From: Gemmatimonadales bacterium
GTDB lineage: Bacteria > Gemmatimonadota > Gemmatimonadetes > Gemmatimonadales > GWC2-71-9
Direction of reading: 5' to 3'
Length of the DNA: 64,000 nt
Assembly (NCBI GenBank): GCA_036265815.1
Contig: DATAOI010000011.1
Coordinates: forward strand, 1-64,000
Under the pieces are notes generated by a model. It saw only the letters and a list, made by a program, of their open reading frames with translations. It was not told the origin of the DNA and searched no databases. Below, in pieces: positions 1-64,000 of this stretch (within the stretch, counting starts at the first letter, position 1; each line of letters opens with the position of its first letter). Both the position numbers and the translations under genes were made by a program.

Positions 1-1
1 G

Positions 2-421
2 GTCACCACCGTCGTGCCGCTCCTGACCGAACGGACCGCTGGAGTCGCCACCCGGGTGCGCGAGCAGCATCTGCCGAAGCTCCGGCGCCACGCCCTCGAG
101 ACGCTCAAACAATGCGGCGCCGCGTGGGCGCCGATGGTGGAACCGCCCGTCGAGCTGCCGGCATTTCTCGGCCGCCGGCGCGCCGGCGTTCAGTGGCTGG
201 CCGATCCAACCGGTGCGACGCCCGCTTCCGCGATGGATGCCACGCCCGTCACCGTGGTCGTGGGTCCCGAGGGCGGACTGTCCGATTCCGAGCGGACGGC
301 TCTCCTCGCGGGCGGGTTCCAGCCCAGGGCGCTGGGGGTGCACACCTTGAGATTCGAGACGGCCGCCCTGGCCGCTGCGGTGATGGTGACGACGGCGAGA
401 CTCCGAGGTATCCGTGGCTGA
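2..421 (+). CDS. rsmE: 16S rRNA (uracil-1498-N3)-methyltransferase, C-terminal part
   Basis: The 5' end lies outside the window; only about the last 139 codons are present. RsmE methylates U1498 of 16S rRNA with S-adenosylmethionine and belongs to the SPOUT (trefoil-knot) superfamily. The visible segment carries the hallmark GPEGGLS stretch followed by LG..TLRFETAALAA, which forms the knot and cofactor pocket in this family. It overlaps the following HIT gene by 8 bases (GTG inside its last codons), so the two are probably co-translated. Identity is firm from the knot motif; the N-terminal PUA-like domain cannot be judged. Confidence 0.93.
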   Translation, partial: VTTVVPLLTERTAGVATRVREQHLPKLRRHALETLKQCGAAWAPMVEPPVELPAFLGRRRAGVQWLADPTGATPASAMDATPVTVVVGPEGGLSDSERTALLAGGFQPRALGVHTLRFETAALAAAVMVTTARLRGIRG

Positions 422-761
422 CTGTCTGTTCTGCAAGATCGTGGCGGGAGAGATCCCGGCGAAGGTGGTCAAGCGCACCGAGGAGGCGATGGCCTTCCGC
501 GACGTCGATCCCAAGGCGCCGACGCACGTGCTGGTGATTCCCACCCAGCACATCCCGAACGTGCGGGACGCCAGGGGTGCCGGATCCGACCGACTGCTGG
601 GCCGCCTGCTCGGCTTCAGCGCCGAGGTGGCTAGCGAGCTCGGACTGGACGCGAAGGGGTATCGCATCGTCACCAACACCGGTCCCGACGCGGGGCAGAG
701 CGTCGATCACCTGCACTTCCACATCCTCGGCGGCCGCCGGCTCACCTGGCCGCCGGGCTGA
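414..761 (+). CDS. HIT-family nucleotide-binding hydrolase (HinT-like)
   Basis: A 115-residue protein starting at GTG 414, overlapping rsmE. It begins DCLFCKIVAGEIPA, typical of HinT/protein-kinase-C-inhibitor-like proteins, and ends with the histidine triad HLHFHILGG. This family hydrolyses AMP-linked phosphoramidates or related nucleotide conjugates in the cytoplasm; the second and third triad histidines bind the alpha-phosphate and provide the nucleophile. Length is normal for the family. The exact substrate cannot be read from sequence. Confidence 0.93.
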   Translation: MADCLFCKIVAGEIPAKVVKRTEEAMAFRDVDPKAPTHVLVIPTQHIPNVRDARGAGSDRLLGRLLGFSAEVASELGLDAKGYRIVTNTGPDAGQSVDHLHFHILGGRRLTWPPG

Positions 762-798
762 GCCGCCGGTCCAGCGACGCTCATCGGAGAGGGCTCCC

Positions 799-1725
799 AT
801 GTTCGGCCTGCACTCGCTCGACGTCGGCATCGGTCTCATCCTGGTCTATCTGATCCTCAGTCTCGCCTGTACCGGGTTCAACGAGTTCATCGCCAACCTC
901 ACCAGCGGTCGGAGCGCCACTCTGAAAGAGGGTTTGATGCGGATGCTGGACGACGACACCGTCCGCAAGGCATTCTACCATCACCCTCTGATTCGCTCGC
1001 TGCATCGTGCAGGCAAAGACCCGTCCTATATCCCGTCGCGCGCCTTCGCGGTGGCCCTCCTCGATGTCGTCGCGCCCCCCGCGGACGGGTCCCGAACGCT
1101 GGCGAGCGTCACCGAGGCGCTGGCGAAGCTCCCGGCTGGAAACGTCAAGCAGGCGCTCCTCACCCTCGCCGCCCAGGGCGGCACCGAGCTGTCCACGCTG
1201 CAGCAGAACGTCGAGACCTGGTTCAACGATGTCATGGAACGGGTCTCGGGATGGTACAGGCGCCGGGTGCACTACCTGACCGTGGGAGTGGCCGTGGTGC
1301 TGGCGGTGGCGGCCAATGCCGACACGATCCGGATCGGGACGGCGCTCGCCAACGACCCGGAAAAGCTCTCGACGGTGGTGCAGCGGGCGGCGGAGTTTGC
1401 CAATTCTGGGTTGCCTTCGGCCACGCCTCAGCCGGCCGATTCCCAGCACAGGGTCACCGCCGACGAGCTCAGAACGAACGCCGCCGAGGTGGAAGCGCGG
1501 CTTCTGCAGCTCTCCACCACCGGGGTGCCACTGGGCTGGTCGGGCGATGAGATGACCGAGCCCCGCACGGTCTGGTTTATCAGTAAGGTGTTCGGACTCC
1601 TCATCACGGCCGCGGCGATCTCTCTGGGGGCCCCGTTCTGGTTCGACATCCTGAGCAAGGCCGTCAACATTCGCGCGGCCGGCCCGAACCCGGCACCGAG
1701 TCCCAAAGGTGACATCAAGCCCTGA
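799..1725 (+). CDS. Membrane protein of unknown function
   Basis: I chose ATG 799 because a GGAGAGGG ribosome-binding site precedes it and the upstream frame overlaps the HIT gene. The 308-residue product has three hydrophobic segments, near residues 8-26, 158-174 and 259-280, with a long soluble loop of about 130 residues between the first two. The loop is helical and includes a patch rich in Leu and Gln (residues 100-150). The C-terminus is short, Pro-rich and polar. I do not recognise the family. It lies in the same direction as rsmE and the HIT gene, but this alone does not assign a role. Confidence 0.8.
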   Translation: MFGLHSLDVGIGLILVYLILSLACTGFNEFIANLTSGRSATLKEGLMRMLDDDTVRKAFYHHPLIRSLHRAGKDPSYIPSRAFAVALLDVVAPPADGSRTLASVTEALAKLPAGNVKQALLTLAAQGGTELSTLQQNVETWFNDVMERVSGWYRRRVHYLTVGVAVVLAVAANADTIRIGTALANDPEKLSTVVQRAAEFANSGLPSATPQPADSQHRVTADELRTNAAEVEARLLQLSTTGVPLGWSGDEMTEPRTVWFISKVFGLLITAAAISLGAPFWFDILSKAVNIRAAGPNPAPSPKGDIKP

Positions 1726-1742
1726 TCCAGGCGGAGCGCGTC

Positions 1743-1771
1743 TTGCCTCCCATCGGGGCAGTCCCTAATTT
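1743..1771 (+). promoter_or_regulatory. Predicted sigma70-type promoter of rpsU
   Basis: TTGCCT (1743-1748), a 17-base spacer, then TAATTT (1766-1771). Transcription would start near 1778, about 50 bases before the rpsU start codon. The arrangement matches the three other promoters read in this window, all with 17-base spacers. Confidence 0.55.
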
Positions 1772-1789
1772 CCCAACTTGTTCCGACTA

Positions 1790-1807
1790 ATGCCCTTACC
1801 GGGGCAT
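1790..1807 (+). other. Small hairpin in the rpsU leader
   Basis: ATGCCC (1790-1795) can pair with GGGCAT (1802-1807) around a six-base loop. The hairpin sits just 5' of the rpsU Shine-Dalgarno region (GAGGGG, 1809-1814). Such a placement could modulate ribosome access, but the stem is only six base pairs and the function is conjecture. Confidence 0.35.
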
Positions 1808-1826
1808 GAGAGGGGTGAATCAGCGA

Positions 1827-2024
1827 ATGCCAGAAGTCATCATTCACGATGACGAGAGCTTCGATCGGGCGCTCAAGCGGTTCAAGAAAAAGTGCGAAAA
1901 GGCGGGGATCCTGTCGGACCTGCGCAAACACCGCCATTTCGAGAAGCCGAGTGAGAAGCGCAAGCGGAAGATGAACGCCGCGGTGCGCAAGACGCGGCGG
2001 GGTCCCCGTGTCGTCCGGGTCTAG
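1827..2024 (+). CDS. rpsU: 30S ribosomal protein bS21
   Basis: A 65-residue, strongly basic protein beginning [21 protein letters not shown], the characteristic bS21 N-terminus, followed by [21 protein letters not shown]. bS21 binds the platform of the small subunit near the anti-Shine-Dalgarno region. ATG 1827 is preferred over the in-frame ATG at 1806 because it gives the family N-terminus and follows GAGGGGTGA with good spacing. It has its own promoter and overlaps yqeY by 17 bases. This is the usual neighbourhood of bS21, with yqeY and dnaG downstream. Confidence 0.95.
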
Positions 2025-2457
2025 TCTCGGCGAAAGCTTGCGGGCCGCGATGAACGCGGCCCGCAAGGCGCAGGACAAGCCGCGCACCCTGGTGTTGGGG
2101 ACCATCATCTCCAACCTGAAGAACCGGGAGATCGATCTGCGCCGTCCGGCCAGCGACGACGAAGTGGTGGAGGTGGTGCGGAAAGGGATCAAGATCCGCC
2201 GCGAGGCCATCGAGCAATACACCGCCGGCGGCCGCCAGGACCTGGTCGAGGCGGAGCAGGGGCAGATCCGGATCCTGGAGGAGTTCCTTCCCCCGGCGGT
2301 CGATCCCGAGGAGATCCGCGCCGCCGTGCGCGAGGTGATCTCTGCCGGTGCCCGCGATGTCGGCAAGGTGATGGGCCAGGTGCTTCCCAGATTCAAGGGC
2401 CGGGCCGAAGGCAAGCTGATCAACCAGATCGTCCGCGAGGAGCTGCAGGCAGGCTGA
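2008..2457 (+). CDS. yqeY: GatB/YqeY-domain protein
   Basis: A 149-residue protein beginning at GTG 2008 inside the end of rpsU. The segments [28 protein letters not shown] and LEEFLPP are typical of the YqeY family, which resembles the tail domain of the GatB amidotransferase subunit. The C-terminal half [28 protein letters not shown] fits the helical tRNA-binding-like domain. Its physiological role is not settled in any organism. Its stop overlaps the mutS2 start (TGATG), indicating translational coupling. Confidence 0.93.
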
Positions 2458-4913
2458 TGGCGCAGGCAGAGTCGGTTTCTCCCTCCGGGGTGTCGGCCCA
2501 GTCGCGGGGCGGCACCCCGTCGTCTTGGCCCCCAGCCGACAGCGCCGATGCGCTCGAAACCATCGAGTTCGCCCAGGTCGTCGACCTCGTAGCCGGCCAC
2601 GCCGTCGGGCCCCTGGGCGCGGCTCGGCTCCGCGAGCGCCGGCCCAACGCTGACGCCGCCTGGATCGCTGGGGAGCTGGCACGCGTGGGCGAGGTGGCCG
2701 GGCTCCTCCGGCGCGGCGATGCGCTGCTGGCCGAGCCGATCCCGGACGTGGGGCGCGCGGTCGCGCGGCTCAGGATCGAGGGCAGCGTGCTGGACGGCGT
2801 CGAGCTGGCCGCGCTCCACCGGGTGCTCGTGGCCGCCCGCCTGGTGGAAGCCGACCTCCGCCGGGTGGCCGAGGCCGCGCCGCTGGCAGCCGGGCTGGCC
2901 CGGCCACTCCCCGGCAAGGGAATCGAGCGCCGGCTGGAGCAATCGCTCGATCCCGACGGCAACCTGCTGGACTCGGCGAGTCCGCGGCTCGCGGCGGCGC
3001 GCCGGGAGGTCCACGCCGCCCGGCAACGGCTGTTGCGCAAGCTCGAATCGCTGCTTCGAGGCATCGACGCCAACGCCGCTCCGAGCGAAGGCTCGGTCAC
3101 CCTCCGCGGCGGCCGCTACGTCATCCCGGTGCGCCGGGATTCCCGGAGCCGGCCCGCCGGCATCGTGCATGACGAGTCGGGGAGCGCCGGAACGCTCTTC
3201 ATCGAGCCGTCCGAGTCAATCGAGCTGGGCAACGCCTTCCGGGCCGCGCAGGTGGAGGAGGAGCGGGAGACGCTCCGGGTGCTGCGGGAGCTCACCGATC
3301 TGGTGCGGCCGGAGGTGCCCGTGCTGCGCGACCTGGTCGAGATGTGCGTCGCGGTGGACGATCTGGTGGCACGGGCCCGGTACGCCGTCGCCGTCGAAGG
3401 CGAGGTGCCGGAGGTGGCGCCCGCGCCGGCACCGCTCCTCGTGGTGCGGGGCCGGCATCCATTGCTGCTGGCCGGCGGCGAGCCGGTAGTGCCGTTCGAT
3501 CTGGAGATGGCCGCGGAGGAACGGACGCTGCTCATCAGCGGCCCGAACACCGGCGGAAAGACCGTGCTGCTCAAGGCGGTAGGGCTGGCGGCCGCGCTAG
3601 CGCAGAGCGGGATCGTTCCCCCCGTCGGGCCCGGCAGCCGGCTCCCCATCTTCCGGCGCTTCTTCGCCGATATCGGCGACCGGCAGTCGATCGCCGCCAG
3701 CCTCTCGACCTTCAGCGCCCACGTACGGATGCTGCGGCGGATCCTGGAGGAGTCGGATGGGGCGACACTGGTGCTGCTGGACGAGATCGGGAGCGGCACC
3801 GATCCCGCGGAGGGCTCCGCGCTGGCTGCGGCCGCGCTGGTCTCGCTCACCGGCCGTGGCGCGCTCACCCTGGCCACCACCCACCTCGGCTCGCTCAAGG
3901 ACCTCGCCAGCCGCATGCCTGGTGTGGTGAACTCGTCCCTCCAGTTCGACGCCGCCACGCTCACTCCGACCTATCGCTTTCTGAAGGGTGTGCCGGGCCG
4001 CTCCTATGGACTGGCCATCGCCCGCCGGCTCGGCGTCCCGCCCGAGATCCTGGCCGACGCTGAGGCGCGGGTGCCCGACGCCGAACGGAGCCTGGACGCA
4101 CTGCTCGCCGCCGTGGAGGAGCGCGAGCGGGAGCTCCGCACGGCGCAAACGGAGCTGGCGGAACGCACGGTGGACCTGGACGCGCTCGAGGCCCGGCTCT
4201 CGCTCCAGGCCGACTCCCAGGAAGCCCGGGACGCCGAGCTCAAGCGCCGGGAGAAGGAGGCCGAGCGGGTGGGTCGGCAGCAGGCCCGGAGCTTCCTCCT
4301 CGAGGCTCGGCAGCGGGTCGAGCAGGCGCTGGGCACCGCGCGAGCCGCCGCCGACGAGGCCGCCGCGCGGGAGGCGCGACGCCAGGTCGAGGAGGGGATC
4401 AAGGCCGAAGGCGAGCAGCTCTCCGCGCTGGAGCAGCCGGCGGAGCAGGTGGCCGGCGGCGCCGAGGACCGGCTCGAGGTCGGTGCCCGGGTCCGTATTC
4501 CGGCCGGCTCCGTGGGCGAGGTCCTCGAGCTCCGCGGGGACGGACGCGTGGTCGTCGCGGTCGGTGCGATGCGCATGGTGGTGGACCGGAAGACACTCGT
4601 CCTGCTGCCGCCGGAGGGGAAGCGCGTCGGGACCGTCCACGCGCCCGAGCCTCCCGCCGCCGACCCGACAAATCTGGAGATCGATCTCCGCGGCATGACT
4701 GGCGACGAAGCCGAGATGGCGACCGTGGCCGCGGTCGATGCCGCGGTGCTGGCCGAGCAGCCGTACCTCCGGATCATTCACGGCATGGGCACCGGGGTGG
4801 TACGCGAGCGGGTGCGGCGGGTGGTCTCCGGCGACCGGCGGGTGGCGCACTACGCTTTCGCGCCGCGCAATCAGGGCGGCACCGGGGTCACCATCGTGGA
4901 GTTCTCCGCGTGA
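2457..4913 (+). CDS. mutS2: MutS2-family ATPase/endonuclease
   Basis: An 818-residue MutS2. Order of parts: helical clamp/core (about 30-330), ABC-type ATPase with Walker A GPNTGGKT (about 362-369) and Walker B DEIGSGTD (about 442-449), a charged coiled coil (about 540-660), a KOW-like linker, and a C-terminal Smr nuclease domain (from about 739, with DLRG and HGMGTGVVR). MutS2 lacks mismatch-recognition domains; known roles include suppressing recombination and rescuing collided ribosomes. The N-terminal 25 residues are Ser/Pro-rich and may be an extension. Overlaps yqeY and dnaG. Confidence 0.96.
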   Translation: MAQAESVSPSGVSAQSRGGTPSSWPPADSADALETIEFAQVVDLVAGHAVGPLGAARLRERRPNADAAWIAGELARVGEVAGLLRRGDALLAEPIPDVGRAVARLRIEGSVLDGVELAALHRVLVAARLVEADLRRVAEAAPLAAGLARPLPGKGIERRLEQSLDPDGNLLDSASPRLAAARREVHAARQRLLRKLESLLRGIDANAAPSEGSVTLRGGRYVIPVRRDSRSRPAGIVHDESGSAGTLFIEPSESIELGNAFRAAQVEEERETLRVLRELTDLVRPEVPVLRDLVEMCVAVDDLVARARYAVAVEGEVPEVAPAPAPLLVVRGRHPLLLAGGEPVVPFDLEMAAEERTLLISGPNTGGKTVLLKAVGLAAALAQSGIVPPVGPGSRLPIFRRFFADIGDRQSIAASLSTFSAHVRMLRRILEESDGATLVLLDEIGSGTDPAEGSALAAAALVSLTGRGALTLATTHLGSLKDLASRMPGVVNSSLQFDAATLTPTYRFLKGVPGRSYGLAIARRLGVPPEILADAEARVPDAERSLDALLAAVEERERELRTAQTELAERTVDLDALEARLSLQADSQEARDAELKRREKEAERVGRQQARSFLLEARQRVEQALGTARAAADEAAAREARRQVEEGIKAEGEQLSALEQPAEQVAGGAEDRLEVGARVRIPAGSVGEVLELRGDGRVVVAVGAMRMVVDRKTLVLLPPEGKRVGTVHAPEPPAADPTNLEIDLRGMTGDEAEMATVAAVDAAVLAEQPYLRIIHGMGTGVVRERVRRVVSGDRRVAHYAFAPRNQGGTGVTIVEFSA

Positions 4914-6736
4914 GCATGATTCCCGACGAGATCGTGGAGCAGGTGCGTGACAGCGCGGACCTGGTCGGCATGATCGGGGAAAGCGTGGAGCTCAAGCGCA
5001 CCGGCGCGGACTACCGCGGACCCTGTCCCTTCCACGGGGGCACTCACCGGAACTTCTCCGTCATTCCCAAGAAGGGCCGCTACTACTGCTTCGTCTGCCA
5101 CGAGTCGGGCGACGTCTTCTCCTGGCTGATGAAGCGGTTCGGCATGGATTACCCGAGCGCGGTGCGCGAAGTGGCGCGGCGCAGCGGCATCGTCGTTCCC
5201 GAGCGCACGGCCCGGGCGGGTCCCGACCCGCTGGAGCCGCTCTTCAGCGCCGTGGCCGTGGCGCAGGACTGGTACATGCGCCGCCTGCTCGAGTCCAGCG
5301 ATGCCAAGATCGCGCGCGAGTACCTGGTCAGCCGGGAGATCCCCCTGGAGACCGCCGCGCTCTACGGTCTGGGCTTTGCCTCCGCCGGCAAGCCGTTTCT
5401 CGACGCCATGACCGAGCTCGGCTTGGAGGAGCCGGTGCTGCTGGAGGCCGGGCTCGCGGCCCGGCGGGACGACGGCTCGATCGTGGCGCGGTTCCGCGGC
5501 CGGCTGCTCTTCCCGATTCACGATCTTCGCGGACGGGTCGCCGGATTCGGCGGGCGCCTGCTTGGCCCGGGCGAGCCCAAGTACCTCAACTCGCCCGAGA
5601 ACGCGGTCTTTCACAAGGGGAAGCAGCTCTACAATCTGCACCAGGCCAAGGGAGCGATCCGGAAGGAGGAGACCGTCATCCTGGTCGAGGGTTATTTCGA
5701 TGTCCTCCGGCTTCTGCTTGCGGGGATCGAGCACGTGGTGGCTCCGCTGGGCACCGCGCTCACGCCCGATCAGGGGGCGCTGCTCAAGCGGTTCGCCCCC
5801 GCCGCGATTCTGCTCTACGACAGCGATCAGGCCGGGCTCCGGGCCACCTTTCGGGCCGGCGACGAGCTTTTGCGACACGGTATGCGGGTGCGGGTGGCCA
5901 CGCTGCCGCCGGGCGAAGATCCCGACACGCTGGTGCGAACGGGCGGCACCGCGGCGCTGGAGCCGATCCTGACCGACGCCGTCGATCTGCTGGAACGGAA
6001 GATCCAGCTGCTCGAGCGGAAAGGCTGGTTCGAAGGCGTCGATCATCAGCGAGATGCGCTCGACCGCCTGCTGCCCACCATCCGGGCCACCGCGGATCCG
6101 ATCAGCCGCGATCTCTACCTCAAGATGGTTTCCGAGCGGACCGGCGTGAGCCGGGAGGTGCTGCTCCAGCAGGTCGCGGCACGACCGGCCGTCAATCCGC
6201 CGGCGGCGGGCACCCGGCCCGGTGACCGGGTAGAGCGCACCGGGCGCTCCCCGGCGCGGCGGCGCGTCAGCTCGGCCGAGCGCGACCTGCTCCGGGTGCT
6301 GATCAAGGACCGGGAGTGGCTGACGCGGGCGGCCGCGGAAGTGCCACCCGAATGGTTCGAGACGCCGGAGTTGCGGGAAGTCTACGAGTCGCTCCAGCGC
6401 AGTCCCGAAAACGTCGGGTCGGGCCTATTCTTGGAGCAACTTTCGCCGCCGGCGCGTCAGGCCTGGGCGTGGCTCGACAGCATCGAGCCCAAGTACGGTG
6501 CCCCCGATCCCGACCGGACGTACGTGGACGCCTGCCGGACCCTGGAGGCACGCCCGCTGGTGCGGAAGCTCAACGCGCTGACTCGGAAACTGCGGGAGCA
6601 GGCCGCGGGCCTGGCGGCGTCCGACTTCGATGCGCTGATCCAGGAGCGGAGCCGTCTCACCCAGGAGCTCACTTCCCGATTCCCGGAGGAGATGTTGAAA
6701 CGGCCGATTCGGAGAGGCGATATCGATGCACGCTGA
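4910..6736 (+). CDS. dnaG: DNA primase
   Basis: A 608-residue primase that synthesises RNA primers for replication. It shows the N-terminal CHC2-type zinc site (CPFHGG near residue 39, CFVCHESGD near 61), the RNA-polymerase core, and the Toprim domain with VEGYFDVL (about 257) and a following YDSDQAG. The C-terminal part (from about 440) is the helicase-interacting domain. The start is GTG 4910, overlapping the mutS2 stop; ATG 4916 is an alternative two codons later. The gene overlaps the zinc-ribbon gene by 11 bases. No rpoD follows, although dnaG and rpoD are often adjacent. Confidence 0.96.
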   Translation: MSMIPDEIVEQVRDSADLVGMIGESVELKRTGADYRGPCPFHGGTHRNFSVIPKKGRYYCFVCHESGDVFSWLMKRFGMDYPSAVREVARRSGIVVPERTARAGPDPLEPLFSAVAVAQDWYMRRLLESSDAKIAREYLVSREIPLETAALYGLGFASAGKPFLDAMTELGLEEPVLLEAGLAARRDDGSIVARFRGRLLFPIHDLRGRVAGFGGRLLGPGEPKYLNSPENAVFHKGKQLYNLHQAKGAIRKEETVILVEGYFDVLRLLLAGIEHVVAPLGTALTPDQGALLKRFAPAAILLYDSDQAGLRATFRAGDELLRHGMRVRVATLPPGEDPDTLVRTGGTAALEPILTDAVDLLERKIQLLERKGWFEGVDHQRDALDRLLPTIRATADPISRDLYLKMVSERTGVSREVLLQQVAARPAVNPPAAGTRPGDRVERTGRSPARRRVSSAERDLLRVLIKDREWLTRAAAEVPPEWFETPELREVYESLQRSPENVGSGLFLEQLSPPARQAWAWLDSIEPKYGAPDPDRTYVDACRTLEARPLVRKLNALTRKLREQAAGLAASDFDALIQERSRLTQELTSRFPEEMLKRPIRRGDIDAR

Positions 6737-7445
6737 CCTGGTCAAGCTGCTCGACCTGCAAACCAAAGACGGGGCGGTGGAGGAGGTGGAGGCACGAATG
6801 CGGATGCTCGAGGCCGAGGGCAGCGGACTGGATCAGACACTCCAACGTGCCCGCGACCTGCTGGATGCCGCGCACCGCGCCGCCGCCGAGGGCGCGCGCC
6901 GCCGGGACGAGCTGGAGGCCCGGGTCGAGAGCTTCCGCGTGCTGCAGGAGCGCCGGCAGCAGCGGCTGGAGCACGTGCGCAATCCCAAGGAGGCCTCCAC
7001 CCTGATGGCCGAGCTCGAGCTGGCGCGCACCGTCATGCACAAAGAGGAGAACGAGTGGGTGCGGAGCGCCGAGGCGGTGGGCATGCTTCAGAGCAAGGTC
7101 GCCGAAGAGGAACGGAAGGTCGAGGCGGTGATCGCCGAACAGCAGCCCGAGCGGGACCGCCTGGAGGACCGCCGGGCCGCGCTGGGTCGCGAGCGGGAGG
7201 CGGCGCTCCGGGAGCGTGAGGCGAGCGCCTCCCAACTCGACAAGCCGCTCCGGACTCGCTACGACCGGCTTCGCCGCTCCCGCGCCGCCGACGTGGTGGT
7301 GCCGCTGGTCGGCGGGACCTGCGGTGCGTGCCATACCGCGATCCCACTCAATCGGCGGAGTCAGATCAAGAGCGGCGCGATCGTCGACGGCTGCGAAGGC
7401 TGCGGCGCGATTCTGTATCCTCAGGAAGGCGTGGGGACCGCGTGA
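6726..7445 (+). CDS. Coiled-coil zinc-ribbon protein (C4-type, CT398-like)
   Basis: A 239-residue protein made of a long charged coiled coil (about residues 5-180) followed by a C4 zinc ribbon: CGACH near residue 198 and CEGCG near 222. This matches the widespread family of putative nucleic-acid-binding C4-type zinc ribbon proteins that often lies next to replication or RNA-polymerase genes. The motif IPLNRRSQIKSG between the two cysteine pairs is typical of the family. The molecular role is not established. It begins inside the end of dnaG. Confidence 0.88.
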   Translation: MHADLVKLLDLQTKDGAVEEVEARMRMLEAEGSGLDQTLQRARDLLDAAHRAAAEGARRRDELEARVESFRVLQERRQQRLEHVRNPKEASTLMAELELARTVMHKEENEWVRSAEAVGMLQSKVAEEERKVEAVIAEQQPERDRLEDRRAALGREREAALREREASASQLDKPLRTRYDRLRRSRAADVVVPLVGGTCGACHTAIPLNRRSQIKSGAIVDGCEGCGAILYPQEGVGTA

Positions 7446-7470
7446 TGCCGCCCGCCGGCGCCAGATTGTC

Positions 7471-9192
7471 ATGGTGAGCGTCTTTCCGGCGCCGCTGCTG
7501 CGGTGGGTGGTGGCGCCCCGGCCCGAGGCCGCGGCCGTGGCGTCGCTGGCCCAGCGACTGAACCTGCCGCCCGCACTGGCGGCGCTGCTGCTGCAGCGGG
7601 GATACGGCAGCGAAGAGGCGGCGCGGAGCTATCTCCGGCCCCCGATCACCGATCTCTCCGACCCGTCGGCCCTGGCCGGCATGGCGGAGGCGGTGGACGC
7701 CATCGCGGCCACGGTCCGGGCCCACGGAACGATCCTGGTCCATGGCGATTACGACGTCGACGGCCAGTGCGCCACCGCGGTGCTCACCCGCGCGCTCCGC
7801 GCGGCCGGCGCCGACGCGCATCCTTTCGTGCCGCACCGGCTGCGCGATGGCTATGACTTCGGCCCGGCCGGGCTGGCGGCGGCGCAGGCGGCGGGCGCCT
7901 CGCTGATCATTACCTGCGATTGCGGCATCACCGCGGGCGAGACGGTCCGGGCGGCCCGCGCGGCCGGCATCGGTGTCATCGTCACCGATCACCACCTCCC
8001 GGGCGAGGATCTGCCGCCGGCGCTGGCGGTGGTCGATCCCCAGCGGCCGGACGATCGCTCCGGCGCCCAGTCGCTCTGCGGCACGGGTGTCGCGTTCAAG
8101 CTGGTCCAGGCGCTGGTACCGGCCATCGGACTTCCGCCCAACTATCCCTACCATCTGCTGGATCTCGTGGCCCTCGCCACCGTGGCGGATGTCGTGCCCC
8201 TGGTGGGGGAGAACCGGGTGCTGGTGAAGCATGGGCTTCGCCTCCTGGCCGAGACCCGGTGGGCGGGATTGCGGGCGCTGATCGAGGCCTGCGGGCTCGG
8301 CCGGAAGGAAATCCGGGCGGGACACCTAGGATTCATCCTCGGTCCCCGGCTCAACGCCGCCGGCCGGATCGGCGAGGCGGTGGACGGTCTGCGCCTGCTG
8401 CTCTCGGACGACCCGGCCGAGTCGTTTCAGCTCGCCAAGCAGCTCGAAGGCCTCAACCTCGAGCGCCAGGCGCTCGACCAGCGGATGCTGGACGAGGCGC
8501 TGGGGCAGGTAGAGTGCGTGGACGATCCGGAGCGCGCCGCCAGCTTCGTGCTGGCGGGCGACGGGTGGCATCCGGGCGTGGTCGGGATCGTCGCGTCCCG
8601 CGTGGTCGAGCGCTACGGACGGCCGGTCTTCCTGATCGCGTTCGATGGCGACATCGGCAAGGGATCGGGCCGGAGCATCTCACGCTTCGATCTGCACGCG
8701 GCGCTTCTCTCCTGTGGCCACCTGCTGGAGCGCTACGGTGGGCACCAGATGGCGGCCGGGCTCACCATCCGCCGGGAGCACCTCGAGGCATTTCGCGAGC
8801 GGTTCGGCGAGATCGCCCGCGAGAGCCTCGGGCCGGACGACCTCGGTCCCGAGCAGCGGGTCGACCTGGAGATTGGCCTCGACGAGGCCACCCGCGAGCT
8901 GGAGCGGATGTGCCGCCACCTGGAGCCTTGCGGGCAGGGGAACTCCAGTCCGGTGTTCGGCGTCCGCGGTGTCCGTCTGGCCGGCCGCTCCCGGGTGGGC
9001 AACGGCCATCTCAAGGGCGTGCTGGAGAACGGGTCGGCGCGGCTGGCGGCCATCGGATTCCAGTGGGCCGACCGGGTCCCCTGGTTGGGCGAGGGGCTGG
9101 TCGACGTGGCGTTTCGCCTGGAGTGCAATGAGTGGAACGGCACCACCACCCTGCAGGCCCGCCTCTGCGCCCTCACGCCGCACGGCGTGTGA
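7471..9192 (+). CDS. recJ: Single-stranded-DNA-specific exonuclease RecJ
   Basis: ATG 7471 gives a 573-residue protein with a normal RecJ N-terminus; the frame is open upstream but there overlaps the zinc-ribbon gene. DHH-superfamily motifs are clear: HGDYDVDG (about 90-97), TCDCG, DHHLPG (about 173), and the DHHA1 segment with GSGRSISRFDL and GGHQMAAGL (about 395-435). A C-terminal OB-fold follows. RecJ degrades single-stranded DNA 5' to 3' in recombinational and mismatch repair, using manganese bound by the Asp/His motifs. It precedes rsmD by 16 bases. Confidence 0.96.
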   Translation: MVSVFPAPLLRWVVAPRPEAAAVASLAQRLNLPPALAALLLQRGYGSEEAARSYLRPPITDLSDPSALAGMAEAVDAIAATVRAHGTILVHGDYDVDGQCATAVLTRALRAAGADAHPFVPHRLRDGYDFGPAGLAAAQAAGASLIITCDCGITAGETVRAARAAGIGVIVTDHHLPGEDLPPALAVVDPQRPDDRSGAQSLCGTGVAFKLVQALVPAIGLPPNYPYHLLDLVALATVADVVPLVGENRVLVKHGLRLLAETRWAGLRALIEACGLGRKEIRAGHLGFILGPRLNAAGRIGEAVDGLRLLLSDDPAESFQLAKQLEGLNLERQALDQRMLDEALGQVECVDDPERAASFVLAGDGWHPGVVGIVASRVVERYGRPVFLIAFDGDIGKGSGRSISRFDLHAALLSCGHLLERYGGHQMAAGLTIRREHLEAFRERFGEIARESLGPDDLGPEQRVDLEIGLDEATRELERMCRHLEPCGQGNSSPVFGVRGVRLAGRSRVGNGHLKGVLENGSARLAAIGFQWADRVPWLGEGLVDVAFRLECNEWNGTTTLQARLCALTPHGV

Positions 9193-9208
9193 GGCCGGCG
9201 CGGAGGCC

Positions 9209-9724
9209 ATGAGGATCGTCGCGGGTGAATTCGGCGGCCGCCGCCTGGCCGTGCCGAAGGATCCGCGGGTCCGGCCGACCGCCGACCGGGTGCGCGAGGC
9301 GTGGATGAGCATTCTCGGCGGCGCCGTACCCGGGGCCCGGGTGCTGGACCTCTACGCCGGCAGCGGCGCGCTCGGCCTGGAAGCGCTCTCGCGGGGGGCG
9401 GCCTCGGCCGATTTCGTGGAGCTGAGCCCCATGTCCCTGGGGGCGCTGGAGGCCAACATCCGCGCCCTGGGCGTGAACGGCCGGGCCACCGTCCACCGGG
9501 CCGACGCCCTGCGCTACGCCGAGCGGCTGCCGCCGGCGGCATTCGATCTGGCCCTGGCCGATCCGCCGTACACCCGGGACGACGCCGCCCGGCTGGTCGC
9601 GGTCTTCCGCCGAACTCCCTTCGCGCGCATTCTTTCCGTCGAGCATCGGGCCGACCAGCCGCTCGGCGGCGACGACACCCGGCGCTACGGAGACACCGCC
9701 CTCACCTTCTGCCACGCGCCATGA
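9209..9724 (+). CDS. rsmD: 16S rRNA (guanine-966-N2)-methyltransferase
   Basis: A 171-residue Rossmann-fold methyltransferase beginning [13 protein letters not shown], the usual RsmD start. It shows the SAM loop [20 protein letters not shown] (about 45-64) and the catalytic motif ADPPY (about 116-120) typical of N2-guanine and N6-adenine methyltransferases. It modifies G966 of 16S rRNA. ATG 9209 follows CGGAGG. The stop overlaps the coaD start by four bases; rsmD-coaD is a very common gene pair. Confidence 0.95.
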
Positions 9725-10203
9725 CTCGGATCGCCATCTACCCCGGCTCCTTCGATCCACCGACGAAGGGCCACGAGGACCTGATCCGCCGGAGCCTGGT
9801 ACTGGCGGACCGGCTGATCGTGGCCGTGGCAATCAACGTGGCGAAACAGCCGCTGTTCTCGGTGGAGGAGCGCCTGGCCTTGTTGCGGACCACCATCGGC
9901 GACGACCCACGGGTCAGCTTCGAGGCGTTCGATGGCCTGCTGGCCGCGTATGCCAGACGGGTGGGCGCCACGCTGGTGATCCGGGGCCTCCGCGCGGTCA
10001 GCGACTTCGAGTACGAGTTCCAGATGGCGCTGATGAACCGGCAGCTCCATCCCTCGCTCGAGACGGTCTTCCTGGTGCCCTCGGTCGACCTCACGTATCT
10101 GAGCTCGAGCCTGGTCCGGGAGGTTTCCCGGTTCGGCGGCGACGTGAGCGCCCTGGTGCACCCGGCCGTCGCCGCGGCACTGGTCCGACGGTCGCGGGAA
10201 TGA
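9721..10203 (+). CDS. coaD: Phosphopantetheine adenylyltransferase
   Basis: A 160-residue enzyme for the fourth step of coenzyme A synthesis, transferring AMP to 4'-phosphopantetheine. The nucleotidyltransferase motif [16 protein letters not shown] is at residues 6-21, [13 protein letters not shown] near 88, and the C-terminal [16 protein letters not shown] matches the family. Length is normal. ATG 9721 overlaps rsmD, and its stop overlaps the pta start, so rsmD, coaD and pta are translationally linked. Confidence 0.97.
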
Positions 10204-11132
10204 GCTTCCACGCAAAGCTGCTGGAGCGGGCCGCCGCCCGACGGCGCAGGATCGTGCTCTGCGAGGGCGCCGATCCGCGCGTGCGCGAAGCGGCGGCGCG
10301 GCTGAGCCGGGACAAAGTGGTGGAGCCGATCGTTCTGGGGGGCGACGGGATCGATCCGGCCACCGACCCGCGGCTGGGACGGATCGCCCAGCATCTGCGG
10401 GAGCGCCGGCCGGACCGCATTCACGACGGGGTGCACGCGTTGGACGTGGCCGCCATGCCGCTCAACTTCGGCGCCTCGCTGGTGGCGCTCGGTGAGGCGG
10501 ACGGGGCGCTGGCCGGCGCGGTGTGTCCCACCGCCGACACCATCCGCGCCGCACTCTGGGCCATCGGAACGGCGCCGGGAGTGCGGCTGGTGAGCTCCTC
10601 CTTCTACATGGTCCTGCCGGATCAGACCGTGCTGACCTTCACCGACTGCGCGGTGGTGCCGGAGCCCACGCCGGAGGAGCTGGCGATGATCGCCCTCGCG
10701 GCGGCCCGCGACCGAGGCCGGCTGGTCGGCGACGCGCCGAGGGTCGCGTTCCTCTCGTACAGCACCCGGGGCAGTGCGGAAGGACGGGGGGTGGCCCACG
10801 TGTGCGCCGCCGTGCAGCGGTTCCGGGAGCTGGCGCCCAACGTCGCGGTAGACGGCGAGATCCAGGCGGACGCCGCGCTCGTGGCGGAGGTGGCAGAGCG
10901 GAAGGCGCCGGGGTCGCCTCTGGCGGGGCGAGCCAACGTCCTGGTCTTTCCCGATCTCGACGCCGGGAACATCGCCTACAAGCTGGTGCAGCGGCTGGCG
11001 GGCGCCACCGCGATCGGCCCCATGCTGCAGGGGCTCGCACGTCCGATGGCCGACCTGTCGCGCGGGGCCAGCGCCGACGATATTGTCGAGGTGGCGGCAA
11101 TGGTCGCGCTCCAGGGCGACCCCCCGAACTGA
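10200..11132 (+). CDS. pta: Phosphate acetyltransferase (short, single-domain form)
   Basis: A 310-residue protein of the PTA/PTB family, which interconverts acetyl-CoA and acetyl phosphate. Visible motifs are LCEGADPRV at the start, [10 protein letters not shown] (about 182), [10 protein letters not shown] (about 217), [12 protein letters not shown] and [19 protein letters not shown] near the end. It lacks the N-terminal DRTGG-type regulatory domain of long Pta proteins. Phosphate butyryltransferase is the main alternative, but the last motif favours acetyl. No ackA lies nearby. It overlaps the STAS gene. Confidence 0.9.
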
Positions 11133-11479
11133 TGGAGAGCCTGATGGGCTTCAACCAGACGAAGGACCCGAGCGGTGTGGCCGTGGTGCAGGTGGAGGGC
11201 CAACTGATCGTCGGCAACCGACAGGAGCTCAAGGAGCTGGTGCAGAGCACGCTGGACAAGGGCGAGCGGCGGATCCTGATCGACTTCTCGCGCACCGGCT
11301 ACATCGACTCCTCCGGGCTCGGGGCGCTGGTCTCGATCTCCAAGCGTATCCGCGAGATGGGCGGGGAGCTTCGGCTCTCGGGGCTCAACGAGGATCTTCG
11401 CTCCCTGTTCGAGCTGACCAAGCTCGACACCCTCTTCGCCATCGCCGAGACACCGCAACAAGCCCTCGCCAGCTTTTAG
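11132..11479 (+). CDS. STAS-domain anti-anti-sigma factor (RsbV-like)
   Basis: A 115-residue single-domain STAS protein. The phosphorylation loop reads YIDSSGLGALV, with the conserved serine after Asp. Family members bind and sequester an RsbW-type kinase when unphosphorylated, freeing a sigma factor or other client. ATG 11132 overlaps the pta stop; the ATG at 11144, just after GGAGAG, is an equally plausible start and removes four residues. The next genes are the cognate kinase and phosphatase, so this is a complete partner-switching trio. No sigma factor gene is in the window. Confidence 0.9.
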   Translation: MESLMGFNQTKDPSGVAVVQVEGQLIVGNRQELKELVQSTLDKGERRILIDFSRTGYIDSSGLGALVSISKRIREMGGELRLSGLNEDLRSLFELTKLDTLFAIAETPQQALASF

Positions 11480-11490
11480 CCCGCCGGGAT

Positions 11491-11955
11491 ATGCCGTCGC
11501 CGCTCCGCCTCACCGTCCGTCGCTCGCCGACCCCGGACACCGACGGCGTGGCGACGCTGGTGACGCTGCGGGTCCCCAGCGACGTGACCTGCATCGAGGA
11601 AGCGGTGGACCTGGTCACCCGGCACTGTCTGGCCGGCCAGCACGCCTGGGAGCGCACCCGGTTCCGACTGCAGGTAGTGCTCTCCGAGGCGCTCAGCAAC
11701 GCCGTCATGCGGGGGAACTGCGAGGATTGCGGGAAGTGGGTGGACGTGCGGGCCGAGCTCCTGCCCGACAGCATCCGACTCGTGGTCACCGATGAGGGTC
11801 CCGGCTTCGATCCGTCCGCCGTACCGGAGCCGATCCGTCCCGAGCAGATCGACGAGGCCGGGGGTCGGGGCCTCTATCTCATCCGGAAGCTCGTCGACGC
11901 GGTCCAGTTCAACGAGCAAGGGAACTCCATCTGCATGATACTGCGCCGCCCGTAG
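11491..11955 (+). CDS. RsbW-like anti-sigma serine kinase (HATPase)
   Basis: A 154-residue GHKL ATPase. The N box is EALSNAVMRGN (about 67-77), the G1 box DEGPGFDP (about 102-109), and the G2 box GGRGLYLIRKLVD (about 127-139). This matches anti-sigma kinases that phosphorylate the STAS serine of their antagonist. The frame is open far upstream, but ATG 11491 gives the expected length. It lies 11 bases after the STAS gene. The following phosphatase gene frame appears to overlap its last codons. Confidence 0.9.
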   Translation: MPSPLRLTVRRSPTPDTDGVATLVTLRVPSDVTCIEEAVDLVTRHCLAGQHAWERTRFRLQVVLSEALSNAVMRGNCEDCGKWVDVRAELLPDSIRLVVTDEGPGFDPSAVPEPIRPEQIDEAGGRGLYLIRKLVDAVQFNEQGNSICMILRRP

Positions 11956-12077
11956 GGCGGCTCGATCTGATCCTCGACGGCCTCGGCGCGCTCGCGGCGG
12001 GACAGGTACGCCTGTGGCGGTTCGACGGGCGCACGCTGCGCGTCGCCGCAGGGGCCGACCCCGGGTGGTCGCCACCG

Positions 12078-13532
12078 GTGCCCAAGGGTCCGGGACTGGT
12101 GTCCACGCCGGCCGGAGCGGCGTGGCTCGATCCGGTGGCGGAAGTGGACGGCTACTGGCTCGAGGTCTCCGGCGGCACCGAGGAGGAGATGAGCGGCGTG
12201 AGCGGCCGGATCCTCCCCGTCGTCGGAGCGCTCCTGGACAACGAGCGGCAGCGCGCGTTTCTCACCGAGGAGCTCACCAGCCGCTACGAAGAGATCGATC
12301 TGCTCTACGCCATCAGCGAGATCCTCGGCCAGACGGTGCGACTGGAGGAGGCCACCCAGATCATCGCGCGGGAGGTGAGCACGGTGGTCGGCGCGAGACG
12401 CGCCTCGATCATGGTGTACGACCCCTCGGCAGAGGTGCTCCGCACGGTGGCGGCCCGGGGGTTCGGGGTGGCGGGACTCGAGCCGGTCCCGGTGGACGAC
12501 GAGTGCTCGGTGGCCGCCCGGGTGTACCGGGAGCGCCGGGTGGTGGCCGCCGACTCCAGCAGATCGTATCCGTCTCCCGGGGAGTGCGACGAAGATCGCG
12601 GCTATCGGGGCCAGGCGTTTCTGAGCGTGCCGATCTGTTATGGCGCGCCGGGCGCGCCACTCCGCTGCGTGGGCGTGATCAACCTGACCGACCGCATCGG
12701 CGGCGACCGCTTCACCCTGAGCGACCGGAAGCTGGTGACGGCGGTCGCCAACCAGATCGGCGCCGCCGTGGAGAACGCCCGGCTGGTCGAGAGCGACGTC
12801 CGGCAGCAGCGGCTTCACCGCGAGCTGGAGCTGGCGCATGATCTCCAGCTCAAGCTGCTCCCGTCTCCCGCGGTGCTGCAGGGGGACGCGCAGGTGGCGG
12901 CACGCTGCTTACCGGCCGACTCGGTGGGCGGCGATTTTTATACCTTCGCGCGCCTGGGCCGGGGCCGGGTGGGTGTCATGCTGGGAGACGTGGCCTCCCA
13001 CGGCTTCTCGGCGGCATTGATCATGGCACTGGTGATGGCGGCTGCGGGGATTCATGCGGCGGCGTCGGTCACGCCGGACGAGACGCTCACGGCATTGCTG
13101 GAGAGCCTCGACACCGAGCTCGCCACGACGGAGATGTACTTCAGTGTGTTCTACGGCGTGCTCGATCCGCTCACCGGCCGCCTCGACTACGCCAGCGCGG
13201 GACACCCGTACGCGTTCCGGATCCCGCGGTTCGGCGAGCCGGAACGCCTGGAGGCAACGGCGCCACCGTTGGGTCTGGCCACGGCAGGGAGCATCAAGCG
13301 CCGACAGGTGCCGTGGCGCGTCGGGACCGATCTCCTGGTACTGTGGACCGACGGCCTGGTCGATGCGCGGAATGAGGCGGGCGAGCCGTTCGGCTCGGAG
13401 CGGCTGCTGACAGCGGTGTGCGCCCACCGAGCCGAGCCGGTGGAGGAGATCGTGCACGCCGTGCTGGCGGAGGCGGAGGCGTTCGGCGCGCGGCCGGTGG
13501 ACGATCGGACGCTGCTGGTCCTCCGGATCTGA
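12078..13532 (+). CDS. GAF-SpoIIE (PP2C) serine phosphatase, RsbU-like
   Basis: From GTG 12078 the product is 484 residues: a GAF sensor domain (about 75-235), a short coiled coil, then a SpoIIE-type PP2C phosphatase (about 255-484) with SVGGDFYTF, GDVASHG, ASAGHPYAF and LWTDGLVDAR. It should dephosphorylate the upstream STAS protein. The same frame stays open and looks coding back to 11931, where it would begin LHDTAPPVGRLDLIL from a CTG codon inside rsbW. No ATG, GTG or TTG exists in that part. The true start may therefore be non-canonical. Confidence 0.9.
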   Translation: MPKGPGLVSTPAGAAWLDPVAEVDGYWLEVSGGTEEEMSGVSGRILPVVGALLDNERQRAFLTEELTSRYEEIDLLYAISEILGQTVRLEEATQIIAREVSTVVGARRASIMVYDPSAEVLRTVAARGFGVAGLEPVPVDDECSVAARVYRERRVVAADSSRSYPSPGECDEDRGYRGQAFLSVPICYGAPGAPLRCVGVINLTDRIGGDRFTLSDRKLVTAVANQIGAAVENARLVESDVRQQRLHRELELAHDLQLKLLPSPAVLQGDAQVAARCLPADSVGGDFYTFARLGRGRVGVMLGDVASHGFSAALIMALVMAAAGIHAAASVTPDETLTALLESLDTELATTEMYFSVFYGVLDPLTGRLDYASAGHPYAFRIPRFGEPERLEATAPPLGLATAGSIKRRQVPWRVGTDLLVLWTDGLVDARNEAGEPFGSERLLTAVCAHRAEPVEEIVHAVLAEAEAFGARPVDDRTLLVLRI

Positions 13533-13534
13533 CG

Positions 13535-14329
13535 GTGCCCCGGGCCAAGCGCCGCCTGGGGCAGCACTTTCTCTCCGACCCGCGACTGCTCGCCCGGATC
13601 GTCGACGCACTCCAGCCCGGGCCGGAGGACACGGTGCTCGAGATCGGGCCCGGCCCGGGTGGACTCACGGCGATGCTGGCCGAGCGGGCCGGCCGGTTGC
13701 TGGCGATCGAGAAGGATTCCAGCCTCGTCCCGTCCCTTCGCGCGCGCTTCCCCCGGGTGGAGATCATCGAGGCCGATGCGCTCGAGGCCGACTGGCACGA
13801 GCTGACGGGCCCACGGTTTCTGGTTGCCGGCAACATCCCCTACAACATCACCTCGCCCCTCATCGACAAGGCGCTGGAGCCACCGCCCCCCGGGCGCATC
13901 GTCTTCCTGGTGCAGAAAGAGGTGGCGGAGCGGGTGACGGCTGATGCCGGCACGGGGGCGTACGGCGCGCTGAGCGTCGGGGTGCAGGCCGTCGCGAGAG
14001 CGGAGCGGCTGTTCACCGTCCCGGCCGGCGCCTTCGCTCCCCGTCCCAAGGTCGACTCCGCGGTGCTTCGGCTGACGCCGCTGCCCGATCCACTAATCGT
14101 CCCGCGGGAGCAGGCGCTCTTCCGCCGTCTGGTGGTGGGCATCTTCGGCTTCCGCCGAAAACAGCTGCTCCGTGGACTGCGGGAGCTCACCGGCTGGGAG
14201 GCCGCGCGGGTGAGCGGGGTGCTGGCGACGGCGGGGCTGCGCGGCGATGTCCGGCCGGAGGTGCTCTCGCCCGGCGAATTCGCCGGGCTGCTGCGTGCGC
14301 TCGTTGACGCGGGATGGACGGCGCGGTAG
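13535..14329 (+). CDS. rsmA: 16S rRNA dimethyladenosine transferase (KsgA)
   Basis: GTG 13535, two bases after the phosphatase stop, gives 264 residues starting VPRAKRRLGQHFLSD, the classical RsmA start. The SAM loop EIGPGPGGLT (about 33-42) and catalytic NIPYNITS (about 98-105) are present. The enzyme dimethylates A1518 and A1519 of 16S rRNA. The longer open frame upstream overlaps the phosphatase and is not used. The last 26 bases contain the rex promoter. Confidence 0.96.
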   Translation: MPRAKRRLGQHFLSDPRLLARIVDALQPGPEDTVLEIGPGPGGLTAMLAERAGRLLAIEKDSSLVPSLRARFPRVEIIEADALEADWHELTGPRFLVAGNIPYNITSPLIDKALEPPPPGRIVFLVQKEVAERVTADAGTGAYGALSVGVQAVARAERLFTVPAGAFAPRPKVDSAVLRLTPLPDPLIVPREQALFRRLVVGIFGFRRKQLLRGLRELTGWEAARVSGVLATAGLRGDVRPEVLSPGEFAGLLRALVDAGWTAR

Positions 14330-14332
14330 GTT
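14304..14332 (+). promoter_or_regulatory. Predicted rex promoter
   Basis: TTGACG (14304-14309), a 17-base spacer and TAGGTT (14327-14332). It lies in the 3' end of rsmA; the -10 begins with the rsmA stop codon. The Rex operator starts at the last two bases of the -10 and covers the predicted start point near 14339. Confidence 0.7.
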
Positions 14333-14350
14333 TGTGAAATGTTTCACAAA
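14331..14350. promoter_or_regulatory. Rex operator (ROP box)
   Basis: TTTGTGAAATGTTTCACAAA is a near-perfect 20-base palindrome that matches the known Rex consensus TTGTGAA-N4-TTCACAA. It overlaps the predicted -10 and start point and lies 10 bases before the rex start codon, so Rex very likely represses its own synthesis. In known systems a high NADH/NAD+ ratio releases Rex from DNA. Confidence 0.93.
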
Positions 14351-14360
14351 AATACGACAC

Positions 14361-14981
14361 ATGCGTAAGGTCGCCGACTCGACGGTCCGCCGACTCTCGC
14401 TCTACCTGCGGTTCCTCGAGGAGTTCGAGGGCCAGGGGATCGCCACGGTGAGCTCGGGAGCGTTGGCGTCGCGGGGCGGCACCACGTCGGCGCAAGTGCG
14501 GAAGGACCTCTCATTCTTCGGCTCCTTCGGCAAGCGAGGACTGGGGTATCCGGTGCCCGAGCTGGCCGACCGCCTGCGGGAGATACTCGGGCTCAAGCGG
14601 CGCTATCAGGTCGCCATGATCGGGGCAGGGAAGATCGGCAGCGCGCTGGTGCAATACCGTGGCTTCCGGCAGCGGGGTTTCGACATCGTCGCCATCTTCG
14701 ACAGCGATCCCGCCAAGATCGGACGGCAGTGGAACGGGCTCACGGTGCTCGACGTGGCAACGCTGGAGAAGGAGTTCGCCCGCCATCCCTTCGACATGGC
14801 CGTGCTGGTGACGCCGGCCGAGGCGGCGCAGCCCGTCACCGACCGGCTGGTGGCGCTCGGTCTCAAGTCGATCCTCAACTTCGCCCCGGTGCAGTTGGTG
14901 GTGCCGGATGATGTGCTGGTGAAGACGGTCAATCTCGCGCTCGAGCTGGAGACGCTGAGCTACGCGCTGGCGAATCGGTAG
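14361..14981 (+). CDS. rex: Redox-sensing transcriptional repressor Rex
   Basis: ATG 14361 gives a 206-residue protein with the Rex N-terminal winged helix (STVRRLSLYLRFLEEF, then SGALASRGGTTSAQVRKDLSFFG) and a Rossmann domain (GAGKIGSAL near residue 93, later IFDSD and LNFAPVQL). Rex senses NADH/NAD+ and represses fermentation and respiration genes when NAD+ dominates. The ATG directly follows a consensus Rex operator, consistent with autoregulation. Other Rex targets were not found in this window. Confidence 0.96.
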   Translation: MRKVADSTVRRLSLYLRFLEEFEGQGIATVSSGALASRGGTTSAQVRKDLSFFGSFGKRGLGYPVPELADRLREILGLKRRYQVAMIGAGKIGSALVQYRGFRQRGFDIVAIFDSDPAKIGRQWNGLTVLDVATLEKEFARHPFDMAVLVTPAEAAQPVTDRLVALGLKSILNFAPVQLVVPDDVLVKTVNLALELETLSYALANR

Positions 14982-15085
14982 GGCGGGAGGGCGGTAAGGG
15001 CGGGAAGGTTCGTAAGTGCAGGGCTTGGAGTTCTCCACCTCGTTGCCGCCCTTTCCGCCCTTTCCGCCCTTACCGCCCTTACCGT
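14981..15085. repeat. Intergenic inverted array of ~10-bp GGGCGGTAAG-type units
   Basis: The left arm (14981-15008) has GGGCGG-type units; the right arm (15044-15085) has their reverse complements CCGCCCTTNCC repeated four to five times, around a 35-base centre. The RNA could fold into a long slipped hairpin. The left arm, GGG-N1-GGG-N1-GGG-N6-GGG-N1-GGG, is a canonical G-quadruplex motif. A second element with the same units and orientation lies at 21495-21616. Confidence 0.8.
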
Positions 15086-15108
15086 CTCCCCTCTCGACAG
15101 GAGCATCG

Positions 15109-16788
15109 ATGCGATCCCTTGCCATCGGCCTGGCTCTGCTGTGCGCTCCGGGACTTCTGACGGGGCAGCAGCAGTCGTACGACGTGCTGATCCGCCACGG
15201 CCGGATCATCGATGGGACCGGGTCGCCCTGGTACGCGGGCGATGTGGGGATTCGGGACGGGAAGATCGCAGTCATCGGGCGGCTGCACGATGCTACTGCG
15301 AAGCAGATCATCGATGCGGCCGGTCGGGTCGTGGCACCGGGGTTCATCGACATGCTGGGACAGTCGGAGCTCACCATTCTGGTGAACCCGCACCTGCCTT
15401 CGAAGATCTTTCAGGGCATCACCACCGAGATCACCGGCGAGGGCGGCTCGGCGGGGCCGCTGAGCGACTCGGTCATCGCCGCCGATCAGGCGTACTACGA
15501 TCATCTGAAGCTCACGCCCAACTGGCGCACGTTGGGCGAGTACTTTGCCCGGCTCGAGCGGCAGGGCATGGGGATCAACCTGGCGAGCTACATCGGGGCC
15601 ACCCAGGTGCGCCGGGTGGTGCTGGGTGACGGCGACCGTACGCCCACCGCCGAGGAGCTGGAGCGGATGAAGGCGCTGGTACGGGACGGGATGCGGGACG
15701 GTGCCGTAGGCGTCTCCACCGCGTTGCAGTATCCGCCCGCGCCGTACGCCAAGACGGAGGAGCTGATCGCGCTCGCGGCGGAGGCCTCGAAGCTGGGGGG
15801 CATGTACGCCACCCACATGCGGTCGGAGGAGAACGAGATCGGGCCGGCGCTGGACGAGGCGATCCGGATCGGGCGGGAAGCCGATATCCCGGTCGAGATC
15901 TGGCATCTCAAGGTGGCCGGCCGGCGGAATTGGGGACGCATGCCGGAGGCGGTGGCCAAGATCGACTCCGCCCGGCGCGCGGGCGTGGACATCGCCGCCG
16001 ACACCTACGCCTATCCGGCGTGGTTCAACTCCATGTCGGCGTTCGTGCCGCCCTGGGCCCACGACGGTGGCGACGCGCGGATGATCGAGCGGCTGCGTGA
16101 CCCGGCGCTTCGGCGCCGGATCCATCGGGAGATGCTCGCGCCCGGCAAGGGGTGGGACAACGAATGGCAGGAGATTCCGGGTGCGGAGGCGGTGTTGATC
16201 GGCGCGGTGCAGAACCCGGCGCTGGTCTCCTATCAGGGGAAGACCCTGGCGCAGGTGGCCAGCCTGAGGAAGACCGATCCGATCGAGACGATCTTCGATC
16301 TCCTGATCGAGGACAAGGCATATACCAGCGTCGCAGTCTTCGGCATGTCGGAGCCGGACATCGTGCTGGCCCTACGCCAGCCCTGGGTCTCGATCAACAA
16401 CGACTCGCAGGGCACCGCGCCGGACGGCATCCTGGGGCAGGAGCACCCGCACCCGCGGGCCTATGGGACCTTCCCCAGGATTCTGCGGAAATACGTCCGG
16501 GAAGAGCACCGGCTGACGCTGGAGGACGCGATCCGGAAGTTCACTTCGCTGCCGGCGCAACGCATGCGCCTGGGTGATCGGGGCGTGCTCAAGACCGGCA
16601 TGTGGGCCGACGTGGTGGTGTTCGATCCCGCCAAGGTCCGCGATCTCGCCACTTTTGCGCGGCCCAACCAGCTCTCTGAGGGCATGGATTGGGTCCTGGT
16701 GAATGGCGTGCCGGTGATAGCGGACGCGAAGCCAACGGATGCGCTGCCCGGACGGGTGATACGGGGGGCGGGGTACCGGAAGGAGTGA
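15109..16788 (+). CDS. Secreted amidohydrolase, N-acyl-D-amino-acid deacylase-like
   Basis: ATG 15109 follows ACAGGAG and gives 559 residues with a signal peptide (residues 1 to about 20). The fold is the D-aminoacylase group of the amidohydrolase superfamily: YDVLIRHGRIIDGTGSPW, APGFID, YATHMRSE, VEIWHLK and NNDSQGTAPDG. Two canonical metal sites are altered. The usual HxH after GFID reads MLGQ (82-85), and the usual N-C-G is E-G-G (111-113). The retained His residues and late Asp suggest a different metal arrangement. Probable role: periplasmic hydrolysis of acylated amino acids or peptides. Confidence 0.85.
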   Translation: MRSLAIGLALLCAPGLLTGQQQSYDVLIRHGRIIDGTGSPWYAGDVGIRDGKIAVIGRLHDATAKQIIDAAGRVVAPGFIDMLGQSELTILVNPHLPSKIFQGITTEITGEGGSAGPLSDSVIAADQAYYDHLKLTPNWRTLGEYFARLERQGMGINLASYIGATQVRRVVLGDGDRTPTAEELERMKALVRDGMRDGAVGVSTALQYPPAPYAKTEELIALAAEASKLGGMYATHMRSEENEIGPALDEAIRIGREADIPVEIWHLKVAGRRNWGRMPEAVAKIDSARRAGVDIAADTYAYPAWFNSMSAFVPPWAHDGGDARMIERLRDPALRRRIHREMLAPGKGWDNEWQEIPGAEAVLIGAVQNPALVSYQGKTLAQVASLRKTDPIETIFDLLIEDKAYTSVAVFGMSEPDIVLALRQPWVSINNDSQGTAPDGILGQEHPHPRAYGTFPRILRKYVREEHRLTLEDAIRKFTSLPAQRMRLGDRGVLKTGMWADVVVFDPAKVRDLATFARPNQLSEGMDWVLVNGVPVIADAKPTDALPGRVIRGAGYRKE

Positions 16789-16866
16789 GGGGGTGGTGTG
16801 ACGATATGGGGTCGCCGACAGGGTAACCCCCTAGCCCCGCGCGCGGCGGACCCGATACTTTCTCCT

Positions 16867-18096
16867 ATGCCCGTCAACGTCACCTCTGAAATCGGTCAGC
16901 TCCAGACGGTCCTGGTGCACACGCCCGGCCGGGAGCTGGAGGCGGTGACGCCGGGGAACCGCGAAGATTACCTGTACGACGACATCATCGACCTGGAGAT
17001 CGCCCAGCGGGAGCACCGCCAGTTCGTCTCGGTGCTGCGCCGCTTCGCGCGGGTGTTCCAGGTGCGGGACCTGCTGGCCGAGATCCTGGCGGAGCCCGAG
17101 GCGCGGGATTTCCTGATCAGCAAGACGATGGATGTGTTTCCCTCGGACGAGCTGGCCCAGCGGCTGGGCATCCTGCCGCCGGCGCAAATCGTCGAGATGC
17201 TGATCGAAGGCACCCGGGAGGAAGTCGGTCCCTTCGCCCGAGCGCTCAACGAGGAGGGGTTCGCCTTTCCTCCACTGCCCAACCTCTTCTTCCCCCGCGA
17301 CATCGGCATGGTGCTCGGCCGGCACGCCGTGGTCGGCTCGATGCGTCACGGGGTGCGCTGGACCGAAGAGCTGCTGATCAAGGCCCTCTTCCGCTTCCAC
17401 CCCGAGCTGGCCAACGCCGGTCTGCTGTACGACGGGTCCGAGGAGCGTCGCAGCAACTACACCTTGGAGGGCGGAGACGTCCACTACCTGCGTCCCGACC
17501 TCCTGGTACTCGGCTTCAGTGAGCGCACCTCCCCGGCGGCGCTCGACGAACTGTGCGAGGCCGTGTTCGGCCAGGGTGAAGTCACCGACATCGTCGTCGT
17601 GGTCATGCCCCGGGCCCCGACCGCGATCCACCTGGACATGGTCTTCACCCACGTCGACCGGGAGCTCTGCGTAGTGTCGCCGCCCTTCTTCGTCGGCCCG
17701 GAGCGGCGGGCGGTGCTGCACCGGAGGAAGGGACAGGAAGGGGTGCGGGAGATGCCCGACTTCTTCACCGCTCTGCGCGAGGTGGCGCTGCCGCTCGAGC
17801 CGGTGTTCGCGGGCGGAGAGCACCGGATCAGCCAGGAGCGGGAGCAGTGGAGCTCCGCCTGCAACTTCCTGGCAGTACGTCCCGGCACCGTCGTGAGCTA
17901 CCGCCGAAACGACGCCACCCTCTGCGAGCTGCAGAAGGCCGGCTTCCGAGTGGTGCCCGCGGTCAATTTCCTCGCCTTTGACGACTGGACCGACGCCAAG
18001 CACCGCACCGCCATCACCATCGAGGGCACCGAGCTGGCCCGGGGTGGTGGTGGGCCCCGCTGCATGTCCCTCCCACTCGCGCGCGGGGCGGTGTGA
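16867..18096 (+). CDS. arcA: Arginine deiminase
   Basis: ATG 16867 gives 409 residues, the usual size. The enzyme converts arginine to citrulline and ammonia. Active-site elements are visible: FFPRDIG (Asp145, where relatives have FTRDP), TLEGGDVHYL (Glu201-Asp204), HLDMVFTHVD (His255), and the C-terminal GGPRCMSLPL with nucleophilic Cys399. No arcB, arcC or arginine antiporter lies nearby, so an ATP-yielding ADI operon is not evident here. TACTTT ends five bases before the ATG and could be a -10 for a leaderless mRNA. The stop overlaps the exonuclease start. Confidence 0.92.
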   Translation: MPVNVTSEIGQLQTVLVHTPGRELEAVTPGNREDYLYDDIIDLEIAQREHRQFVSVLRRFARVFQVRDLLAEILAEPEARDFLISKTMDVFPSDELAQRLGILPPAQIVEMLIEGTREEVGPFARALNEEGFAFPPLPNLFFPRDIGMVLGRHAVVGSMRHGVRWTEELLIKALFRFHPELANAGLLYDGSEERRSNYTLEGGDVHYLRPDLLVLGFSERTSPAALDELCEAVFGQGEVTDIVVVVMPRAPTAIHLDMVFTHVDRELCVVSPPFFVGPERRAVLHRRKGQEGVREMPDFFTALREVALPLEPVFAGGEHRISQEREQWSSACNFLAVRPGTVVSYRRNDATLCELQKAGFRVVPAVNFLAFDDWTDAKHRTAITIEGTELARGGGGPRCMSLPLARGAV

Positions 18097-18944
18097 CGGG
18101 CCTCTCGGTTCACCCGGAGAGCACGCTGGTCGAGCGGGTGCTGCTGGTGCTGCGGGAAGGGCCCAGAGCGGCGGCCACGCTCTGTCATCGGGTGCTGGGT
18201 CTCGCCGGAGCCCAGGAGGCCGTCTGCGACCGCATCGCGGTCGCGCTGCTGGGGGCGGATCCACGGGTGCGCCAGCTCGCGGATGGCCGATGGAGTCTGC
18301 TACCCGAGGCGCAGGGCTCCCCGACGCTCGACGACTGCGCCTTTGCCGTCGTGGACGTCGAGACCACCGGGATGCGGTCCCGCGCGAGCGACCGGATCAC
18401 CGAGATCGCGGTGGTCGTGGTCCAGGGGAACCGGCGGGAGGTGGTGTTCGATTCGCTGGTGAACCCCGGCCGGCCGATTCCTCCGGCCATCTGCGCCATC
18501 ACCAACATCAGCAACGAGATGGTCCGCGACGCCCCGGACTTCGCCCAGGTGGCCGACCAGGTGCTCGCGGCGCTCGCCGGCCGCATCTTCGTGGCCCACA
18601 ACGCCACCTTCGACTGGGGCTTCGTGAGCGCCGAAGTGCGCCGGTCCCGCGATCTCGCGCTGGACGGCCCCCGGCTCTGCACGGTCCGGCTCGCGCGGCG
18701 CCTCCTCAGGGGCATGGTGCGCTCCTGCGGCCTGGACAGCCTCACCCACTACTTCGGGCTGGAGAACGAGGCGCGCCACCGCGCCGCGGGCGACGCCCTG
18801 GTCACCGCCGAGGTGTTGGCCCGGCTGCTTCGTCTCGCCCGGGAGGAGGGGGTGCGTACGCTGCAGGACCTGGAGGGCGTGCAGGCGCGGCGGATGGGCC
18901 GCCGCCGGGCGACGCAAGCGGCCCCGTCACTTCCCCTATTCTGA
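18093..18944 (+). CDS. DEDDh 3'-5' exonuclease with N-terminal extension
   Basis: A 283-residue protein from GTG 18093, overlapping arcA. Residues 1-75 form a helical region, perhaps a winged-helix-like domain. Residues 80-250 are a DnaQ/PolC epsilon-type exonuclease with VVDVETTG, AHNATFDWGF and HRAAGDALVTAEV, covering Exo I, II and III and the DEDDh catalytic residues. The C-terminus is basic. It resembles stand-alone epsilon-like or DNA polymerase III PolC-type exonucleases; its role in repair or proofreading is inferred. Confidence 0.87.
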   Translation: MTGLSVHPESTLVERVLLVLREGPRAAATLCHRVLGLAGAQEAVCDRIAVALLGADPRVRQLADGRWSLLPEAQGSPTLDDCAFAVVDVETTGMRSRASDRITEIAVVVVQGNRREVVFDSLVNPGRPIPPAICAITNISNEMVRDAPDFAQVADQVLAALAGRIFVAHNATFDWGFVSAEVRRSRDLALDGPRLCTVRLARRLLRGMVRSCGLDSLTHYFGLENEARHRAAGDALVTAEVLARLLRLAREEGVRTLQDLEGVQARRMGRRRATQAAPSLPLF

Positions 18945-18973
18945 ATGTCGCCGAGCAGAGGCAACGGGCGCTG

Positions 18974-19810
18974 ATGCGGGCGGCCCTGGCTCTCGCGCTG
19001 ATGGCGCTTGGCTCCGGATCACTCCGGGCACAGAGCCAGCTCCCCGAGGCGGCGATCGAGGATAACTCATTTCTGATCGAGGAGGCGTATAACCAGGAGG
19101 CCGGCGTCGTCCAGCACATCAGCAGCGTGACCCTCACCGGCCCCGGGCGGCGGGATGTGGTGGCGGGCTTCACCCAGGAATGGCCGTTCCGCGGACAGCG
19201 GCATCAGCTGAGCTACACCATACCCTTCCAGATCCAGCAGGGTGACGCGCCGGATGGGTTCGGCGATCTCCTGCTGAACTACCGGCTCCAGCTTCGGAGC
19301 AGCGAACGGGTGGCGGTCGCTCCCCGGCTCTCCCTGATTCTGCCCACCGGAAGCGAAGCCAAGGGATTGGGCGCCGGCACCCTCGGCGGGCAGTTCAACC
19401 TTCCGGTGAGCCTGCGGGTCGGCCCCTCGCTGGCGGCGCATCTGAACGCGGGAATGCAGCTTCTCGCCCGGGTGCGGGACGAGGCGGCCGCCGCGCCGAC
19501 CGACCGCACAGTGACCAGCTACAGCGTCGGTGGCAGCGTCATCGGCCCGGTCACCCGGCCGGTCAACCTGATGCTTGAGTTCGTGCAGGCGTGGTCCGGC
19601 ACGATCGCCCCCGCCGGGGGCGTCACCCATGAGGCGAGCTCCACGCTGAGTCCCGGCATCCGCTTCGCCCTCAACTTCGGCGGGACCCAGATCGTGCCTG
19701 GCGTGGGGATTCCGATCGTGTTCGCGGACGGCGGGCACACCACCGACCTGCTGCTCTACTTCTCGGTCGAGCACTCCTTCCGCCATGGCCAGCAGACCGG
19801 GCCGGATTAG
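18974..19810 (+). CDS. Outer-membrane beta-barrel-like secreted protein
   Basis: ATG 18974 gives 278 residues with a short signal peptide (cleavage likely after LRAQS). The mature part has alternating hydrophobic beta-strand patterns with aromatic girdle residues, ending in LLLYFSVEHSFRHG. It resembles the transporter-like barrels found near aromatic-degradation genes, but the similarity is only by pattern. The long open frame upstream overlaps arcA and the exonuclease and is rejected as coding. Confidence 0.72.
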   Translation: MRAALALALMALGSGSLRAQSQLPEAAIEDNSFLIEEAYNQEAGVVQHISSVTLTGPGRRDVVAGFTQEWPFRGQRHQLSYTIPFQIQQGDAPDGFGDLLLNYRLQLRSSERVAVAPRLSLILPTGSEAKGLGAGTLGGQFNLPVSLRVGPSLAAHLNAGMQLLARVRDEAAAAPTDRTVTSYSVGGSVIGPVTRPVNLMLEFVQAWSGTIAPAGGVTHEASSTLSPGIRFALNFGGTQIVPGVGIPIVFADGGHTTDLLLYFSVEHSFRHGQQTGPD

Positions 19811-19821
19811 ATTCTCCGCCC

Positions 19822-20760
19822 ATGAGCCTCGCGCAGACCTTTCAGATCGGCGCTCTCCGCTGCCACACCCTGGAGGGCGGCCTCCAGCGGCTGGACGGTG
19901 GGGCGATGTTCGGCGTGGTGCCGCGCACCCTCTGGATGACACGGGTCCCGCCGGACGAGCGGAACCGGATCCCCCTGGCCCTACGCTGCCTGCTGGTGGA
20001 GCACGCCGACGGTCTGGTGCTGATCGACACCGGCCTCGGGAACAAGGAGCCGGCGAAGTTCCTGGACGTTTACGGCGTCGAGAATCAAGGTCTGGAGGGC
20101 GCCACCCAGCTGGAAGACGCCCTCGCCTCGGTAGGATTCCTCCCCTCCGACGTCCGCTGGGTGATCAATACCCACCTGCACTTCGATCACGCCGGCGGGA
20201 ACACCACCATGGATCCTGACCTGGAGGACGATCCCCGCCGCCACGTCCGTCCAACCTTTCCCAACGCCACCTACCTGGTGCAGCGGGGCGAGCTCGAGTT
20301 CGCCAGCCACACCAACGAGCGCACCCGGGCGAGCTATCTCCCGGCCAACTTCGAGCCGATCGCCGCGGCTGGACGGTGGAAGCTGCTGGAAGGGGAAGGC
20401 GAGGTGCTGCCCGGAATCTCCGTCCGGCTCACGCCGGGGCACGTCCCCTTCCACCAATCGGTGGTGCTGCGAGACGGCGGGGAGACGGCCGTGTTCCTGG
20501 CCGACCTGATCCCGACCGTCGCCCACCTGCCGCTGCCGTGGATCATGGGCTACGACCTGGAGCCGCTGCGGACGCTCGAGAGCAAGCGGCGGCTGCTGCA
20601 GGAGGCGGTGGCCGGCGGCTGGCGGCTGATCTTCGAGCACGACCCCACCATCGCGTCGGGAGTCCCGGTCGCCGAGGGAAAAGGGGTCGTGCTTTCCGCG
20701 ACCATGCCGGGAGGCACGGTGGCATCTGGCGTGGTGCCGGGGATCGATTTACGCGGTTGA
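19822..20760 (+). CDS. MBL-fold metallo-hydrolase
   Basis: A 312-residue metallo-beta-lactamase-fold hydrolase. The dinuclear zinc motif THLHFDHAGG is at about 117-125, VLIDTGLG near 69, GHVPFHQS near 213 and FLADLIP near 229. The family includes lactonases and quinoprotein-type hydrolases; the substrate is unknown. A TAGATT stretch (19808-19813) eight bases before the ATG could be a -10 for a nearly leaderless transcript. The stop overlaps the infC promoter -35. Confidence 0.88.
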   Translation: MSLAQTFQIGALRCHTLEGGLQRLDGGAMFGVVPRTLWMTRVPPDERNRIPLALRCLLVEHADGLVLIDTGLGNKEPAKFLDVYGVENQGLEGATQLEDALASVGFLPSDVRWVINTHLHFDHAGGNTTMDPDLEDDPRRHVRPTFPNATYLVQRGELEFASHTNERTRASYLPANFEPIAAAGRWKLLEGEGEVLPGISVRLTPGHVPFHQSVVLRDGGETAVFLADLIPTVAHLPLPWIMGYDLEPLRTLESKRRLLQEAVAGGWRLIFEHDPTIASGVPVAEGKGVVLSATMPGGTVASGVVPGIDLRG

Positions 20761-20785
20761 CATGACCCTGGTTCCCGGGTACTTT
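20757..20785 (+). promoter_or_regulatory. Strong predicted promoter of the infC operon
   Basis: TTGACA (20757-20762), a 17-base spacer and TACTTT (20780-20785). The -35 is a perfect consensus and overlaps the stop codon of the MBL gene. Transcription would begin near 20792, giving a leader of about 180 bases before infC. Confidence 0.8.
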
Positions 20786-20915
20786 GCCCGGCCTGTACAA
20801 GTGGGGACTCCAGCTCCCCCACCCTCAGCCTGCCGGCCCCGGTGCCGCAGCGCAACCGGGTCCTGGCAATCCCAGCCGATCGGCCGAGCAGCGGCCCTGG
20901 CGGCGCTGGGCATCG

Positions 20916-20954
20916 CGGGCACCCGGAAGGTTTCGAGGGTGCCCGTTCTCTTTT
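20916..20954 (+). terminator. Intrinsic terminator/attenuator in the infC leader
   Basis: CGGGCACCC (20916-20924) pairs perfectly with GGGTGCCCG (20937-20945); an inner GAA/TTC pairing extends the hairpin, and TTCTCTTTT (20946-20954) follows. An upstream CCGGGT (20856-20861) is complementary to ACCCGG (20921-20926), so an alternative antiterminator is possible. It sits 20 bases before the likely infC start. Confidence 0.7.
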
Positions 20955-20974
20955 ACTGGTTGGAGGCACGCCCA

Positions 20975-21496
20975 CTGTCCACGAACGAACGCGACAAGCG
21001 AACCCGCGTCAACCGCATGATCCGTATCAGCCCGGTCCGCGTCATCACGGCCACGGGCGAACAGCTGGGAGTCCTGCCGATCGAGGAGGCGTTGGCCGCC
21101 GCCCAGGAGCGCGGGTTGGATCTCGTGGAGGTGGCGCCAACCGCTCGGCCTCCCGTCGTCAAGATCATGGACTACGGGAAGTACAAGTTCGAGGAAGCCA
21201 AGGCGGCGCGCGCGGCCAAGAAGAAGCAGCACATCATCCTGCTCAAGGAAGTGAAGTACCGGCCCGGAATCGATGACCACGATTTCGACTTCAAGACCCG
21301 CCACGCGCGGGAGTTTCTGGGTGATGGCAACAAGGTCAAGGTCACCATGATGTTCCGCGGCCGGCAGATCGCCCATCTCGATCTGGGACGGGCGGTGCTG
21401 GACCGGGTGGCGGCAAGCCTGGCCGATGTCGGCAAGATCGAGTCCGACGCCAAGCTGGAAGGCCGTAACATGACGATGGTCATCGCGCCGAAGTAG
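20975..21496 (+). CDS. infC: Translation initiation factor IF-3
   Basis: The IF-3 sequence is unmistakable: RTRVNRMIRISPVRVI, GLDLVEVAP, PPVVKIMDYGKYKFEEAK, and the C-domain FRGRQIAHLDLG and EGRNMTMVIAPK. The start is uncertain. GGAGG (20962-20966) is ideally spaced before CTG 20975, giving 173 residues, the family length. The alternatives are GTG 20939, TTG 20960 and ATG 21017, but only the last is internal to conserved sequence. A rare start codon fits infC, whose non-AUG start allows IF-3 autoregulation in other bacteria. Confidence 0.93.
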   Translation: MSTNERDKRTRVNRMIRISPVRVITATGEQLGVLPIEEALAAAQERGLDLVEVAPTARPPVVKIMDYGKYKFEEAKAARAAKKKQHIILLKEVKYRPGIDDHDFDFKTRHAREFLGDGNKVKVTMMFRGRQIAHLDLGRAVLDRVAASLADVGKIESDAKLEGRNMTMVIAPK

Positions 21497-21616
21497 GACG
21501 GGAAGGGCGGTAAAGGCGGTAAGGCGGTAAGGACGGGAAGGTAGGAGCGGCAGGCGGCGGGGGTTCATATGGTGGACCGGTGGGCCTGACCGCCCTTACC
21601 GCCGTTACCGCCCTAC
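21495..21616. repeat. Second intergenic inverted array of GGCGGTAAG units
   Basis: The left arm (21495-21547) holds GGGCGGTAAA, GGCGGTAAG and GGACGGGAAG units; the right arm (21590-21616) holds CCGCCCTTACC, CCGTTACC and CCGCCCTAC. Units and orientation match the element at 14981-15085. It separates infC from rpmI within one operon and could form a processing or stability hairpin. Confidence 0.78.
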
Positions 21617-21637
21617 GCCCTCTCAAACGGAGCAGCA

Positions 21638-21832
21638 ATGCCAAAGCAAAAAACCAAGCGTGCCGCCATGAAGCGCTTCAAGAAGACCGGTACGGGCAAG
21701 CTCAAGCGCTGGCACGCGAACCACACCCACATCCTGACCAAGAAGACGCGCAAGCGGAAGAACCGGCTCAAGAAGGGCGATCTGGTGAGCTCGGCCGACT
21801 TCCCCCGCGTCAGCCGCCTCCTCCAGGCGTAA
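21638..21832 (+). CDS. rpmI: 50S ribosomal protein bL35
   Basis: A 64-residue, very basic protein beginning [21 protein letters not shown], typical of bL35, with the family core [21 protein letters not shown]. It lies between infC and rplT as in most bacteria. It is separated from infC by the inverted repeat element, which may shape relative expression. ATG 21638 follows AACGGAGCA. Confidence 0.97.
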
Positions 21833-21842
21833 GGAGCGACCA

Positions 21843-22196
21843 ATGCCTCGCGTCAAGAACGGCGTCGCGCACCACGCCCGCAAGAAGAAGATCATGGAGG
21901 CCGCGAAGGGTGCCCGCGGCGGCCGGAGCAAGCTCTACAAGGCGGCCAAGGAAACGGCCGAGCGCGCCATGCGGTACGCCTACCGCGACCGGCGCAAGAA
22001 GAAGGGCGAATTCCGCGCGCTCTGGATCACCCGGATCAATGCCGCGGCCCGGCTCCATGGCCTGAGCTACAGCCGGCTGATGGCCGGATTGAAGAAGGGT
22101 GGCGTGGAGATCAACCGGAAGGTGCTCGCCGACCTCGCGGTGCGAGACATCGACGCGTTCGGCCGGCTGGCCGACGTGGCGAAGAACAACCAGTAG
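21843..22196 (+). CDS. rplT: 50S ribosomal protein bL20
   Basis: A 117-residue protein beginning [27 protein letters not shown], typical of bL20, which is needed early in 50S assembly. In several bacteria bL20 represses its own operon by binding mRNA. The candidate attenuator before infC and the hairpin elements make such feedback possible here, but no bL20-binding site was identified. ATG 21843 follows AAGGAGCG, 10 bases after rpmI. Confidence 0.97.
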
Positions 22197-22245
22197 GCAT
22201 CATCGACCATAGGGCGGCCGCCGGCCCGCCGCCGTTGTCGCCCGG

Positions 22246-22278
22246 ATGGGGCCGTTCGCGCTCGGCGGGCGGCCCCAT
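22246..22278 (+). other. Hairpin between rplT and pheS
   Basis: ATGGGGCCG (22246-22254) pairs perfectly with CGGCCCCAT (22270-22278) around a 15-base loop. No U-tract follows, so it is not a typical terminator. It could affect mRNA stability or pheS translation, since the pheS start is at 22295. Confidence 0.45.
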
Positions 22279-22294
22279 TCACGCACAGGTCCCC

Positions 22295-23383
22295 ATGTCC
22301 GTGAGTCCCGCATCCATGACCACCGGGTATGCCGATCTCGACGCGCTCCTGCCGCGCCTCGAGGCCGTCCCCAGGCTCGGCCCCGAAGCGCTTGAAGCCG
22401 AGGCGGTGGCCGTCCTGGGCCGGAAGAGCGGCATCCTGACGGCCGCGCTCAAGCGCCTGGCCACGCTCCCCATCGACGAGAGGAAGCGGTTCGGTGCGGC
22501 GGTCAACCAGCTCAAGGTCCGGTTCGAGACCGCCTTCGCCCAGCGGCGGGCGACCGTGGAGGCCGAGCGTCACCGGCGCGAAACCGCGGGACTCGATCTC
22601 ACCATGCCCGGCCGGTCCCGCTGGGTCGGCGCCTCCCACCCGGTCACCCAGGTGGTGGACGAGATCGTGGAGATCTTCCGGGGGATCGGGTTCACCGTGG
22701 CCATCGGACCGGAAGTCGAGACCGAGTGGTACAACTTCCTCGCGCTCAACTTCCCGCCCGACCATCCGGCGATGGACATGCACGACACGCTGTATCTCGA
22801 CGCGCCGCCGGTCGAGGGCGAGCCCGATGGCCGCCTGCTGCTCCGCACGCACACTTCGCCGGTGCAAATCCGGACGCTGCTGGCGTCGCCACCGCCGGTA
22901 CGGGTGGTCATTCCCGGCATGGTCTACCGCAACGACGCATTCGACGCGTCGCACTCGCCCGCGTTCTCCCAGATCGAGGGACTCGCCGTGGACGAGGGAA
23001 TCTCGTTCGTCGACCTCAAGGCCACGCTGATCCATTTCGCCAGGAGCTTCTTCTCGGCCACCACCAGGACGCGCTTCCGCCCGTCCTTCTTCCCGTTCAC
23101 CGAGCCGTCGGCTGAGATGGACGTGGAGTGCCAGCTCTGCCACGGCAGCGGCTGCCCGGCGTGCAAGGGCACCGGCTGGATGGAGATCCTCGGCTGCGGG
23201 ATGGTCCACCCGACCGTGCTGGAGAGCTGCAGCCTCGACTCGGAGCGCTACACCGGCTGGGCGTTCGGGATGGGCCCGCATCGCATCGCGATGCTGAGGT
23301 ATCGCCTGCCCGACATTCGGCTGCTCCTGGAAGGCGACATGCGATTTCTGCAGCAGGTGGCGAGGCGGGGAGAAACGTCATGA
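22295..23383 (+). CDS. pheS: Phenylalanine--tRNA ligase alpha subunit
   Basis: From ATG 22295 the product is 362 residues; ATG 22316 is an alternative. It has an N-terminal coiled coil (about 10-110) and a class II catalytic core. Motifs include HPVTQVVDEIVEIFRGIGF, PDHPAMDMHDTLYL, LLRTHTSPVQIR, FSQIEGLAVD, and the C-terminal GWMEILGCGMVHP and GWAFGMGPHRIAMLRY. A short CxxC-like insertion (CQLCHGSGCPACKG) near residue 280 is a known variant in some phyla. With PheT it forms the alpha2-beta2 enzyme. The stop overlaps the pheT start. Confidence 0.96.
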   Translation: MSVSPASMTTGYADLDALLPRLEAVPRLGPEALEAEAVAVLGRKSGILTAALKRLATLPIDERKRFGAAVNQLKVRFETAFAQRRATVEAERHRRETAGLDLTMPGRSRWVGASHPVTQVVDEIVEIFRGIGFTVAIGPEVETEWYNFLALNFPPDHPAMDMHDTLYLDAPPVEGEPDGRLLLRTHTSPVQIRTLLASPPPVRVVIPGMVYRNDAFDASHSPAFSQIEGLAVDEGISFVDLKATLIHFARSFFSATTRTRFRPSFFPFTEPSAEMDVECQLCHGSGCPACKGTGWMEILGCGMVHPTVLESCSLDSERYTGWAFGMGPHRIAMLRYRLPDIRLLLEGDMRFLQQVARRGETS

Positions 23384-25791
23384 ACCTCTCGCTTCGCTGG
23401 CTGGAGGCGTTCCTTCGGCGCGCCCTCGATCCCACGGACGTAAGCGAGCGGCTGGCCATGCTCGGCGCGCCCGTAGACGCGGTGGAACCGGTACACCCGG
23501 GGCTCGAGTCGCTGGTGGTCGCGCGCGTCCTCGAAGTGACGCCGCATCCCAACCCCAAGTTCACCAAGGTCCGGCTGACCCGGGTCGACGATGGAACCGG
23601 TGAGCCCAAGGTGGTAGCCTGCGGCGCCTCCAACGTGACCGCGGGGAAGCTCTATCCGTTCGCCCGCGTGGGCACCTCGGTGCCCGGGGGCAAGAAGGGA
23701 CCGCTGGAGATCGGCGCGCGCGCGATCGGCGGCGTCACCAGCGTCGGCATGCTCTGCTCGCTGGCGGAGCTGGGGCTGGCCGATGATGCCGAAGGCATCT
23801 GGGAGCTCGCCACCGACGCGGCTCCGGGGACTCCGCTGCTCGACGCGATCCCCCTCGCCGACCACCGCCTGGTGGTCGACGTGACCCCCAACCGTCCCGA
23901 CCTGCTGTGCCACAAGGGCGTGGCGCGGGAGCTCGCGACCTCCTTCGAGGCCCAGTTCCGGCTGCCCCCGATTCCCGGGGCGCAGGCGATCGATGTGCCG
24001 CCGTCCCGGCGTGCCGGGGCCACTGGCTCGGTGGGGCAGATCCGGGTCACGATCGAGGATCCCGATTCCTGCCCCCGGTTTCACGCCGCGCTGATCCGCG
24101 GCGTCACCGTCGGCCCGTCGCCCGAGTGGCTCCGCCGCCGGCTCGAGTCGGTGGGAGAGCGCTCGATCAACAACGTGGTGGACGCCACCAACTACGTCAT
24201 GTTCGAGCTGAACCAGCCGATGCACGCCTACGACGCGGCGCTGCTGCGGGGCGGAAGCCTGATCGTCCGGCGGGCGCGCGCGGGCGAGCGCCTGGTGACC
24301 CTGGACGATCAGGGGCGTGCTCTGACGCCGGACATGGTGGCGATCGCCGACGCGGAGGGAGTGATCGGGCTCGCCGGCCTCATGGGCGGGGCCTCGAGCG
24401 AGGTCGGCCTCCAGACGCGGGACGTGCTGCTGGAGGGTGCGTACTGGAATCCGGCCCGGACCCGGGCCACCCGCCGAACACTCGGCATGAGCACCGAGGC
24501 GAGTTACCGCTTCGAGCGCGGCATCGATCGCTGGGGCGGTGTCGAGGCGATGCGGCGCTGCCTGGAGATCATCCTCGCCGCGGCGGGCGGCGAGCTGGCA
24601 GAGGCGCCGCTGGACCTCTGGCCGTCGCCCTCCAACCCGCCGCGGATCTTCCTTCGTCCGGCCCGCGTGGCCCAAGTGCTCGGCGTGGAGTTGCCCTGGC
24701 AGGTGCTGGAGCGGTACCTCGTCGCCATCGGGGCCACCGTAGTTTCCAAGCCGGAGGACGCGCGGATGGCGGTGGAGGTACCGGGGTGGCGTCCGGACCT
24801 GGTGCGGGAAATCGATCTGATCGAAGAGATCGCGCGGTTGCATGGGTACGACAACTTCCCCTCCGACCTGCGCCCCTTCCGGCTCGGTGGACTGCCCGAC
24901 TCGCGGGTGGAGCGGGTGGTCGACCAGGTGCGCCGCGGAATGGTGGAGCAGGGGCTGTTCGAGGTCGTGACCCTCCCCATGGGCCCGGCCGACGGTGAGG
25001 AGAGCGTGCGGCTCTTGAACCCGCTCTCGGCGGACGACGCCTACCTCCGGCGCCGGCTGCTGCCGGGGCTGGTGCGGCTGGTCGAGGGCAACTGGGCCAA
25101 CCACGTGTCGGACGTGCGGCTGTTCGAGATCGGCACGGCATTCGTGGCGGCACCGGCCGGCAGCCGGCCGCGGGAGGAGCGGCGCCTCGCTGCCGTCCTC
25201 ACCGGCCGGCGCGAGCCGCAGCACTGGACCGGCACCGGGGAGGCGCGCTTCGATCTCTGGGATCTCAAGGGCCGTGTGGAGGCGGCGGCCGCTCTGGCGG
25301 TTCCGGGGGCCGTGGTACAAGTTCAGGATCATGCCTGGGTAGTCAGGGACCGGGATGGCCGGGTGGTGGGTCAGGCCGGACCGCTGGAGGCGGACGCGCC
25401 GCCCTGGGCGGCACCGCTGTTCGGCCTCGAGTTGGTGATCGACCCCGCTCCCCGCCGGCCGCCGGCGTTCCAGTCGCTTCCAACCACTCCCTCGTCGGAG
25501 CGCGTGCTCGCCCTGCTGCTGCCGGAGGGCACCAGCGCGCGCCAGGTGGAGGATCTGCTGCGGCAGGCGGGCGGGCCGCTGCTCGAGCGGGTGGACATCG
25601 AGAGCGACTACCGCGGTCCGGAGCTGCCCGCCGGCACCCGCAGCGTCGCCTTCCGGCTCACGTTCCGGGCACCGGACCGGACGCTGCGTGACACCGAGGT
25701 GGATGAGGTCGAGACCGGGCTGCTCGCCGCGCTCGCGGGCGAGCTGGGCGTGGTCCGGCGCGATGCGGGGACCACCCGCGGCGGAGGGTGA
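23380..25791 (+). CDS. pheT: Phenylalanine--tRNA ligase beta subunit
   Basis: ATG 23380 overlaps pheS by four bases and starts MNLSLRWLEAFL. The 803 residues carry, in order, the EMAP-like tRNA-binding domain (about 40-150: HPNPKFTKVRLTRV), the B3/B4 editing domain, B5, the inactive catalytic-like core, and the C-terminal ferredoxin-fold anticodon-binding domain (about 700-800: VDIESDYRGPELPAGTRS). It edits Tyr-tRNA(Phe) and binds tRNA. Length is normal. Confidence 0.96.
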   Translation: MNLSLRWLEAFLRRALDPTDVSERLAMLGAPVDAVEPVHPGLESLVVARVLEVTPHPNPKFTKVRLTRVDDGTGEPKVVACGASNVTAGKLYPFARVGTSVPGGKKGPLEIGARAIGGVTSVGMLCSLAELGLADDAEGIWELATDAAPGTPLLDAIPLADHRLVVDVTPNRPDLLCHKGVARELATSFEAQFRLPPIPGAQAIDVPPSRRAGATGSVGQIRVTIEDPDSCPRFHAALIRGVTVGPSPEWLRRRLESVGERSINNVVDATNYVMFELNQPMHAYDAALLRGGSLIVRRARAGERLVTLDDQGRALTPDMVAIADAEGVIGLAGLMGGASSEVGLQTRDVLLEGAYWNPARTRATRRTLGMSTEASYRFERGIDRWGGVEAMRRCLEIILAAAGGELAEAPLDLWPSPSNPPRIFLRPARVAQVLGVELPWQVLERYLVAIGATVVSKPEDARMAVEVPGWRPDLVREIDLIEEIARLHGYDNFPSDLRPFRLGGLPDSRVERVVDQVRRGMVEQGLFEVVTLPMGPADGEESVRLLNPLSADDAYLRRRLLPGLVRLVEGNWANHVSDVRLFEIGTAFVAAPAGSRPREERRLAAVLTGRREPQHWTGTGEARFDLWDLKGRVEAAAALAVPGAVVQVQDHAWVVRDRDGRVVGQAGPLEADAPPWAAPLFGLELVIDPAPRRPPAFQSLPTTPSSERVLALLLPEGTSARQVEDLLRQAGGPLLERVDIESDYRGPELPAGTRSVAFRLTFRAPDRTLRDTEVDEVETGLLAALAGELGVVRRDAGTTRGGG

Positions 25792-26105
25792 GCGTGGCGT
25801 ACTCCTACGACCGTCCCGACATACCGGCACTGGCGGAGCTGGAAAAGGTCCTCCATAACATCGCGGAGGAGCTGGCCGGCTGGCGCCGCCGGAGCCTCCG
25901 CGCGGAGGCCGAGCTCAAGGAGGCGCAGGCCAGCGGGGGCGTGGTGGCGGGGGCCGAGCTCAAGGAGGCCCGCCACCGGGTGGTCGAGCTGGAGACGGAG
26001 AATCAGGCCCTGCGCCAGCGCATCGATGCCGCCAAGGAGCGCCTCCGGGTGCTGGCCGCGCGGCTCTCGTTTCTGGAGCAGCACGGAGGAGGAAACGCGG
26101 CATGA
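25788..26105 (+). CDS. Coiled-coil protein adjacent to zapA
   Basis: A 105-residue protein from GTG 25788 (or GTG 25794). It begins with an aromatic MSVAYSYDRPDIP segment and then is almost all charged coiled coil, with heptads in VVELETENQALRQRIDAAKERLRVLAARL. The overlap with pheT and the following zapA suggests a divisome-related role, comparable in size and position to ZapB-like coiled coils, but I see no diagnostic motif. Function is inferred from context only. Confidence 0.75.
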   Translation: MSVAYSYDRPDIPALAELEKVLHNIAEELAGWRRRSLRAEAELKEAQASGGVVAGAELKEARHRVVELETENQALRQRIDAAKERLRVLAARLSFLEQHGGGNAA

Positions 26106-26413
26106 GCAGCGCCAAGAACGCCGTCCGGGTCACCATCGGCGGCGAGGAGTATACGGTCCGATCCGAGCTGCCCCCGGAGTACACCCGGGAGGTCGCGGCA
26201 TATCTCGATGCCGCGCTCAAGCGGGTGCGGGACTCGCTCCCCTCGGTGGAGACCCACAAGGCCGCCATCCTGGCGGCGCTGTCGATCACCGATGAGCTTT
26301 TCCAAGCCCGCCGCGGCGATCGTGAAGTCGCCACCCGGTTGACCGCCATGGCGGACGAGTTCGCCCGTCTGCTCCCGCCCGCCAAACGCGGCGGCCGCGC
26401 CGCCGTCTCCTAG
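26102..26413 (+). CDS. zapA: Cell division protein ZapA
   Basis: A 103-residue ZapA-family protein. It contains the typical N-terminal beta hairpin (VRVTIGGEEYTVRSELPPEYTREVAAYLD) and the helix VETHKAAILAALSITDELFQ. ZapA forms tetramers that bundle FtsZ filaments at the division ring. Its start overlaps the coiled-coil gene (ATG 26102) and it lies 12 bases before rny. The pheT-zapA-rny order is common in several phyla. Confidence 0.9.
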   Translation: MSSAKNAVRVTIGGEEYTVRSELPPEYTREVAAYLDAALKRVRDSLPSVETHKAAILAALSITDELFQARRGDREVATRLTAMADEFARLLPPAKRGGRAAVS

Positions 26414-26425
26414 CGGAGTTCCTCG

Positions 26426-28006
26426 ATGCCCTCGTCCCTCCTCCTGTCCGGTCTCGCGGGGGTGGCTGCCGGTCTGTTGCTTGGGCTCATCGGGCTGGCG
26501 CTCTATGCCCGTGGCCAGCGGCGCGCCGCCACCGGGGTGCTCGCCATGGCGCGGGCCGAGGCCGAGCGGATCCGGCACGAGGCCGGCCGGGAGGCGGAGG
26601 CCGGAAAGTCTCAGCTGCTGGTGGACGCGCGGATCGAGGCCCTGACCTTGCGCGACGAGATCGACCGCGAGATCCAGCGCCGGCGAGAGGAGCTGGAGCG
26701 GCACGAGCGCCGGGCCGAGGAACGCGGGAGGGCCCAGGAGCGCAAGGTCGAAGAGATCGACACTCGGGAGCGCAATCTCACCAAGCGCGAGGAGACGCTG
26801 GCCCAGCGGGATCAGGCGCTCCGCTCCCGCGAGGGCGAGGCCGACCGGCTGGCGCTGGAGCAGCGGCAGAAGCTGGAGCGGATCGCCGGGCTCACGGCGG
26901 AGGACGCCCGGCGCGAGATCCTCCAGCGGGTCGAAGACGAAGCCCGGGGCCAGGCGGCCGCCCTCGCCCGCGACATCAAGGAGCAGGCCAAGCGGGGCGC
27001 CGACCGGGAGGCCCGCCGGATCATCTCGATCGCCATCCAGCGTCTGGCGGCGGAGCACACCGCGGAGACGACCGTCGCGGCGGTGACGCTGCCCAACGAC
27101 GAGATGAAAGGCCGGATCATCGGGCGGGAGGGCCGCAACATCCGCGCATTCGAGACCGTCACCGGGGTCGACGTCATCATCGACGACACCCCCGATACCG
27201 TGATCATCTCCTGTTTCGACCCCATCCGCCGGGAAGTGGCGCGGCGCTCGCTCGCGGCCCTGATCCAGGACGGAAGAATCCATCCGGGACGGATCGAGGA
27301 GCTGGTGGCCAAGGCGCAGAAGGAGCTGGAAGGGCAGCTGGTGGAGCTGGGTGAGCAGGCGGCCTACGACACCGGCATCCACGGACTCCACCCGGAGATG
27401 GTCAAGCTGATCGGCCGGATGCGGTACCGCACCTCCTACGGGCAGAACATCTACGATCACTCCAAGGAAGTCGCCTGGCTGGCCGGCATGATGGCGGCGG
27501 AGCTGCACCTCGACGTGCTGCTGGCCAAGCGGGGCGGCCTGCTGCACGACGTCGGCAAGGTGCTGACCCACGACAACGAGGGCACCCACGTGGAGCTCGG
27601 CGTGGAAGTGGCGCGGCGATACGGCGAGACCGCCGCCGTGATCAACTGCATCCAGGCCCACCATGACGACGTCCCCCACGAGAGCGCGGAATCGGTCCTG
27701 GTGCAGGCGGCCGATGCCATCAGTGGAGCCCGTCCCGGTGCCCGCCGGGAGGCGTTCGAGACGTACGTGAAGCGGCTCACCCGGCTGGAGGAGATCGCCA
27801 ACACCTTCCCAGGGGTGGAAAAGAGCAACGTCATCCAGGCCGGCCGCGAGGTGCGCGTCGTGGTCACCCCGGAGCGGATCGACGACGATGCGGCGGCCGC
27901 GCTCTCCGAGTCGATCGCCCGCAAGATCGAGAACGAGCTGCAGTACCCCGGCCAGATCAAGGTCGTGGTGATCCGGGAGACGCGATCGGTGGACTACGCC
28001 CGATGA
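26426..28006 (+). CDS. rny: Ribonuclease Y
   Basis: A 526-residue RNase Y. A single N-terminal membrane helix (about 3-28) is followed by a long charged coiled coil (about 35-200), a KH domain (about 215-285, [15 protein letters not shown]) and an HD domain (about 335-440, with [13 protein letters not shown] near 373). RNase Y is a membrane-anchored endonuclease that starts mRNA decay in bacteria lacking RNase E. ATG 26426 follows GCGGAGTT. It overlaps folD by four bases. Confidence 0.97.
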
Positions 28007-28890
28007 CCGCGCGGGTGCTCGACGGCGCGCCGATCGCCGACGCGATCCGGGCCGAGGTGGCGGCGCAGGTGAAGCGGCACCGGGAGCGCGGACAGCAGCC
28101 CGGACTGGCGGTAGTGATTGTCGGCGAGAACCCCGCGAGCCAGGTCTACGTCCGGGCCAAGGGCAAGGCGTGCGAGGAAGCCGGGATGCACTCGGAGACC
28201 GTGCGGCTCCCGCAGGAGACCTCCGAGGCGGAGCTGCTGGCCGTGGTGGACCGGCTCAACGCCGACCCGCGGATCCACGGGTTCCTGGTGCAGCTCCCGT
28301 TACCGGCGCACATCAACGGGGAGCGGGTGCTCAACCGGGTAAACCCCGCCAAGGACGTGGACGGCTTCCATCCGGTGAACGTCGGCAAGCTGGTGATCGG
28401 CGACCCGACGGCGCTCCGTCCCGCCACGCCGTTCGGGGTGCAGCAGATGCTGCTCCGCTCCGGCATCGACACCAAGGGCGCCAACGCTGTCATCGTGGGT
28501 CGCTCCAACATCGTGGGCAAGCCGATGGCCAACCTGCTGATTCAGCCCGGCAAGGGGGGCGATGCCACGGTGACCGTCTGCCACTCCAAGTCCAAGGACC
28601 TGCCGGCCGTCTGCCGCGCCGCCGATCTCCTGGTCGTCGCCATGGGGAAGCCCGAGTTCGTCACCGCTGACATGGTCCGGCCGGGTGCCGTGGTCATCGA
28701 CGTGGGAATCAACCGGGTGGACGATCCGACCCAGCCCAAAGGGTATCGGATCGTGGGCGACGTGGCCTACGGCCCGGTCTCCGAGGTGGCCTCCGCCATC
28801 ACTCCGGTGCCGGGCGGGGTGGGCCGCATGACCATCGCCATGCTGCTGCAGAACACGCTCCAGGCCTTCCAGCAGGCAGAGTCCCACTAG
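28003..28890 (+). CDS. folD: Methylenetetrahydrofolate dehydrogenase/cyclohydrolase
   Basis: A 295-residue bifunctional FolD that converts 5,10-methylene-THF to 10-formyl-THF through methenyl-THF, using NADP+. Motifs: [21 protein letters not shown] (catalytic Tyr/Lys), [33 protein letters not shown] and [16 protein letters not shown]. Length is typical. ATG 28003 overlaps the rny stop, so it is part of the same operon. Confidence 0.97.
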
Positions 28891-28900
28891 CTTCCTCCCG

Positions 28901-30055
28901 ATGGCACTCTCACTTCCGTTCCCCCCTATGGCCCCGGCGGCCGAGGTCTGGTCCGTGAGCCGGCTCAACGCGGCGGTCAAGCGCGTGGTCGAGGGCGAGC
29001 TCATGCCGATGTGGGTGCGGGGCGAGGTGGTAGGGCTCAAGGCCTGGCCCAGCGGCCATTGGTACTTCACCCTGCGCGACGCGACCAGCCAGGTGCGCTG
29101 CTGCATGTGGAGACTCAACGCGGAGCGGGCCGGCAAGCCGCCCGCGGACGGCACCGAGGTCTTCGTGCTCGGCCGCCCAGGGATCTACGAGGCCAAGGGC
29201 GAGTTCCAGCTCAACGTCCAACGCATCCTTCCGACGGCAGCGATCGGCCGGCAGCAGCAGGAGCTGGAGCGGGTGAAGGCGGCGTTGCAGAAGGAAGGCC
29301 TCTTCGACCTCGCCCGGAAGCGACCGCTCCCCGAGTATGCCTCCGCCGTCGCGGTGGTGACCAGCACGGCGGGCGCGGCGCTGCGGGACATCATCACCGT
29401 GAGTCGGAAACGCTGGCCCTGTGCCCGTATCCTGGTGCTCGGCGCGCGAGTGCAGGGCGAGGGGGCGGTCGAGGAGCTGGTGCGCGCGCTGCGGCTGGTG
29501 AATCGTCTCGAGGTCGACCTCTGCATCATCGGGCGCGGCGGCGGCGACAAGGAGGACCTCGCGGCGTTCAACGCCGAGGCGGTGTGCCGTGCCCTGGCCG
29601 CGGTGCGGGTTCCGACCATCTCCGCCGTGGGACACGAAGTCGACGTCTCCTTCACCGATCTGGTGGCCGACGTCCGCGCGGCCACGCCCTCCGCCGCGGC
29701 CGAGCTCGCCTTCGCCGACCGGCGCGAGGTGCTGCGCCAGCTCGACGATCTGGCGGCGCGCCTCGCTGCCGGCCTGGGCGGCCGAGCGCGACTCGCCACC
29801 GAGCGGCTGGAGCGAACCGGTGACCGGATGCACGGCGCCATCGCGACGCTGGTTCAGCAGCACCATCACCAGCTCGAACGGCTCGCCGCGCAGCTCGACG
29901 CGTTGAGTCCGCTCCGGGTTCTCGACCGGGGATATGCCGTCGCGTTGCGCCCCGACGGCCGGGTGCTCAAGCGCCGGGCCGAGTTCCTGCCCGGCGAGCG
30001 CTTCCGTCTGCGGGTGGCGGACGGCGACGTCCCCTCCCGCGTGGAGTCCGAATGA
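28901..30055 (+). CDS. xseA: Exodeoxyribonuclease VII large subunit
   Basis: A 384-residue XseA. The N-terminal OB fold (about 20-110: MWVRGEVVGLKAWPSGHWYFTLRD) precedes the catalytic domain with SxxxA-type VTSTAGAALRDIITV, GRGGGDKEDLAAFN, and VPTISAVGHEVDVSFTDLVADVRAATPSAAAEL. With XseB it digests single-stranded DNA to oligonucleotides. It is slightly shorter than the E. coli protein because the C-terminal coiled coil is reduced. It starts 10 bases after folD and overlaps xseB. Confidence 0.96.
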   Translation: MALSLPFPPMAPAAEVWSVSRLNAAVKRVVEGELMPMWVRGEVVGLKAWPSGHWYFTLRDATSQVRCCMWRLNAERAGKPPADGTEVFVLGRPGIYEAKGEFQLNVQRILPTAAIGRQQQELERVKAALQKEGLFDLARKRPLPEYASAVAVVTSTAGAALRDIITVSRKRWPCARILVLGARVQGEGAVEELVRALRLVNRLEVDLCIIGRGGGDKEDLAAFNAEAVCRALAAVRVPTISAVGHEVDVSFTDLVADVRAATPSAAAELAFADRREVLRQLDDLAARLAAGLGGRARLATERLERTGDRMHGAIATLVQQHHHQLERLAAQLDALSPLRVLDRGYAVALRPDGRVLKRRAEFLPGERFRLRVADGDVPSRVESE

Positions 30056-30267
30056 CCACCATCGCCGAAGAGCTCGCGCGGCTGGAGGTGATCGTGCGCC
30101 GGCTCGAATCCGAGGACGTCGAGCTGGACGCGGCCCTCGCGCTGTTCGAGGAAGGGGTGCGCCGCCTCCGCGCCGCGCGCGAGCGGCTCGTGGCCGCCGA
30201 ACTGCAGGTGCAGAGCGTGCTGGGGGAGGCGGGCGGCGATCTTCGAACCGCCGAGCTGGATGACTGA
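30052..30267 (+). CDS. xseB: Exodeoxyribonuclease VII small subunit
   Basis: A 71-residue helical protein, IAEELARLEVIVRRLESEDVELDAALALFEEGVRRL, the classic XseB pattern. Several XseB chains coat the coiled coil of XseA. It overlaps xseA at ATGA and ispA by eight bases. The xseA-xseB-ispA-dxs order is conserved in many bacteria. Confidence 0.95.
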   Translation: MTTIAEELARLEVIVRRLESEDVELDAALALFEEGVRRLRAARERLVAAELQVQSVLGEAGGDLRTAELDD

Positions 30268-31171
30268 GGCCCCCGCGCTGATGTCGGCCGAGCTGCTTGC
30301 GGAGGCGCGCGAGTGTACCGACCGACTGCTGGGGGAGTGGGCCGATCGCCTGCAGGAGACGCTGGGGGGCCGCCGCGGCGAGGCGCTGGCGTATGCCCTT
30401 CGCACGCCGGGGAAGCGGGTCCGCGCGGCGCTGGTGCTGGCGGCCTACCGCTCGGTGGGCGGACGGTCACCCGACATCGCAGGGGTGGCCGCGGCGGTGG
30501 AGACGGTGCACACCTATTCGCTGGTGCATGACGATCTCCCCTGCATGGATGATGACGACCTCCGCCGCGGCCGGGCCACCACCCATCGTCGCTTCGACGT
30601 GGCCACGGCCACCCTGGTGGGTTTCCTGCTGGTGCCGGTCGCGGCCCAGGTACTCGCCGCTGCGGCACAGGATCTCCGCCTGCCGGCCACCGCGCTGGGC
30701 CGGATGGCCGCCGAGCTCTTTCAGGCCGGCGGCATCGAGGGGATGGTCGGGGGACAGTGGCTGGACCTGGAGGCCGAGCGGCGGTCGCTCGATCTGGGTC
30801 AGCTCATCACGGTGCATCGGGGGAAGACGGGGGCGCTGATCCGCGCCTCCTGCATCCTCGGCGGCATGGCGGCGGAGGCGGACCTCCCGCAGCTCGGCGC
30901 GCTCGCCGCCTTCGGCGGCGATATCGGCCTCGCCTTCCAGGTGGCCGACGACGTGCTCGACGCCACCGGGACCAGCGAAGAGCTGGGCAAGACGGCTGGC
31001 CGGGACGCCGAGCTCGCCAAATCCACCTACGTTGGGCTCCTCGGGGTGGACGGGGCCCGCCAGGAGGCGGAGCGGCTGGCCGGGCGGGCGGTCGAGCACC
31101 TGCGTACGGCGGGCATCACCTCGGGGGCACTGGGGGCTTTGGCGGAGTATATTGTGAGCAGGAGCTCGTAG
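30260..31171 (+). CDS. ispA: Polyprenyl diphosphate synthase (farnesyl/geranyl type)
   Basis: A 303-residue short-chain prenyltransferase. The first Asp-rich motif, DDLPCMDDDD (91-100), contains the two-residue insertion typical of bacterial farnesyl/geranylgeranyl synthases; the second is DDVLD near 232. GKRVRAAL and GGQWLDLEAE are further family marks. It condenses IPP with allylic diphosphates; chain length cannot be fixed by eye. It begins inside xseB. Confidence 0.93.
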   Translation: MTEAPALMSAELLAEARECTDRLLGEWADRLQETLGGRRGEALAYALRTPGKRVRAALVLAAYRSVGGRSPDIAGVAAAVETVHTYSLVHDDLPCMDDDDLRRGRATTHRRFDVATATLVGFLLVPVAAQVLAAAAQDLRLPATALGRMAAELFQAGGIEGMVGGQWLDLEAERRSLDLGQLITVHRGKTGALIRASCILGGMAAEADLPQLGALAAFGGDIGLAFQVADDVLDATGTSEELGKTAGRDAELAKSTYVGLLGVDGARQEAERLAGRAVEHLRTAGITSGALGALAEYIVSRSS

Positions 31172-31244
31172 TGCTGGCGGAATGGCCTCACGATCACACC
31201 ATCGCCACCCGCTCCGGATGCCGACTACCGACCCCAGACCCCCG

Positions 31245-33143
31245 ATGACCCTTCTCTCCGCCATCAACTCCCCTGCCGACCTCAAGCGCCTCAAGCGCGA
31301 GCAGCTTCCCCAGCTCGCCCAGGAGATCCGCGAGCGGCTGATCGAGTGCGTCTCGCTCACCGGCGGCCACATCGGCGCCAGCCTGGGCGTGGTGGAGCTG
31401 TGCGTGGCGCTGCTCTACGAGTTCGACTCGCCGCGAGACAAGATCGTGTGGGACGTCGGCCACCAGGCGTACGCCTGGAAGCTGCTCACCGGACGCAACG
31501 ACCCGTTTCCCACCCTGCGTCAGCGCGACGGGATCTCCGGCTTCCTCAAACGGAGCGAGAGCGAGCACGACCAGTTCGGCGCCGGTCACGCCGGTACCGC
31601 GATGTCCGCGGCGCTGGGCATGGCTACGGCCCGGGACCTCAAGAGCGAGGACCACAAGGTGGTGGCCGTGGTGGGTGACGGCGCGCTCACCTGCGGACTC
31701 TCCTACGAGGGGATGAACAATGCCGGCCATTCCGAGCGCGACATCATCCTGATCGTGAACGACAACGGGATGTCGATCTCGCCCAACGTCGGCGCCATCA
31801 GCAAGACCCTGGGGCGGATCGTGGCCGACCCGCGGATCAATCGGCTGCGGGAGAAGATCAAGGGCCTGACCTTCGCGCTCGGCGGCGTGTTCGGCGAGGG
31901 TGTGGTGGACTTCGCCAAGAACGTCGAGGAAAGCGTCAAGAACCTCTTTTCGCCGGGGATGCTGTTCGAGGAGCTGGGCTTCCGCTACTTCGGCCCGATC
32001 GACGGGCACGACCTGGGCAAACTGTGCGACACCTTGCGCTTCGTCCGCGGCATGAAAGGCCCCCGGGTGATCCACGTCATGACCCAGAAGGGCAAAGGGT
32101 TCGCCTTCGCGGAGTCCAACCAGGAAAAGTGGCACGGGCTCGCGGCGTACGATCCCGTCACCGGCGAGGCCCGCAAGAAGGCGAGCGGCCCTCCCACCTG
32201 GACGCAGGTGTTCGGCGACGGGCTCACCGCGCTGGCGAGCGAGCATCCCGAGATCGTGGCCATCACGGCGGCGATGCCGTCCGGCACCGGCACCAATGTG
32301 TTCCAGAAGAAGTATCCCGAGCGGTTTTTCGACGTGGGGATCGCGGAAGGACACGCGGTGACCTTCGCCGGCGGCCTCGCTACCCAGGGCATCAGACCGG
32401 TGGTGGCGATCTACAGCACCTTTCTCCAACGGGCCTACGACAACGTCATCCACGACATCGCCGTGCAACACCTGCCGGTGATTTTCTGCATGGATCGGGC
32501 GGGGCTGGTGGGCGAAGACGGCCAGACCCACATGGGCCTGTACGACATCGCCTACATGCTGGCGGTGCCGGGAATGACGGTCACCGCGCCCAAGGATGGC
32601 GAGGAGCTGATCGGACTGCTGCGCACGGCACTGGCGCACAGCGACGGTCCGTTCTGCACCCGATATCCGCGGGACAAGGCGCCCGCCGAGCCGCGCGCCG
32701 CGGGCGAGATCCGGCCGGTGCCCTACGGCACCTGGGAGCAGCTCCGGAGCGGCAAGGATGTCGCCATCCTCGCGGTCGGGACCATGGTGCAGCCTGCGCA
32801 GGGCGCGGCGGAGCTGCTCGCGGCCGACGGGATCGACTGCGCGGTGATCAACTGCCGTTTCCTGAAGCCGCTCGACCAGGCGATGCTGGAGGCGCTGCTG
32901 CAGGAGCACCGGACCATCGTCACGGTCGAGGAGGGCACGATCGTCAACGGCTTCGGCGCCTGTCTCGCCGAGACGCTCCAGACCACCTATCCGGAGGTGC
33001 GGGTGGTCGCCCTCGGCGTGCCAGACCGTCTGGTCGAGCAGGCTCCCCGGCCGGAGCAGCTCGAGCTCTTCGGCCTCACCGCGGCGGGCATTGCCCGGCG
33101 GATCACGGCGCTCCAGCACGAGGAGAGCCTCGAGGCTCGATGA
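31245..33143 (+). CDS. dxs: 1-deoxy-D-xylulose-5-phosphate synthase
   Basis: ATG 31245 gives 632 residues beginning MTLLSAINSPADLKRLKREQL; ATG 31218 is an upstream alternative. The TPP-binding motif GDGALTCG (144-151) with NDN (172-174), HQAYAWK (73-79), and the transketolase domains with DRAGLVGEDGQTHMG are all present. The enzyme makes DXP from pyruvate and glyceraldehyde-3-phosphate, the first step of the MEP isoprenoid pathway, directly feeding the upstream ispA. It overlaps nadK by four bases. Confidence 0.97.
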   Translation: MTLLSAINSPADLKRLKREQLPQLAQEIRERLIECVSLTGGHIGASLGVVELCVALLYEFDSPRDKIVWDVGHQAYAWKLLTGRNDPFPTLRQRDGISGFLKRSESEHDQFGAGHAGTAMSAALGMATARDLKSEDHKVVAVVGDGALTCGLSYEGMNNAGHSERDIILIVNDNGMSISPNVGAISKTLGRIVADPRINRLREKIKGLTFALGGVFGEGVVDFAKNVEESVKNLFSPGMLFEELGFRYFGPIDGHDLGKLCDTLRFVRGMKGPRVIHVMTQKGKGFAFAESNQEKWHGLAAYDPVTGEARKKASGPPTWTQVFGDGLTALASEHPEIVAITAAMPSGTGTNVFQKKYPERFFDVGIAEGHAVTFAGGLATQGIRPVVAIYSTFLQRAYDNVIHDIAVQHLPVIFCMDRAGLVGEDGQTHMGLYDIAYMLAVPGMTVTAPKDGEELIGLLRTALAHSDGPFCTRYPRDKAPAEPRAAGEIRPVPYGTWEQLRSGKDVAILAVGTMVQPAQGAAELLAADGIDCAVINCRFLKPLDQAMLEALLQEHRTIVTVEEGTIVNGFGACLAETLQTTYPEVRVVALGVPDRLVEQAPRPEQLELFGLTAAGIARRITALQHEESLEAR

Positions 33144-34009
33144 AGGTCGGCGTCGTCGGGAATCCGCGGTACCGCGATCTCAAGGCCGTCCTGGAGCAGG
33201 TCGCCGACCAGGCGCCCGCGCGCGGGATCATGCTGTACACCGAGGAGCGGCTCTGCGAATTCTGGAACCGAGAGGTTCCGGTCTTCGAGGGAGTAGACCT
33301 CGATGCCCTGATCACCTTCGGCGGGGATGGCACGCTGCTCCGCGGAGCCCGTCTGCTCGGCGCCCGCGAGACCCCGATCCTCGGCATCAATCTCGGGCGG
33401 GTCGGTTTTCTCACCACGGCCACCCGGCCGACGCTCGATCCCGCGCTCGATGCGCTGGTGGGCGGGCGCTACGTGATCGAGCGGCGTCAGGCGCTTCAGG
33501 CGGAGATCAAGGACGGCGCCGGCAACGGGCGCGCGCTCCAGATGGCCATGAACGACGTGGCCGTGCACAAGGGCGGCGTGGCCAGGGTGATCCGGGTCAA
33601 CGTCTTCATCCAGGGCGAAAACGTCGGACCCTATAGCGCCGATGGCCTCATCGTCGCCACGCCAACGGGGTCGACCGCGTACAGTCTGAGCGCCGGCGGC
33701 CCGATCGTGGTGCCCGGGGTGGAGGCGATGGTGGTGACTCCCATCGCGGCCCACACCCTGGCGGTGCGCCCGCTGGTGGTACCGTCCTCCTATCGCATTG
33801 TGATCGAACCGATGGCCGGCTGGTCCGAGGACCTGCTGGTCTCCTTCGACGGGCAGACCGGAACCACGCTCGCGCCGGGCGAGAGCGTGGACGTGCGGCG
33901 CGCCGATCATCGGGTCTGTCTCATCCGTCTGGGTGGGGACGGCTTTTTCGGGCGGATGCGCCAGAAGCTCCACTGGGGCGATCTCTCGGGGAGGGGCGAG
34001 GGGCCGTGA
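33140..34009 (+). CDS. nadK: NAD kinase
   Basis: ATG 33140 overlaps dxs at ATGA and gives 289 residues. The kinase motif TFGGDGTLLRGARL (59-72), followed by GINLGRVGFL and TPTGSTAYSLSAGGPIV, identifies ATP-NAD kinase, which makes NADP. The N-terminus MKVGVVGNPRYRDL is the usual beta strand. The position between dxs and recN is common in many phyla. Confidence 0.96.
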   Translation: MKVGVVGNPRYRDLKAVLEQVADQAPARGIMLYTEERLCEFWNREVPVFEGVDLDALITFGGDGTLLRGARLLGARETPILGINLGRVGFLTTATRPTLDPALDALVGGRYVIERRQALQAEIKDGAGNGRALQMAMNDVAVHKGGVARVIRVNVFIQGENVGPYSADGLIVATPTGSTAYSLSAGGPIVVPGVEAMVVTPIAAHTLAVRPLVVPSSYRIVIEPMAGWSEDLLVSFDGQTGTTLAPGESVDVRRADHRVCLIRLGGDGFFGRMRQKLHWGDLSGRGEGP

Positions 34010-34072
34010 GCCGGCGGCGGGGTGCTCTTCTCCGCATGACATCTCAGTCGACCTGAACCACGCTGCACACCC

Positions 34073-35743
34073 ATGCTCACCGAGCTCCGCGTCCGCGACC
34101 TCGCGACCATCGCCGACGTTACCCTGCACCTCGGTCCCGGCCTCAACGTCCTCACCGGCGAGACCGGGGCGGGGAAGTCGATGCTGGTGGACGCGCTCGC
34201 CTTACTGCTCGGTGAGCGCGCCGCCAGCGGCAGCGTCCGCCCAGGGGCAGGTAAGGCGATCATCGAGGGCGCCTTCGAGGGGATCGACGGACCTACCCGG
34301 CGCGCCATCGAAGCCCTGGGGCTGGACGTGGAGGATGGGCGGGTGGTCGTGCGCCGCGAGGTCTCCGCCGAGGGGCGCTCGCGGGCCTGGGTGAACGGCA
34401 GCCCCACAACCGCCGCCGTCCTGGCGCAGCTGGGCGCGCTGCTGGTGGACCTCCACGGACAGCACGAGACCCAATCCTTACTCCACGCCGATGCGCAGCG
34501 GGACATTCTCGACAGCTTCGCCCACGCGGAAGCGGAGCGCGCGGCGGTGGCCGAGGCGCATCGCGCCGTTGCCGCGCTCCGGACCGAGGAAGCGGCGCTC
34601 GCCTCGAGACGGGACGAGGTGCGCCGCCGGGCCGACTATCTCCGCCACGTCGTCGGTGAGATCGATCGGGCGAAGCTCAGGCCGAACGAGGACGCGGCGC
34701 TGCAGGTGGAGGCCCGCCGGCTGAGCCAGGCAGGTGCGCTGGCGGAACAGGCGCAGCGGATCGCTGATGCGCTCGAGGGCGACGGCGGGAACGCACTCGC
34801 CGCCCTGGCGGCGGCGGACCGCGCGCTGGGCGGGCTCGAGAAGGTCGATCCCGCCTGCGCCGCCTGGCGCGAGATGCTCGACGCCGCGTACGCCAACCTC
34901 TCGGAGCTCGCCCGGCTCGCGGCGACGTACGCCGAGGAGGTGGCGGAAGATCCGGGGCGGCTGGCGGAGGTGGAACAGCGGCGCGATCTGATCTTCCGGC
35001 TGAGTCAGAAGTACGGCGCAACGGTTGAGGCGGTGCTGGCCACCCGCGAGCAATCGGCCGCGGAGCTCGACCTGCTGGACACGGCGGACGTCGATCTCAA
35101 GGCGCTCGCCGCCAGACGCGGCGCGGCGGAGAGCGCACTCGCCGCGGCGGCCGCATCGTTGAGCGCCCGCCGCAGGGATGCAGCCGACCGGCTCGCGCGC
35201 GCGGTGAATCGGCTGCTGCCACAGCTCGGGCTCGCAGGAGGCAAGCTCTCGGTGACGCTTGGCGCGCTTTCCGAGCCGACCGCGCTTGGCCAGGAGAGCG
35301 TGGTGTTCGACGTGCGGCTCAACCTGGGGCTCGAGGCCAAGCCGCTCGCGCGGGTCGCGTCGGGTGGCGAGCTCTCCCGGCTCATGCTGGCGCTCAAGGT
35401 GGTGCTGGTGCGGCACGACGCCATCGCGACGCTGGTGTTCGACGAGGTCGACCAGGGTATCGGGGGCGAGGTCGGGGCTCAGGTAGGGGCAGCACTGGCG
35501 GAGGTGGCAGAACGACACCAGGTGCTGGTCATCACCCACTTGCCACAGATCGCCGCGCGGGGGGACCAGCACCTGGTGGTCTCGAAAGAGGCCCGCGGTG
35601 GCATCGCCACCAGTGACGTGCAGGCGACCCATGGTGAGGACCGCGTCGCCGAGATCGCGCGCATGCTGGGTGATACGGAAGGCGAGGCGGCTCGGCGCCA
35701 CGCCCAGGCACTGCTGCGGAAGGAGGGGAAGGTGCGCCGCTAG
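34073..35743 (+). CDS. recN: DNA repair protein RecN
   Basis: A 556-residue SMC-like ATPase. Walker A GETGAGKS is at 29-36, followed by a split coiled coil (about 150-360), and the signature ASGGELSRLMLALK with Walker B VFDEVDQGIGGEVG near 450-463, then VITHLPQIAARGD. RecN binds broken DNA ends and supports double-strand break repair. It lies 63 bases after nadK and ends four bases before the convergent outer-membrane protein gene. Confidence 0.96.
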   Translation: MLTELRVRDLATIADVTLHLGPGLNVLTGETGAGKSMLVDALALLLGERAASGSVRPGAGKAIIEGAFEGIDGPTRRAIEALGLDVEDGRVVVRREVSAEGRSRAWVNGSPTTAAVLAQLGALLVDLHGQHETQSLLHADAQRDILDSFAHAEAERAAVAEAHRAVAALRTEEAALASRRDEVRRRADYLRHVVGEIDRAKLRPNEDAALQVEARRLSQAGALAEQAQRIADALEGDGGNALAALAAADRALGGLEKVDPACAAWREMLDAAYANLSELARLAATYAEEVAEDPGRLAEVEQRRDLIFRLSQKYGATVEAVLATREQSAAELDLLDTADVDLKALAARRGAAESALAAAAASLSARRRDAADRLARAVNRLLPQLGLAGGKLSVTLGALSEPTALGQESVVFDVRLNLGLEAKPLARVASGGELSRLMLALKVVLVRHDAIATLVFDEVDQGIGGEVGAQVGAALAEVAERHQVLVITHLPQIAARGDQHLVVSKEARGGIATSDVQATHGEDRVAEIARMLGDTEGEAARRHAQALLRKEGKVRR

Positions 35744-35747
35744 GAGA

Positions 35748-37280
35748 TCAGAACAACCCGAAGTACACCCGGAACAACGCCCGCATGGTATGCCGGTTGG
35801 GCACTCGGCCGCCGCTCGCCCGCACCACCCGCTCGTAGGACCATCCCGCATCCACCGGCAACCCCTCCCCTCCCGGCCGCAGTCTTCCGAGGTTGGAGTA
35901 GGTGAGCCCGATCCCCAGCACCGTCGCGCTCGCCTTGGTTTCCTCCGCCAGCACGGCGGCGGCGACGCCCGGGATCGAGTCCTGGGTGGTCGCGTAGGTC
36001 ACCGCGTCACCGCCGCGCGACCAGTGGCGCACGCTTCCCTGGATCGCGAAGGTCTGTGCCAGCCGGACGAAAGGCCGGGCGGCGACCTCCACTACATCGC
36101 CCGGATCACGGTGCACGATGCGCAGCAGGTCGCTCGACGGGAACGGCTGCGATGGAGGCGCCACTCGCAGGAGATAGTCCGCGGCCAGCTGTCGATTGTA
36201 GTCGCCCTCGAGCCGCATCCCCCAGCCCCCCGTGCCCAGGTCCGCCGTCATGCGTACTTCCAGGTCGGTCTGCCCTTCGCCGGTACCCAACGTGAGTAGC
36301 CGGTCACTGCGGGCGACCCTGCCGGTGGGGAACCGCACCAGACCCTGCACCGCCACGCGCGCGCCGCCCCGGTGGGTGCCTCGGTCCCAATGATCCAGCA
36401 AGGTGACCGCAGCTCCGCCTTCCGCGTCGCCCCGGAAGGTGACCTTCGACTCGCCTGTGCGGAGGCCGATCGGGTCGTGGACGTAGTCGAGCAGGTCGGT
36501 GGTCGTCACCGCGGCAGTGGGCAGCGCGGGCGCGGCCGTGAACCCGCTCACGCCGAGGGTGCCGCTGAGGACCGACTGCAGATCGGTCACTCTGCCGACG
36601 ACGGCGGTGCCAGCGGTGCTCGTGGCGGTTGGCACGAACGCTGAAGCCGTCGCGGGATCGGAGAGCAGGCCGAAGAGATCCTCCCGCAACGCGGTACCGG
36701 AGGTGAGGGTGGACTGGGCGAGGGCCTTGGTGGTGGGATCGGCGTCATAATCCCCGGCCGCGATCCGGCTGCTCAGCGTGGCGAGCGCGCCGTCGAGCTC
36801 CTGGAAGAATCCGGCCTCAGACGTCTCGCCGGGATTGACGCCTGCGTCGCCGCTGCTGCCATCGAGGGTGATCGCGCTCTGCACCCGGGTCCGGACCAGC
36901 GGGATCCGGCCGAACACGGTGAGCCAGCGCGTCACCCCGAGTCCCAGGCCGAAGAACCCGCGGCTCTCGTCGGCCTGCGCGTCGGTGGTGAGCGTCCCTA
37001 GATTGAGGTGATAGTCGGTGTTACCGGTGATCCGGCCGATCCGCGCGTCCGCGTCGCTCAGCGGAGCGAGGAGGTTGCTGCCGAGCGCGGCGCTCGAGAG
37101 ATCGGTGCCGAGGGGCTCGCGGATGCCGTCCCGATAGCGGGAGTCCCAGATGTCGATGGTTCCGTCGAGCTCCACCCGGACCACCCCGACCGGCACGCCC
37201 ACCGGCGCGAGTTGAGCGCGAACGGCTCCCGGTACGAGCAGACAGGCGATCGTCCCCAGCCGCCGCACACAATGCCCCAC
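35748..37280 (-). CDS. Secreted outer-membrane protein of unknown function
   Basis: A 510-residue protein on the minus strand from GTG 37280, preceded by a strong GGGAGGGA ribosome-binding site. It has a signal peptide (cleavage likely after VRAQ), then a long mature part with alternating beta-strand patterns and a C-terminal residue Phe (RVYFGLF), as expected for a barrel inserted by the BAM machinery. A Ser/Thr/Ala-rich insertion (about 150-240) may be a surface loop or plug. No family was recognised. Convergent with recN, divergent from galK. Confidence 0.8.
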   Translation of the reverse strand: MGHCVRRLGTIACLLVPGAVRAQLAPVGVPVGVVRVELDGTIDIWDSRYRDGIREPLGTDLSSAALGSNLLAPLSDADARIGRITGNTDYHLNLGTLTTDAQADESRGFFGLGLGVTRWLTVFGRIPLVRTRVQSAITLDGSSGDAGVNPGETSEAGFFQELDGALATLSSRIAAGDYDADPTTKALAQSTLTSGTALREDLFGLLSDPATASAFVPTATSTAGTAVVGRVTDLQSVLSGTLGVSGFTAAPALPTAAVTTTDLLDYVHDPIGLRTGESKVTFRGDAEGGAAVTLLDHWDRGTHRGGARVAVQGLVRFPTGRVARSDRLLTLGTGEGQTDLEVRMTADLGTGGWGMRLEGDYNRQLAADYLLRVAPPSQPFPSSDLLRIVHRDPGDVVEVAARPFVRLAQTFAIQGSVRHWSRGGDAVTYATTQDSIPGVAAAVLAEETKASATVLGIGLTYSNLGRLRPGGEGLPVDAGWSYERVVRASGGRVPNRHTMRALFRVYFGLF

Positions 37281-37307
37281 AGTCCCTCCCAGGAGAAGCG
37301 GCTCGTC

Positions 37308-38471
37308 GTGCCAGCTCTATCGTCCGTGAGACTCGCAACTTCGCTCTATGCCGCGAGCTTTGGAAGCCGTCCCGGGGCCGCCGCGTCTGCGCCGGGGCGG
37401 CTGAATCTGCTGGGGGAGCATACTGAGTACAACGGCGGAGTGGTCCTGCCGATCGCGCTGGAGCGGCGGACGGCGGTGGCGGTGGCGCCGGCGCGCGACT
37501 GGGCGGTAGTATCTCAGCTCGATCGCATCCCCCTCGAGATCGATGTCCCCCAGGCGCTGCGGGGCGACTGGACCGACTACCTGGTCGGCGTCGTGCGGGA
37601 GCTGGAGGCGATCGGCGCGGCGCCGCTGGGCGCGCGGGTGGCGGTAGCCAGCACGTTGCCGGTCGGCGCGGGCCTCTCTTCGTCGGCCGCGCTCACCGTG
37701 GCAGCGGCGCGGGCGCTGAGCCAGTTGGCGGGGCGCCGACTCGCGCCCGCGCAGCTGCTCGAGATCGCTTACCGGGCGGAGCACGACCAGCTGGGGGTTC
37801 GCCGTGGACGGATGGACCAGACCATCGCCGCGCTGGGCATGCGGGGAACGGCGCTGCTGGTCGAGCTCGGCGTCGGCACCGTCGTCAGATTGCCGTTCCC
37901 GGGGCGGCTCTGGGTCGTAGAGACCGGCGTCTCCCACCCGCCGCCCGGGGACGAGCTCATCAACCAGCGGCGCCGTGAATGCGAGGAGGCGCTGGCGTTC
38001 TGCCGTGAGTGGCGGCTGGGGCTGCCTCACCTGGCGCAGCTCGCGCCGGGGGACCTGGAGGAGGTGGAACGCAGGCTGCCGCCGCCGCTGATCCCGCGGG
38101 TGCGGTATGTCGTGACCGAGACCGCACGGACCCGGGCGGCGGCCTCGGCACTCGCGGCGGGCGATCTGCCGGGCATCGGGCGGCTGATGGTCCAAGGCCA
38201 CGAGTCGCTGCGGGTGGACTACCAGTACAGCGTGCCGGAAGCCGACCTGATCGTCCAGTCGGCCGTGGCGCACGGGGCCTGCGGCGCTCGGCTCAGCGGG
38301 GCAGGGTGGGGCGGGGCGGTTACAGTCCTGGCCCCCGAGGAGCGGGCCGCGCGGATCATGGCTGAGGTGGGCCGGGACTACGCGGACCGGTTCGGGCGGG
38401 TGCCGGACATGTGGAGCAGCCGTGCGGCGGCCGGGGTGCGGCGGGAGGCGTTGCCGGCGATGGTGGGATAG
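37308..38471 (+). CDS. galK: Galactokinase
   Basis: I choose GTG 37308, 12 bases after AGGAG, giving 387 residues; ATG 37272 is also in frame but overlaps the divergent gene. The GHMP-kinase motifs are GRLNLLGEHTEYNGG (30-44), VGAGLSSSAALTVAAA (about 122-137), GRMDQTIAALG (catalytic Asp) and CGARLSGAGWGG near the end. It phosphorylates galactose for the Leloir pathway. Related GHMP sugar kinases are possible, but the GEHTEYN motif favours galactokinase. No galT or galE is adjacent. Confidence 0.88.
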   Translation: MPALSSVRLATSLYAASFGSRPGAAASAPGRLNLLGEHTEYNGGVVLPIALERRTAVAVAPARDWAVVSQLDRIPLEIDVPQALRGDWTDYLVGVVRELEAIGAAPLGARVAVASTLPVGAGLSSSAALTVAAARALSQLAGRRLAPAQLLEIAYRAEHDQLGVRRGRMDQTIAALGMRGTALLVELGVGTVVRLPFPGRLWVVETGVSHPPPGDELINQRRRECEEALAFCREWRLGLPHLAQLAPGDLEEVERRLPPPLIPRVRYVVTETARTRAAASALAAGDLPGIGRLMVQGHESLRVDYQYSVPEADLIVQSAVAHGACGARLSGAGWGGAVTVLAPEERAARIMAEVGRDYADRFGRVPDMWSSRAAAGVRREALPAMVG

Positions 38472-38486
38472 ATTCCTCTGGCCTCC

Positions 38487-38570
38487 GCCCGGGTGGCGAA
38501 ACTGGTAGACGCTCGAGACTTAAAATCTCTTGGGGGAAACCCCGTCCGGGTTCGAATCCCGGCCCGGGCA
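38487..38570 (+). tRNA. tRNA-Leu (anticodon UAA)
   Basis: A class II tRNA. The acceptor GCCCGGG (38487-38493) pairs with CCCGGGC (38563-38569), and A 38570 is the discriminator. The anticodon loop CTTAAAA contains TAA. A long variable arm (GGGGGAAACCCC) and the TTCGAATCC T-loop identify tRNA-Leu. The 3' CCA is not encoded. It lies 15 bases after galK. Confidence 0.96.
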
Positions 38571-38601
38571 TTGACCACACTCACGCGATGGGAGGTGCGG
38601 C

Positions 38602-39195
38602 ATGAAAGCGTGGCTCGGAGCACTCGGCGTGCTCGCGGTGTTGGGGGGATGCAACCGGCGGCACGGTGAGGAAGTGACCCGCTCAGGTACCGACACCATC
38701 ATCCGGAGCTCGACCGTCAAGGATACCACGGTCGTGCATGCGGACACCTCGATTGATGTCGACACCGTTCATAAGACGAACCACATCGCGGGCGCCGGGG
38801 ACAGCGTCGGGGGGAAGGCACTCGAGTGGGGTCCGCAGCCGCCTGGCCTTCCGGCGGGAGCCCGAGTGGCCGTGGTTCGGGGCGATCCATCGAAGGCCGG
38901 ACCCTTCACCATCCGAGTCGATCTGCCCGATGGTTATCAGATCAAGCCACACTGGCATCCGACCGCTGAGCGGCTCAGTGTCGTGGAGGGGAGCTTGCTC
39001 ATGGGCGATGGGCGGGCATGGAGTGACAAGAGCATGCGGCCCTTGCAGCCTGGTCAGGTGGCCTCGTTGGCGGCACGTCACCCGCATTACGTGGAAGCCA
39101 ACGGTCAGACCATGGTCGAGATCCGGAGCACGGGGCCGTTCGAGATCACCTACGTGAATGCGGACGACGACCCGCGGAAGGCACCGATACAATAA
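38602..39195 (+). CDS. Cupin-domain lipoprotein
   Basis: A 197-residue protein with a lipoprotein signal; the lipobox VLGGC places the lipidated cysteine at residue 17. A polar Thr/Asp-rich linker follows (residues 20-70). The C-terminal half is a cupin with HWHPTAERLSVVEGSLLMGDG and LAARHPHYVEA, giving three potential metal-binding histidines. Such lipoprotein cupins are common in soil bacteria; the ligand is unknown. ATG 38602 follows GGGAGG. Confidence 0.82.
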   Translation: MKAWLGALGVLAVLGGCNRRHGEEVTRSGTDTIIRSSTVKDTTVVHADTSIDVDTVHKTNHIAGAGDSVGGKALEWGPQPPGLPAGARVAVVRGDPSKAGPFTIRVDLPDGYQIKPHWHPTAERLSVVEGSLLMGDGRAWSDKSMRPLQPGQVASLAARHPHYVEANGQTMVEIRSTGPFEITYVNADDDPRKAPIQ

Positions 39196-39679
39196 CAGGT
39201 ACAATGATGGCCGACCTCGGATCCGGGGTTATTCCTGTGTGCTCCTGGTCAACTGTACGGCCGAGCCCATCGGGCAGGTGTTCGGCTGGGTGTCGGATTC
39301 GGAAGCGTTTGTCGGCGCGCTCGGGAGAGTCGGCGTAGCGGCGCAAGCACCAGGTCGCTGATCCAGGCCTCCGCTCCCGGGCGAGCTCGACCAGCTCGGC
39401 TGTCGCAAAATCGTCCTCAAATGTCGCAAACGGGGCCTAGCCCAATCCCGGCCGCGGCCCCAACATGTAGAACCCCTCCCCTCTCACCCCGCTCGTCTCA
39501 GCACCAGAGGAGATCCATGGCTCCCGCTCTCCCAAGCGGCGGAGTCAGGCCAGTCTGCCCGGTGCCCTCGATCGTCTTCAGCCTGGTTGACCCGGTCGAG
39601 CACCGGGCCACCCGCCGCCGCACGCCCCAGCGAGCCAGACCGCACGTCCCTCACGTCCACTCATCATCCTGAGCGCGCC
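39196..39679. other. No convincing gene; contains paired TGTCGCAAA direct repeats
   Basis: A 484-base gap. Short open frames on both strands lack initiation signals and family resemblance; the plus-strand stretch around 39230-39330 reads VLLVNCTAEPIGQVFGWVSD and could be an eroded fragment. TGTCGCAAA occurs at 39401-39409 and 39422-39430, exactly 21 bases apart. No promoter of the TTGACA type was found. Confidence 0.6.
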
Positions 39680-40642
39680 ATGAACATCTCCATCATCAAC
39701 CACACCGAAGGTCACATCAGTGACGAGGAGCTGCAGCAGACGATCCGCGCCATCAACCGGCAGATCCATGAGGACTTCGAGCCGTATTGGGGCATGCGCG
39801 CGACGCTCCGGCTGGAAGGCCGAAGCGCAGCCAAGCCGGAGACGGCGCAGCTCGCGGACATGCGAGGCGATGCGGTGATCTACCTCTGGAATGAGGCCGA
39901 TGTCGACAACGCCTTGGGCTACCACTTCAAGAACAACTCTGGCGTGCCCTTCGGCTTCGTCTTCACCGAGATCTCCGAGAGCATCGGGGAGCCGTGGTCC
40001 GTCACCTTGTCCCACGAAGCCCTGGAGCTGCTGGGCGATCCGGAGACCAACCTGCTGGTGATCGGGCCGCACCCGACCGAGAAGCGCGACGTGTTCCACT
40101 GGTTCGAGATGTGCGACGCCGTTCAGGCCGAGAACTACGAGATCGACGGTGTGGCGCTCTCCAATTTCGTGCTGCCATTGTACTTCACCGGGACCCGCGA
40201 GACCGACGAGCCGGGCGCCCGCAACGACTTCCTGGGCCGCGGCCACGGCGGACAGACGCTCACCTCCTTCGGGATCAATCCCGGCGGTTACATCGGATTC
40301 TTCGACCCCCTGCTGGGGGATCACGACACCTTCAGTCTCAAGGGCGACATCGAGGCCCACAGACGCCTCGAGATCAAGGCCCGCGGTAAGGAGGCCCGGC
40401 GCTCCGTCCGCTACCGGAAGGTCGCCGAGCGCGAGGAGCTCCGCCGCCGCGCCGAAGTCAGTGCCACCGGCAAGCCGTTCCGCCCCGCGCCGAAGCCTGC
40501 GATGGCCTCGATCAGGGATCAGAAGCCGTTGCTGGCGCTGGCCGAGAAGGGACTGGAGGTTCGAATCCAGCCCGTGCGGACGGGTGGCAAGCCGGCAAAC
40601 GGTGGCGGCAAGGGAAAGACGGCCAGGTTGCCGCGCAAGTAG
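39680..40642 (+). CDS. Conserved protein of unknown function with SHEALELLGDP motif
   Basis: ATG 39680 gives 320 residues beginning MNISIINHTEGHISDEELQQ. Notable stretches are DMRGDAVIYLWNEADVD, TLSHEALELLGDPETNLL (His112-Glu113) and HWFEMCDAVQAENYEIDGV. I recall this as a recurrent family in soil and environmental bacteria without a known function. The HE pair recalls zincins, but the usual third ligand spacing HExxH is absent. There is no signal peptide. The C-terminal 60 residues are basic and disordered. The gene lies 59 bases before the GH19 gene. Confidence 0.8.
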   Translation: MNISIINHTEGHISDEELQQTIRAINRQIHEDFEPYWGMRATLRLEGRSAAKPETAQLADMRGDAVIYLWNEADVDNALGYHFKNNSGVPFGFVFTEISESIGEPWSVTLSHEALELLGDPETNLLVIGPHPTEKRDVFHWFEMCDAVQAENYEIDGVALSNFVLPLYFTGTRETDEPGARNDFLGRGHGGQTLTSFGINPGGYIGFFDPLLGDHDTFSLKGDIEAHRRLEIKARGKEARRSVRYRKVAEREELRRRAEVSATGKPFRPAPKPAMASIRDQKPLLALAEKGLEVRIQPVRTGGKPANGGGKGKTARLPRK

Positions 40643-40662
40643 GAGCGCCGGAGCGCTCCTTT
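40641..40662 (+). terminator. Candidate intrinsic terminator
   Basis: AGGAGCGC (40641-40648) pairs perfectly with GCGCTCCT (40653-40660) around a CGGA loop, followed by a short TT tail. It begins at the stop codon of the preceding gene. The short U-run makes it weak. Confidence 0.5.
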
Positions 40663-40701
40663 CACGGGGATCATCGGCAGCGGTGCGCAACGGAGGGGGC
40701 A

Positions 40702-41340
40702 ATGGCGGAGATCATCACCGAGGTCCAGCTGCAGAGGTTTCTGCCCAGTCTCAAGACCGGCCCGATGTGGACCACGGCCCTCAACGCCGCCATGTCGCGC
40801 TTCGAGATCAACTCCCGCGAGCGCGCCGCGGCCTTCCTCGCGCAGGTGGCGCACGAGTCCGCCGAATTCCAGCATCTGCACGAGAACCTGAGCTACCGGG
40901 CCACCCGGCTCATGGCGGTCTGGCCCAGGCGCTTTCCCACCCTCGACGCGGCCCGGCCCTTCGAGCGGCAGCCGGAGCGGCTGGCCAGCTTCGTGTACGC
41001 CAATCGCCTGGGGAACGGGGACGCGGCCAGCGGAGACGGGTGGCGCTTCCGGGGCCGCGGCCTGCTGCAGATCACCGGTCGCGGTAATTACCGGAGCTGT
41101 GGTCAGGCCCTCAATCTTCCGCTCGAGACCCAGCCGGAGCTGCTCGAGTCCGCCGAGCCGGCGGCGCTCGCGGCAGCGCAGTTCTGGCAGTCGCGCGGAC
41201 TCAATCAGCTGGCGGACGACCGCAACGACGACAACGACGACGAGGACTTCGTGGCGATCAGCGTCGTCATCAATGGGGGACGGGCCGGATTGCCCGCGCG
41301 ACGGGCCTACTGGGCGCGGGCAAAGGCGGCCCTGGCTTGA
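40702..41340 (+). CDS. GH19-type chitinase/lysozyme-like glycosidase
   Basis: A 212-residue protein resembling phage-type GH19 endolysins and chitinases. The motif AHESAEFQHLHENLSYRA places catalytic Glu52 and Glu61, and FRGRGLLQITGRGNY is the substrate-cleft signature. No signal peptide or membrane anchor is visible, so export would need a holin, a secretion system or lysis. It could cleave chitin or peptidoglycan. The next operon's promoter begins in its final codons. Confidence 0.85.
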   Translation: MAEIITEVQLQRFLPSLKTGPMWTTALNAAMSRFEINSRERAAAFLAQVAHESAEFQHLHENLSYRATRLMAVWPRRFPTLDAARPFERQPERLASFVYANRLGNGDAASGDGWRFRGRGLLQITGRGNYRSCGQALNLPLETQPELLESAEPAALAAAQFWQSRGLNQLADDRNDDNDDEDFVAISVVINGGRAGLPARRAYWARAKAALA

Positions 41341-41365
41341 CGGCCTAATGGCTCGTTCGTAAAGT
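41337..41365 (+). promoter_or_regulatory. Predicted promoter of the GMC/patatin cluster
   Basis: TTGACG (41337-41342), a 17-base spacer and TAAAGT (41360-41365). The -35 overlaps the stop of the GH19 gene. The start point would be near 41372, about 43 bases before ATG 41415, which follows CAGGAG. This separates the eight-gene cluster from the upstream genes. Confidence 0.65.
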
Positions 41366-41414
41366 TGGTCCCACCCCTCCACCTTCATCGAGAGCCGGCA
41401 GGAGTTCGCGTCGG

Positions 41415-42467
41415 ATGGTTCAACCCCAGATCGCGCGCTCATCGAACCGCGACCAGGTCGTTCCGTTTACCGCGGGCGACGGGTTCGCCTGCAATCTGAT
41501 CCACGTGCGCGGCGTCCTGCCTCCGACCCGTGGGCCGGTGCTCCTGGTGCACGGTGCCGGAGTGCGGGCCAACATCTTCCGGGCTCCCGTCCGCGTCTCG
41601 CTGGTCGATTACTTGGTCGAGCACGGCTACGACGTCTGGCTGGAGAACTGGCGCGCGAGCATCGATCTCGAGCCGAACCGCTGGACCCTGGACCAGGCGG
41701 CGGTCTTCGACCACCCGGTCGCCGTGCGGAAGGTGCTGGAGCTGACCGGGGCCAAGACACTCTCGGCGGTGGTGCATTGTCAGGGCTCCACCAGCTTCAT
41801 GCTGGGCGCGGTGGCCGGACTGATGCCCGAGGTCACCACCATCGTCTCGAACGCGGTGTCGCTTCACCCGGTGGTGCCGGCGGTGTCGGCCCTCAAGCTC
41901 AAGCTGGCCATCCCGGTGGTGGCGCGACTCACCCCGTTTCTCGATTGCCAATGGGACCTGCACTCGCCGGGGCTTCTGCCCAAGATGATCACCGCGTTCG
42001 TGAAGCTGACCCACCACGAGTGCGATAACCTGGTGTGCCGCTACGCCAGCTTCACGTATGGCACCGGCTTTCCCACGCTCTGGCGGCACGAGAACCTCAA
42101 CCGCGAAACCCATGAGTGGGTAAAGCAGGAATTCGCCCACGTGCCGCTCAGCTTCTTCCGGCAGATCCAGCGCAGCGTGGCGCAGGGCCGGCTCTCACCG
42201 GTGGAAGGGCGGCGGGAGCTGCCGGACGACGTGGTGAGCCGGCCGCCGCACACCGAGGCCCGGGTCGCCTTCTTCGCCGGCGAGCGCAACCGCTGTTTTC
42301 TGCCCGAGAGCCAGCGCCGCACCTTCGATCATTTCAACCGGCATCGTCCCGACTATCACGCGTTCCACGTGCTGGCGGGCTACGGACACCTGGATGTGTT
42401 CATGGGACAGAACGCCGCCAGCGACGTCTTCCCCATCATGCTGGCGGAGCTGCAGCGCCCCCACTGA
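41415..42467 (+). CDS. Alpha/beta hydrolase with Cys nucleophile
   Basis: A 350-residue cytoplasmic-type alpha/beta hydrolase. The oxyanion segment LLVHGAGVRANIF is at 43-55. The nucleophile elbow, normally GxSxG, reads VVHCQGSTS, placing a cysteine (Cys122) at the catalytic position; His325 in AGYGHLD is the likely base. Cysteine is also used by dienelactone hydrolases. From memory, this sequence type (RANIFR, DVWLENWRASIDL, HCQGS) also occurs as the C-terminal domain of large GMC oxidoreductase fusion proteins. It is first in the cluster, 11 bases before the decarboxylase-like gene. Confidence 0.87.
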   Translation: MVQPQIARSSNRDQVVPFTAGDGFACNLIHVRGVLPPTRGPVLLVHGAGVRANIFRAPVRVSLVDYLVEHGYDVWLENWRASIDLEPNRWTLDQAAVFDHPVAVRKVLELTGAKTLSAVVHCQGSTSFMLGAVAGLMPEVTTIVSNAVSLHPVVPAVSALKLKLAIPVVARLTPFLDCQWDLHSPGLLPKMITAFVKLTHHECDNLVCRYASFTYGTGFPTLWRHENLNRETHEWVKQEFAHVPLSFFRQIQRSVAQGRLSPVEGRRELPDDVVSRPPHTEARVAFFAGERNRCFLPESQRRTFDHFNRHRPDYHAFHVLAGYGHLDVFMGQNAASDVFPIMLAELQRPH

Positions 42468-42478
42468 GAGGAGCCGGT

Positions 42479-43345
42479 ATGGCTGGTCCCGCACGGTTGC
42501 GTCAGCAGGCCGGGCGTCACGCGTTGGTGGATGGAATTCCGTTCACTCTGCCGGTCACCTGTACCCCATCGCCGGCGCTGATGGCCGCCTTCCCCATCAA
42601 CCCGGAGCGCGCCGCCGCCCTCCTCGCCGGCAACGAGGTACACCCGTTCCGCCTGTGGAATCGCGGCCTGCTGGTGATCACGGTCATCGACTACCTCTCC
42701 ACCAACATCGGCACCTACATCGAGTTCAGCATCGCGATCGCGTGCACCCACGGCCGGCGGCCCGCGCCTCGCCTGCTGCCGGCGCTGCTGATGAGGCATT
42801 ACGGCACCGGGCAGTGCGTGATCGATCTGCCGGTCAGCACCGAGATTTCGGTCAAGGGTGGCAAGGGCATCTGGGGAATGCCGAAGCACCGGGCCAACCT
42901 GGATTTCACCGTGGGCGACCGGGTGGTGAGCAGCCAGTACGATCTCGACGGCGAGCTGGCGATGCGGATCGAGATCGACCGCCCCGCCCGGACCTGGCTG
43001 CCGGTCAACGTCGGCACCGCCAACTACTGCGCCTTCCGCGGGCTCCTGATGAAGTCCTACATCTACTTCCGGGGCCATCTGGGGATGGGGTTGCTGGGGA
43101 AGGCCCGCGCCCGGCTCACCCTGGGCGATCACCCGCGGCTGGCGCCGCTCAGGCAGCTGGAGATCGCACCCAAGCCGCTGTTCACCGCGTTCATCCCCGA
43201 CGCCATCGGCGTGCTGGACGATCACTTCGAGAGCTGGTTCCTGTCCTTCCCCCAGCCGCCCACCGGGCCGCCCGAGGGAATGGAGAGCGTGGTGGATCTG
43301 GGCCTGGGCGAAGAGTGGCTCCCGCCGCCGGTGGCGGCGCGATGA
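42479..43345 (+). CDS. Acetoacetate-decarboxylase-like protein
   Basis: ATG 42479 follows GAGAGGAG and gives 288 residues. The region GGKGIWGMPKHRANLDF contains Lys136 in the WGxPK setting that supplies the Schiff-base lysine in acetoacetate decarboxylase. The fold matches the ADC superfamily, which also includes aldolase-dehydratases, so the reaction here is open: decarboxylation of a beta-keto acid, or aldol chemistry on a ketone. It overlaps the next gene at ATGA, giving tight coupling inside the cluster. Confidence 0.82.
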   Translation: MAGPARLRQQAGRHALVDGIPFTLPVTCTPSPALMAAFPINPERAAALLAGNEVHPFRLWNRGLLVITVIDYLSTNIGTYIEFSIAIACTHGRRPAPRLLPALLMRHYGTGQCVIDLPVSTEISVKGGKGIWGMPKHRANLDFTVGDRVVSSQYDLDGELAMRIEIDRPARTWLPVNVGTANYCAFRGLLMKSYIYFRGHLGMGLLGKARARLTLGDHPRLAPLRQLEIAPKPLFTAFIPDAIGVLDDHFESWFLSFPQPPTGPPEGMESVVDLGLGEEWLPPPVAAR

Positions 43346-43845
43346 GCCGGGGCGGGGGGGGCATGCGGCACCGACTCTACGTGCTCAACAACGCGCTGCT
43401 GTTCATGGGCGTCTCGATCTACTTCGGGACCGGCTGGTCCACCGCGATCTTCCAGTTCCCGGTGATGCCCTCGATGACGCCGGAGAATTACCGGCTGCAC
43501 TTCCTCCCTCAGATCGCCGCGGCCACCAATTTCTTCACCTTTCTCGTCTCGCTCATGGTCACCACCTGCGTGATCATGATCGTGGTCGAGTGGAAGCGGC
43601 CGGGGCGCTGGCTCCCGGTCATGCTGCTGGCCGCCATCATCGGGGCCACCTGTCTCACCTACTTCGTGATCTTCCCGGTCAACGCCGTGCTCCGGGCCGG
43701 GATCACCGACCAGGAGATGCTCAACCAGGTGATCGCCCGCTGGAAGCTCCTGACCGAACTCCGGGTCGCCATCTGGAGCTTCGAATGGCTGCTGATGATG
43801 CTCTGGTTCGGGCGCAAGGCCTATCAGGCGGAGAGCGCCACATGA
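43342..43845 (+). CDS. Four-helix membrane protein
   Basis: A 167-residue integral membrane protein with four helices near residues 12-30, 60-82, 91-112 and 140-157. A Trp/aromatic-rich first loop (STAIFQFPVMPSMTPENY) lies between helices one and two. Size and layout resemble DUF1772-type proteins, some of which are monooxygenase-like, but I cannot confirm this. It overlaps both neighbours (ATGA at each end). ATG 43363 is an alternative start. Confidence 0.78.
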   Translation: MSRGGGGMRHRLYVLNNALLFMGVSIYFGTGWSTAIFQFPVMPSMTPENYRLHFLPQIAAATNFFTFLVSLMVTTCVIMIVVEWKRPGRWLPVMLLAAIIGATCLTYFVIFPVNAVLRAGITDQEMLNQVIARWKLLTELRVAIWSFEWLLMMLWFGRKAYQAESAT

Positions 43846-44222
43846 TCGAGCGCACCACTCTCCGGCGCGTGCTGCTGCTCATCGCGGTGCTGACCGTGAT
43901 CAGCGGGCTGGTGCAGGCGGTTGCGCCGGGCCGTCTGCTGAGCCTGCTCTCCGCCGAATCCACCGCCACCAGCCGTCACTTCTTCGGGATCGTGGGCATG
44001 TTCATGGTCCTGTTCGGGGGCCTGCTCTGGCACGCACTCACCAGCGGCTCGGCGCAACCGATCCCCGTGTTGTGGGCCGCCCTGCAGAAGTTCGGTGCCT
44101 CGGCCGCCGTGGGACTCGGCGTGATGCACGGCGTGTTCTCCCCAGTGGCCCTCGGCGTGGCCGGCTTCGACCTCCTCTCGGGCATTCTGGCGCTGATGTA
44201 CTGGTGGATGGTGGCGGAGTGA
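43842..44222 (+). CDS. Small four-helix membrane protein
   Basis: A 126-residue protein with four predicted helices, about 9-27, 47-66, 75-98 and 102-123. The loops are very short. No family was recognised. It overlaps the upstream membrane gene at ATGA and the patatin gene at GTGA, so its product should be made in step with theirs, perhaps as part of a membrane complex. Confidence 0.78.
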   Translation: MIERTTLRRVLLLIAVLTVISGLVQAVAPGRLLSLLSAESTATSRHFFGIVGMFMVLFGGLLWHALTSGSAQPIPVLWAALQKFGASAAVGLGVMHGVFSPVALGVAGFDLLSGILALMYWWMVAE

Positions 44223-45769
44223 CCCGGCTCGCCGGCAGCCCCCCGGCCGAGTACAGCGGCCCCAAGCGGTCGCTGATCCTGGCGGGAGGCGGGATGCGGG
44301 TGGCCTACCAGGCCGGCGTGCTCCGCGCGTTGTTGGAAGAGGGTCTCTGCTTTCATCACGCCGACGGAACCTCCGGCGGGACGATCAACCTCGCCATGCT
44401 CTTCTCCGGCCTGTCGCCGGAGGAGATGTGCGATCGCTGGCGGACGCTCCAGGTGAAGGATTTCGTCTCCTTCCTGCCCCTTCGGGAGTACCTCAAGGGA
44501 TTCGACGTCCAGGCGATGGGAGATGCCGACGGGATCATCCGAAAGGTCTTTCCCCACCTCGGCATCGACCCGGGGCGGATCAACGCCGCCAACGGGATGG
44601 CCGGCACCTTCAACGTCTGCAACTACACCAGGAAGACCAACGAGGCCATTCCCCACGACCAGGTGGACCTCGACCTGCTGGTCGCCGGGATCTCGCTGCC
44701 GATCTTCATGCCGGCGGTGGCCCGGAGGGGCAGCCTCTACGTCGACAGCGTCTGGATCAAGGACGCCAACCTCATGGAGGCGGTGCGGCGCGGGGCGGAC
44801 GAGCTCTGGCTGGTCTGGTGCATCGGGAACACGCCGCACTATCGCGACGGGCCGTTCTACCAGTACGTGCACATGATCGAGATCTCCGCCAACGGGGCGC
44901 TGTTCGAGGAGTTCGACCGCATCCGCGAGATCAACCGGCGGATCGCGGCGGGCGAGCACGTCGACGGACGGACCCGTCCCATCATGCTGCACGTGATCCG
45001 GCCGGAGTTCCCGCTGCCGCTCGATCCCGACTTCTACCTCGGACGGATCGACGCGGCCACCCTGATCGAGATGGGATACCAGGATGCCTGCCGCTATCTC
45101 GCTACCCGCGCCCCGACAGGGGTCGCCTTCGAGCCGGGAGTCACTGCCATGAAGCCGTCGGCCGTCGGCATCACCTTCCGTGAGACCATGGAGGGTCCCT
45201 TCGCGCTGGGCGCCGGGACCGCGGAGGAGGGAGCGCGCCAGGGAGAGGCGGTCAAGCCCAAGACCATGCTCACGCTGCACGCCACGATCACGATCGAGGA
45301 CCTGGACGCATTCATCGCCGATTCCCGGCACGGAGGACGGCTCACCGGATCGGTGAGCTTCCCGCCGATGGGCGATCGGATTCCGGCGCGGACCGGGGTG
45401 TTTCGTCTGTTCTCTCCCGCGGAAGACCCGCGGATGCGATACATGGTCTACGAGATGGGCTTCACCCACCAGGGCACCGACTACTATCTGGCCGGAAAGA
45501 AGCGGGTCAAGGACGATCCGGGGCCGGATCTCTGGGCCGATACCACCACCCTGTTCACCCTGCTGCATCGCGGCCGGGACGACCAGGGACCCGTCGTCGG
45601 TGCGGGCATCCTCAGGCTGAGCATACCGGACCTGATGCGGCTGGTCCCGACGATGCACGCGACCGGGGCGGAGTCGCTGACCCAATCCGCCGCCGCGCTG
45701 GCCCGCTTCGGCAAGTTCTTCCTGGGACAGCTGTGGGAGCGGTACGGTAGCCTTGCCCCACCGCGTTAG
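44219..45769 (+). CDS. Patatin-like phospholipase with extra C-terminal domain
   Basis: GTG 44219 overlaps the previous stop and gives 516 residues. The N-terminal half is patatin-like: oxyanion loop GGGMR (23-27) and nucleophile GTSGG (Ser52). The Asp of the catalytic dyad is probably in VDSVWIKDANL (about 175), where typical patatins have DGG. From about 350 to 500 there is a second domain (ITIEDLDAFIADSRHGG, GVFRLFS, GKKRVKDDPGPDLWADTTTLF) that, from memory, also occurs between the GMC and hydrolase parts of large fusion flavoproteins. Probable lipid acyl hydrolase acting with the cluster's oxidase. Confidence 0.85.
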   Translation: MTRLAGSPPAEYSGPKRSLILAGGGMRVAYQAGVLRALLEEGLCFHHADGTSGGTINLAMLFSGLSPEEMCDRWRTLQVKDFVSFLPLREYLKGFDVQAMGDADGIIRKVFPHLGIDPGRINAANGMAGTFNVCNYTRKTNEAIPHDQVDLDLLVAGISLPIFMPAVARRGSLYVDSVWIKDANLMEAVRRGADELWLVWCIGNTPHYRDGPFYQYVHMIEISANGALFEEFDRIREINRRIAAGEHVDGRTRPIMLHVIRPEFPLPLDPDFYLGRIDAATLIEMGYQDACRYLATRAPTGVAFEPGVTAMKPSAVGITFRETMEGPFALGAGTAEEGARQGEAVKPKTMLTLHATITIEDLDAFIADSRHGGRLTGSVSFPPMGDRIPARTGVFRLFSPAEDPRMRYMVYEMGFTHQGTDYYLAGKKRVKDDPGPDLWADTTTLFTLLHRGRDDQGPVVGAGILRLSIPDLMRLVPTMHATGAESLTQSAAALARFGKFFLGQLWERYGSLAPPR

Positions 45770-45784
45770 GGCGGGAGCGCGACC

Positions 45785-46168
45785 GTGACCCGGGAACGCT
45801 GGTGGGGATCGCTGATCATCGCCGGCTGGCTGGTGGCGGGCGTGGGCTGGATGCCGTTCGCCGCCATGTCGGTGTTCCTGCCTCCCATCTCGATTCTTTA
45901 CTGGACTGTCGTGGGGCTTCCGCTGTACCTGGCCACCTGGCGCTGGCTCCGACCCGGGCTCACCCGGATGGAGCGGTCGATTCTGGTGGCCGGCGGCCTG
46001 GGGTGGCTGCTGATCGATCTCTCCGTCGCCGCGTTGTTCCTCAAGCTGCCCTGGCCGCCCACGCTGCGTGAGGCCGTGACCCTGACCTGGCTCTACTTCC
46101 CTCCCTTTTCCGCACTGCTGTTCGGGGCCACCGTCCTCACCCGCCGGCGCCGGCTGCCGGCGCAATGA
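45785..46168 (+). CDS. Small membrane protein
   Basis: A 127-residue protein from GTG 45785 with four hydrophobic segments (about 7-25, 30-52, 65-85 and 97-118) and a basic C-terminus (TRRRRLPAQ), which suggests an inside orientation. No family was recognised. The start of the metallophosphoesterase gene overlaps its stop (ATGA), placing it in the same cluster. Confidence 0.72.
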   Translation: MTRERWWGSLIIAGWLVAGVGWMPFAAMSVFLPPISILYWTVVGLPLYLATWRWLRPGLTRMERSILVAGGLGWLLIDLSVAALFLKLPWPPTLREAVTLTWLYFPPFSALLFGATVLTRRRRLPAQ

Positions 46169-48051
46169 CCCCTCCACTCCAGGGTGCCCGCGAAGGCAGC
46201 GACGCGGTCACCAGCTCGGGCCTTCCGTTCACCCGGAAGAAAATGGTGGACTGGCTGCATCCGACGCAGCTGGCGATCACCGCCGTCAAAGCGGCACTCT
46301 CGGGCGTCTTCGGCGCCTACACCGACAAGCGCGAGCTGCAGGCAGCCCTGCATCCGTGGACCGGCAGCCAGATCCGCTACGACGCCGATTACAGCAGTTA
46401 CACGGGGAAGGATTTCTGGTTCGACTTTGTGGCCGACGTGGGAGATGGGTTCGACTCGACCTACTCCATCGCGTGGCTGCTGGCCCGGAGCGAGGTCATC
46501 CTGCCCGGTGAGGAGAGGCACCCCCTTCCACAGGGCAGGTTCCTGGTCCTCGGCGGCGACCAGGTGTACCCCACCGCGAGCCGCCTGGAGTACCAGAACC
46601 GATTTCGCGGTCCCTACGAGTCGGCGTTCCCGGGTGAGCCGGATCCCCACACGGACCCGAGTCTCTTCGCGCTGCCTGGCAATCACGACTGGTACGACGG
46701 CCTGACCAGCTTCATCCGGCTCTTCTGCCAGGAGCGCGGGATCGGCCGCTGGGCCACGCATCAGACCATGAGCTACTTCGCGCTCAAGCTGCCGAGCCGG
46801 TGGTGGCTCTGGGGCGTCGACATCCAACTCGAGTCGGACATCGACCGGCCGCAGATGCAGTTCTTCGACGCGGTCGCCAAGCAGATGCTGGTGGAGAGTC
46901 CCGCGGGCGAGGCCCCGCGCCTGATCCTTTGTACCGGCCAGCCGAGCTGGACGGAGTGCGGCCCGGAACCTCCCGACGGCCGTGGCATCCGCCACCCTGA
47001 GCCGGACCTGTTCGACAACGAGGCGTTCTTCGAGGACCGCATCATCCGGCGCAACGGCATCAGGCTGGCGGTGACGCTCTCGGGGGACCTGCATCACTAC
47101 ATGCGCTACACCGAGGCGCAGGAGCCGACGGGAGCCGCGGCGCCGGAGCAGGCCACGCAGCGGATCACATCCGGGGGCGGGGGCGCCTATCTCTACCCCA
47201 CGCACCATATGCCCAAAGTGATCGAGCTGCCCGAGGGCATCTCCAAGGTACGCTACCAGCGGCAGGTGATGTTCCCCGATGAAGCCGAGTCCCGCCGGCT
47301 GGCCCACGGCGTCGGGTGGCTGCCGTTCCGGAACCGCTGGTTCACCTTCTTCCTGGGCATGGTGTACCTGATCTATGCCTGGACGCTGCAGAGCGCCAGC
47401 AAGGCCCATCCGATCTGCCCCCATGCCGGCCCTGGCACCGACTCGCTGATGGAGTGCATTCAGAGTCTCGGGGTCCGCAGTCTCGGCGAGGTACTCCTGG
47501 CCTTCGGGAAGGTCCTGCAGCACAGCCCCTCGAACGTGGTGTTCGGCGCGTTCGTGATCGTTGGGCTGTATTTGTTTCGTGCCTCGGAGGATCACTCGTG
47601 GACCCGCTGGTTCGGGGCCCTGCACGGCGTCGCGCATCTCGGGCTCTGCGCGCTCCTGATCTGGGGGATCTCGATCCTCGACCTGCGGGTCCGACATATG
47701 GAGGTCGACAGCCTGTGGCAGGCCCTCTGCTTCGGAGGGCTGATGCTGCTCGGCGGCGGCATCGCCGGCGCGTGGCTCTTCGCCGGGTACCTCTGGGCCG
47801 CGAGTAAGGACCACGCGTGCCACATGAATGAAGTCTTCTCCTCGCAGCACCTCGCCGGGTACAAGAACTTTCTTCGCCTGCGGATCAGCCCGGACGGGCT
47901 CTTGACGATCCACGCGATCGGCGTGCCCCAGGTTCCGACCGGAGACGCCTGGGTCGAGCGGGTGTCACCGGACCCCGGCGAGTCGCAGTTCGCGCCGCCC
48001 GAGAACACCATCGCCGTGCGCCGCATCGACGGTCCGATCCTTTGTCGTTGA
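46165..48051 (+). CDS. Membrane-anchored metallophosphoesterase
   Basis: A 628-residue calcineurin-like phosphoesterase. The metal motifs are DVGDGFDST (91-99), GGDQ (130-133), GNHDWYDG (172-179) and SGDLHHY near 308. About four transmembrane segments follow from residue 405 onwards, and a soluble tail of about 80 residues ends the protein. Family members cleave phosphomonoesters or diesters; substrate is unknown but a lipid-linked phosphate would suit the context. It ends 13 bases before the GMC oxidoreductase gene, with GAGGA in the gap as its ribosome-binding site. Confidence 0.86.
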   Translation: MTPPLQGAREGSDAVTSSGLPFTRKKMVDWLHPTQLAITAVKAALSGVFGAYTDKRELQAALHPWTGSQIRYDADYSSYTGKDFWFDFVADVGDGFDSTYSIAWLLARSEVILPGEERHPLPQGRFLVLGGDQVYPTASRLEYQNRFRGPYESAFPGEPDPHTDPSLFALPGNHDWYDGLTSFIRLFCQERGIGRWATHQTMSYFALKLPSRWWLWGVDIQLESDIDRPQMQFFDAVAKQMLVESPAGEAPRLILCTGQPSWTECGPEPPDGRGIRHPEPDLFDNEAFFEDRIIRRNGIRLAVTLSGDLHHYMRYTEAQEPTGAAAPEQATQRITSGGGGAYLYPTHHMPKVIELPEGISKVRYQRQVMFPDEAESRRLAHGVGWLPFRNRWFTFFLGMVYLIYAWTLQSASKAHPICPHAGPGTDSLMECIQSLGVRSLGEVLLAFGKVLQHSPSNVVFGAFVIVGLYLFRASEDHSWTRWFGALHGVAHLGLCALLIWGISILDLRVRHMEVDSLWQALCFGGLMLLGGGIAGAWLFAGYLWAASKDHACHMNEVFSSQHLAGYKNFLRLRISPDGLLTIHAIGVPQVPTGDAWVERVSPDPGESQFAPPENTIAVRRIDGPILCR

Positions 48052-48064
48052 GGAGGATGCCTGG

Positions 48065-49651
48065 ATGGCCAATCAGTTCGACGTGATCATCATCGGCAGC
48101 GGCTTCGGAGGGGCGGTGACGGCGTGCCGCCTGGCGGAGCGTGGGTTCAAGCGGATCCTGGTGCTGGAGCGCGGGCGGGAGTGGAATCCCGACAACTACC
48201 CGTGGAAGTCAGGCCACTGGACGTACAATCCCGACTGCCCAGAACACGAGAGCGGGTGGCTCGACCTCCGAATCCTGGACGATATGGTGGTGGCCCAGGG
48301 AGCCGGCGTGGGCGGAGGGTCGCTGATCTACGCCAACGTCTCCATCGAGGCCAAGCCGGACCTGTTCAATCGGGGGTGGCCGCCCGAGATCACCTACCAG
48401 GAGCTCGCGCCCTACTACCGGGCGGCGGGGGCCATGCTGAAGGTGGCGGAGCTGCCGGACAATCAGCTCACCGAGCGCTTCAAGCTCATGCGTGAGGCGG
48501 CGCAGAAGATCGGTGCGGGGGAGCGGTTCCGGAAGCTCTCCCTGGCGGTCACCTTCAGCGACACCTGGAATTACGGTCTGGAGGACCGGTTCGACGAGCG
48601 GCACTCCGTCACCTGGGCCAACGAGCACGGCAAGACCCAGGGAACCTGCGTGCACCGGGGGTACTGCGACATCGGCTGCCCGGTGCAGGCGAAGAACACG
48701 CTGGACCTCAACTATCTCGCTCGGGCCGCGCGGCTCGGCGCCGAGATTCGCGCGCTCCACTTGGCGCGCGCGATCGAGCCGATCGAGCAGGGATACCGGG
48801 TACGGTTCGACGTCATCGATCCGGACCGGCACACCCGGACTCCGGGTATGCATACGGCCGACCGCGTCATTCTCGCCGCCGGCTCGCTGGGTTCCACCGA
48901 ACTGCTCCTCCGCTGCCGGGACCAGTACCGGACCCTGCCGCGACTGAGCCCGTTCCTGGGGAAGAACTGGAGCTCGAACGGCGACTTCCTGACGCCGGCG
49001 TTCTATTCGAAGCGCGAGCCGCCGGTCTCGCCCAGCCACGGGCCGACCATCACGGCCGGCATCGATTTTCTCGACGGCCCACCGGGCGCGGCGTTCCTCA
49101 TCGAGGACGGCGGAATTCCGGACCTGCTCAAGGCCTACCTCGATGGCCGGCTCAACGGCCGTGGCGGGAGCCTGCAGGCCCGCACCTTCCTGCACGGGCT
49201 GCGTGAGGCGGCGCTCGAGCGCGATGCCCTCGCCCGGATGATGCCCTGGTTTGCCCAGGGGGTCGACGCGGCCGACGGACGCCTCTACCTCGGTCGCAAG
49301 TGGTACGCGCCGTGGCGGCGGGCCCTCAAGCTCAACTGGGACGTCGACCGCTCCGCCACCATGATCCAGGCGATCGTGGCCATGCACCTCCGTCTGAGCC
49401 AGGCGACCGGCGGCCATCCCTGGGTGCCGCCGACCTGGACCGTGCTCAAGAACCTGGTGACGCCCCATCCGCTGGGCGGCTGCAACGTCGGCATCACCCA
49501 GTCTGACGGTGTGGTCGATCACCGGGGCGCCGTCTTCGGCTATCCTGGTCTGTACGTCGCGGATGGCGCTATCATCCCCGAGGCGGTCGGATTGAATCCC
49601 TCCCGCACCATCGCCGCCCTGGCGGAGCGGATTGCGGCGCTCATGAGCTGA
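48065..49651 (+). CDS. GMC-family FAD oxidoreductase (cholesterol-oxidase-like)
   Basis: A 528-residue flavoprotein. The FAD-binding GSGFGGAV (residues 11-18), GVGGGSLIYANV (about 80) and catalytic HPLGGCN (about 468) with NPSRTIAALAERI are typical of cholesterol-oxidase-like GMC enzymes. A cysteine-rich insert CVHRGYCDIGCPVQAKNT (near 198) is found in this subgroup. There is no signal peptide. It oxidises an alcohol of a sterol-like or other lipid, using oxygen or another acceptor. It is the last gene of the cluster. Confidence 0.88.
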   Translation: MANQFDVIIIGSGFGGAVTACRLAERGFKRILVLERGREWNPDNYPWKSGHWTYNPDCPEHESGWLDLRILDDMVVAQGAGVGGGSLIYANVSIEAKPDLFNRGWPPEITYQELAPYYRAAGAMLKVAELPDNQLTERFKLMREAAQKIGAGERFRKLSLAVTFSDTWNYGLEDRFDERHSVTWANEHGKTQGTCVHRGYCDIGCPVQAKNTLDLNYLARAARLGAEIRALHLARAIEPIEQGYRVRFDVIDPDRHTRTPGMHTADRVILAAGSLGSTELLLRCRDQYRTLPRLSPFLGKNWSSNGDFLTPAFYSKREPPVSPSHGPTITAGIDFLDGPPGAAFLIEDGGIPDLLKAYLDGRLNGRGGSLQARTFLHGLREAALERDALARMMPWFAQGVDAADGRLYLGRKWYAPWRRALKLNWDVDRSATMIQAIVAMHLRLSQATGGHPWVPPTWTVLKNLVTPHPLGGCNVGITQSDGVVDHRGAVFGYPGLYVADGAIIPEAVGLNPSRTIAALAERIAALMS

Positions 49652-49733
49652 GGCCCGAACCTCGGGCGTCGCCTCTCCGCCAGATGGGAGATAGATTGCT
49701 GCGCGCAGCACACCGACACCAGAGGGGACCGGC

Positions 49734-50123
49734 ATGAAATTCATGCTCCTGATCTACAACGATCCCACGATGCTCGATTCTCTGCCTGCCGGCCAGGCCG
49801 ACGCGATGATGCGCGAGTGCCTGGGGCACGCCGATGACCTCCGCCAGCACGGGCGTCTGATCGACTCCCAGATGCTCGAGGACACCGACAGGGCGAAGTC
49901 ACTCCGCATCCGCCATGGGCGTCCCAGCGTGACCGACGGGCCGTTCAGCGAGGCCAAGGAAGTGCTGGGCGGCTTCAATCTGATCGAGGCGGAAAACATG
50001 GATGATGCGGTCCGGATCGCCGCAGAGTTCCCTTGGGCGCGCACCGGGTGTGTGGAGATTCGTCCGGTGCGCGACATCAGCGGGGTCCGGAGACGGGTGG
50101 GCGCGTCCAGCCCCGCGGCCTAG
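49734..50123 (+). CDS. YCII/DGPF-domain protein
   Basis: A 129-residue protein beginning MKFMLLIYNDPTML, with the DGPFSEAKEVLGGFNLIE motif that names the DGPF (YCII-related) group. Members are small dimeric alpha-beta proteins, often beside ECF sigma factors or oxidoreductases; function is not settled. An AGATAGATTG stretch (49690-49699) lies upstream, similar to one before the gene at 55134. ATG 49734 follows AGAGGGGA. Confidence 0.88.
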   Translation: MKFMLLIYNDPTMLDSLPAGQADAMMRECLGHADDLRQHGRLIDSQMLEDTDRAKSLRIRHGRPSVTDGPFSEAKEVLGGFNLIEAENMDDAVRIAAEFPWARTGCVEIRPVRDISGVRRRVGASSPAA

Positions 50124-50133
50124 GGGTCGCGGG

Positions 50134-50433
50134 TCACCCTCCGGCCTGACCTGCGGCGTCCGGCGTGAGCAGGCCGCGAAACTCGGGATGCCGCGCGATC
50201 CAGGTGCCCACGTACCAGCAGGTCGGTATCACCATCCGGCCTTCCGTTCGCGCATGGGTGAGGGCGGCCTCGACCAGGGCGCCGCCGATGCCCCGCCCCC
50301 GGGCCGCTGGCGGCACGTACGTGCTTCGAATGTCCAGCGCGCCCGTTGCCGTGATCCGATAGGTCAGGACCGCGTCGCCCTGGGGCAGTCGCGTCACGAA
50401 GCGATGGTGTGCGAGGTTGTGTTCGACGTGCAT
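50134..50433 (-). CDS. Small GNAT-family acetyltransferase (NATD1/YjdJ-like)
   Basis: A 99-residue protein on the minus strand starting at the CAT at 50431-50433. It contains the acetyl-CoA loop VPPAARGRGIGGALVEAALTHAR and a late PTCWYVGTWIARHPEF, typical of the short GNAT group. A close relative sits at 54719-55012. The substrate is unknown. The gene diverges from the methyltransferase at 50501 and converges with the DGPF gene. Confidence 0.85.
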   Translation of the reverse strand: MHVEHNLAHHRFVTRLPQGDAVLTYRITATGALDIRSTYVPPAARGRGIGGALVEAALTHARTEGRMVIPTCWYVGTWIARHPEFRGLLTPDAAGQAGG

Positions 50434-50500
50434 GGCCGCGCCGCTCCTCTCTGGGCGGAGCCTAGCCGCATAGGCGCCCCAGGGCCAGGAGGGATGCGCG

Positions 50501-51148
50501 ATGCCCCGTTGCCACTGTGAGGCCACGAACCGCCACTTCACTCCCGCGCGGGCTCGGCAGGATCTGGTCACCTACCAGCGCCGCGGCCCGACCGGCACCG
50601 CCCGGCTGATCCTGCAGGGCTTGAGGGACGTGAGCCTGGCCGCCGACACCGTGCTCGACGTCGGCGCCGGGATCGGGGTGCTGCACCACGAGCTGCTCGA
50701 GCGCGGCGTGCAGCGAGCGGTGCACCTCGAGGTAGCCAGCGCATATCTCGAGGCGGCACAGGAGGAGACCGCGCGCAGGGGTCACCAGCACCGCGTGCAC
50801 TTTCACCGGGGTGACATCACGAGCCTGGCCCCCGAGCTCGCGTCCGCCGACCTGGTGACCTTGGACCGGGTGCTGTGCTGCTCCCCGGACCTCGAGGCCC
50901 TGATCGAAGTCTCGGCCCGGAAGGCGAAACGATATTTTGCGCTGAGCTACCCGCACGACTACTGGTACGTCCGCGGACGCGTCCGGCTGCAGAACGCCCG
51001 GCGCCGGTGGACCGGGGATCCATTCCGATTCTTCGTGCACCCGGTGCACCGGATCCGATCGCTCATTCGGGCCGCCGGCTTCCAGGTGCGGCGCGCGCGC
51101 TGGAATCTCAACTGGGAAGTCGTGATCTGCACCCGCGACGCGATGTGA
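50501..51148 (+). CDS. SAM-dependent methyltransferase
   Basis: A 215-residue class I methyltransferase. The SAM loop is VLDVGAGIGVLHHELLERG (about 51-69), with later VTLDRVLCC (catalytic region). The N-terminal CHCEATNRHFTPARA followed by a TYQRRGP stretch resembles the family related to Mg-protoporphyrin O-methyltransferase, but the true substrate is unknown. ATG 50501 follows GGAGG. Confidence 0.85.
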   Translation: MPRCHCEATNRHFTPARARQDLVTYQRRGPTGTARLILQGLRDVSLAADTVLDVGAGIGVLHHELLERGVQRAVHLEVASAYLEAAQEETARRGHQHRVHFHRGDITSLAPELASADLVTLDRVLCCSPDLEALIEVSARKAKRYFALSYPHDYWYVRGRVRLQNARRRWTGDPFRFFVHPVHRIRSLIRAAGFQVRRARWNLNWEVVICTRDAM

Positions 51149-51176
51149 GGCCATGCGTCCGGACCACCTACCGTCT

Positions 51177-51602
51177 ATGAACATTCGGCCGTACCGGTCC
51201 AGCGATCGTGCCGAGTGGCAGCGGATGCGCCAGGCGCTGTGGCCCGATCAGACCTCGGCGGATATGGATGAGTGGCTCGCGCGGCCGGACGCGGCGGTGC
51301 TGGTGGCGGAGAGGCCGGGCGGCGGGCTCGGTGGATTCGCGGAGGTGGGCGAGCGCAGCATCGCGCAGGGCTGCAGCACCAGTCCGGTGGCCTATCTCGA
51401 GGGATGGTATGTCGACCCCGACCTGCGGGGCCAGCAGGTTGGTGCCGGCCTGCTGCAGGCGATAGAGGCCTGGGCCCGACGGGCAGGCTACCGAGAGCTC
51501 GCGTCCGATACGACGCTGGGGAACGAAGCGTCTCAGCGGGCTCACCAGGCGTTGGGCTTCATCGAAGTAGAGCGTGCGGTGCAGTATCGGAAGCCACTGT
51601 GA
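51177..51602 (+). CDS. AAC(6')-like aminoglycoside N-acetyltransferase
   Basis: ATG 51177 gives 141 residues; ATG 51153 is in frame upstream but less typical. The sequence follows the AAC(6')-I pattern: IRPYRSSDRAEWQRMRQALWPD, GFAEVGERSIAQGC, PVAYLEGWYVDPDLRGQQVG and SDTTLGNEASQRAHQALGF. In the family these catalyse acetyl-CoA-dependent 6'-N-acetylation of aminoglycosides, but chromosomal copies in soil bacteria may have other natural substrates. It is a plain gene, without integron or transposon context. Confidence 0.8.
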   Translation: MNIRPYRSSDRAEWQRMRQALWPDQTSADMDEWLARPDAAVLVAERPGGGLGGFAEVGERSIAQGCSTSPVAYLEGWYVDPDLRGQQVGAGLLQAIEAWARRAGYRELASDTTLGNEASQRAHQALGFIEVERAVQYRKPL

Positions 51603-51638
51603 CTCACTCTGACCACTCTCGAGGCGCCGCCTAGACCG

Positions 51639-51920
51639 ATGCTCAAGCCGGGTCCTGTCCGCCCTTTCTTCCGGCTCCTCGGCTGGGTCGTCGGGCCGCT
51701 GCTTCTCGCTGCAGGGGCGCTCCTCGTGCTGCTCGACCTGCGTGGCGTGTTTGCCGCCGGATGGCCGCCCTGGTCGCGCCGGATTCATCCCGGCCTCTGG
51801 CTCGGGCTGGGCAATCTCGCCCTCGGGTGGATCGTGCTGCGTGGCGCGCGAACCGGATCAGATCCCTACGTCATTCCCGATGAGAGCGATGCCAGCGAGC
51901 GAGACCAGAGCCGGAGATAA
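51639..51920 (+). CDS. Small membrane protein
   Basis: A 93-residue protein with two hydrophobic segments (about 10-33 and 50-66) and an acidic tail. No family recognised. It lies between the AAC(6')-like and MOSC genes on the same strand, 36 bases after the former. Confidence 0.6.
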   Translation: MLKPGPVRPFFRLLGWVVGPLLLAAGALLVLLDLRGVFAAGWPPWSRRIHPGLWLGLGNLALGWIVLRGARTGSDPYVIPDESDASERDQSRR

Positions 51921-52001
51921 TCCAGTTTGAGACTCGGGATCGATGCCGATGCGGCACCGAGGGACGTGACAGAGCGCCTGACTCCGACAGCGGAGGGTGG
52001 T

Positions 52002-52496
52002 GTGCGTGGCCGTGTCGTTCAGCTCAGCCTCAAGCCTCAGGAAGGCCGGGCCCGCGGAATTCCCAAGCGCGCGGTGCCCACCCTCACCATCACCTCCGCC
52101 GGGGTCCAGGGCGACTTCAACCGGTGGCGGACCGACAAGGCGAGCGGTGATCCCGACCAGGCCGTGCTCCTGCTCCGGGAGGAGATCCTGGCCGACCTGC
52201 GGGCGGAGGGCTGGCCGGTTCAGCCCGGGGAGCTGGGCGAAAACCTCACGCTGGCCGATCTCCCGCCGGACGCGCTGCATCCGGGAGTCCGGGTGCAGGT
52301 GGATGACGTCGTGCTCGAGGTGAGCAAGGCCTGCGATCCCTGCACCGTCCTCTACACGCTTCCCTACGTCGGGCTCGAGCGGGGTCACGCGTTCCTCCGG
52401 ACGCTCGCCGGTCGGAGAGGGTGGTTTGCCCGGGTCGTGCAAGGCGGGACCATTCGAGCGGGCAGGCCGGTTACGGTGACCGGACCGAGCCGGTGA
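52002..52496 (+). CDS. MOSC-domain protein
   Basis: I choose GTG 52002, close behind GGAGGG (51992-51997), giving 164 residues starting with the usual MOSC beta strand RGRVVQLSL; TTG 51927 and GTG 51966 would add 25 and 12 residues. The domain shows GIPKRAV, GVQGDFNRWRTDKASGD, DQAVLLL, GELGENLT and SKACDPC with the conserved cysteine. MOSC proteins are sulfur-carrier or molybdenum-cofactor-related; here it is a stand-alone single domain, as in YiiM-like proteins. Confidence 0.85.
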   Translation: MRGRVVQLSLKPQEGRARGIPKRAVPTLTITSAGVQGDFNRWRTDKASGDPDQAVLLLREEILADLRAEGWPVQPGELGENLTLADLPPDALHPGVRVQVDDVVLEVSKACDPCTVLYTLPYVGLERGHAFLRTLAGRRGWFARVVQGGTIRAGRPVTVTGPSR

Positions 52497-52539
52497 CCTC
52501 TGAGGGCCTCGATCGCTGGTGGCAGCTCTGGATGTGACG

Positions 52540-52896
52540 ATGAGCGTGAGCCCCAGCTTCCGAAGCTTCGTGATCGACCAGCTCCAGCGCACCGCGGCCG
52601 GCATTCGAGCCCGGAGCATGTTCGGCGGCGTGGGCATCTACGCGGCGGATCTCTTCTTCGCGCTGCTGGACGACGACACCCTCTACTTCAAGGTGGATGA
52701 GACCACCCGCGGCGAGTTCGAGGCCCGCGGGATGGGGCCGTTTCGCCCCCTCGGCGAGCAGGGCGAACTCATGCAATACTACCAGGTGCCCGCCGAGGTC
52801 CTGGAGGACGCGGAGCAGTTGCGGCCTTGGGTCGCGGCAGCGATCGATGTGGCCCGGCGGGCAAAGCGCCGGCGCCCGCGGCGGCGAGATGTGTGA
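52540..52896 (+). CDS. TfoX N-terminal-domain protein
   Basis: ATG 52540 (GTG 52519 also in frame) gives 118 residues. ARSMFGGVGIYAADLFFALLDDDTLYFKVDE is diagnostic of the TfoX N-terminal domain. The full TfoX/Sxy regulator also has a C-terminal domain, absent here. The C-terminus is strongly basic (AKRRRPRRRDV), suggesting nucleic-acid contact. Stand-alone TfoX-N proteins are common and uncharacterised. Confidence 0.88.
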   Translation: MSVSPSFRSFVIDQLQRTAAGIRARSMFGGVGIYAADLFFALLDDDTLYFKVDETTRGEFEARGMGPFRPLGEQGELMQYYQVPAEVLEDAEQLRPWVAAAIDVARRAKRRRPRRRDV

Positions 52897-53011
52897 GGGT
52901 GGCGCTTCCCCCGGGGACAGTCGGTCCCTAGGATTCTGATGCCGGTCGGCTGGCCGATCGAAACCGCGGCTGGGTGGTGGGCCGGCATCCCTGGCAGTGG
53001 GAGACTCCCCA

Positions 53012-53191
53012 ATGCAGCTCATTCTTTCTCCTGACGAGACGATCATCCTGCGGGATCTCTTGAGCGCCTACCTTCCGGGGCTGCGACGAGAGGTGGCGCG
53101 CACCGAGCAGCACGAGCTTCGGCATCTGCTGGTCCAGCGGCTGGAGCTGGCGGAACGGCTCCTCGACCAGCTGGCCACGCCAGCGGTCTAA
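53012..53191 (+). CDS. Small helical protein of unknown function
   Basis: A 59-residue protein from ATG 53012 (GTG 52997 is an alternative). It is helical and amphipathic: LSPDETIILRDLLSAYLPGLRREVARTEQHELRHLLVQRL. This looks like a four-helix-bundle half or a dimerisation module. No family was recognised, though similar short proteins are found in other soil bacteria. Confidence 0.6.
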   Translation: MQLILSPDETIILRDLLSAYLPGLRREVARTEQHELRHLLVQRLELAERLLDQLATPAV

Positions 53192-53200
53192 CGGCTGACG

Positions 53201-54019
53201 ATGGCCGACGCACCTCCCGCGTTCGTTCCTCCCGCCAGGGTAGGGCAGATTGCTATCCCGGTCACCGACCTCGAGCGGGCCGTGCGCTTCTATGGCGACA
53301 CGCTCGGTCTTCGCCTGATGTTCCGCGCGCCCCCGGGCCTGGCGTTCTTCGACTGCGGCGGTGTGCGGCTGATGCTCACCGGCGTAACCGGGGACGGGTC
53401 TCCGGCCGCCGCCGGGATCATCTACTACCTGGTGACCGATCTGGTGGCAGCGTACGAAGCGCTGAGTGACAAGGGCGTGCGGTTCCTGGATGCGCCGCAC
53501 TGCGTGGCCCGGCTGCCGGACCATGAGCTGTGGATGGCATTTTGCCGGGACTCGGAGGAGAATCTCCTCGCGCTGATGAGCGAGGTGCGGCCGGGGCCTG
53601 CTGACCGCGCTCCCGCGTCTCGTCTGCCGCTGGAGCTGCTCGAGGAGACCCTTGCGGTCTGCCGTCTGCCAGTCGACGCGGCGCTGCCCGACTGGGCGGA
53701 CGGAGCCAGTCGATTTCTGACCGTCAGCCGCACCGGGGAGGAGCTGTCGATCACCGCTATCCAGTCGATCGTCCCTGCGGGTGTCCGGTGCGAGCGTGAC
53801 TACCGAGCCCTGCGGGTGAAGAGCCCGCTGCCACTGGACCTGATTGGGGTGTTGGCTGCCATCGCCGATCCCTTGGCTGCGGCAGGACTGAGCATCTTCG
53901 CCATTTCGACCTTCGACACGGACTATGTCCTGGTAAAGGCTCGCGATCTGGAGCCGGCGCTCGCGGCCCTCGAGCGCGCCGGACACCAGGTCAGCCGGCA
54001 GGCAGTCGGGTCGCCGTGA
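53201..54019 (+). CDS. VOC-ACT fusion protein
   Basis: A 272-residue two-domain protein. Residues 12-130 are a VOC (glyoxalase/bleomycin-resistance) domain, with the pattern VGQIAIPVTDLERAVRFYGDTLGL and ENLLALMSEV. Residues 138-266 are an ACT-like amino-acid-sensing domain with FLTVSRTGEELSITA and IADPLAAAGLSIFAISTFDTDYVLV. Each domain alone is common. The fusion implies a VOC reaction or binding function under small-molecule control. It overlaps the following membrane gene at GTGA. Confidence 0.85.
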   Translation: MADAPPAFVPPARVGQIAIPVTDLERAVRFYGDTLGLRLMFRAPPGLAFFDCGGVRLMLTGVTGDGSPAAAGIIYYLVTDLVAAYEALSDKGVRFLDAPHCVARLPDHELWMAFCRDSEENLLALMSEVRPGPADRAPASRLPLELLEETLAVCRLPVDAALPDWADGASRFLTVSRTGEELSITAIQSIVPAGVRCERDYRALRVKSPLPLDLIGVLAAIADPLAAAGLSIFAISTFDTDYVLVKARDLEPALAALERAGHQVSRQAVGSP

Positions 54020-54408
54020 CCCCTCGGCGGATCGTGCTGCGGCGAATTCTTTTCTTGGAGTCCGCCGCGTTTCTGCTGATCGTCGCCATCATCTGGCTGG
54101 ACGAGCTGCTGGACCTGCCGCACCTGCTGTTCGGAACGACCCCGACGCCCTTGCGGCTGGGGGAAGGTTTTCTCGAGTCGATGCTCACACTGACCGTCGG
54201 GATCGGGGTCGTGCTCGTCACCTGGCGGGCCTTCCGCAGGATCGAGTACCTCGAGTCGTTGATCGTCATGTGCGCCTGGTGCCGGAGGGTACGTGAGGGT
54301 GGGGACTGGGTGACGATCGAGCTGTTCCTGGAGCGACAGCATCACGCCCAGACCACGCACGGGATCTGTGACTCCTGTGCCGCCGGCATCGCTATGCCTC
54401 CTCCCTGA
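54016..54408 (+). CDS. Membrane protein with CxxC-CxxC tail
   Basis: A 130-residue protein from GTG 54016 with two transmembrane helices (11-28 and 52-70) and a short cytoplasmic tail CAWCRRVREGGDWVTIELFLE (86 onwards) ending GICDSCAAGI (118-121 cysteines). This tail is common at the C-terminus of GAF/PAS signalling proteins, where its role is unknown; four cysteines could bind zinc. It lacks a kinase domain. It overlaps the VOC-ACT gene. Confidence 0.7.
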   Translation: MTPRRIVLRRILFLESAAFLLIVAIIWLDELLDLPHLLFGTTPTPLRLGEGFLESMLTLTVGIGVVLVTWRAFRRIEYLESLIVMCAWCRRVREGGDWVTIELFLERQHHAQTTHGICDSCAAGIAMPPP

Positions 54409-54489
54409 GGGTGGGCCCCGCGCGATTAAGCAGGTGGGTTTCATAGTGTGCGGCGCTAACTTACCGGCACATGCGCCAAGGAGAGTGTC

Positions 54490-54708
54490 ATGACCGACAT
54501 CAATGACTGTGTGCCCGGCCGCCGGGTCCGGGTGCTGCAGACCGGTGTGCCACGGGTCGCCGGAAAGACCGGAACGATTGTGGAGGTCTCGCGGGTTCGC
54601 CGTCCACCTACCGGGCCGATGCGGGAGCGGGTCACGGTCGACGTCCCGGGACACGGTGAGGTAGGCCTGAGCCCCGCCGACGTCGAGGTGCTGCCCGATC
54701 CCAGGTGA
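54490..54708 (+). CDS. Small SH3-like protein
   Basis: A 72-residue protein: VPGRRVRVLQTGVPRVAGKTGTIVEVSR followed by VTVDVPGHGEVGLSPADVEVL. The pattern suggests a KOW/SH3-like barrel. No named family. TAACTTACCGGCACA (54457-54471) lies before it and may be a -10 region. ATG 54490 follows AAGGAG. Confidence 0.7.
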   Translation: MTDINDCVPGRRVRVLQTGVPRVAGKTGTIVEVSRVRRPPTGPMRERVTVDVPGHGEVGLSPADVEVLPDPR

Positions 54709-54718
54709 TATTCAGGAG

Positions 54719-55012
54719 TCAGCCTGAGCGCCTGGCCTCCGGCCTCGGCCGCTCGTCCGGGTGCCGCTGCAACCAGGCCTGTACATAGGGACAGGTGGCC
54801 ATGACGTGGAAGCCGTGCTCACGTGCATACGCCAGGGCTGCCCTCACCAGGGCGTCGCCGACACCGTGACCCTGTGCCGAGGGCGAGATCTCCGTATGCT
54901 GGAGATCCATCACGTCCTCGCTGAACATGGACATGGCATAAATGAGCTCCGCCTCCCCATCATCCAGCGGAAGCACGAAGCGGGAGCGCTGAGGATCGTG
55001 TTGAACGTTCAT
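54719..55012 (-). CDS. Small GNAT acetyltransferase, paralogue of the gene at 50134
   Basis: A 97-residue GNAT on the minus strand (start at the CAT ending 55012). It has LQHTEISPSAQGHGVGDALVRAALAYAREHG and ATCPYVQAWLQRHPDE. It shares layout with the 99-residue gene at 50134-50433, so the two are paralogues. The substrate is unknown. Convergent with the SH3-like gene and divergent from the lipoprotein gene at 55134. Confidence 0.84.
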   Translation of the reverse strand: MNVQHDPQRSRFVLPLDDGEAELIYAMSMFSEDVMDLQHTEISPSAQGHGVGDALVRAALAYAREHGFHVMATCPYVQAWLQRHPDERPRPEARRSG

Positions 55013-55133
55013 GAGCCCTCGACCTGAGTAGTCCCTGGGGCCACCGCGCGCGGTTCGGCGGTGTTCGCCAGCAAGCATTGGTCAGGAAAGATAGATTGAT
55101 CCGACCGGCTCCCCTCTCCCAGGACACCGCGCG

Positions 55134-55712
55134 ATGACACTGAGGTACCCTCACCTCTGGCTCGGCCTGCTCGCCGTCGCGTGCCGCGCTCCGGCACCGG
55201 CGCGAGCTCCCGCATCCCAGTCCTGGGCGCCACCCACCGCGGCAGCCATCGGAGAGGCCGCCATGGCCGCCGTGGTAGCGGCACCCTGGGATACCGACCC
55301 CAGTGGGTGGGGGATCCTCTGTACACCCCAGGCTCCCTGCGATACGCTCGTACTCGACCCCCGCATCGTGGCGCTTCCGTCTCAGCCGCCGGCGTTCTTC
55401 GTGCCGGACCGGCGGGAGGTGGCCGCGACCCTGAGCGCGTACTCGCTCTCGCTCACCCATGTCCCCGGCCGGCAGACGATCATCGGCCCGTGGGCGGAGT
55501 GCAGTGCCCGCCGGGACGCTCCCCAGTGGTCGACCTCGCGACGCGCCTGCGTGGCGCTCGGCATCGCAGGGCTCGAGACCGCTCGGCCGGATGCGATGAC
55601 GTTCGCGCTTCTCATCGCGACGCCGGCGAAGGGTCTGAGCTGGCCGCGGGTGCGGGTCACCCGCCCGCGCGACAGCTGGCGCGGTCGGTTGCTGAGCAAT
55701 GCCAGCGAATGA
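55134..55712 (+). CDS. Lipoprotein of unknown function
   Basis: A 192-residue protein with a short signal and lipobox LLAVAC (Cys17), then an Ala/Pro-rich linker (APAPARAPASQ). The remainder is a globular domain with several conserved-looking tryptophans and cysteines (CTPQAPCDT). No family recognised. AGATAGATTG (55089-55098) upstream resembles the element before 49734. Confidence 0.7.
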   Translation: MTLRYPHLWLGLLAVACRAPAPARAPASQSWAPPTAAAIGEAAMAAVVAAPWDTDPSGWGILCTPQAPCDTLVLDPRIVALPSQPPAFFVPDRREVAATLSAYSLSLTHVPGRQTIIGPWAECSARRDAPQWSTSRRACVALGIAGLETARPDAMTFALLIATPAKGLSWPRVRVTRPRDSWRGRLLSNASE

Positions 55713-55877
55713 GCGAAGCACGGCGCGATACCGGCCGGTCCCCTTACCATCACTCCGGGAGGGCCGAGATGGCGAAGAGGGGATGGTCCCCTCGTCGAAG
55801 ACATTCTATCTTCGCGGGAACGGTGCGATCGAGCTGGCGTCGGTTCCCAGGTCCACCCTGTTCTCGGCGGAGGCCCT

Positions 55878-56132
55878 ATGGTGGCGAAGAAAGCGTCCTC
55901 GCGGAAGTCGAGCGGCCGGAAGTACAGCAAGAGCGCGAGCAAGAGCGTCAAGAGCGCGATGCGCCGTCGCAAAAGCGGCACGCTCAAGCGGGGAAAATCG
56001 GGTCACGGCGGTAAGGTAAAGAGCCGCAAGCAGGCGATCGCGATCGGCCTCTCGGAGGCTCGCAAGAAGGGCGCGAAGGTGCCAAAGAAGAAGAGCTCCG
56101 CCAAGAGGAGGCGGTCGAAGTCCAAGTCCTGA
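55878..56132 (+). CDS. Lys/Ser-rich basic protein (DUF6496-like)
   Basis: An 84-residue protein composed mostly of Lys, Arg and Ser, with the signature KVKSRKQAIAIGLSEARKKGAKVPKK. This core matches a family of small nucleoid-associated-like basic proteins of unknown function. The N-terminus is a repetitive SRKSSGRKYSKSASK-type tail reminiscent of histone-like tails. ATG 55878 follows CGGAGG. Confidence 0.8.
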   Translation: MVAKKASSRKSSGRKYSKSASKSVKSAMRRRKSGTLKRGKSGHGGKVKSRKQAIAIGLSEARKKGAKVPKKKSSAKRRRSKSKS

Positions 56133-56186
56133 GGGCCGACCGGTGAGACAGATGACCATGTCGGCGGCCTGGCCGCGGAGAAGCCG

Positions 56187-56495
56187 ATGAGCCAGTCGCC
56201 GGTGACGTGCCCGCACACCCCGGCGGGACCACCTCCCCCGCCACGCACCCCGGCGGGGTGCGAGGAGTGCCTCGCCATCGGTGGGCACTGGGTTCATCTG
56301 CGGCTCTGTCTGAGCTGCGGCCATGTCGGCTGCTGCGACAACTCACCGGGCCGGCACGCCACCAAGCATTTCCAGAGCTCGCACCATCCCGTGATGCAGT
56401 CGTTCGAGCCGGGTGAGAACTGGGGCTGGTGCTACCTCGAGGACCGCGAGCTGGGGCCGTTCACCCCACTGCGAGCCGCTGGAAGGCGCGGGTGA
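56187..56495 (+). CDS. UBP-type zinc-finger protein
   Basis: A 102-residue protein with the complete UBP (BUZ) zinc finger: Cys25/Cys28, Cys41/Cys44, Cys49 and the histidines of GRHATKHFQSSHHPVM, ending in the WGWCYLED segment. In eukaryotes this finger binds the C-terminus of ubiquitin. Bacterial copies are known but uncharacterised. It overlaps the L7/L12-like gene at GTGA, suggesting a shared function. Confidence 0.88.
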   Translation: MSQSPVTCPHTPAGPPPPPRTPAGCEECLAIGGHWVHLRLCLSCGHVGCCDNSPGRHATKHFQSSHHPVMQSFEPGENWGWCYLEDRELGPFTPLRAAGRRG

Positions 56496-56746
56496 CCTGG
56501 TACTGGGTCGCGGGCCTGGGCGCGGTGGCGCTCCTGGGAATCCTGAGCCGGCTCGGGGAGCGGCCCGCCGGCGGCGCTGCGAGCCGCCGGCACGACCGGG
56601 TGCTCCCGTCACCGGCCGAGATCGACGGGTTGCTGCGTGCCGGCCGGAAGATCGAGGCGATCAAGATGTACCGGCTCCTGCACGGGGTGGACCTCAAGGC
56701 CGCCAAAGACAAGGTCGAGGCCCGCGCGCGCGAGCTGGGCCGCTGA
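56492..56746 (+). CDS. Membrane-anchored L7/L12-C-terminal-like protein
   Basis: An 84-residue protein from GTG 56492. One N-terminal transmembrane helix (about 2-20) is followed by a linker and a helical segment IDGLLRAGRKIEAIKMYRLLHGVDLKAAKDKVEA that strongly resembles the C-terminal domain of ribosomal protein bL12. Small bL12-like domains of this kind are found in bacteria with unknown function. It overlaps the UBP zinc-finger gene. Confidence 0.8.
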   Translation: MTWYWVAGLGAVALLGILSRLGERPAGGAASRRHDRVLPSPAEIDGLLRAGRKIEAIKMYRLLHGVDLKAAKDKVEARARELGR

Positions 56747-56766
56747 CCACGCCGCCTTCCGCCCGC

Positions 56767-57159
56767 CTACGCCCCGGGCATGTGGTAGAAGAACTGCTCC
56801 CGCACGATCTTCCCATCCTTGACCGTATAGAGAGCCATCTCCTCCATCCGGATACGCTGCCCGGTTCCCTTCGAAGTCACGTCCCAGGCGTACCTGACCG
56901 CGAACTGACCTTCGCCGACGAACGGCCCGTTCACCTCGATGCCGTGCACCTCGTTGTTGGCGTACCACCCTTCGTTCTTCCCGCGGACCGCCTCGATGCC
57001 GGTCATCTCGGCCGGCATCTTCTCGTCACCGACCGGCTCGATGCTGACGATCTTCGGCGAGTAGAGCTTGTTGATCGCCTCGATGTTGCGTCCGGCCCGG
57101 CACAGGGTCACCAGCTCCTGGGCCACGGATGCGGTCGAGGTGGGGGCGGCGGCAGTCAT
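56767..57159 (-). CDS. SnoaL/NTF2-like protein
   Basis: A 130-residue NTF2-fold protein on the minus strand. It begins MTAAAPTSTASVAQELVTLC, has GRNIEAINKLYSPKIVSIEP, NEVHGIEVNGPFVGEGQFAVRYAWDVT, and ends YTVKDGKIVREQFFYHMPG, the SnoaL-like pattern. A GGAGG ribosome-binding site precedes the start. The fold houses many small-molecule enzymes and binding proteins; function is unknown. Confidence 0.87.
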   Translation of the reverse strand: MTAAAPTSTASVAQELVTLCRAGRNIEAINKLYSPKIVSIEPVGDEKMPAEMTGIEAVRGKNEGWYANNEVHGIEVNGPFVGEGQFAVRYAWDVTSKGTGQRIRMEEMALYTVKDGKIVREQFFYHMPGA

Positions 57160-57263
57160 GGGGTACCTCCTCAGTTGATGTCCGGAGGACAATATTAGAG
57201 GATGCCGCCCAGGCCGCCATGGCGGCTCGCGAGTCGGGGCGGTGACCTCGTCCAGGAGGGCGT

Positions 57264-57683
57264 ATGGTGAATGGCCGGATGCCCTTGTATCTGACCCTGC
57301 TCGCGGCGGTACTCTGTGCGGCCGCGCTGTGGGTCCTTCAGCCCTATACCGTGAGGTCGCCCTGGGATGCCTACACCAGGCCCGCGCAGCAGTTCCTCCG
57401 CGCCGCCATACGGAGAGACTCGCTCGCACTGACCCGTCAGTCCGGCTCGGTCACGCCGGTGGTCTGGGCCCTGGCTGCGGCGCGCACGCAACCGGAGTCC
57501 TTGAAGGTCTGGGCCCGTGACGCGGAGGCCTGGACGGGCAAGCGTCGGGGCGATACCGCGGACGTGCTCCTGTCCACGGCCACCGCCGTGTGCAGCCGGC
57601 ATCCGATCTGGCTCCGCTTCGTGGGTTCCGGGGAACAGGCGAGAGTGGTTCGGGCCAGCTCAGCCTGTTTCGGTCCCAGATAG
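57264..57683 (+). CDS. Short secreted or membrane-anchored protein
   Basis: A 139-residue protein with one N-terminal hydrophobic segment (about 6-26), either a signal or an anchor. The rest is polar, with several Trp and two Cys. No family was recognised. ATG 57264 follows GGAGGG. Confidence 0.65.
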   Translation: MVNGRMPLYLTLLAAVLCAAALWVLQPYTVRSPWDAYTRPAQQFLRAAIRRDSLALTRQSGSVTPVVWALAAARTQPESLKVWARDAEAWTGKRRGDTADVLLSTATAVCSRHPIWLRFVGSGEQARVVRASSACFGPR

Positions 57684-57721
57684 CTCACGGGTGGGCTAGC
57701 CGCGACGACCGGGGAGGGCCG

Positions 57722-58219
57722 GTGGAGATTCGTTCCGTCGCTCGGTTTCTCGAGTATTGGGACGGCTTCCGTGGCCGCACCCGCCGGGTCATCGCGTGCA
57801 TTCCGCCGGCCCGGATCGAATGGACCCATCAGCCGGGCAAGTTCACCTTCGGCGATCTGGTGCGCCACCTTGCGACCATCGAGCGCTACATGTACGCCGA
57901 AACGGTCTCCGGACGGCCCAGCGCCTACCCTGGGTGCGGCCGGGAGCTGGCGGACGGCTACGAAGCCGTGGTCGGGTACTTCGATCGGCTGGCGGGCGAG
58001 TCGCGGGCGATCTTCGCTGCGCTGCCCGATGCCGCCCTGGACCGGAAGTGCCGCACTCCGGCGGGGACCCCGATCACGACCTGGAAGTGGATGCGCGCCA
58101 TGGTGGAGCACGAGGCCCACCATCGGGGGCAGCTGTATCTCATGCTGGGCATGCTGGATGTGGCCACGCCTCCGCTGTTCGGCTTGACTTCGGAGGAGGT
58201 GAGGGCGCGGTCGGTCTGA
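57722..58219 (+). CDS. DinB-family metalloprotein
   Basis: GTG 57722 gives 165 residues with the DinB four-helix-bundle metal triad: His49 (DLVRHL), His130 and His134 (EHEAHHRGQL). The family binds a divalent metal; some members are thiol-dependent transferases or damage-inducible proteins, most are uncharacterised. The start follows GGAGGG. Confidence 0.88.
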   Translation: MEIRSVARFLEYWDGFRGRTRRVIACIPPARIEWTHQPGKFTFGDLVRHLATIERYMYAETVSGRPSAYPGCGRELADGYEAVVGYFDRLAGESRAIFAALPDAALDRKCRTPAGTPITTWKWMRAMVEHEAHHRGQLYLMLGMLDVATPPLFGLTSEEVRARSV

Positions 58220-58298
58220 CCGCTCGGCCTGCGTCCCGGGCTCGGACGGACTACCTTCCGGCACAAACCGGCTGGTGCCCTCTACTGTGGAGTCTCAG

Positions 58299-58460
58299 TT
58301 GCCCAAGCGAAATTACGGATTCGAGAAGCGCCAGAAGGAGCTGCACAAGGAGCGCAAGCGGGAGGAGAAGGCCCAGCGCAAGCTGGAGCGCGCCAAGGGC
58401 ACGGCTGAGGAGAACCCTGCGGAGCAACCCGCCACCGACGAGGGGCAGTCGACGGAGTAA
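58299..58460 (+). CDS. Small charged protein
   Basis: I choose TTG 58299, six bases after GGAG, giving 53 residues starting (L)PKRNYGFEKRQKELHKERKREEKAQRK, the start usual for such proteins; GTG 58275 would add eight residues. It is a Lys/Glu-rich helix with an acidic tail. Similar short proteins occur widely and have no known role. TACCTTCCGGCACA (58252-58265) upstream resembles the element before 54490. Confidence 0.7.
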   Translation: MPKRNYGFEKRQKELHKERKREEKAQRKLERAKGTAEENPAEQPATDEGQSTE

Positions 58461-58473
58461 GAGGAATCGAGCC

Positions 58474-58896
58474 ATGCGGCCGACCAAGTCACGCTCCTGG
58501 TTTACCCGATTCTGCAAGACCACCTCCTATCTCGCCGGGAGGCCAGCGGCCTTCATTCTCGCGGCCACTGTGGTGGTGATCTGGCTGGTCACCGGCCCGT
58601 TCTTCCACTTCAGCGACACCTGGCAGTTGGTCATCAATACCGGGACCACCATCGTCACGTTCATCATGGTGTTCCTGATTCAGAACACCCAGAATCGCGA
58701 CACCGAAGCCCTCCAGGTCAAGCTGGATGAGCTGCTCCGGGTCACCACGGGGGCGCACAACGCCCTGCTCGACATGGAGGAGCTGGAGGACGCGGAACTC
58801 CAGCGGGTCCGCGCCGGCTATGCCAAGCTCGCCGAGCTGGCGCGCGCCGACCTGCGCAAGGGGATGCCGGACACCGGCAGCCCGGACGTCGATTGA
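58474..58896 (+). CDS. Low-affinity iron permease-family protein
   Basis: A 140-residue membrane protein with two helices (about 24-45 and 50-70) and a cytoplasmic helical tail. FHFSDTWQLVINTGTTIVTFIMVFLIQNTQNRD and ALQVKLDELLR are the family's signature. Despite the name from the fungal Fet4-related fragment, transport activity of these short bacterial proteins is unproven. Confidence 0.85.
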   Translation: MRPTKSRSWFTRFCKTTSYLAGRPAAFILAATVVVIWLVTGPFFHFSDTWQLVINTGTTIVTFIMVFLIQNTQNRDTEALQVKLDELLRVTTGAHNALLDMEELEDAELQRVRAGYAKLAELARADLRKGMPDTGSPDVD

Positions 58897-58904
58897 GTCC
58901 GCGG

Positions 58905-59342
58905 ATGGATCAGTTCCTCCAGGTGGCGTTGGACGAGGCACGGCAGGGACAAACCGAAGGTGGCATCCCGATCGGCTCCGTCCTCGTCGCGGGCGGACGC
59001 GTGCTCGGCCGCGGCCATAATCGGCGGGTGCAGAAAGGAAGTGCCGTCCTCCACGCCGAGATGGATGCGTTGGAGCGGGCAGGAAGACAACCCGCTTCGG
59101 TGTATCGGAGCTCGGTGCTCTACACCACGCTCTCGCCCTGTGCCATGTGTAGTGGCGCCATCGTCCTGTATGGCATTCCCCGGGTCGTCATCGGGGAGAA
59201 TCGCACCTTTCGCGGTGAAGAGGAGCTGCTGCGCTCCCGCGGGGTGACCCTGGACGTGGTCGACGACCCGACCTGCACCGATCTGCTCGCGAGCTTCATC
59301 CGCGCCCATCCGGAGCTCTGGAACGAGGATATCGGGCGCTGA
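58905..59342 (+). CDS. Nucleoside/cytosine deaminase, FCY1-like
   Basis: ATG 58905 (TTG 58893 possible) gives 145 residues of the cytidine-deaminase-like superfamily. The zinc motif HAEMD (50-54) and SPCAMCSGA (78-86) are present. The segments LYTTLSPCAMCSGAIVLYG, IPRVVIGEN and PELWNEDIG closely follow yeast cytosine deaminase rather than TadA or guanine deaminase. Predicted to deaminate free cytosine or related pyrimidines. Confidence 0.85.
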   Translation: MDQFLQVALDEARQGQTEGGIPIGSVLVAGGRVLGRGHNRRVQKGSAVLHAEMDALERAGRQPASVYRSSVLYTTLSPCAMCSGAIVLYGIPRVVIGENRTFRGEEELLRSRGVTLDVVDDPTCTDLLASFIRAHPELWNEDIGR

Positions 59343-59435
59343 CTCGTGGGCTGAACCGGCTGTCCGGACCCGGTAGACCATCACCGGAAGGCACCTTCGT
59401 CGGGCGGTGGCGGAGCTTGTCGCGTATGAGGTCTC

Positions 59436-59663
59436 ATGAACGACGATCGCATCATCCGCCTCCTGGAAGAGATCCGCGACCTGCAGCGGCAGCACGGCGA
59501 GCGCTACGGCGAGGCACTGCGCAACCAGCAGGAGTCCATCCGGCTGCAGCAGGCGGGGCTTCGGCGAGTGCGGGTGATCCTGGGCTTCGCCGCCTTTGTC
59601 CTCGTCCTGGCCGTCGGGACGCTCGTGTTGCTGCTTCTCCGGGTCGGCGCGCGTCTACCATGA
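59436..59663 (+). CDS. Small single-pass membrane protein
   Basis: A 75-residue protein with a coiled-coil-like N-terminal half (RIIRLLEEIRDLQRQHGERYGEALRNQQ) and one transmembrane helix (about 48-69). No family recognised; such proteins are common in soil genomes. Its stop overlaps the start of the following tiny ORF. Confidence 0.72.
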   Translation: MNDDRIIRLLEEIRDLQRQHGERYGEALRNQQESIRLQQAGLRRVRVILGFAAFVLVLAVGTLVLLLLRVGARLP

Positions 59664-59746
59664 CTCGGGCTATCGCCGTCATCCCGCTCGCTGCGGCTCT
59701 GGTGGCCTGGCTCCTTCATCCGGTGTGCGTGCCGCTCTACTTCTGA
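59660..59746 (+). CDS. Tiny membrane peptide, coupled to the upstream gene
   Basis: A 28-codon ORF beginning at ATGA overlap with the previous stop: MTRAIAVIPLAAALVAWLLH then PVCVPLYF. It is almost wholly hydrophobic. The overlap and absence of rare features make translation plausible, but no homologue can be recalled. Confidence 0.45.
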   Translation: MTRAIAVIPLAAALVAWLLHPVCVPLYF

Positions 59747-59782
59747 TCCTGCAGACGAACCGCTCACAGCGGAGCGATCTCC

Positions 59783-60163
59783 ATGTCCGATGCACCTGCC
59801 GCATTCCCCTACGTGACTCACCTGAATGTCCTCCACGGTCCGCTCGAGCGGATCGATGTGCAGACCCTGGTGGACGAGTGCAGCGATCGATGGTACAACC
59901 AGACGCTCTGTCAGGTGAACCAGTCCGTGGTCCGGCTGGGCATCGTGCAAGGCGAGTATCACTGGCACAAGCATGACGACGAGGACGAGTTCTTCTACGT
60001 CGTCGAGGGACGCTTTCTCATCGATCTCGAAGGGCGCACGGTCGACCTCGGTCCCCGTCAGGGGTTCGTGGTTCCCAAAGGGGTCCTCCATCGACCGCGG
60101 GCGCCGGAGCGCACCGTGGTGCTCATGGTGGAGGGCGCCGGGATCGTTCCGACCGGGGACTGA
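59783..60163 (+). CDS. Cupin-domain protein
   Basis: A 126-residue cytoplasmic cupin with HWHKHDDEDEFFYVVEGRFLIDLEG (His60, His62, His64 and Glu69 as likely metal ligands) and VPKGVLHRPRA. The N-terminal helix region contains NQTLCQVNQSVVRLG. The small-molecule substrate is unknown. ATG 59783 follows AGCGGAG. Confidence 0.85.
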   Translation: MSDAPAAFPYVTHLNVLHGPLERIDVQTLVDECSDRWYNQTLCQVNQSVVRLGIVQGEYHWHKHDDEDEFFYVVEGRFLIDLEGRTVDLGPRQGFVVPKGVLHRPRAPERTVVLMVEGAGIVPTGD

Positions 60164-60167
60164 CTGC

Positions 60168-61157
60168 GTGTCACATCCTGTCCTGGTCCTCAGCCTTTCC
60201 CTCGGCTTGCTCGCCTGCGGCGAGCAGGGAACACCTGCCCACGACGTCCCTTCGTCGTCCAAGGCCCCGGCGCCCAAGTCGCTTCCGGCCGGCGAAGCGT
60301 ACCTCGCGGTGCCCGATGGCCGGATCTGGTACAAGGTCTCGGGCGCCGGACCCGGCACGCCGGTGATCCTGCTCCATGGCGGCCCGGGGTACGCGAGCTT
60401 CTACCTCAAGCCGTTCGAGGAGCTGGGCGATGACCGGCCCGTAGTGCGCTACGACCAGCTGGGCGGCGGCAAGTCCGATCCGATCACCGACACCACCCGT
60501 TTCACCATCGCCCACTTCGTGCGCGAGCTCGACTCCCTGCGGGCCCACCTCGGCTATGCCAAGGTCCACCTGCTGGGCCACTCCTGGGGCACCATTCTCG
60601 CCATCGAGTACTATCGGGCCCATCCCGACCACGTGGCCAGCCTCACCCTGGCGAGCGCGGCACTCGATATCCCGGCCTGGGAGCGGAACGCCAGGCGGCT
60701 GGTGGCCACGCTTCCCGATTCCGCCCAGCGGGCCATCCGCGTCCGCGAGGCCGAGGGGAGGTTCGATGCTCCCGACTACCAGGCCGCGCTGGGGGAGTTC
60801 TACGGCAGATACGTGTGGCGCCACCCCGTAGAGGCGGATCTCGACAGTCTCATGAAGACGGTGAACGAGCATATCTACAACTACATGCAGGGACCCAGCG
60901 AGTTCACCATCACCGGCACGCTCAGGCACTACAACGCCACGGCGCTGCTCCGGACGGTACGGGTGCCGACCCTCTTCACGGTCGGCCAGTTCGACGAGGC
61001 AGACCCCGCCACCATCCGGCGCTTCGCGCGGATGACGCCGGGAGCACGAGTGGTCGTGCTGCCGGGCGCCGCGCACCTCACGCCTTGGGACGCCCGGGAG
61101 GAGAGCGTTCGGATCGAGCGGGCCTTCTTGCGCGCGGCGGATTCGACCGGGCCGTAG
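60168..61157 (+). CDS. Lipoprotein proline-iminopeptidase-like hydrolase
   Basis: GTG 60168 gives 329 residues with a lipobox LGLLAC (Cys17). The alpha/beta hydrolase motifs are LLHGGPGYASFYL (about 66-78), DQLGGGKSD, GHSWGTILA (nucleophilic Ser) and FDEADP, with the final His in GAAHLTPWD. The HGGPG motif is typical of prolyl aminopeptidase-type S33 peptidases. Probably a periplasmic-facing peptidase or esterase. It begins five bases after the cupin stop. Confidence 0.87.
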   Translation: MSHPVLVLSLSLGLLACGEQGTPAHDVPSSSKAPAPKSLPAGEAYLAVPDGRIWYKVSGAGPGTPVILLHGGPGYASFYLKPFEELGDDRPVVRYDQLGGGKSDPITDTTRFTIAHFVRELDSLRAHLGYAKVHLLGHSWGTILAIEYYRAHPDHVASLTLASAALDIPAWERNARRLVATLPDSAQRAIRVREAEGRFDAPDYQAALGEFYGRYVWRHPVEADLDSLMKTVNEHIYNYMQGPSEFTITGTLRHYNATALLRTVRVPTLFTVGQFDEADPATIRRFARMTPGARVVVLPGAAHLTPWDAREESVRIERAFLRAADSTGP

Positions 61158-61186
61158 GAGTGGCGACCGAGCGGCTCTTGCTTACC

Positions 61187-61813
61187 ATGACCCTGAAGGA
61201 ACGCGTCCGCGCCGAGTACGACGCGCTCGCCGGCGTGTACGAACAGCGCTGGAGCCGGTATATCGAGGCGAGCACGGCCGCCACCCTGCGCCGGCTTCCG
61301 CTGGACGCCGGGACGCGCGTGCTCGACGTCGGCTGTGGCACCGGCGTGCTTCTGGGCCGCCTGGTCGGGCGGTCACCCTTCCGGGAGGTGACCGGCGTCG
61401 ATCTCTCGCCCGGCATGGTGGCGCAGGCCCGGCGGCGGTTGCCGGCCAGCGTTCGGCTGCTGGTGGGGGATGCGGAGGCGTTGCCTTTCGCTGCGGCCAG
61501 CTTCGATGTCGTCGTGTCCGCGAGCTCCTTCCACTACTGGACTGCGCCGACACGCGGGCTGGACGAGCTCCGCCGCGTGCTTCGTCCGGGCGGGCACCTG
61601 GTCATCACGGACTGGTGCGACGACTACCTGGCCTGCCGGCTCTGCGATCGGGTCCTGCGCCTGGTGAATCCGTCCCATGCTCCCATCTACGGCGGGCGCG
61701 AATGTGGCGCCCTTCTCTCCCGCGCCCGCTTTCAGGTGACCAGCCTGGAGCGGTACCGCATCAGTTGGCTCTGGGGGCTCATGACGGCCGCCGCCCGCGC
61801 GCCCGCCGGATAG
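61187..61813 (+). CDS. SAM-dependent methyltransferase (UbiE/BioC type)
   Basis: ATG 61187 gives 208 residues. Motif I VLDVGCGTGVLLGRL (about 45-59), VTGVDLSPGMVAQARRRL and VVSASSFHYW are typical of class I methyltransferases. The N-terminus MTLKERVRAEYDALAGVYEQRW is the usual entry of small-molecule methyltransferases. Substrate unknown. Confidence 0.87.
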   Translation: MTLKERVRAEYDALAGVYEQRWSRYIEASTAATLRRLPLDAGTRVLDVGCGTGVLLGRLVGRSPFREVTGVDLSPGMVAQARRRLPASVRLLVGDAEALPFAAASFDVVVSASSFHYWTAPTRGLDELRRVLRPGGHLVITDWCDDYLACRLCDRVLRLVNPSHAPIYGGRECGALLSRARFQVTSLERYRISWLWGLMTAAARAPAG

Positions 61814-61826
61814 GGCCGAATCCCTG

Positions 61827-62600
61827 ATGCTCCGTGTGACCTACATCGACGGGCCGACAGCGCTGATCGAGCTGGGAGGCGTGCGCTTCCTGACCGACCC
61901 GACGTTCGATCCGGCGGGGACCGAGTACCGCACCGCCACGTACGTGCTCCGGAAGACCACCGCTCCGGCCATCTCAGCCACGGCGCTCGGCGCCCTGGAC
62001 GCGGTGTTGCTGAGTCACGACCATCACTTCGACAATCTGGACCACGCCGGACGCCTGGTGCTCCGTCAGGCCGAGCGGATCCTGACGACCCCGGAGGGTG
62101 CAGGGAGATTGGGACCCACCGCCACGGGGCTGGCCCCATGGGAATCGGTCGACCTGCCTGCTCGGGATGGCCGGCCCATTCGAGTTACCGCGTTGCCGGC
62201 GCGTCATGGACCCGCGGGGGGCGATCGTGGCCCCGTGATCGGGTTTGCCCTGGCGTATGCGGACGATCCCGCGCGGGCGATCTATCTGTCCGGGGACACG
62301 GTGTGGTTCGACCAGGTGGCCGCGATTGCCACGCGCATGTCCGTGCAGGTCGCGTTTCTATTCATGGGCGCGGCGCGGGTGCTCCAGGTCGGCCCGGCGC
62401 ACCTCACCTTCACCGCGACCGAAGCCATCGACGCGGCCCGGGTCTTTGCCCCCGCACCGATCGTCCCGTTGCACTTCGAAGGGTGGGCCCACTTCAGCGA
62501 ATCGCGAGAGGGGATCACGCAGGTGTTCAGGGCGGCCGGCCTCGAGCACCGGCTCGTGTGGCTGGAGCCGGGCCGGCCGACGGAGCTGACGTTCGGCTGA
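61827..62600 (+). CDS. MBL-fold hydrolase (UlaG-like)
   Basis: A 257-residue protein with ITYI-like start VTYIDGPTALIELGGVRFLTDPTFDP, LSHDHHFDNLDHAGR as metal-binding loop and YLSGDTVWFDQ later. In the usual HxHxDH the last His is Asn (HDHHFDN), as in a sizeable subgroup. Related to UlaG-type and N-acyl-phosphatidylethanolamine-hydrolysing enzymes. It lies 13 bases after the methyltransferase gene. Confidence 0.87.
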   Translation: MLRVTYIDGPTALIELGGVRFLTDPTFDPAGTEYRTATYVLRKTTAPAISATALGALDAVLLSHDHHFDNLDHAGRLVLRQAERILTTPEGAGRLGPTATGLAPWESVDLPARDGRPIRVTALPARHGPAGGDRGPVIGFALAYADDPARAIYLSGDTVWFDQVAAIATRMSVQVAFLFMGAARVLQVGPAHLTFTATEAIDAARVFAPAPIVPLHFEGWAHFSESREGITQVFRAAGLEHRLVWLEPGRPTELTFG

Positions 62601-62623
62601 TCTTAACAGCGGGCGGCCAGCGG

Positions 62624-62869
62624 TCAGCTGGATGGGTCGGCGTCGGGTGCGGGCTTCGGCTGATCGCCGAACCCCCAGTTCTGGCGGGGGATCCCGCTGG
62701 TCGTGGAGAGACGCCAGCGGAACTGCAGGCCGCGGCCGGCGCCCGCGGCGCTATCGGCCGGGTCGGGCACCAGCTCGAGCACCTGGGCGAATTGTCCCGA
62801 AAGCCGCTTGATCAGCGCCTGTTGCTCGTCGGTGAGGGGGATCTGAATCGGCTGGACGGGGTCCTCCAT
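62624..62869 (-). CDS. Small protein of unknown function
   Basis: An 81-residue minus-strand ORF, MEDPVQPIQIPLTDEQQALI then KRLSGQFAQVLELVP, with a Trp/Phe-containing middle and a Pro/Asp-rich tail. GGAGG precedes the start at good spacing, and TATAAA lies upstream on the minus strand (62900-62905). No family recognised. Convergent with the MBL gene. Confidence 0.65.
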   Translation of the reverse strand: MEDPVQPIQIPLTDEQQALIKRLSGQFAQVLELVPDPADSAAGAGRGLQFRWRLSTTSGIPRQNWGFGDQPKPAPDADPSS

Positions 62870-63020
62870 GACTGCCTCCGGTGGAACGCGGGACTGACGT
62901 TTATAGTCGGTAGACGCCGAAGGTGCAGGGCGCCTCGCCGGCTCGCAATGGCGCGAGGCGTTCGTCACCAAACTGTTACGCGCCGGCGTCGCTTCACATC
63001 TTCTAGCGCGCGTTCCGGAG

Positions 63021-63944
63021 GTGTCCACGCTGGTCATCATCGATGTCCCGTCCAATCTGGGCCTCCGCCCCTCGGGCGTGGAGCAGCTGCCGGAGGCGCT
63101 GCGGCGTGCGGGACTTCCCCGCCGGCTCGGGGCCCGGGTCGTCCGTCGTCTGGAACCCGCCGCAGCATACCACGCCATCCGGGACCCGGAAACGACGCTG
63201 CTCAACGGTCCTGGGCTACGAGAAGCGGCCAACGCCCTGGCCGACGCCGTAGCCGATGTGGTCGGTCGGGGTGAGATCCCGGTGGTGCTGGCGGGGGACT
63301 GCAGCGTCGTGCTGGGCGGTCTGCTCGGTCTCCGCCGCGCGGCGCGGCACCAGGGCCGGGGAAGCCGCCCGGGCCTGCTGTTCGTGGACGGCCACGTGGA
63401 CTTCTATCAGCCGGCCGCGTCACCCACCGGAGAAGTGGCCGACATGGATCTCGCCCTGGCCACTGGCCGGGGACCCGACCTGCTGGCCAAGCTGGACCCC
63501 GCGGGCCCTTTGGTCCGCGATGAGGACGTGGTGGCGGTGGGCGCGCGCGACGCCGAGGAGCGTGACGCTGCGGGAAGTCAGGATGTCCGGGCCACCGGCA
63601 TTCACCTCTTCGAGCTGGAGCGCGTGCGCCGAGATGGAATGGCCGTCGTGGCCGGCGAGGCGCTGGCGGTGGTCGCGGGTCCCGAGCTCGACGCTGGTTT
63701 CTGGCTCCATCTCGATGCCGACGTGCTCGACGACGCCGTGATGCCGGCCGTCGATTACCGGCAGCCGGGAGGGCTGGCGCCTGCCGAGCTGGTGATGCTG
63801 CTGCGCGCCGCCTCACGCAGCGGGCGGATGGCCGGGCTGAGTGTGTCGATCTATAACCCGGTCCTCGATCCCGGCGGCGCGGGGGCGGCGGTACTGGTCG
63901 AATGTCTCGGAGCCGGCCTGAGCTCACCGGAGCAGGGCGCGTGA
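63021..63944 (+). CDS. Arginase-family hydrolase
   Basis: A 307-residue ureohydrolase-fold protein from GTG 63021. The motifs are VDGHVDFY (Asp123, His125, Asp127) and LDADVLDD (Asp232, Asp234). The first manganese ligand, His in the usual GGDHS, is Cys94 here (AGDCSVVLGG), as seen in an arginase-like subgroup of unknown substrate. It could be arginase, agmatinase or formiminoglutamase-like. Its 3' end is 56 bases from the window edge. Confidence 0.85.
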   Translation: MSTLVIIDVPSNLGLRPSGVEQLPEALRRAGLPRRLGARVVRRLEPAAAYHAIRDPETTLLNGPGLREAANALADAVADVVGRGEIPVVLAGDCSVVLGGLLGLRRAARHQGRGSRPGLLFVDGHVDFYQPAASPTGEVADMDLALATGRGPDLLAKLDPAGPLVRDEDVVAVGARDAEERDAAGSQDVRATGIHLFELERVRRDGMAVVAGEALAVVAGPELDAGFWLHLDADVLDDAVMPAVDYRQPGGLAPAELVMLLRAASRSGRMAGLSVSIYNPVLDPGGAGAAVLVECLGAGLSSPEQGA

Positions 63945-64000
63945 CCTACGGACCGTCGCCGGAGGCCCGCTGGCCCATCTGTGGCGGCGATGTCCGAGCG

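Follow-up and report, generated by a model that had tools for sequence, protein, structure and literature searches.

PHA synthases have an alpha/beta hydrolase fold with a Cys nucleophile, the acetoacetate decarboxylase (ADC) family acts on beta-keto acids, and GMC enzymes of the cholesterol-oxidase type act on secondary alcohols. In polyvinyl-alcohol (PVA) degradation, an alcohol dehydrogenase is paired with an oxidised-PVA hydrolase. Proteins resembling the first three of these lie together in an operon of a Gemmatimonadales bacterium, where they are accompanied by a patatin, a phosphoesterase and three small membrane proteins. We found no published description of this cluster in the open-access literature, to which our search was directed. 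Within the window (the whole 64,000-nucleotide stretch of contig DATAOI010000011.1 that we analysed), the eight genes are tightly packed on one strand at 41415–49651, exactly where a first-pass annotation of the sequence had placed them. The features are as follows:

41415–42467, forward strand: g1, alpha/beta hydrolase; presumed Cys nucleophile C122 in HCQGS, H325 in GYGHLD
42479–43345, forward strand: g2, ADC-like protein; presumed Schiff-base K136 in GGKGIWGMPKH
43342–43845, forward strand: g3, small membrane protein, weakly anthrone-oxygenase-like; two hydrophobic segments
43842–44222, forward strand: g4, small membrane protein; three hydrophobic segments
44219–45769, forward strand: g5, patatin-like acyl hydrolase (PF01734) with a C-terminal barrel domain
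45173–45766, forward strand: C-terminal barrel domain of g5, unnamed; the span given is the one modelled with AlphaFold2
45785–46168, forward strand: g6, small membrane protein; two hydrophobic segments
46165–48051, forward strand: g7, membrane metallophosphoesterase, purple-acid-phosphatase-like by predicted fold and motifs
48065–49651, forward strand: g8, GMC flavoprotein (PF05199, PF00732), probable iron-sulfur dehydrogenase
48647–48682, forward strand: Cys motif of g8, CVHRGYCDIGCP (C-x5-C-x3-C-P), spaced as in FAD-dependent glucose dehydrogenase (FAD-GDH)

With the predicted start codons of the eight gene models, the successive junctions measure +11, −4 (ATGA), −4 (ATGA), −4 (GTGA), +15, −4 (ATGA) and +13 nt. 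Four of the seven are 4-nt overlaps and the other three are gaps of 11–15 nt, bearing out the first-pass annotation's same-strand cluster with ATGA/GTGA overlaps. Its single promoter fared less well: one promoter-like site lies at 41337–41365 (9/12), and the region holds 2 such sites against 0.8 ± 1.1 in shuffled sequence, the promoter and terminator scan of the operon region staying close to the shuffles. The cluster occupies an island-like position after a tRNA-Leu gene, and a search for the insertion site in nine other genomes of the genus returned only short flank matches in eight of them.

To place the operon in a wider context, we compared it with the best 80 loci listed from one scan anchored on the hydrolase, a choice that biases gene frequencies towards hydrolase carriers. 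These loci are also partly non-independent, since L056 and L058 come from different contigs of a single species, and the loci from Nostoc and from Corallococcus are closely related. Because most of the genes recur together in these best 80 loci, their clustering exceeds chance. In this set g1 has relatives of 56–66% identity, ADC is the next gene after the hydrolase in all 70 cases where the two share a strand, and the 67 loci with a length of 12 kb or more contain the barrel (63), ADC (60), GMC (58), patatin (51) and a phosphoesterase of the window's type (21). The spread is patchy and covers 12 phylum labels among the best 80 loci. A tree of 79 of them (L091, which carries a stop, was left out) does not resolve where the window belongs, and the bootstrap of this tree had yet to settle; gene distances of cluster members correlate at r 0.53–0.95, calculated without a control gene. 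At one locus, L045, the hydrolase stands alone within 21 kb.

Genome-wide profiles tie the decarboxylase to the hydrolase. Close ADC copies occur in 3 of 200, 2 of 194 and 3 of 369 genomes in three samples, and all eight of these genomes also carry a close hydrolase, which is found in nine genomes across the same samples. The sample centres G207 and G211 were picked as cluster carriers, and G222 and G201 were already known as carriers; part of these searches list matches down to a threshold of E 1e-20. ADC is absent from 7 of the 67 longer loci, and a close copy is also missing from the rest of all seven genomes, one of which has a match of 28%. In the window's own phylum, one genome without a hydrolase match carries a distant ADC (25%).

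The most direct evidence for linkage comes from gene fusions. Leaving out the window's own patatin–barrel protein, the best 80 loci listed contain fusions of patatin–barrel (41), GMC–barrel (14), g4–patatin–barrel (7, all myxobacterial, with g4 at the patatin N-terminus), barrel–hydrolase (3), GMC–barrel–hydrolase (3), barrel–GMC (2), ADC–barrel (2) and GMC–hydrolase (1). An apparent ADC–GMC fusion in L049 was set aside because minus-strand stops interrupt it. The first-pass annotation had described a single long protein that combines GMC, the alpha/beta hydrolase and the extra domain of the patatin, and this protein indeed exists in several phyla; it was additionally found on three plasmids and in seven of eight further loci with a distant hydrolase. 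At 8 of 11 triple-fusion loci no other cluster genes were found in the stretch examined, and therefore a single fixed pathway is not forced. Fusion and neighbourhood together establish a functional linkage and stop short of the physical complex of the separate proteins that the first reading had predicted. Genes of the cluster are neighbours in many phyla, and for the core genes we found neither a lack of fused or adjacent copies nor unrelated genome profiles. The eight-gene system as originally proposed thus holds in part: the core seems to consist of GMC protein, barrel and hydrolase, which also occur as a single protein away from the remaining genes. The partners of this core vary and comprise ADC, the patatin, the phosphoesterase and the small membrane proteins.

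The domain shared by these fusions is found in no family database that we searched: 0 of 56 barrel members match Pfam or NCBIfam, and a PDB sequence search returned no match. An AlphaFold2 model of the g5 domain (pLDDT 85.3, pTM 0.81) gave a VIA Z score of 11.3 to 2gtl_N and about 8–9 to avidins, with weak Foldseek matches (best E 6.7e-3), and predicts an unnamed calycin-like beta-barrel. The barrel most likely either binds a hydrophobic substrate or holds the enzymes together. A bolder and rather improbable proposal is that it serves as a non-covalent carrier domain, akin to an ACP, passing one lipid to the phosphatase, patatin, Fe-S GMC dehydrogenase, decarboxylase and Cys-hydrolase. Were that so, the stand-alone GMC–barrel–hydrolase fusion would be a minimal version in which an alcohol is oxidised and the bond beside the new ketone is cleaved. 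The remainder of g5 is a patatin, as first annotated, at 74.9 bits against a PF01734 cut-off of 27.7; the Ser of the SGG motif is present in all 60 patatin domains, 53 of which have the full GxSxG.

For g1, first annotated as a Cys-hydrolase, the presumed nucleophile is indeed Cys, in the sequence H-C122-Q-G-S. C122 and H325 are invariant in 11 aligned sequences, and an HCxG box is found in 93 of 95 hydrolase domains. The protein falls just below the Abhydrolase_1 cut-off (25.4 against 25.8 bits) and weakly resembles gastric and lysosomal lipases. Among NCBIfam models its family comes nearest to the PHA synthases: 8 of 11 members match TIGR01836, the best at 2e-6. We rejected g1 as a PHA synthase itself, since it scores 16.5 against 622.65 bits for TIGR01838 and 15.7 against 365.3 bits for TIGR01836, and beyond this resemblance no pha genes were recognised in the operon. 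The ADC-like assignment of g2 likewise holds, at 47.3 bits against the PF06314 cut-off of 29.8. A Lys in the IWGxPK context, which we take to be the catalytic Schiff-base Lys of the family, is present in 72 of 72 ADC domains; in g2 it aligns with the Lys of the ADC 3c8w, in a weak alignment (E 0.84), and a PDB sequence search at E 0.01 gave nothing useful.

The GMC protein g8 passes both Pfam cut-offs (GMC_C, 56.1 against 24.6 bits; GMC_N, 40 against 23). It had been called an oxidase, a label with which its cysteines fit poorly: C-x5-C-x3-C occurs in 74 of 74 GMC domains and a ferredoxin-type C-x2-C-x2-C-x3-C in 64 of the 74. As reported in PMC6719666, the 3Fe-4S ligands of Burkholderia cepacia FAD-GDH, Cys212, Cys218 and Cys222, have the same spacing. 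This 3Fe-4S/4Fe-4S-type motif argues that g8 is probably a dehydrogenase passing electrons through a predicted Fe-S cluster rather than an oxidase. As a control, the same genome has two further PF05199 genes: one carries the motif and the other lacks it. A search with the Cys stretch alone gave only insignificant matches, some of them to ferredoxin-type motifs. Neither a gamma hitchhiker nor a cytochrome subunit like those of B. cepacia FAD-GDH was recognised in the operon. Among solved structures the nearest relatives of g8 are cholesterol oxidases; we rejected a plain cholesterol oxidase on the NF058674 score (236.5 bits, cut-off 850) and the added Cys motif. Two distinct GMC lineages occupy the same slot, with 54–65% and 33–40% identity to the window's protein.

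The metallophosphoesterase assignment of g7 misses the Metallophos cut-off in Pfam (17.7 against 21.5 bits), yet fold and motifs support it. The predicted structure superposes on pig purple acid phosphatase (PAP) 5uq6 with Z 23.5 and an rmsd of 3.0 over 261 residues, its best Foldseek E value of 6.1e-8 places the model with the calcineurin-like and purple acid phosphatase folds, and the residues of the GGD, GNHD and GDxH motifs are invariant in 22 sequences; g7 is thus predicted to be PAP-like. Among the best 80 loci listed, 41 carry one of four types, namely the g7 type, two other phosphoesterases and DUF6765; no locus has two of them, and none of the four was seen in the other 39. This exclusivity has P 0.001 by a statistic that ignores the kinship of the loci; types B and C are confined to Pseudomonadota among the loci listed. 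The small membrane proteins are less distinctive. g3 matches Anthrone_oxy only at E 0.0042, with one relative passing the PF08592 cut-off (28.8 against 27.3), and g4 and g6 gave no convincing family in a Pfam-type search. g6 was not found outside the window among the best 80 loci listed, and comparing the profiles of the small membrane proteins, both among themselves and against DUF4345, gave no useful result.

Taken together, we favour, with a probability of about 0.5, a membrane-associated, barrel-organised multi-enzyme module that tailors or breaks down a hydrophobic, probably beta-hydroxyacyl-type molecule. The beta-position theme is drawn from the hydrolase being nearest to PHA synthases, ADC acting on beta-keto acids and GMC enzymes of the cholesterol-oxidase type acting on secondary alcohols. 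The calycin-like barrel, fused to each of four enzymes in different bacteria, would be the organising part; the core would consist of the barrel, the Cys-nucleophile hydrolase and an FAD-dependent GMC dehydrogenase in which an Fe-S relay is predicted. The patatin would release acyl groups and the PAP-like membrane enzyme remove phosphate, while the small membrane proteins could provide anchoring or accept electrons. In the order that we infer, the phosphatase and patatin would free the substrate, and the GMC protein would then oxidise a secondary alcohol beta to a carbonyl, its electrons passing through the Fe-S cluster to the membrane. The resulting beta-keto acid would be decarboxylated by ADC, and/or its acyl group cleaved or transferred by the Cys-hydrolase.

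A possible though doubtful alternative is that the operon serves catabolism of an outside hydrophobic compound (a sterol, terpenoid, wax or plant polyester), which would be de-esterified, dephosphorylated and oxidised, the barrel being only an oligomerisation or targeting domain. The kinship of g8 with cholesterol oxidases (solved structures and the 236.5-bit NCBIfam match) and the weak lipase likeness of g1 fit this proposal, but the GMC score is far under the cholesterol-oxidase cut-off. Soil bacteria and myxobacteria are among the carriers in the best 80 loci listed, and five closely related myxobacterial loci have, immediately upstream and on the opposite strand, a gene for a protein of the intradiol-dioxygenase family; however, the same 80 loci include Nostoc, Nitrosomonas and methanotrophs, organisms not known to grow on such compounds. 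Uptake genes may lie among the recurrent neighbour families, of which a minority was annotated. Expression data speak for this proposal as well as for the favoured module: for Roseithermus on xylan medium, Table 6 of PMC7409140 gives fold changes of 1.88 for the GMC gene AWN76_007025 and 2.70 for the patatin gene AWN76_007050, and of 0.43–0.60 for three other GMC genes. The first two are presumably the cluster genes of L051, from the same species, as their tags, five apart, fit its six-gene order.

Biosynthesis, with the enzymes tailoring a specialised lipid or a polyketide-like acyl chain that the cell itself makes, appears unlikely. It would accommodate the patchy spread over 12 phylum labels, the likeness of the hydrolase to PHA synthases and one Rhodococcus plasmid on which a distant hydrolase lies after genes for PKS and thioester reductase and ahead of a crotonyl-CoA carboxylase/reductase, but no PKS, ACP or ligase was present among the annotated neighbours, which represent a minority of the recurrent neighbour families. 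Very improbable is a stress or conflict system spread by transfer, in which the patatin is a membrane-damaging effector with CHAT protease and phosphoesterase partners. All seven loci with metallophosphoesterase type B also have a CHAT protein, the CHAT domain of which matches PADLOC SAVED_CHAT, and the window's cluster has its island-like position; against this, a clear CHAT protein occurs in only 7 of the best 80 loci listed, and a dehydrogenase and a decarboxylase are ill-suited to an effector system. A known anti-phage defence system was rejected, as PADLOC matched 0 of the 7 window proteins searched (all but g6). We give scarcely any credence to an operon of convenience, in which individually useful lipid enzymes travel together with no common substrate, since variable partners and two GMC lineages in one slot are outweighed by a barrel fused to four different enzymes and by matching hydrolase and ADC genome profiles.

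What is new here is that the patatin's extra domain is an unnamed barrel, in other genomes fused to patatin, GMC, hydrolase or decarboxylase. An enzyme set linked across 12 phylum labels and sharing such a domain points to widespread, apparently undescribed bacterial lipid chemistry. The barrel family provides an annotation marker for the system and, with GMC, barrel and hydrolase in one protein, the core reaction could be assayed with one purified enzyme.

Compared with described proteins, g8 shares with the catalytic subunit of B. cepacia FAD-GDH the GMC fold and C-x5-C-x3-C followed by Pro (PMC6719666), whereas its sequence is nearer to cholesterol oxidases and 64 of 74 relatives have four ferredoxin-like Cys. 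It resembles Streptomyces cholesterol oxidase (1b4v; NF058674) in overall GMC sequence and in the HPLGG and NP active-site motifs, but 1b4v lacks the Cys and has a six-residue gap at the site of the motif. The g7 model shares the catalytic fold and motif residues of purple acid phosphatases (5uq6), but contains within the aligned fold predicted helices (model residues 347–533) that include the hydrophobic segments. Like avidin, lipocalins and the erythrocruorin linker barrel, the g5 domain is predicted to be an eight-stranded antiparallel barrel; unlike these calycin-type barrels, it has extra C-terminal helices, is without a PDB sequence match and is fused to enzymes. g2 shares the Pfam family and the Lys in IWGxPK with acetoacetate decarboxylase, although the match to 3c8w is weak and in g2 a His follows the Lys. 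g1 is a probable Cys-nucleophile alpha/beta hydrolase, a fold known from the PHA synthases, and has them as its nearest NCBIfam models, but differs in its HCxG nucleophile box and in scores far under their cut-offs. Compared by logic alone, the PVA degradation pair is similar in that secondary-alcohol oxidation is followed by an alpha/beta hydrolase, whereas the operon described here adds a Cys nucleophile, the barrel, ADC and a phosphoesterase.

The conserved cluster occupies positions 41415-49651 of the window, where eight genes on one strand are joined by four 4-nt overlaps and by gaps of 11, 15, and 13 nt:

g1, alpha/beta hydrolase (ABH)
g2, acetoacetate-decarboxylase-like protein (ADC)
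g3 and g4, two small membrane proteins
g5, patatin with a C-terminal extra domain (45173-45766)
g6, third small membrane protein
g7, membrane phosphoesterase (MPE)
g8, GMC flavoprotein

In the source genome (4.59 Mb in 119 contigs, with the window on contig C11), ABH, ADC, patatin, and GMC are each represented by a single close copy, every one inside the cluster. A tRNA-Leu (taa) gene at 38487-38570 separates housekeeping-looking genes, which from their translations we take to be xseA, ispA, dxs, recN, and galK, from the accessory stretch holding the cluster, an island-like position. ABH is absent from three sampled genomes of the window's genus.

To survey the neighborhood, we used an alignment of 11 ABH members to scan named genomes and retained the best 80 loci (56–66% identity), of which the 79 placed on a tree span 12 NCBI phylum labels and one KSB1 record. 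ADC immediately follows ABH in all 70 same-strand cases among these loci, with a spacing, by matched ranges, below 90 nt in 67. Partner frequencies, counted in the 67 of these loci that reach at least 12 kb, were 63 for the extra domain, 60 for ADC, 58 for GMC, 51 for patatin, 31 for g4, 27 for g3, and 21 for window-type MPE; g6 was found in none of the loci searched outside the window. The window's order ABH-ADC-g3-g4-patatin-MPE-GMC recurs in L057, L062, and L089, GMC and MPE sometimes lie upstream of ABH elsewhere, and one exception (L045) carries ABH without other cluster genes across 21 kb. The cluster is thus a conserved system. A DUF4345-type membrane protein adjoins g3/g4 genes in L050, L055, L057, L060, L062, L065, and L099 (Pfam run for L055), and directly precedes patatin in all but L060.

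ABH and ADC were also both searched in one set of three whole-genome samples, drawn from the window's phylum (200 genomes), a Nostoc genome's phylum (194), and a Shewanella genome's class (369); for the latter two, only strong matches were listed. Close ABH and close ADC occur in the same three genomes of the window's phylum, where a fourth genome, G168, gave a distant match for ADC (25%) and none for ABH. Among the matches listed, both occur in the same two genomes of the Nostoc sample; three genomes of the Shewanella sample have ADC, and these plus one other have close ABH. Hence 8/8 close-ADC genomes carry close ABH and 8/9 close-ABH genomes carry ADC, counts that include two sample centers picked as carriers and two further carriers known beforehand. 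Where a longer locus lacked ADC (seven genomes), no close ADC was found elsewhere in the genome (0/7). Taxonomic labels conflict for a 'BD2-11 clade' genome (L103), which is Gammaproteobacteria by NCBI and of the window's own class in the genome listing.

None of 56 members of the patatin extra domain matched Pfam or NCBIfam. An AlphaFold2 model built from these 56 rows (pLDDT 85.3, pTM 0.81) has eight strands and terminal helices. VIA-align groups this model with beta-barrels, namely the erythrocruorin linker (Z 11.3; 115 residues at rmsd 3.3) and avidins (Z about 8–9), and Foldseek weakly matched LmcA and lipocalins (best E 6.7e-3). We use calycin-like for the domain as a descriptive term and claim no membership. 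Within the best 80 loci the barrel is fused to patatin in 41, with g4 joined too in 7 more; to GMC at its C-terminus in 14 and at its N-terminus in 2; to ABH in 3; and to ADC in 2. A direct GMC-ABH fusion occurs in one of these 80, and free-standing barrels occur in, for example, L025, L042, L067, L087, and L091. Five genomes of the window's phylum sample gave clear barrel matches, there with GMC, ABH, or patatin. The first-pass annotation had pointed to a fusion, in other bacteria, of GMC, the patatin's extra domain, and an alpha/beta hydrolase, and such GMC-barrel-ABH proteins do exist: three of the best 80 loci encode them, two from one species. Eight further ABH matches (29–35% identity) came from the Nostoc and Shewanella samples; seven are open frames of 1,130–1,334 aa, all GMC-barrel-ABH fusions, and the remaining match (L146) is an ABH on its own. 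The fusion named in the first pass is therefore real, and this domain, joined to patatin, GMC, ABH, or ADC, is a hub. The two ADC-barrel fusions (L092 6426-7940, L097 11095-12591) carry different phylum labels, and in the tree the ABH genes of the two loci form a sister pair. Myxobacterial g4-patatin fusions (L026, L041, L047, L048, L052, L066, L086) would tether patatin to the membrane.

The earlier naming of ABH as a Cys-hydrolase was correct. HCxG is kept in 93/95 ABH domains; both exceptions are extra copies with Gly for the nucleophile Cys (L078 12014-13021, L085 4785-5846), which may be non-catalytic partners. The ADC motif retains Lys in 72/72 and patatin its Ser in 60/60. Judged by these active-site residues, all three enzymes look active. 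PHA synthases are the nearest NCBIfam models of ABH, far below cut-off.

The g7 model (pLDDT 82.9) aligns to purple acid phosphatases over 261 residues (Z 23.5, rmsd 3.0), and GGD, GNHD, and GDxH residues are invariant across 22 g7-type sequences. Since the aligned range reaches the C-terminal strands, the long helices at model residues 347–533 are inserted within the catalytic fold. Across the best 80 loci, the phosphoesterase slot holds the window type in 25, a second metallophosphoesterase in 7, a third in 4, a DUF6765 protein in 5, and none of the four in 39. No locus has two types, and zero overlap between 25 and 16 of 80 loci gives P 0.001 by a hypergeometric count uncorrected for kinship. 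DUF6765 is, we presume from its motif, possibly a phosphoesterase; it lies inside the cluster or next to it, and no metallophosphoesterase was found in its five loci (L029 8873-9934, L037 8822-9919, L056 18610-19662, L058 18610-19662, L093 8757-9899). Window-type MPE was found in none of 14 genomes with loci that lack this type, a search that included no positive genome. A CHAT-domain protein adjoins the second metallophosphoesterase (type B) in 7/7 loci (L059, L075, L079, L081, L088, L099, L100; Pfam run on two). It sits at the cluster end except in L099, where it is encoded upstream on the opposite strand.

All 74 GMC domains examined contain C-x5-C-x3-C, and 64 contain the ferredoxin-type C-x2-C-x2-C-x3-C, in which the window's protein has Arg in place of the second Cys. 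The 3Fe-4S ligands of the B. cepacia FAD glucose dehydrogenase, Cys212, Cys218, and Cys222 (PMC6719666), show an identical three-Cys spacing. The cluster GMC protein is therefore probably an iron-sulfur dehydrogenase, with a metal cluster predicted from sequence. As a control, of two other PF05199 genes in the source genome one has the four-Cys motif (L117, a 627-aa open frame with CHYCGQCNRGC) and one has none, so this type of GMC is not limited to the cluster. Two GMC lineages occupy the slot: among 59 compared with the window's protein, 16 share 54–65% identity, 43 share 33–40%, and none is intermediate.

Chemistry at the beta position of an acyl chain would suit all three of a PHA-synthase-like ABH, an ADC, and a GMC acting on secondary alcohols. 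Phosphatase and patatin would release a lipid-derived beta-hydroxy acid or ester, which the barrel would hold; GMC would oxidize the alcohol, passing electrons via Fe-S to a membrane acceptor; and ADC would take CO2 off the beta-keto acid, or ABH would cleave or transfer the acyl portion. The data show the types of enzyme, and this exact path through them is a tentative proposal, unlikely to hold step by step. We give about an even chance (0.5) to the wider statement that this is a membrane-associated multi-enzyme module acting on a hydrophobic, probably beta-hydroxyacyl-type molecule. A catabolic role is possible: in five related myxobacterial loci (L041, L047, L048, L052, L053; PF00775 match from L048), a gene of the intradiol-dioxygenase family lies immediately upstream of the cluster, on the opposite strand. 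Plasmid pSID of Rhodococcus pyridinivorans offers a possibly biosynthetic context: there, a distant ABH (L019 7956-9029) lies between upstream PKS and thioester-reductase genes and a downstream crotonyl-CoA carboxylase/reductase.

Table 6 of PMC7409140, on strain RA of Roseithermus sacchariphilus in xylan medium, gives fold changes of 1.88 for AWN76_007025 (GMC), 2.70 for AWN76_007050 (patatin), and 0.43–0.60 for three other GMC genes, quoted here without significance marks. L051, from the same species, has the order GMC-ABH-ADC-g3-g4-patatin, which agrees with the tag spacing AWN76_007025-007050, and from these locus tags we infer that both genes belong to an L051-type cluster.

Although the recognized enzymes of this gene cluster come from known superfamilies, the open-access literature searched yielded no description of their combination, of the hub barrel, or of its fusions to four enzymes.

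What the first reader, a model, noticed from the sequence alone, without database searches (positions are those of the whole stretch)
44219..45769. Patatin fused to a domain that elsewhere belongs to GMC fusion flavoproteins
Residues about 350-500 are not patatin. The pattern ITIEDLDAFIADSRHGG...GVFRLFS...GKKRVKDDPGPDLWADTTTLF matches what I recall as the linker domain between GMC oxidase and hydrolase in large fusions. Swapping this domain onto a lipase suggests it recruits the oxidase or binds lipid. The patatin Asp dyad also reads DSV instead of DGG.
Basis: partly seen in the sequence, partly recalled or inferred. Interest (0 to 1): 0.6.

Follow-up and report, generated by a model that had tools for sequence, protein, structure and literature searches.

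The report
Shared unnamed domain in lipid enzymes
A lipase gene carries an unnamed extra domain that, in many other bacteria, is joined instead to an alcohol-oxidising enzyme, another lipase or a decarboxylase from the same gene cluster, which marks a widespread and apparently undescribed lipid-processing pathway.

Summary
Residues about 313-516 of the patatin at 44219-45769 form a separate, confidently predicted domain ("X") with no Pfam, NCBIfam or PDB match. X also occurs as GMC-X, X-GMC, X-HYD, HYD-X, ADC-X, and often as a small stand-alone protein. In 91 loci from at least ten phyla, X lies beside the enzymes that surround it in the window: a Cys-nucleophile acid-lipase-like hydrolase, an ADC-like protein, a patatin, metallophosphoesterases and a cholesterol-oxidase-like GMC with a 3Fe-4S-type cysteine motif. 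The window holds the unfused version of a pathway that other bacteria fuse. X has an invariant face and a polar site; six patatin-linked copies lost part of that site where a second, intact X sits on the GMC protein. X therefore probably binds or acts on the shared lipid rather than only gluing proteins. The Ser-Asp dyad of the patatin is intact (DSV keeps the Asp). Function is inferred; no substrate is known. Domain and cluster appear undescribed in the papers I could search.

The parts
44219..45154 (+). Patatin catalytic domain (residues 1-312) of the two-domain protein; oxyanion GGGMR 23-27, nucleophile S52 in GTSGG, catalytic Asp D176 in YVDSV
   Evidence: Pfam PF01734 E 1.3e-20; S52 and D176 in 40/40 relatives; PDB folds PlpD, CapV, CapE
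45155..45766 (+). Domain X (residues 313-516), the unnamed mobile domain; key residues E322, H371, Y411, K428, D433, D437, W439, D441, T442-444
   Evidence: Homologues fused to GMC, hydrolase, ADC, or alone; pLDDT 87 as a separate fold
41415..42467 (+). Alpha/beta-hydrolase (HYD), acid-lipase-like with Cys122 as nucleophile (HCQG), N292, H325; same family as the C-terminal third of GMC-X-HYD fusions
42527..43345 (+). Acetoacetate-decarboxylase-like protein (ADC); start codon uncertain (GTG 42527 assumed)
   Evidence: PF06314 E 2.6e-12; ADC-X fusions elsewhere
43342..43845 (+). DUF1772/anthrone-oxygenase-like membrane protein, weak match; start approximate
   Evidence: PF08592 E 0.004, below cut-off; co-occurs in 12 loci
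43842..44222 (+). Small membrane protein with three hydrophobic segments, overlaps its neighbours by 4 bases
45785..46168 (+). Small hydrophobic membrane protein, seen only in the window
46165..48051 (+). Calcineurin-like metallophosphoesterase with C-terminal membrane segments (GNHD and GDxHH motifs)
   Evidence: PF00149 E 0.005, below cut-off; same family in 21 X loci
48065..49651 (+). GMC oxidoreductase, cholesterol-oxidase-like, H468/N511 catalytic pair and C195-x5-C201-x3-C205 motif

Best explanation
The protein is a patatin-type acyl hydrolase with a C-terminal copy of a mobile domain, X. X serves a conserved multi-enzyme lipid pathway. Proposed working: X is a small beta-rich domain that binds the hydrophobic intermediate shared by the cluster in a pocket with a polar site and presents it to, or passes it between, the hydrolases (patatin, Cys-lipase), the phosphoesterase and the GMC dehydrogenase. 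Which enzyme X is tethered to does not matter much, so it has been fused to different partners. In the window the patatin carries the only X of the genome, and X serves the free GMC and hydrolase in trans. Likely order: acyl (and perhaps phosphate) groups are removed from a complex lipid, then the exposed secondary alcohol is oxidised by the GMC enzyme, with electrons leaving through an Fe-S cluster. Shown: homology, fusion partners, gene neighbourhood, intact catalytic residues, predicted separate fold. Inferred: ligand binding, substrate class, order of steps, electron route.
For: X architectures in 91 loci: PAT-X 36, X alone 33, GMC-X 13, X-HYD 9, X-GMC 8, GMC-X-HYD 5, ADC-X 2, HYD-X 1. Of 59 loci with full flanks, 57 have a cluster-type GMC and 54 the HYD; over all loci 83 of 83 nearest GMC genes and 78 of 80 HYD genes lie on the X strand. 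In 394 genomes of the class, X occurs in 12 and HYD in 10, all 10 among the 12 (hypergeometric 3e-18). The X tree needs 28 partner changes. Conservation alternates along most strands, so one face is invariant. E322, K428, T442 and T443 were lost together in six PAT-X copies whose neighbouring X-GMC keeps all of them. Relatives of the partners are lipid enzymes: cholesterol oxidase, gastric/lysosomal acid lipase, PlpD phospholipase. The only weak structural matches of X are lipocalin, Diels-Alderase and dirigent-type barrels.
Against: No confident structural match for X (best E 0.045, probability 0.41, TM about 0.25), so the pocket is not demonstrated. The co-loss of E322/K428/TT is one clade, so one event. 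No substrate or assay. Conservation of D437-T444 is inflated in the 80 scan loci because the scan pattern demanded it.
Confidence: 0.55

Rival explanations
1. X is itself an enzyme (for example an isomerase, cyclase or hydrolase) that performs one step of the pathway; the fusions are ordinary multi-step enzyme fusions.
For: A third of X copies have no other recognised domain, most of them about 200-230 aa; invariant polar residues E, H, Y, K, D, D, T; E322, K428 and TT lost together when another intact X is present; weak structural resemblance to Diels-Alderase and dirigent-type catalytic barrels.
Against: No family or fold match to any enzyme; pocket residues would also be conserved in a binding protein.
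Confidence: 0.27
2. X is a docking domain that recruits the GMC oxidoreductase (or another partner) into a complex.
For: X is fused to four different partner enzymes and otherwise lies next to them; pTM 0.92 for PAT-X suggests fixed packing.
Against: One face of the strands is invariant and the other variable; stand-alone X is common; co-loss of polar residues in copies with a second X is not expected for a dock.
Confidence: 0.15
3. X is a passive C-terminal part of a patatin subfamily with no role of its own.
For: In this sample PAT-X is the commonest single architecture.
Against: X occurs without patatin in most of the ORFs counted (71 of 107) and folds on its own.
Confidence: 0.03

Closest known systems
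GMC-X-alpha/beta-hydrolase fusions (for example on plasmids of Leptospira borgpetersenii, Azospirillum oryzae and Rhizobium leguminosarum, annotated 'alpha/beta fold hydrolase')
   Same: Contain X at 30-38% identity over almost its whole length; such fusions also carry the GMC and HYD families that are separate genes in the window
   Different: There X joins oxidase and hydrolase in one chain; in the window X sits on the patatin and the others are free
Patatin PF01734 (PlpD, ExoU, CapV/CapE)
   Same: Pfam match, Ser-Asp dyad, oxyanion glycines, fold
   Different: Extra domain X; Asp followed by SV rather than GG/GA
Cholesterol oxidase (GMC; Streptomyces 1b4v)
   Same: Closest solved relative of the window GMC; His/Asn pair kept
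   Different: The window GMC carries C-x5-C-x3-C, absent from the aligned Streptomyces enzyme; far below the NCBIfam equivalog cut-off (236 against 850 bits)
FAD glucose dehydrogenase alpha subunit of Burkholderia cepacia (PMC6719666)
   Same: 3Fe-4S ligands Cys212, Cys218, Cys222 have the same spacing as C195, C201, C205; His/Asn catalytic pair
   Different: Sugar substrate, with hitchhiker and multihaem subunits that were not seen next to the window gene
Gastric / lysosomal acid lipase (1hlg, 6v7n)
   Same: Closest solved relatives of the window hydrolase, weak
   Different: Nucleophile is Cys (H-C-x-G in 81 of 83) instead of Ser; Asn at the likely acid position
Lipocalin / allene-oxide-cyclase-like beta-barrels
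   Same: Weakly the best structural neighbours of X
   Different: Not significant; X has extra helices and no lipocalin sequence match

Membership tests
Patatin (PF01734) | G-x-S-x-G nucleophile | tested here: met
   GTSGG 50-54; S52 in 40/40
Patatin (PF01734) | Oxyanion G-G-G-x-[KR] | tested here: met
   GGGMR 23-27; R or K in 40/40
Patatin (PF01734) | Catalytic Asp | tested here: met
   D176 in 40/40
Patatin (PF01734) | D-G-[GA] context of the Asp (typical, not needed for the dyad) | tested here: not met
   DSV here; mostly D-[SAT]-[VGA] across the subfamily; the Asp itself is kept
Patatin (PF01734) | Patatin fold | tested here: met
   Foldseek to PlpD E 1e-10, patatin-17 E 4e-6
Domain X of GMC-X-hydrolase fusions | Sequence homology over the whole domain | tested here: met
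   E 1e-18 to 1e-36 to X of GMC-X-hydrolase ORFs over about 200 residues
Domain X of GMC-X-hydrolase fusions | Conserved F320, E322, H371, Y411, K428, D437, W439, D441, T442-444 | tested here: met
   All present in the window copy
GMC oxidoreductase / CAZy AA3 (as membership of the patatin protein itself) | GMC FAD-binding and C-terminal domains | tested here: not met
   No GMC match in P0001
Lipocalin/calycin superfamily (for X) | Closed 8-strand barrel with significant fold match | tested here: inconclusive
   Nine strands predicted, best match E 0.045, TM 0.22-0.26
Cholesterol oxidase (window GMC) | His/Asn catalytic pair | tested here: met
   H468 and N511 in 84/84
Cholesterol oxidase (window GMC) | NCBIfam equivalog cut-off | tested here: not met
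   236.5 bits against 850
3Fe-4S GMC dehydrogenases (window GMC) | C-x5-C-x3-C cluster ligands | tested here: met
   84/84; spacing as in PMC6719666
3Fe-4S GMC dehydrogenases (window GMC) | Cluster actually bound | not testable with these tools
   Needs EPR or a structure

The most novel reading that the evidence does not exclude
X is a new small lipid-handling or catalytic domain that is the hub of an undescribed, widely distributed bacterial pathway that processes a sterol-like or other complex lipid, made of a Cys-nucleophile acid-lipase homologue, a patatin, a phosphoesterase, an ADC-like protein and an Fe-S cholesterol-oxidase-like dehydrogenase.
Probability: 0.45. Interest if true: 0.75.

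Novelty: new variant of a known kind. Interest (0 to 1): 0.57.

Why it matters
One unnamed domain ties together four or five enzyme families that are annotated separately as 'lipase', 'oxidase', 'decarboxylase' and 'phosphoesterase' across at least ten phyla (Nitrosomonas, Halomonas, methanotrophs, cyanobacteria, Nitrospirota, Acidobacteriota, Bacteroidota, Actinomycetota and others). That gives a concrete pathway hypothesis and candidate active-site residues. It may also explain a wrong label: in Roseithermus a patatin-like protein was called CAZy AA3, a GMC family, by dbCAN, probably because of X; it and a GMC gene five locus tags away were the only two up-regulated AA genes (PMC7409140).

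Tried and rejected
Rejected: X as part of the patatin fold; DSV as loss of the dyad. Led nowhere: PDB sequence search with the X profile (one chance hit); viral fold library (no significant match); alignment A1 as a scan query was too diverse, replaced by A2; unbiased neighbour clustering gave mainly lineage-specific genes plus two further metallophosphatase families. C-terminal tails of patatins without X (L058, L099, L102) look like a decayed X but are not provably so (hhalign E 0.0014, probability 18% against A5; E 0.021 against A1). Literature searches for the fusion, the cluster or the domain found no description.

Full report
What is there. The ORF 44219-45769 codes for 516 residues. Pfam finds Patatin at 19-180 and nothing beyond; NCBIfam finds nothing that reaches a cut-off; PDB sequence matches are only to patatin parts (ExoU, PlpD).

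Is it the GMC-fusion linker? The C-terminal 210 residues alone were searched in 394 genomes of the same class: 12 genomes match. The matching ORFs are patatin-X, GMC-X, X-hydrolase, X alone, GMC-X-hydrolase of 1166-1232 aa, and a 1292-aa metallophosphatase-GMC-X. Plasmid records give the same domain inside proteins annotated 'alpha/beta fold hydrolase' or 'GMC oxidoreductase' in Leptospira, Azospirillum, Rhizobium and Bernardetia.

How widespread and with what? A scan of GTDB species genomes with a pattern from the domain gave 236 confirmed places; the best 80 were read with up to 10 kb flanks and combined with 11 loci from the class search. ORFs were classified with profiles seeded from the window's own genes. 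X occurs as PAT-X 36, X alone 33, GMC-X 13, X-HYD 9, X-GMC 8, GMC-X-HYD 5, ADC-X 2, HYD-X 1. Sampling favours copies similar to the window, so GMC-X-HYD is under-represented. The neighbourhood repeats the window: hydrolase, ADC-like, DUF1772-like, small membrane protein, patatin, metallophosphoesterase, GMC. GMC is present in 57 and HYD in 54 of 59 loci with full flanks; where present in any locus, 83/83 and 78/80 are on the same strand. Two other metallophosphatase groups, PhoD-like and a second calcineurin-like one, replace the window type in other loci, so that 47 of 91 loci carry one of the three. The HYD family is found in 10 of the 394 class genomes, all of them among the 12 that have X. 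In the window's own genome X and HYD occur once, against 4 GMC-type and 4 patatin genes in all.

Fold. X alone is predicted with pLDDT 87 and consists of about nine strands with helices in between and a long C-terminal helix. The whole protein is predicted with pLDDT 92 and pTM 0.92. Foldseek finds no significant relative of X in the PDB or among viral proteins; the best weak hits are lipocalin-type prostaglandin D synthase and, with the full model, Diels-Alderase/dirigent barrels. The patatin part matches PlpD, CapV, CapE and patatin-17.

Signs of a functional site in X. In 106 X sequences, along most predicted strands one parity of positions is strongly conserved and the other is not, which means one invariant face. 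F320, G326 and Y411 are invariant, and E322, H371, K428, D437, W439, D441 and T442-444 are over 90% conserved. The last group (D437 to T444) is partly selected by the scan pattern, but E322, H371, Y411 and K428 are not. In six loci (Nitrosomonas, Methylocaldum, Methylumidiphilus) the patatin-linked X has lost E322, K428, T442 and T443 (T444 too in five of the six) while it keeps H371, Y411, W439 and D441 (D437 is Glu in one), and each has a second, fully intact X fused to its GMC protein. These copies form one clade, hence one event, but the joint loss suggests that these residues work together and are dispensable only when another X supplies them.

Partner swapping. On the X tree the architecture label changes 28 times at the least (starred branches alone force fewer). 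A domain that can sit on either end of GMC or HYD, on PAT or ADC, or alone, yet stays in the same gene cluster, is a shared part of one process rather than a regulatory add-on of one enzyme.

The partner enzymes. GMC: cholesterol oxidase is the nearest solved relative; His468/Asn511 and Cys195-x5-Cys201-x3-Cys205 are in 84/84, the cysteines with the spacing of the 3Fe-4S ligands of B. cepacia FAD glucose dehydrogenase (PMC6719666). HYD: acid lipases are the nearest solved relatives, but the nucleophile is Cys122 in 81/83 and the likely acid is Asn292 in 81/83. Patatin: Ser52/Asp176 in 40/40. The set reads as a lipid ester / lipid alcohol pathway; the sterol-like substrate is an inference from the nearest relatives only.

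Outside support. In Roseithermus sacchariphilus strain RA a 'patatin-like phospholipase family protein' (AWN76_007050) was assigned to CAZy AA3 (GMC oxidoreductases) by dbCAN; it and the GMC gene AWN76_007025 were the only up-regulated AA genes on xylan (FC 2.70 and 1.88; PMC7409140). The locus of another strain of this species (L034) shows GMC, HYD, ADC, DUF1772, small membrane protein and PAT-X in this order, which fits the locus-tag spacing. That the AA3 label came from X, and that these tags are this cluster, is my inference.

Verdict. Observation confirmed, homology claim right, functional claim open. The more interesting finding is larger than the one reported: an unnamed mobile domain that marks a conserved, apparently undescribed lipid gene cluster.

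Noticed in passing
window 48641-48703 (GMC residues 193-213): GMC oxidoreductase with invariant C-x5-C-x3-C, the 3Fe-4S ligand spacing of direct-electron-transfer FAD glucose dehydrogenase, in all 84 cluster GMCs.
   Followed up: partly
window 41775-41786 (HYD residues 121-124): Acid-lipase-like hydrolase family with Cys in place of the nucleophile Ser (81/83) and Asn at the likely acid position; might be an acyltransferase rather than a lipase.
   Followed up: partly
L037, L054, L057, L060, L082, L084: Patatin-linked X that lost E322, K428 and most of T442-444 next to an intact X-GMC.
   Followed up: yes
L058, L099, L102: Patatins of the same cluster whose C-terminal tail no longer matches X; the intact X there is on ADC or GMC. 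Possibly decayed X.
   Followed up: partly
L023:1982-3787, L043:2444-4075: PhoD-like and a second calcineurin-like phosphatase family recur beside X in other lineages, as apparent replacements of the window metallophosphoesterase.
   Followed up: partly
L110:13254-14831 and L107, L028, L029, L043: RoxA-like cytochrome c protein near X clusters (5 loci); possible electron acceptor for the GMC enzyme.
   Followed up: no
L113 (Rhizobium leguminosarum plasmid): X-bearing 'alpha/beta fold hydrolase' fusion with a CoA-transferase and, 6 kb away, PhaE of PHA synthase nearby.
   Followed up: no
L023:10277-12500 (- strand): Two short HYD fragments (140 and 190 aa frames) on the opposite strand, likely a broken second hydrolase copy.
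   Followed up: no
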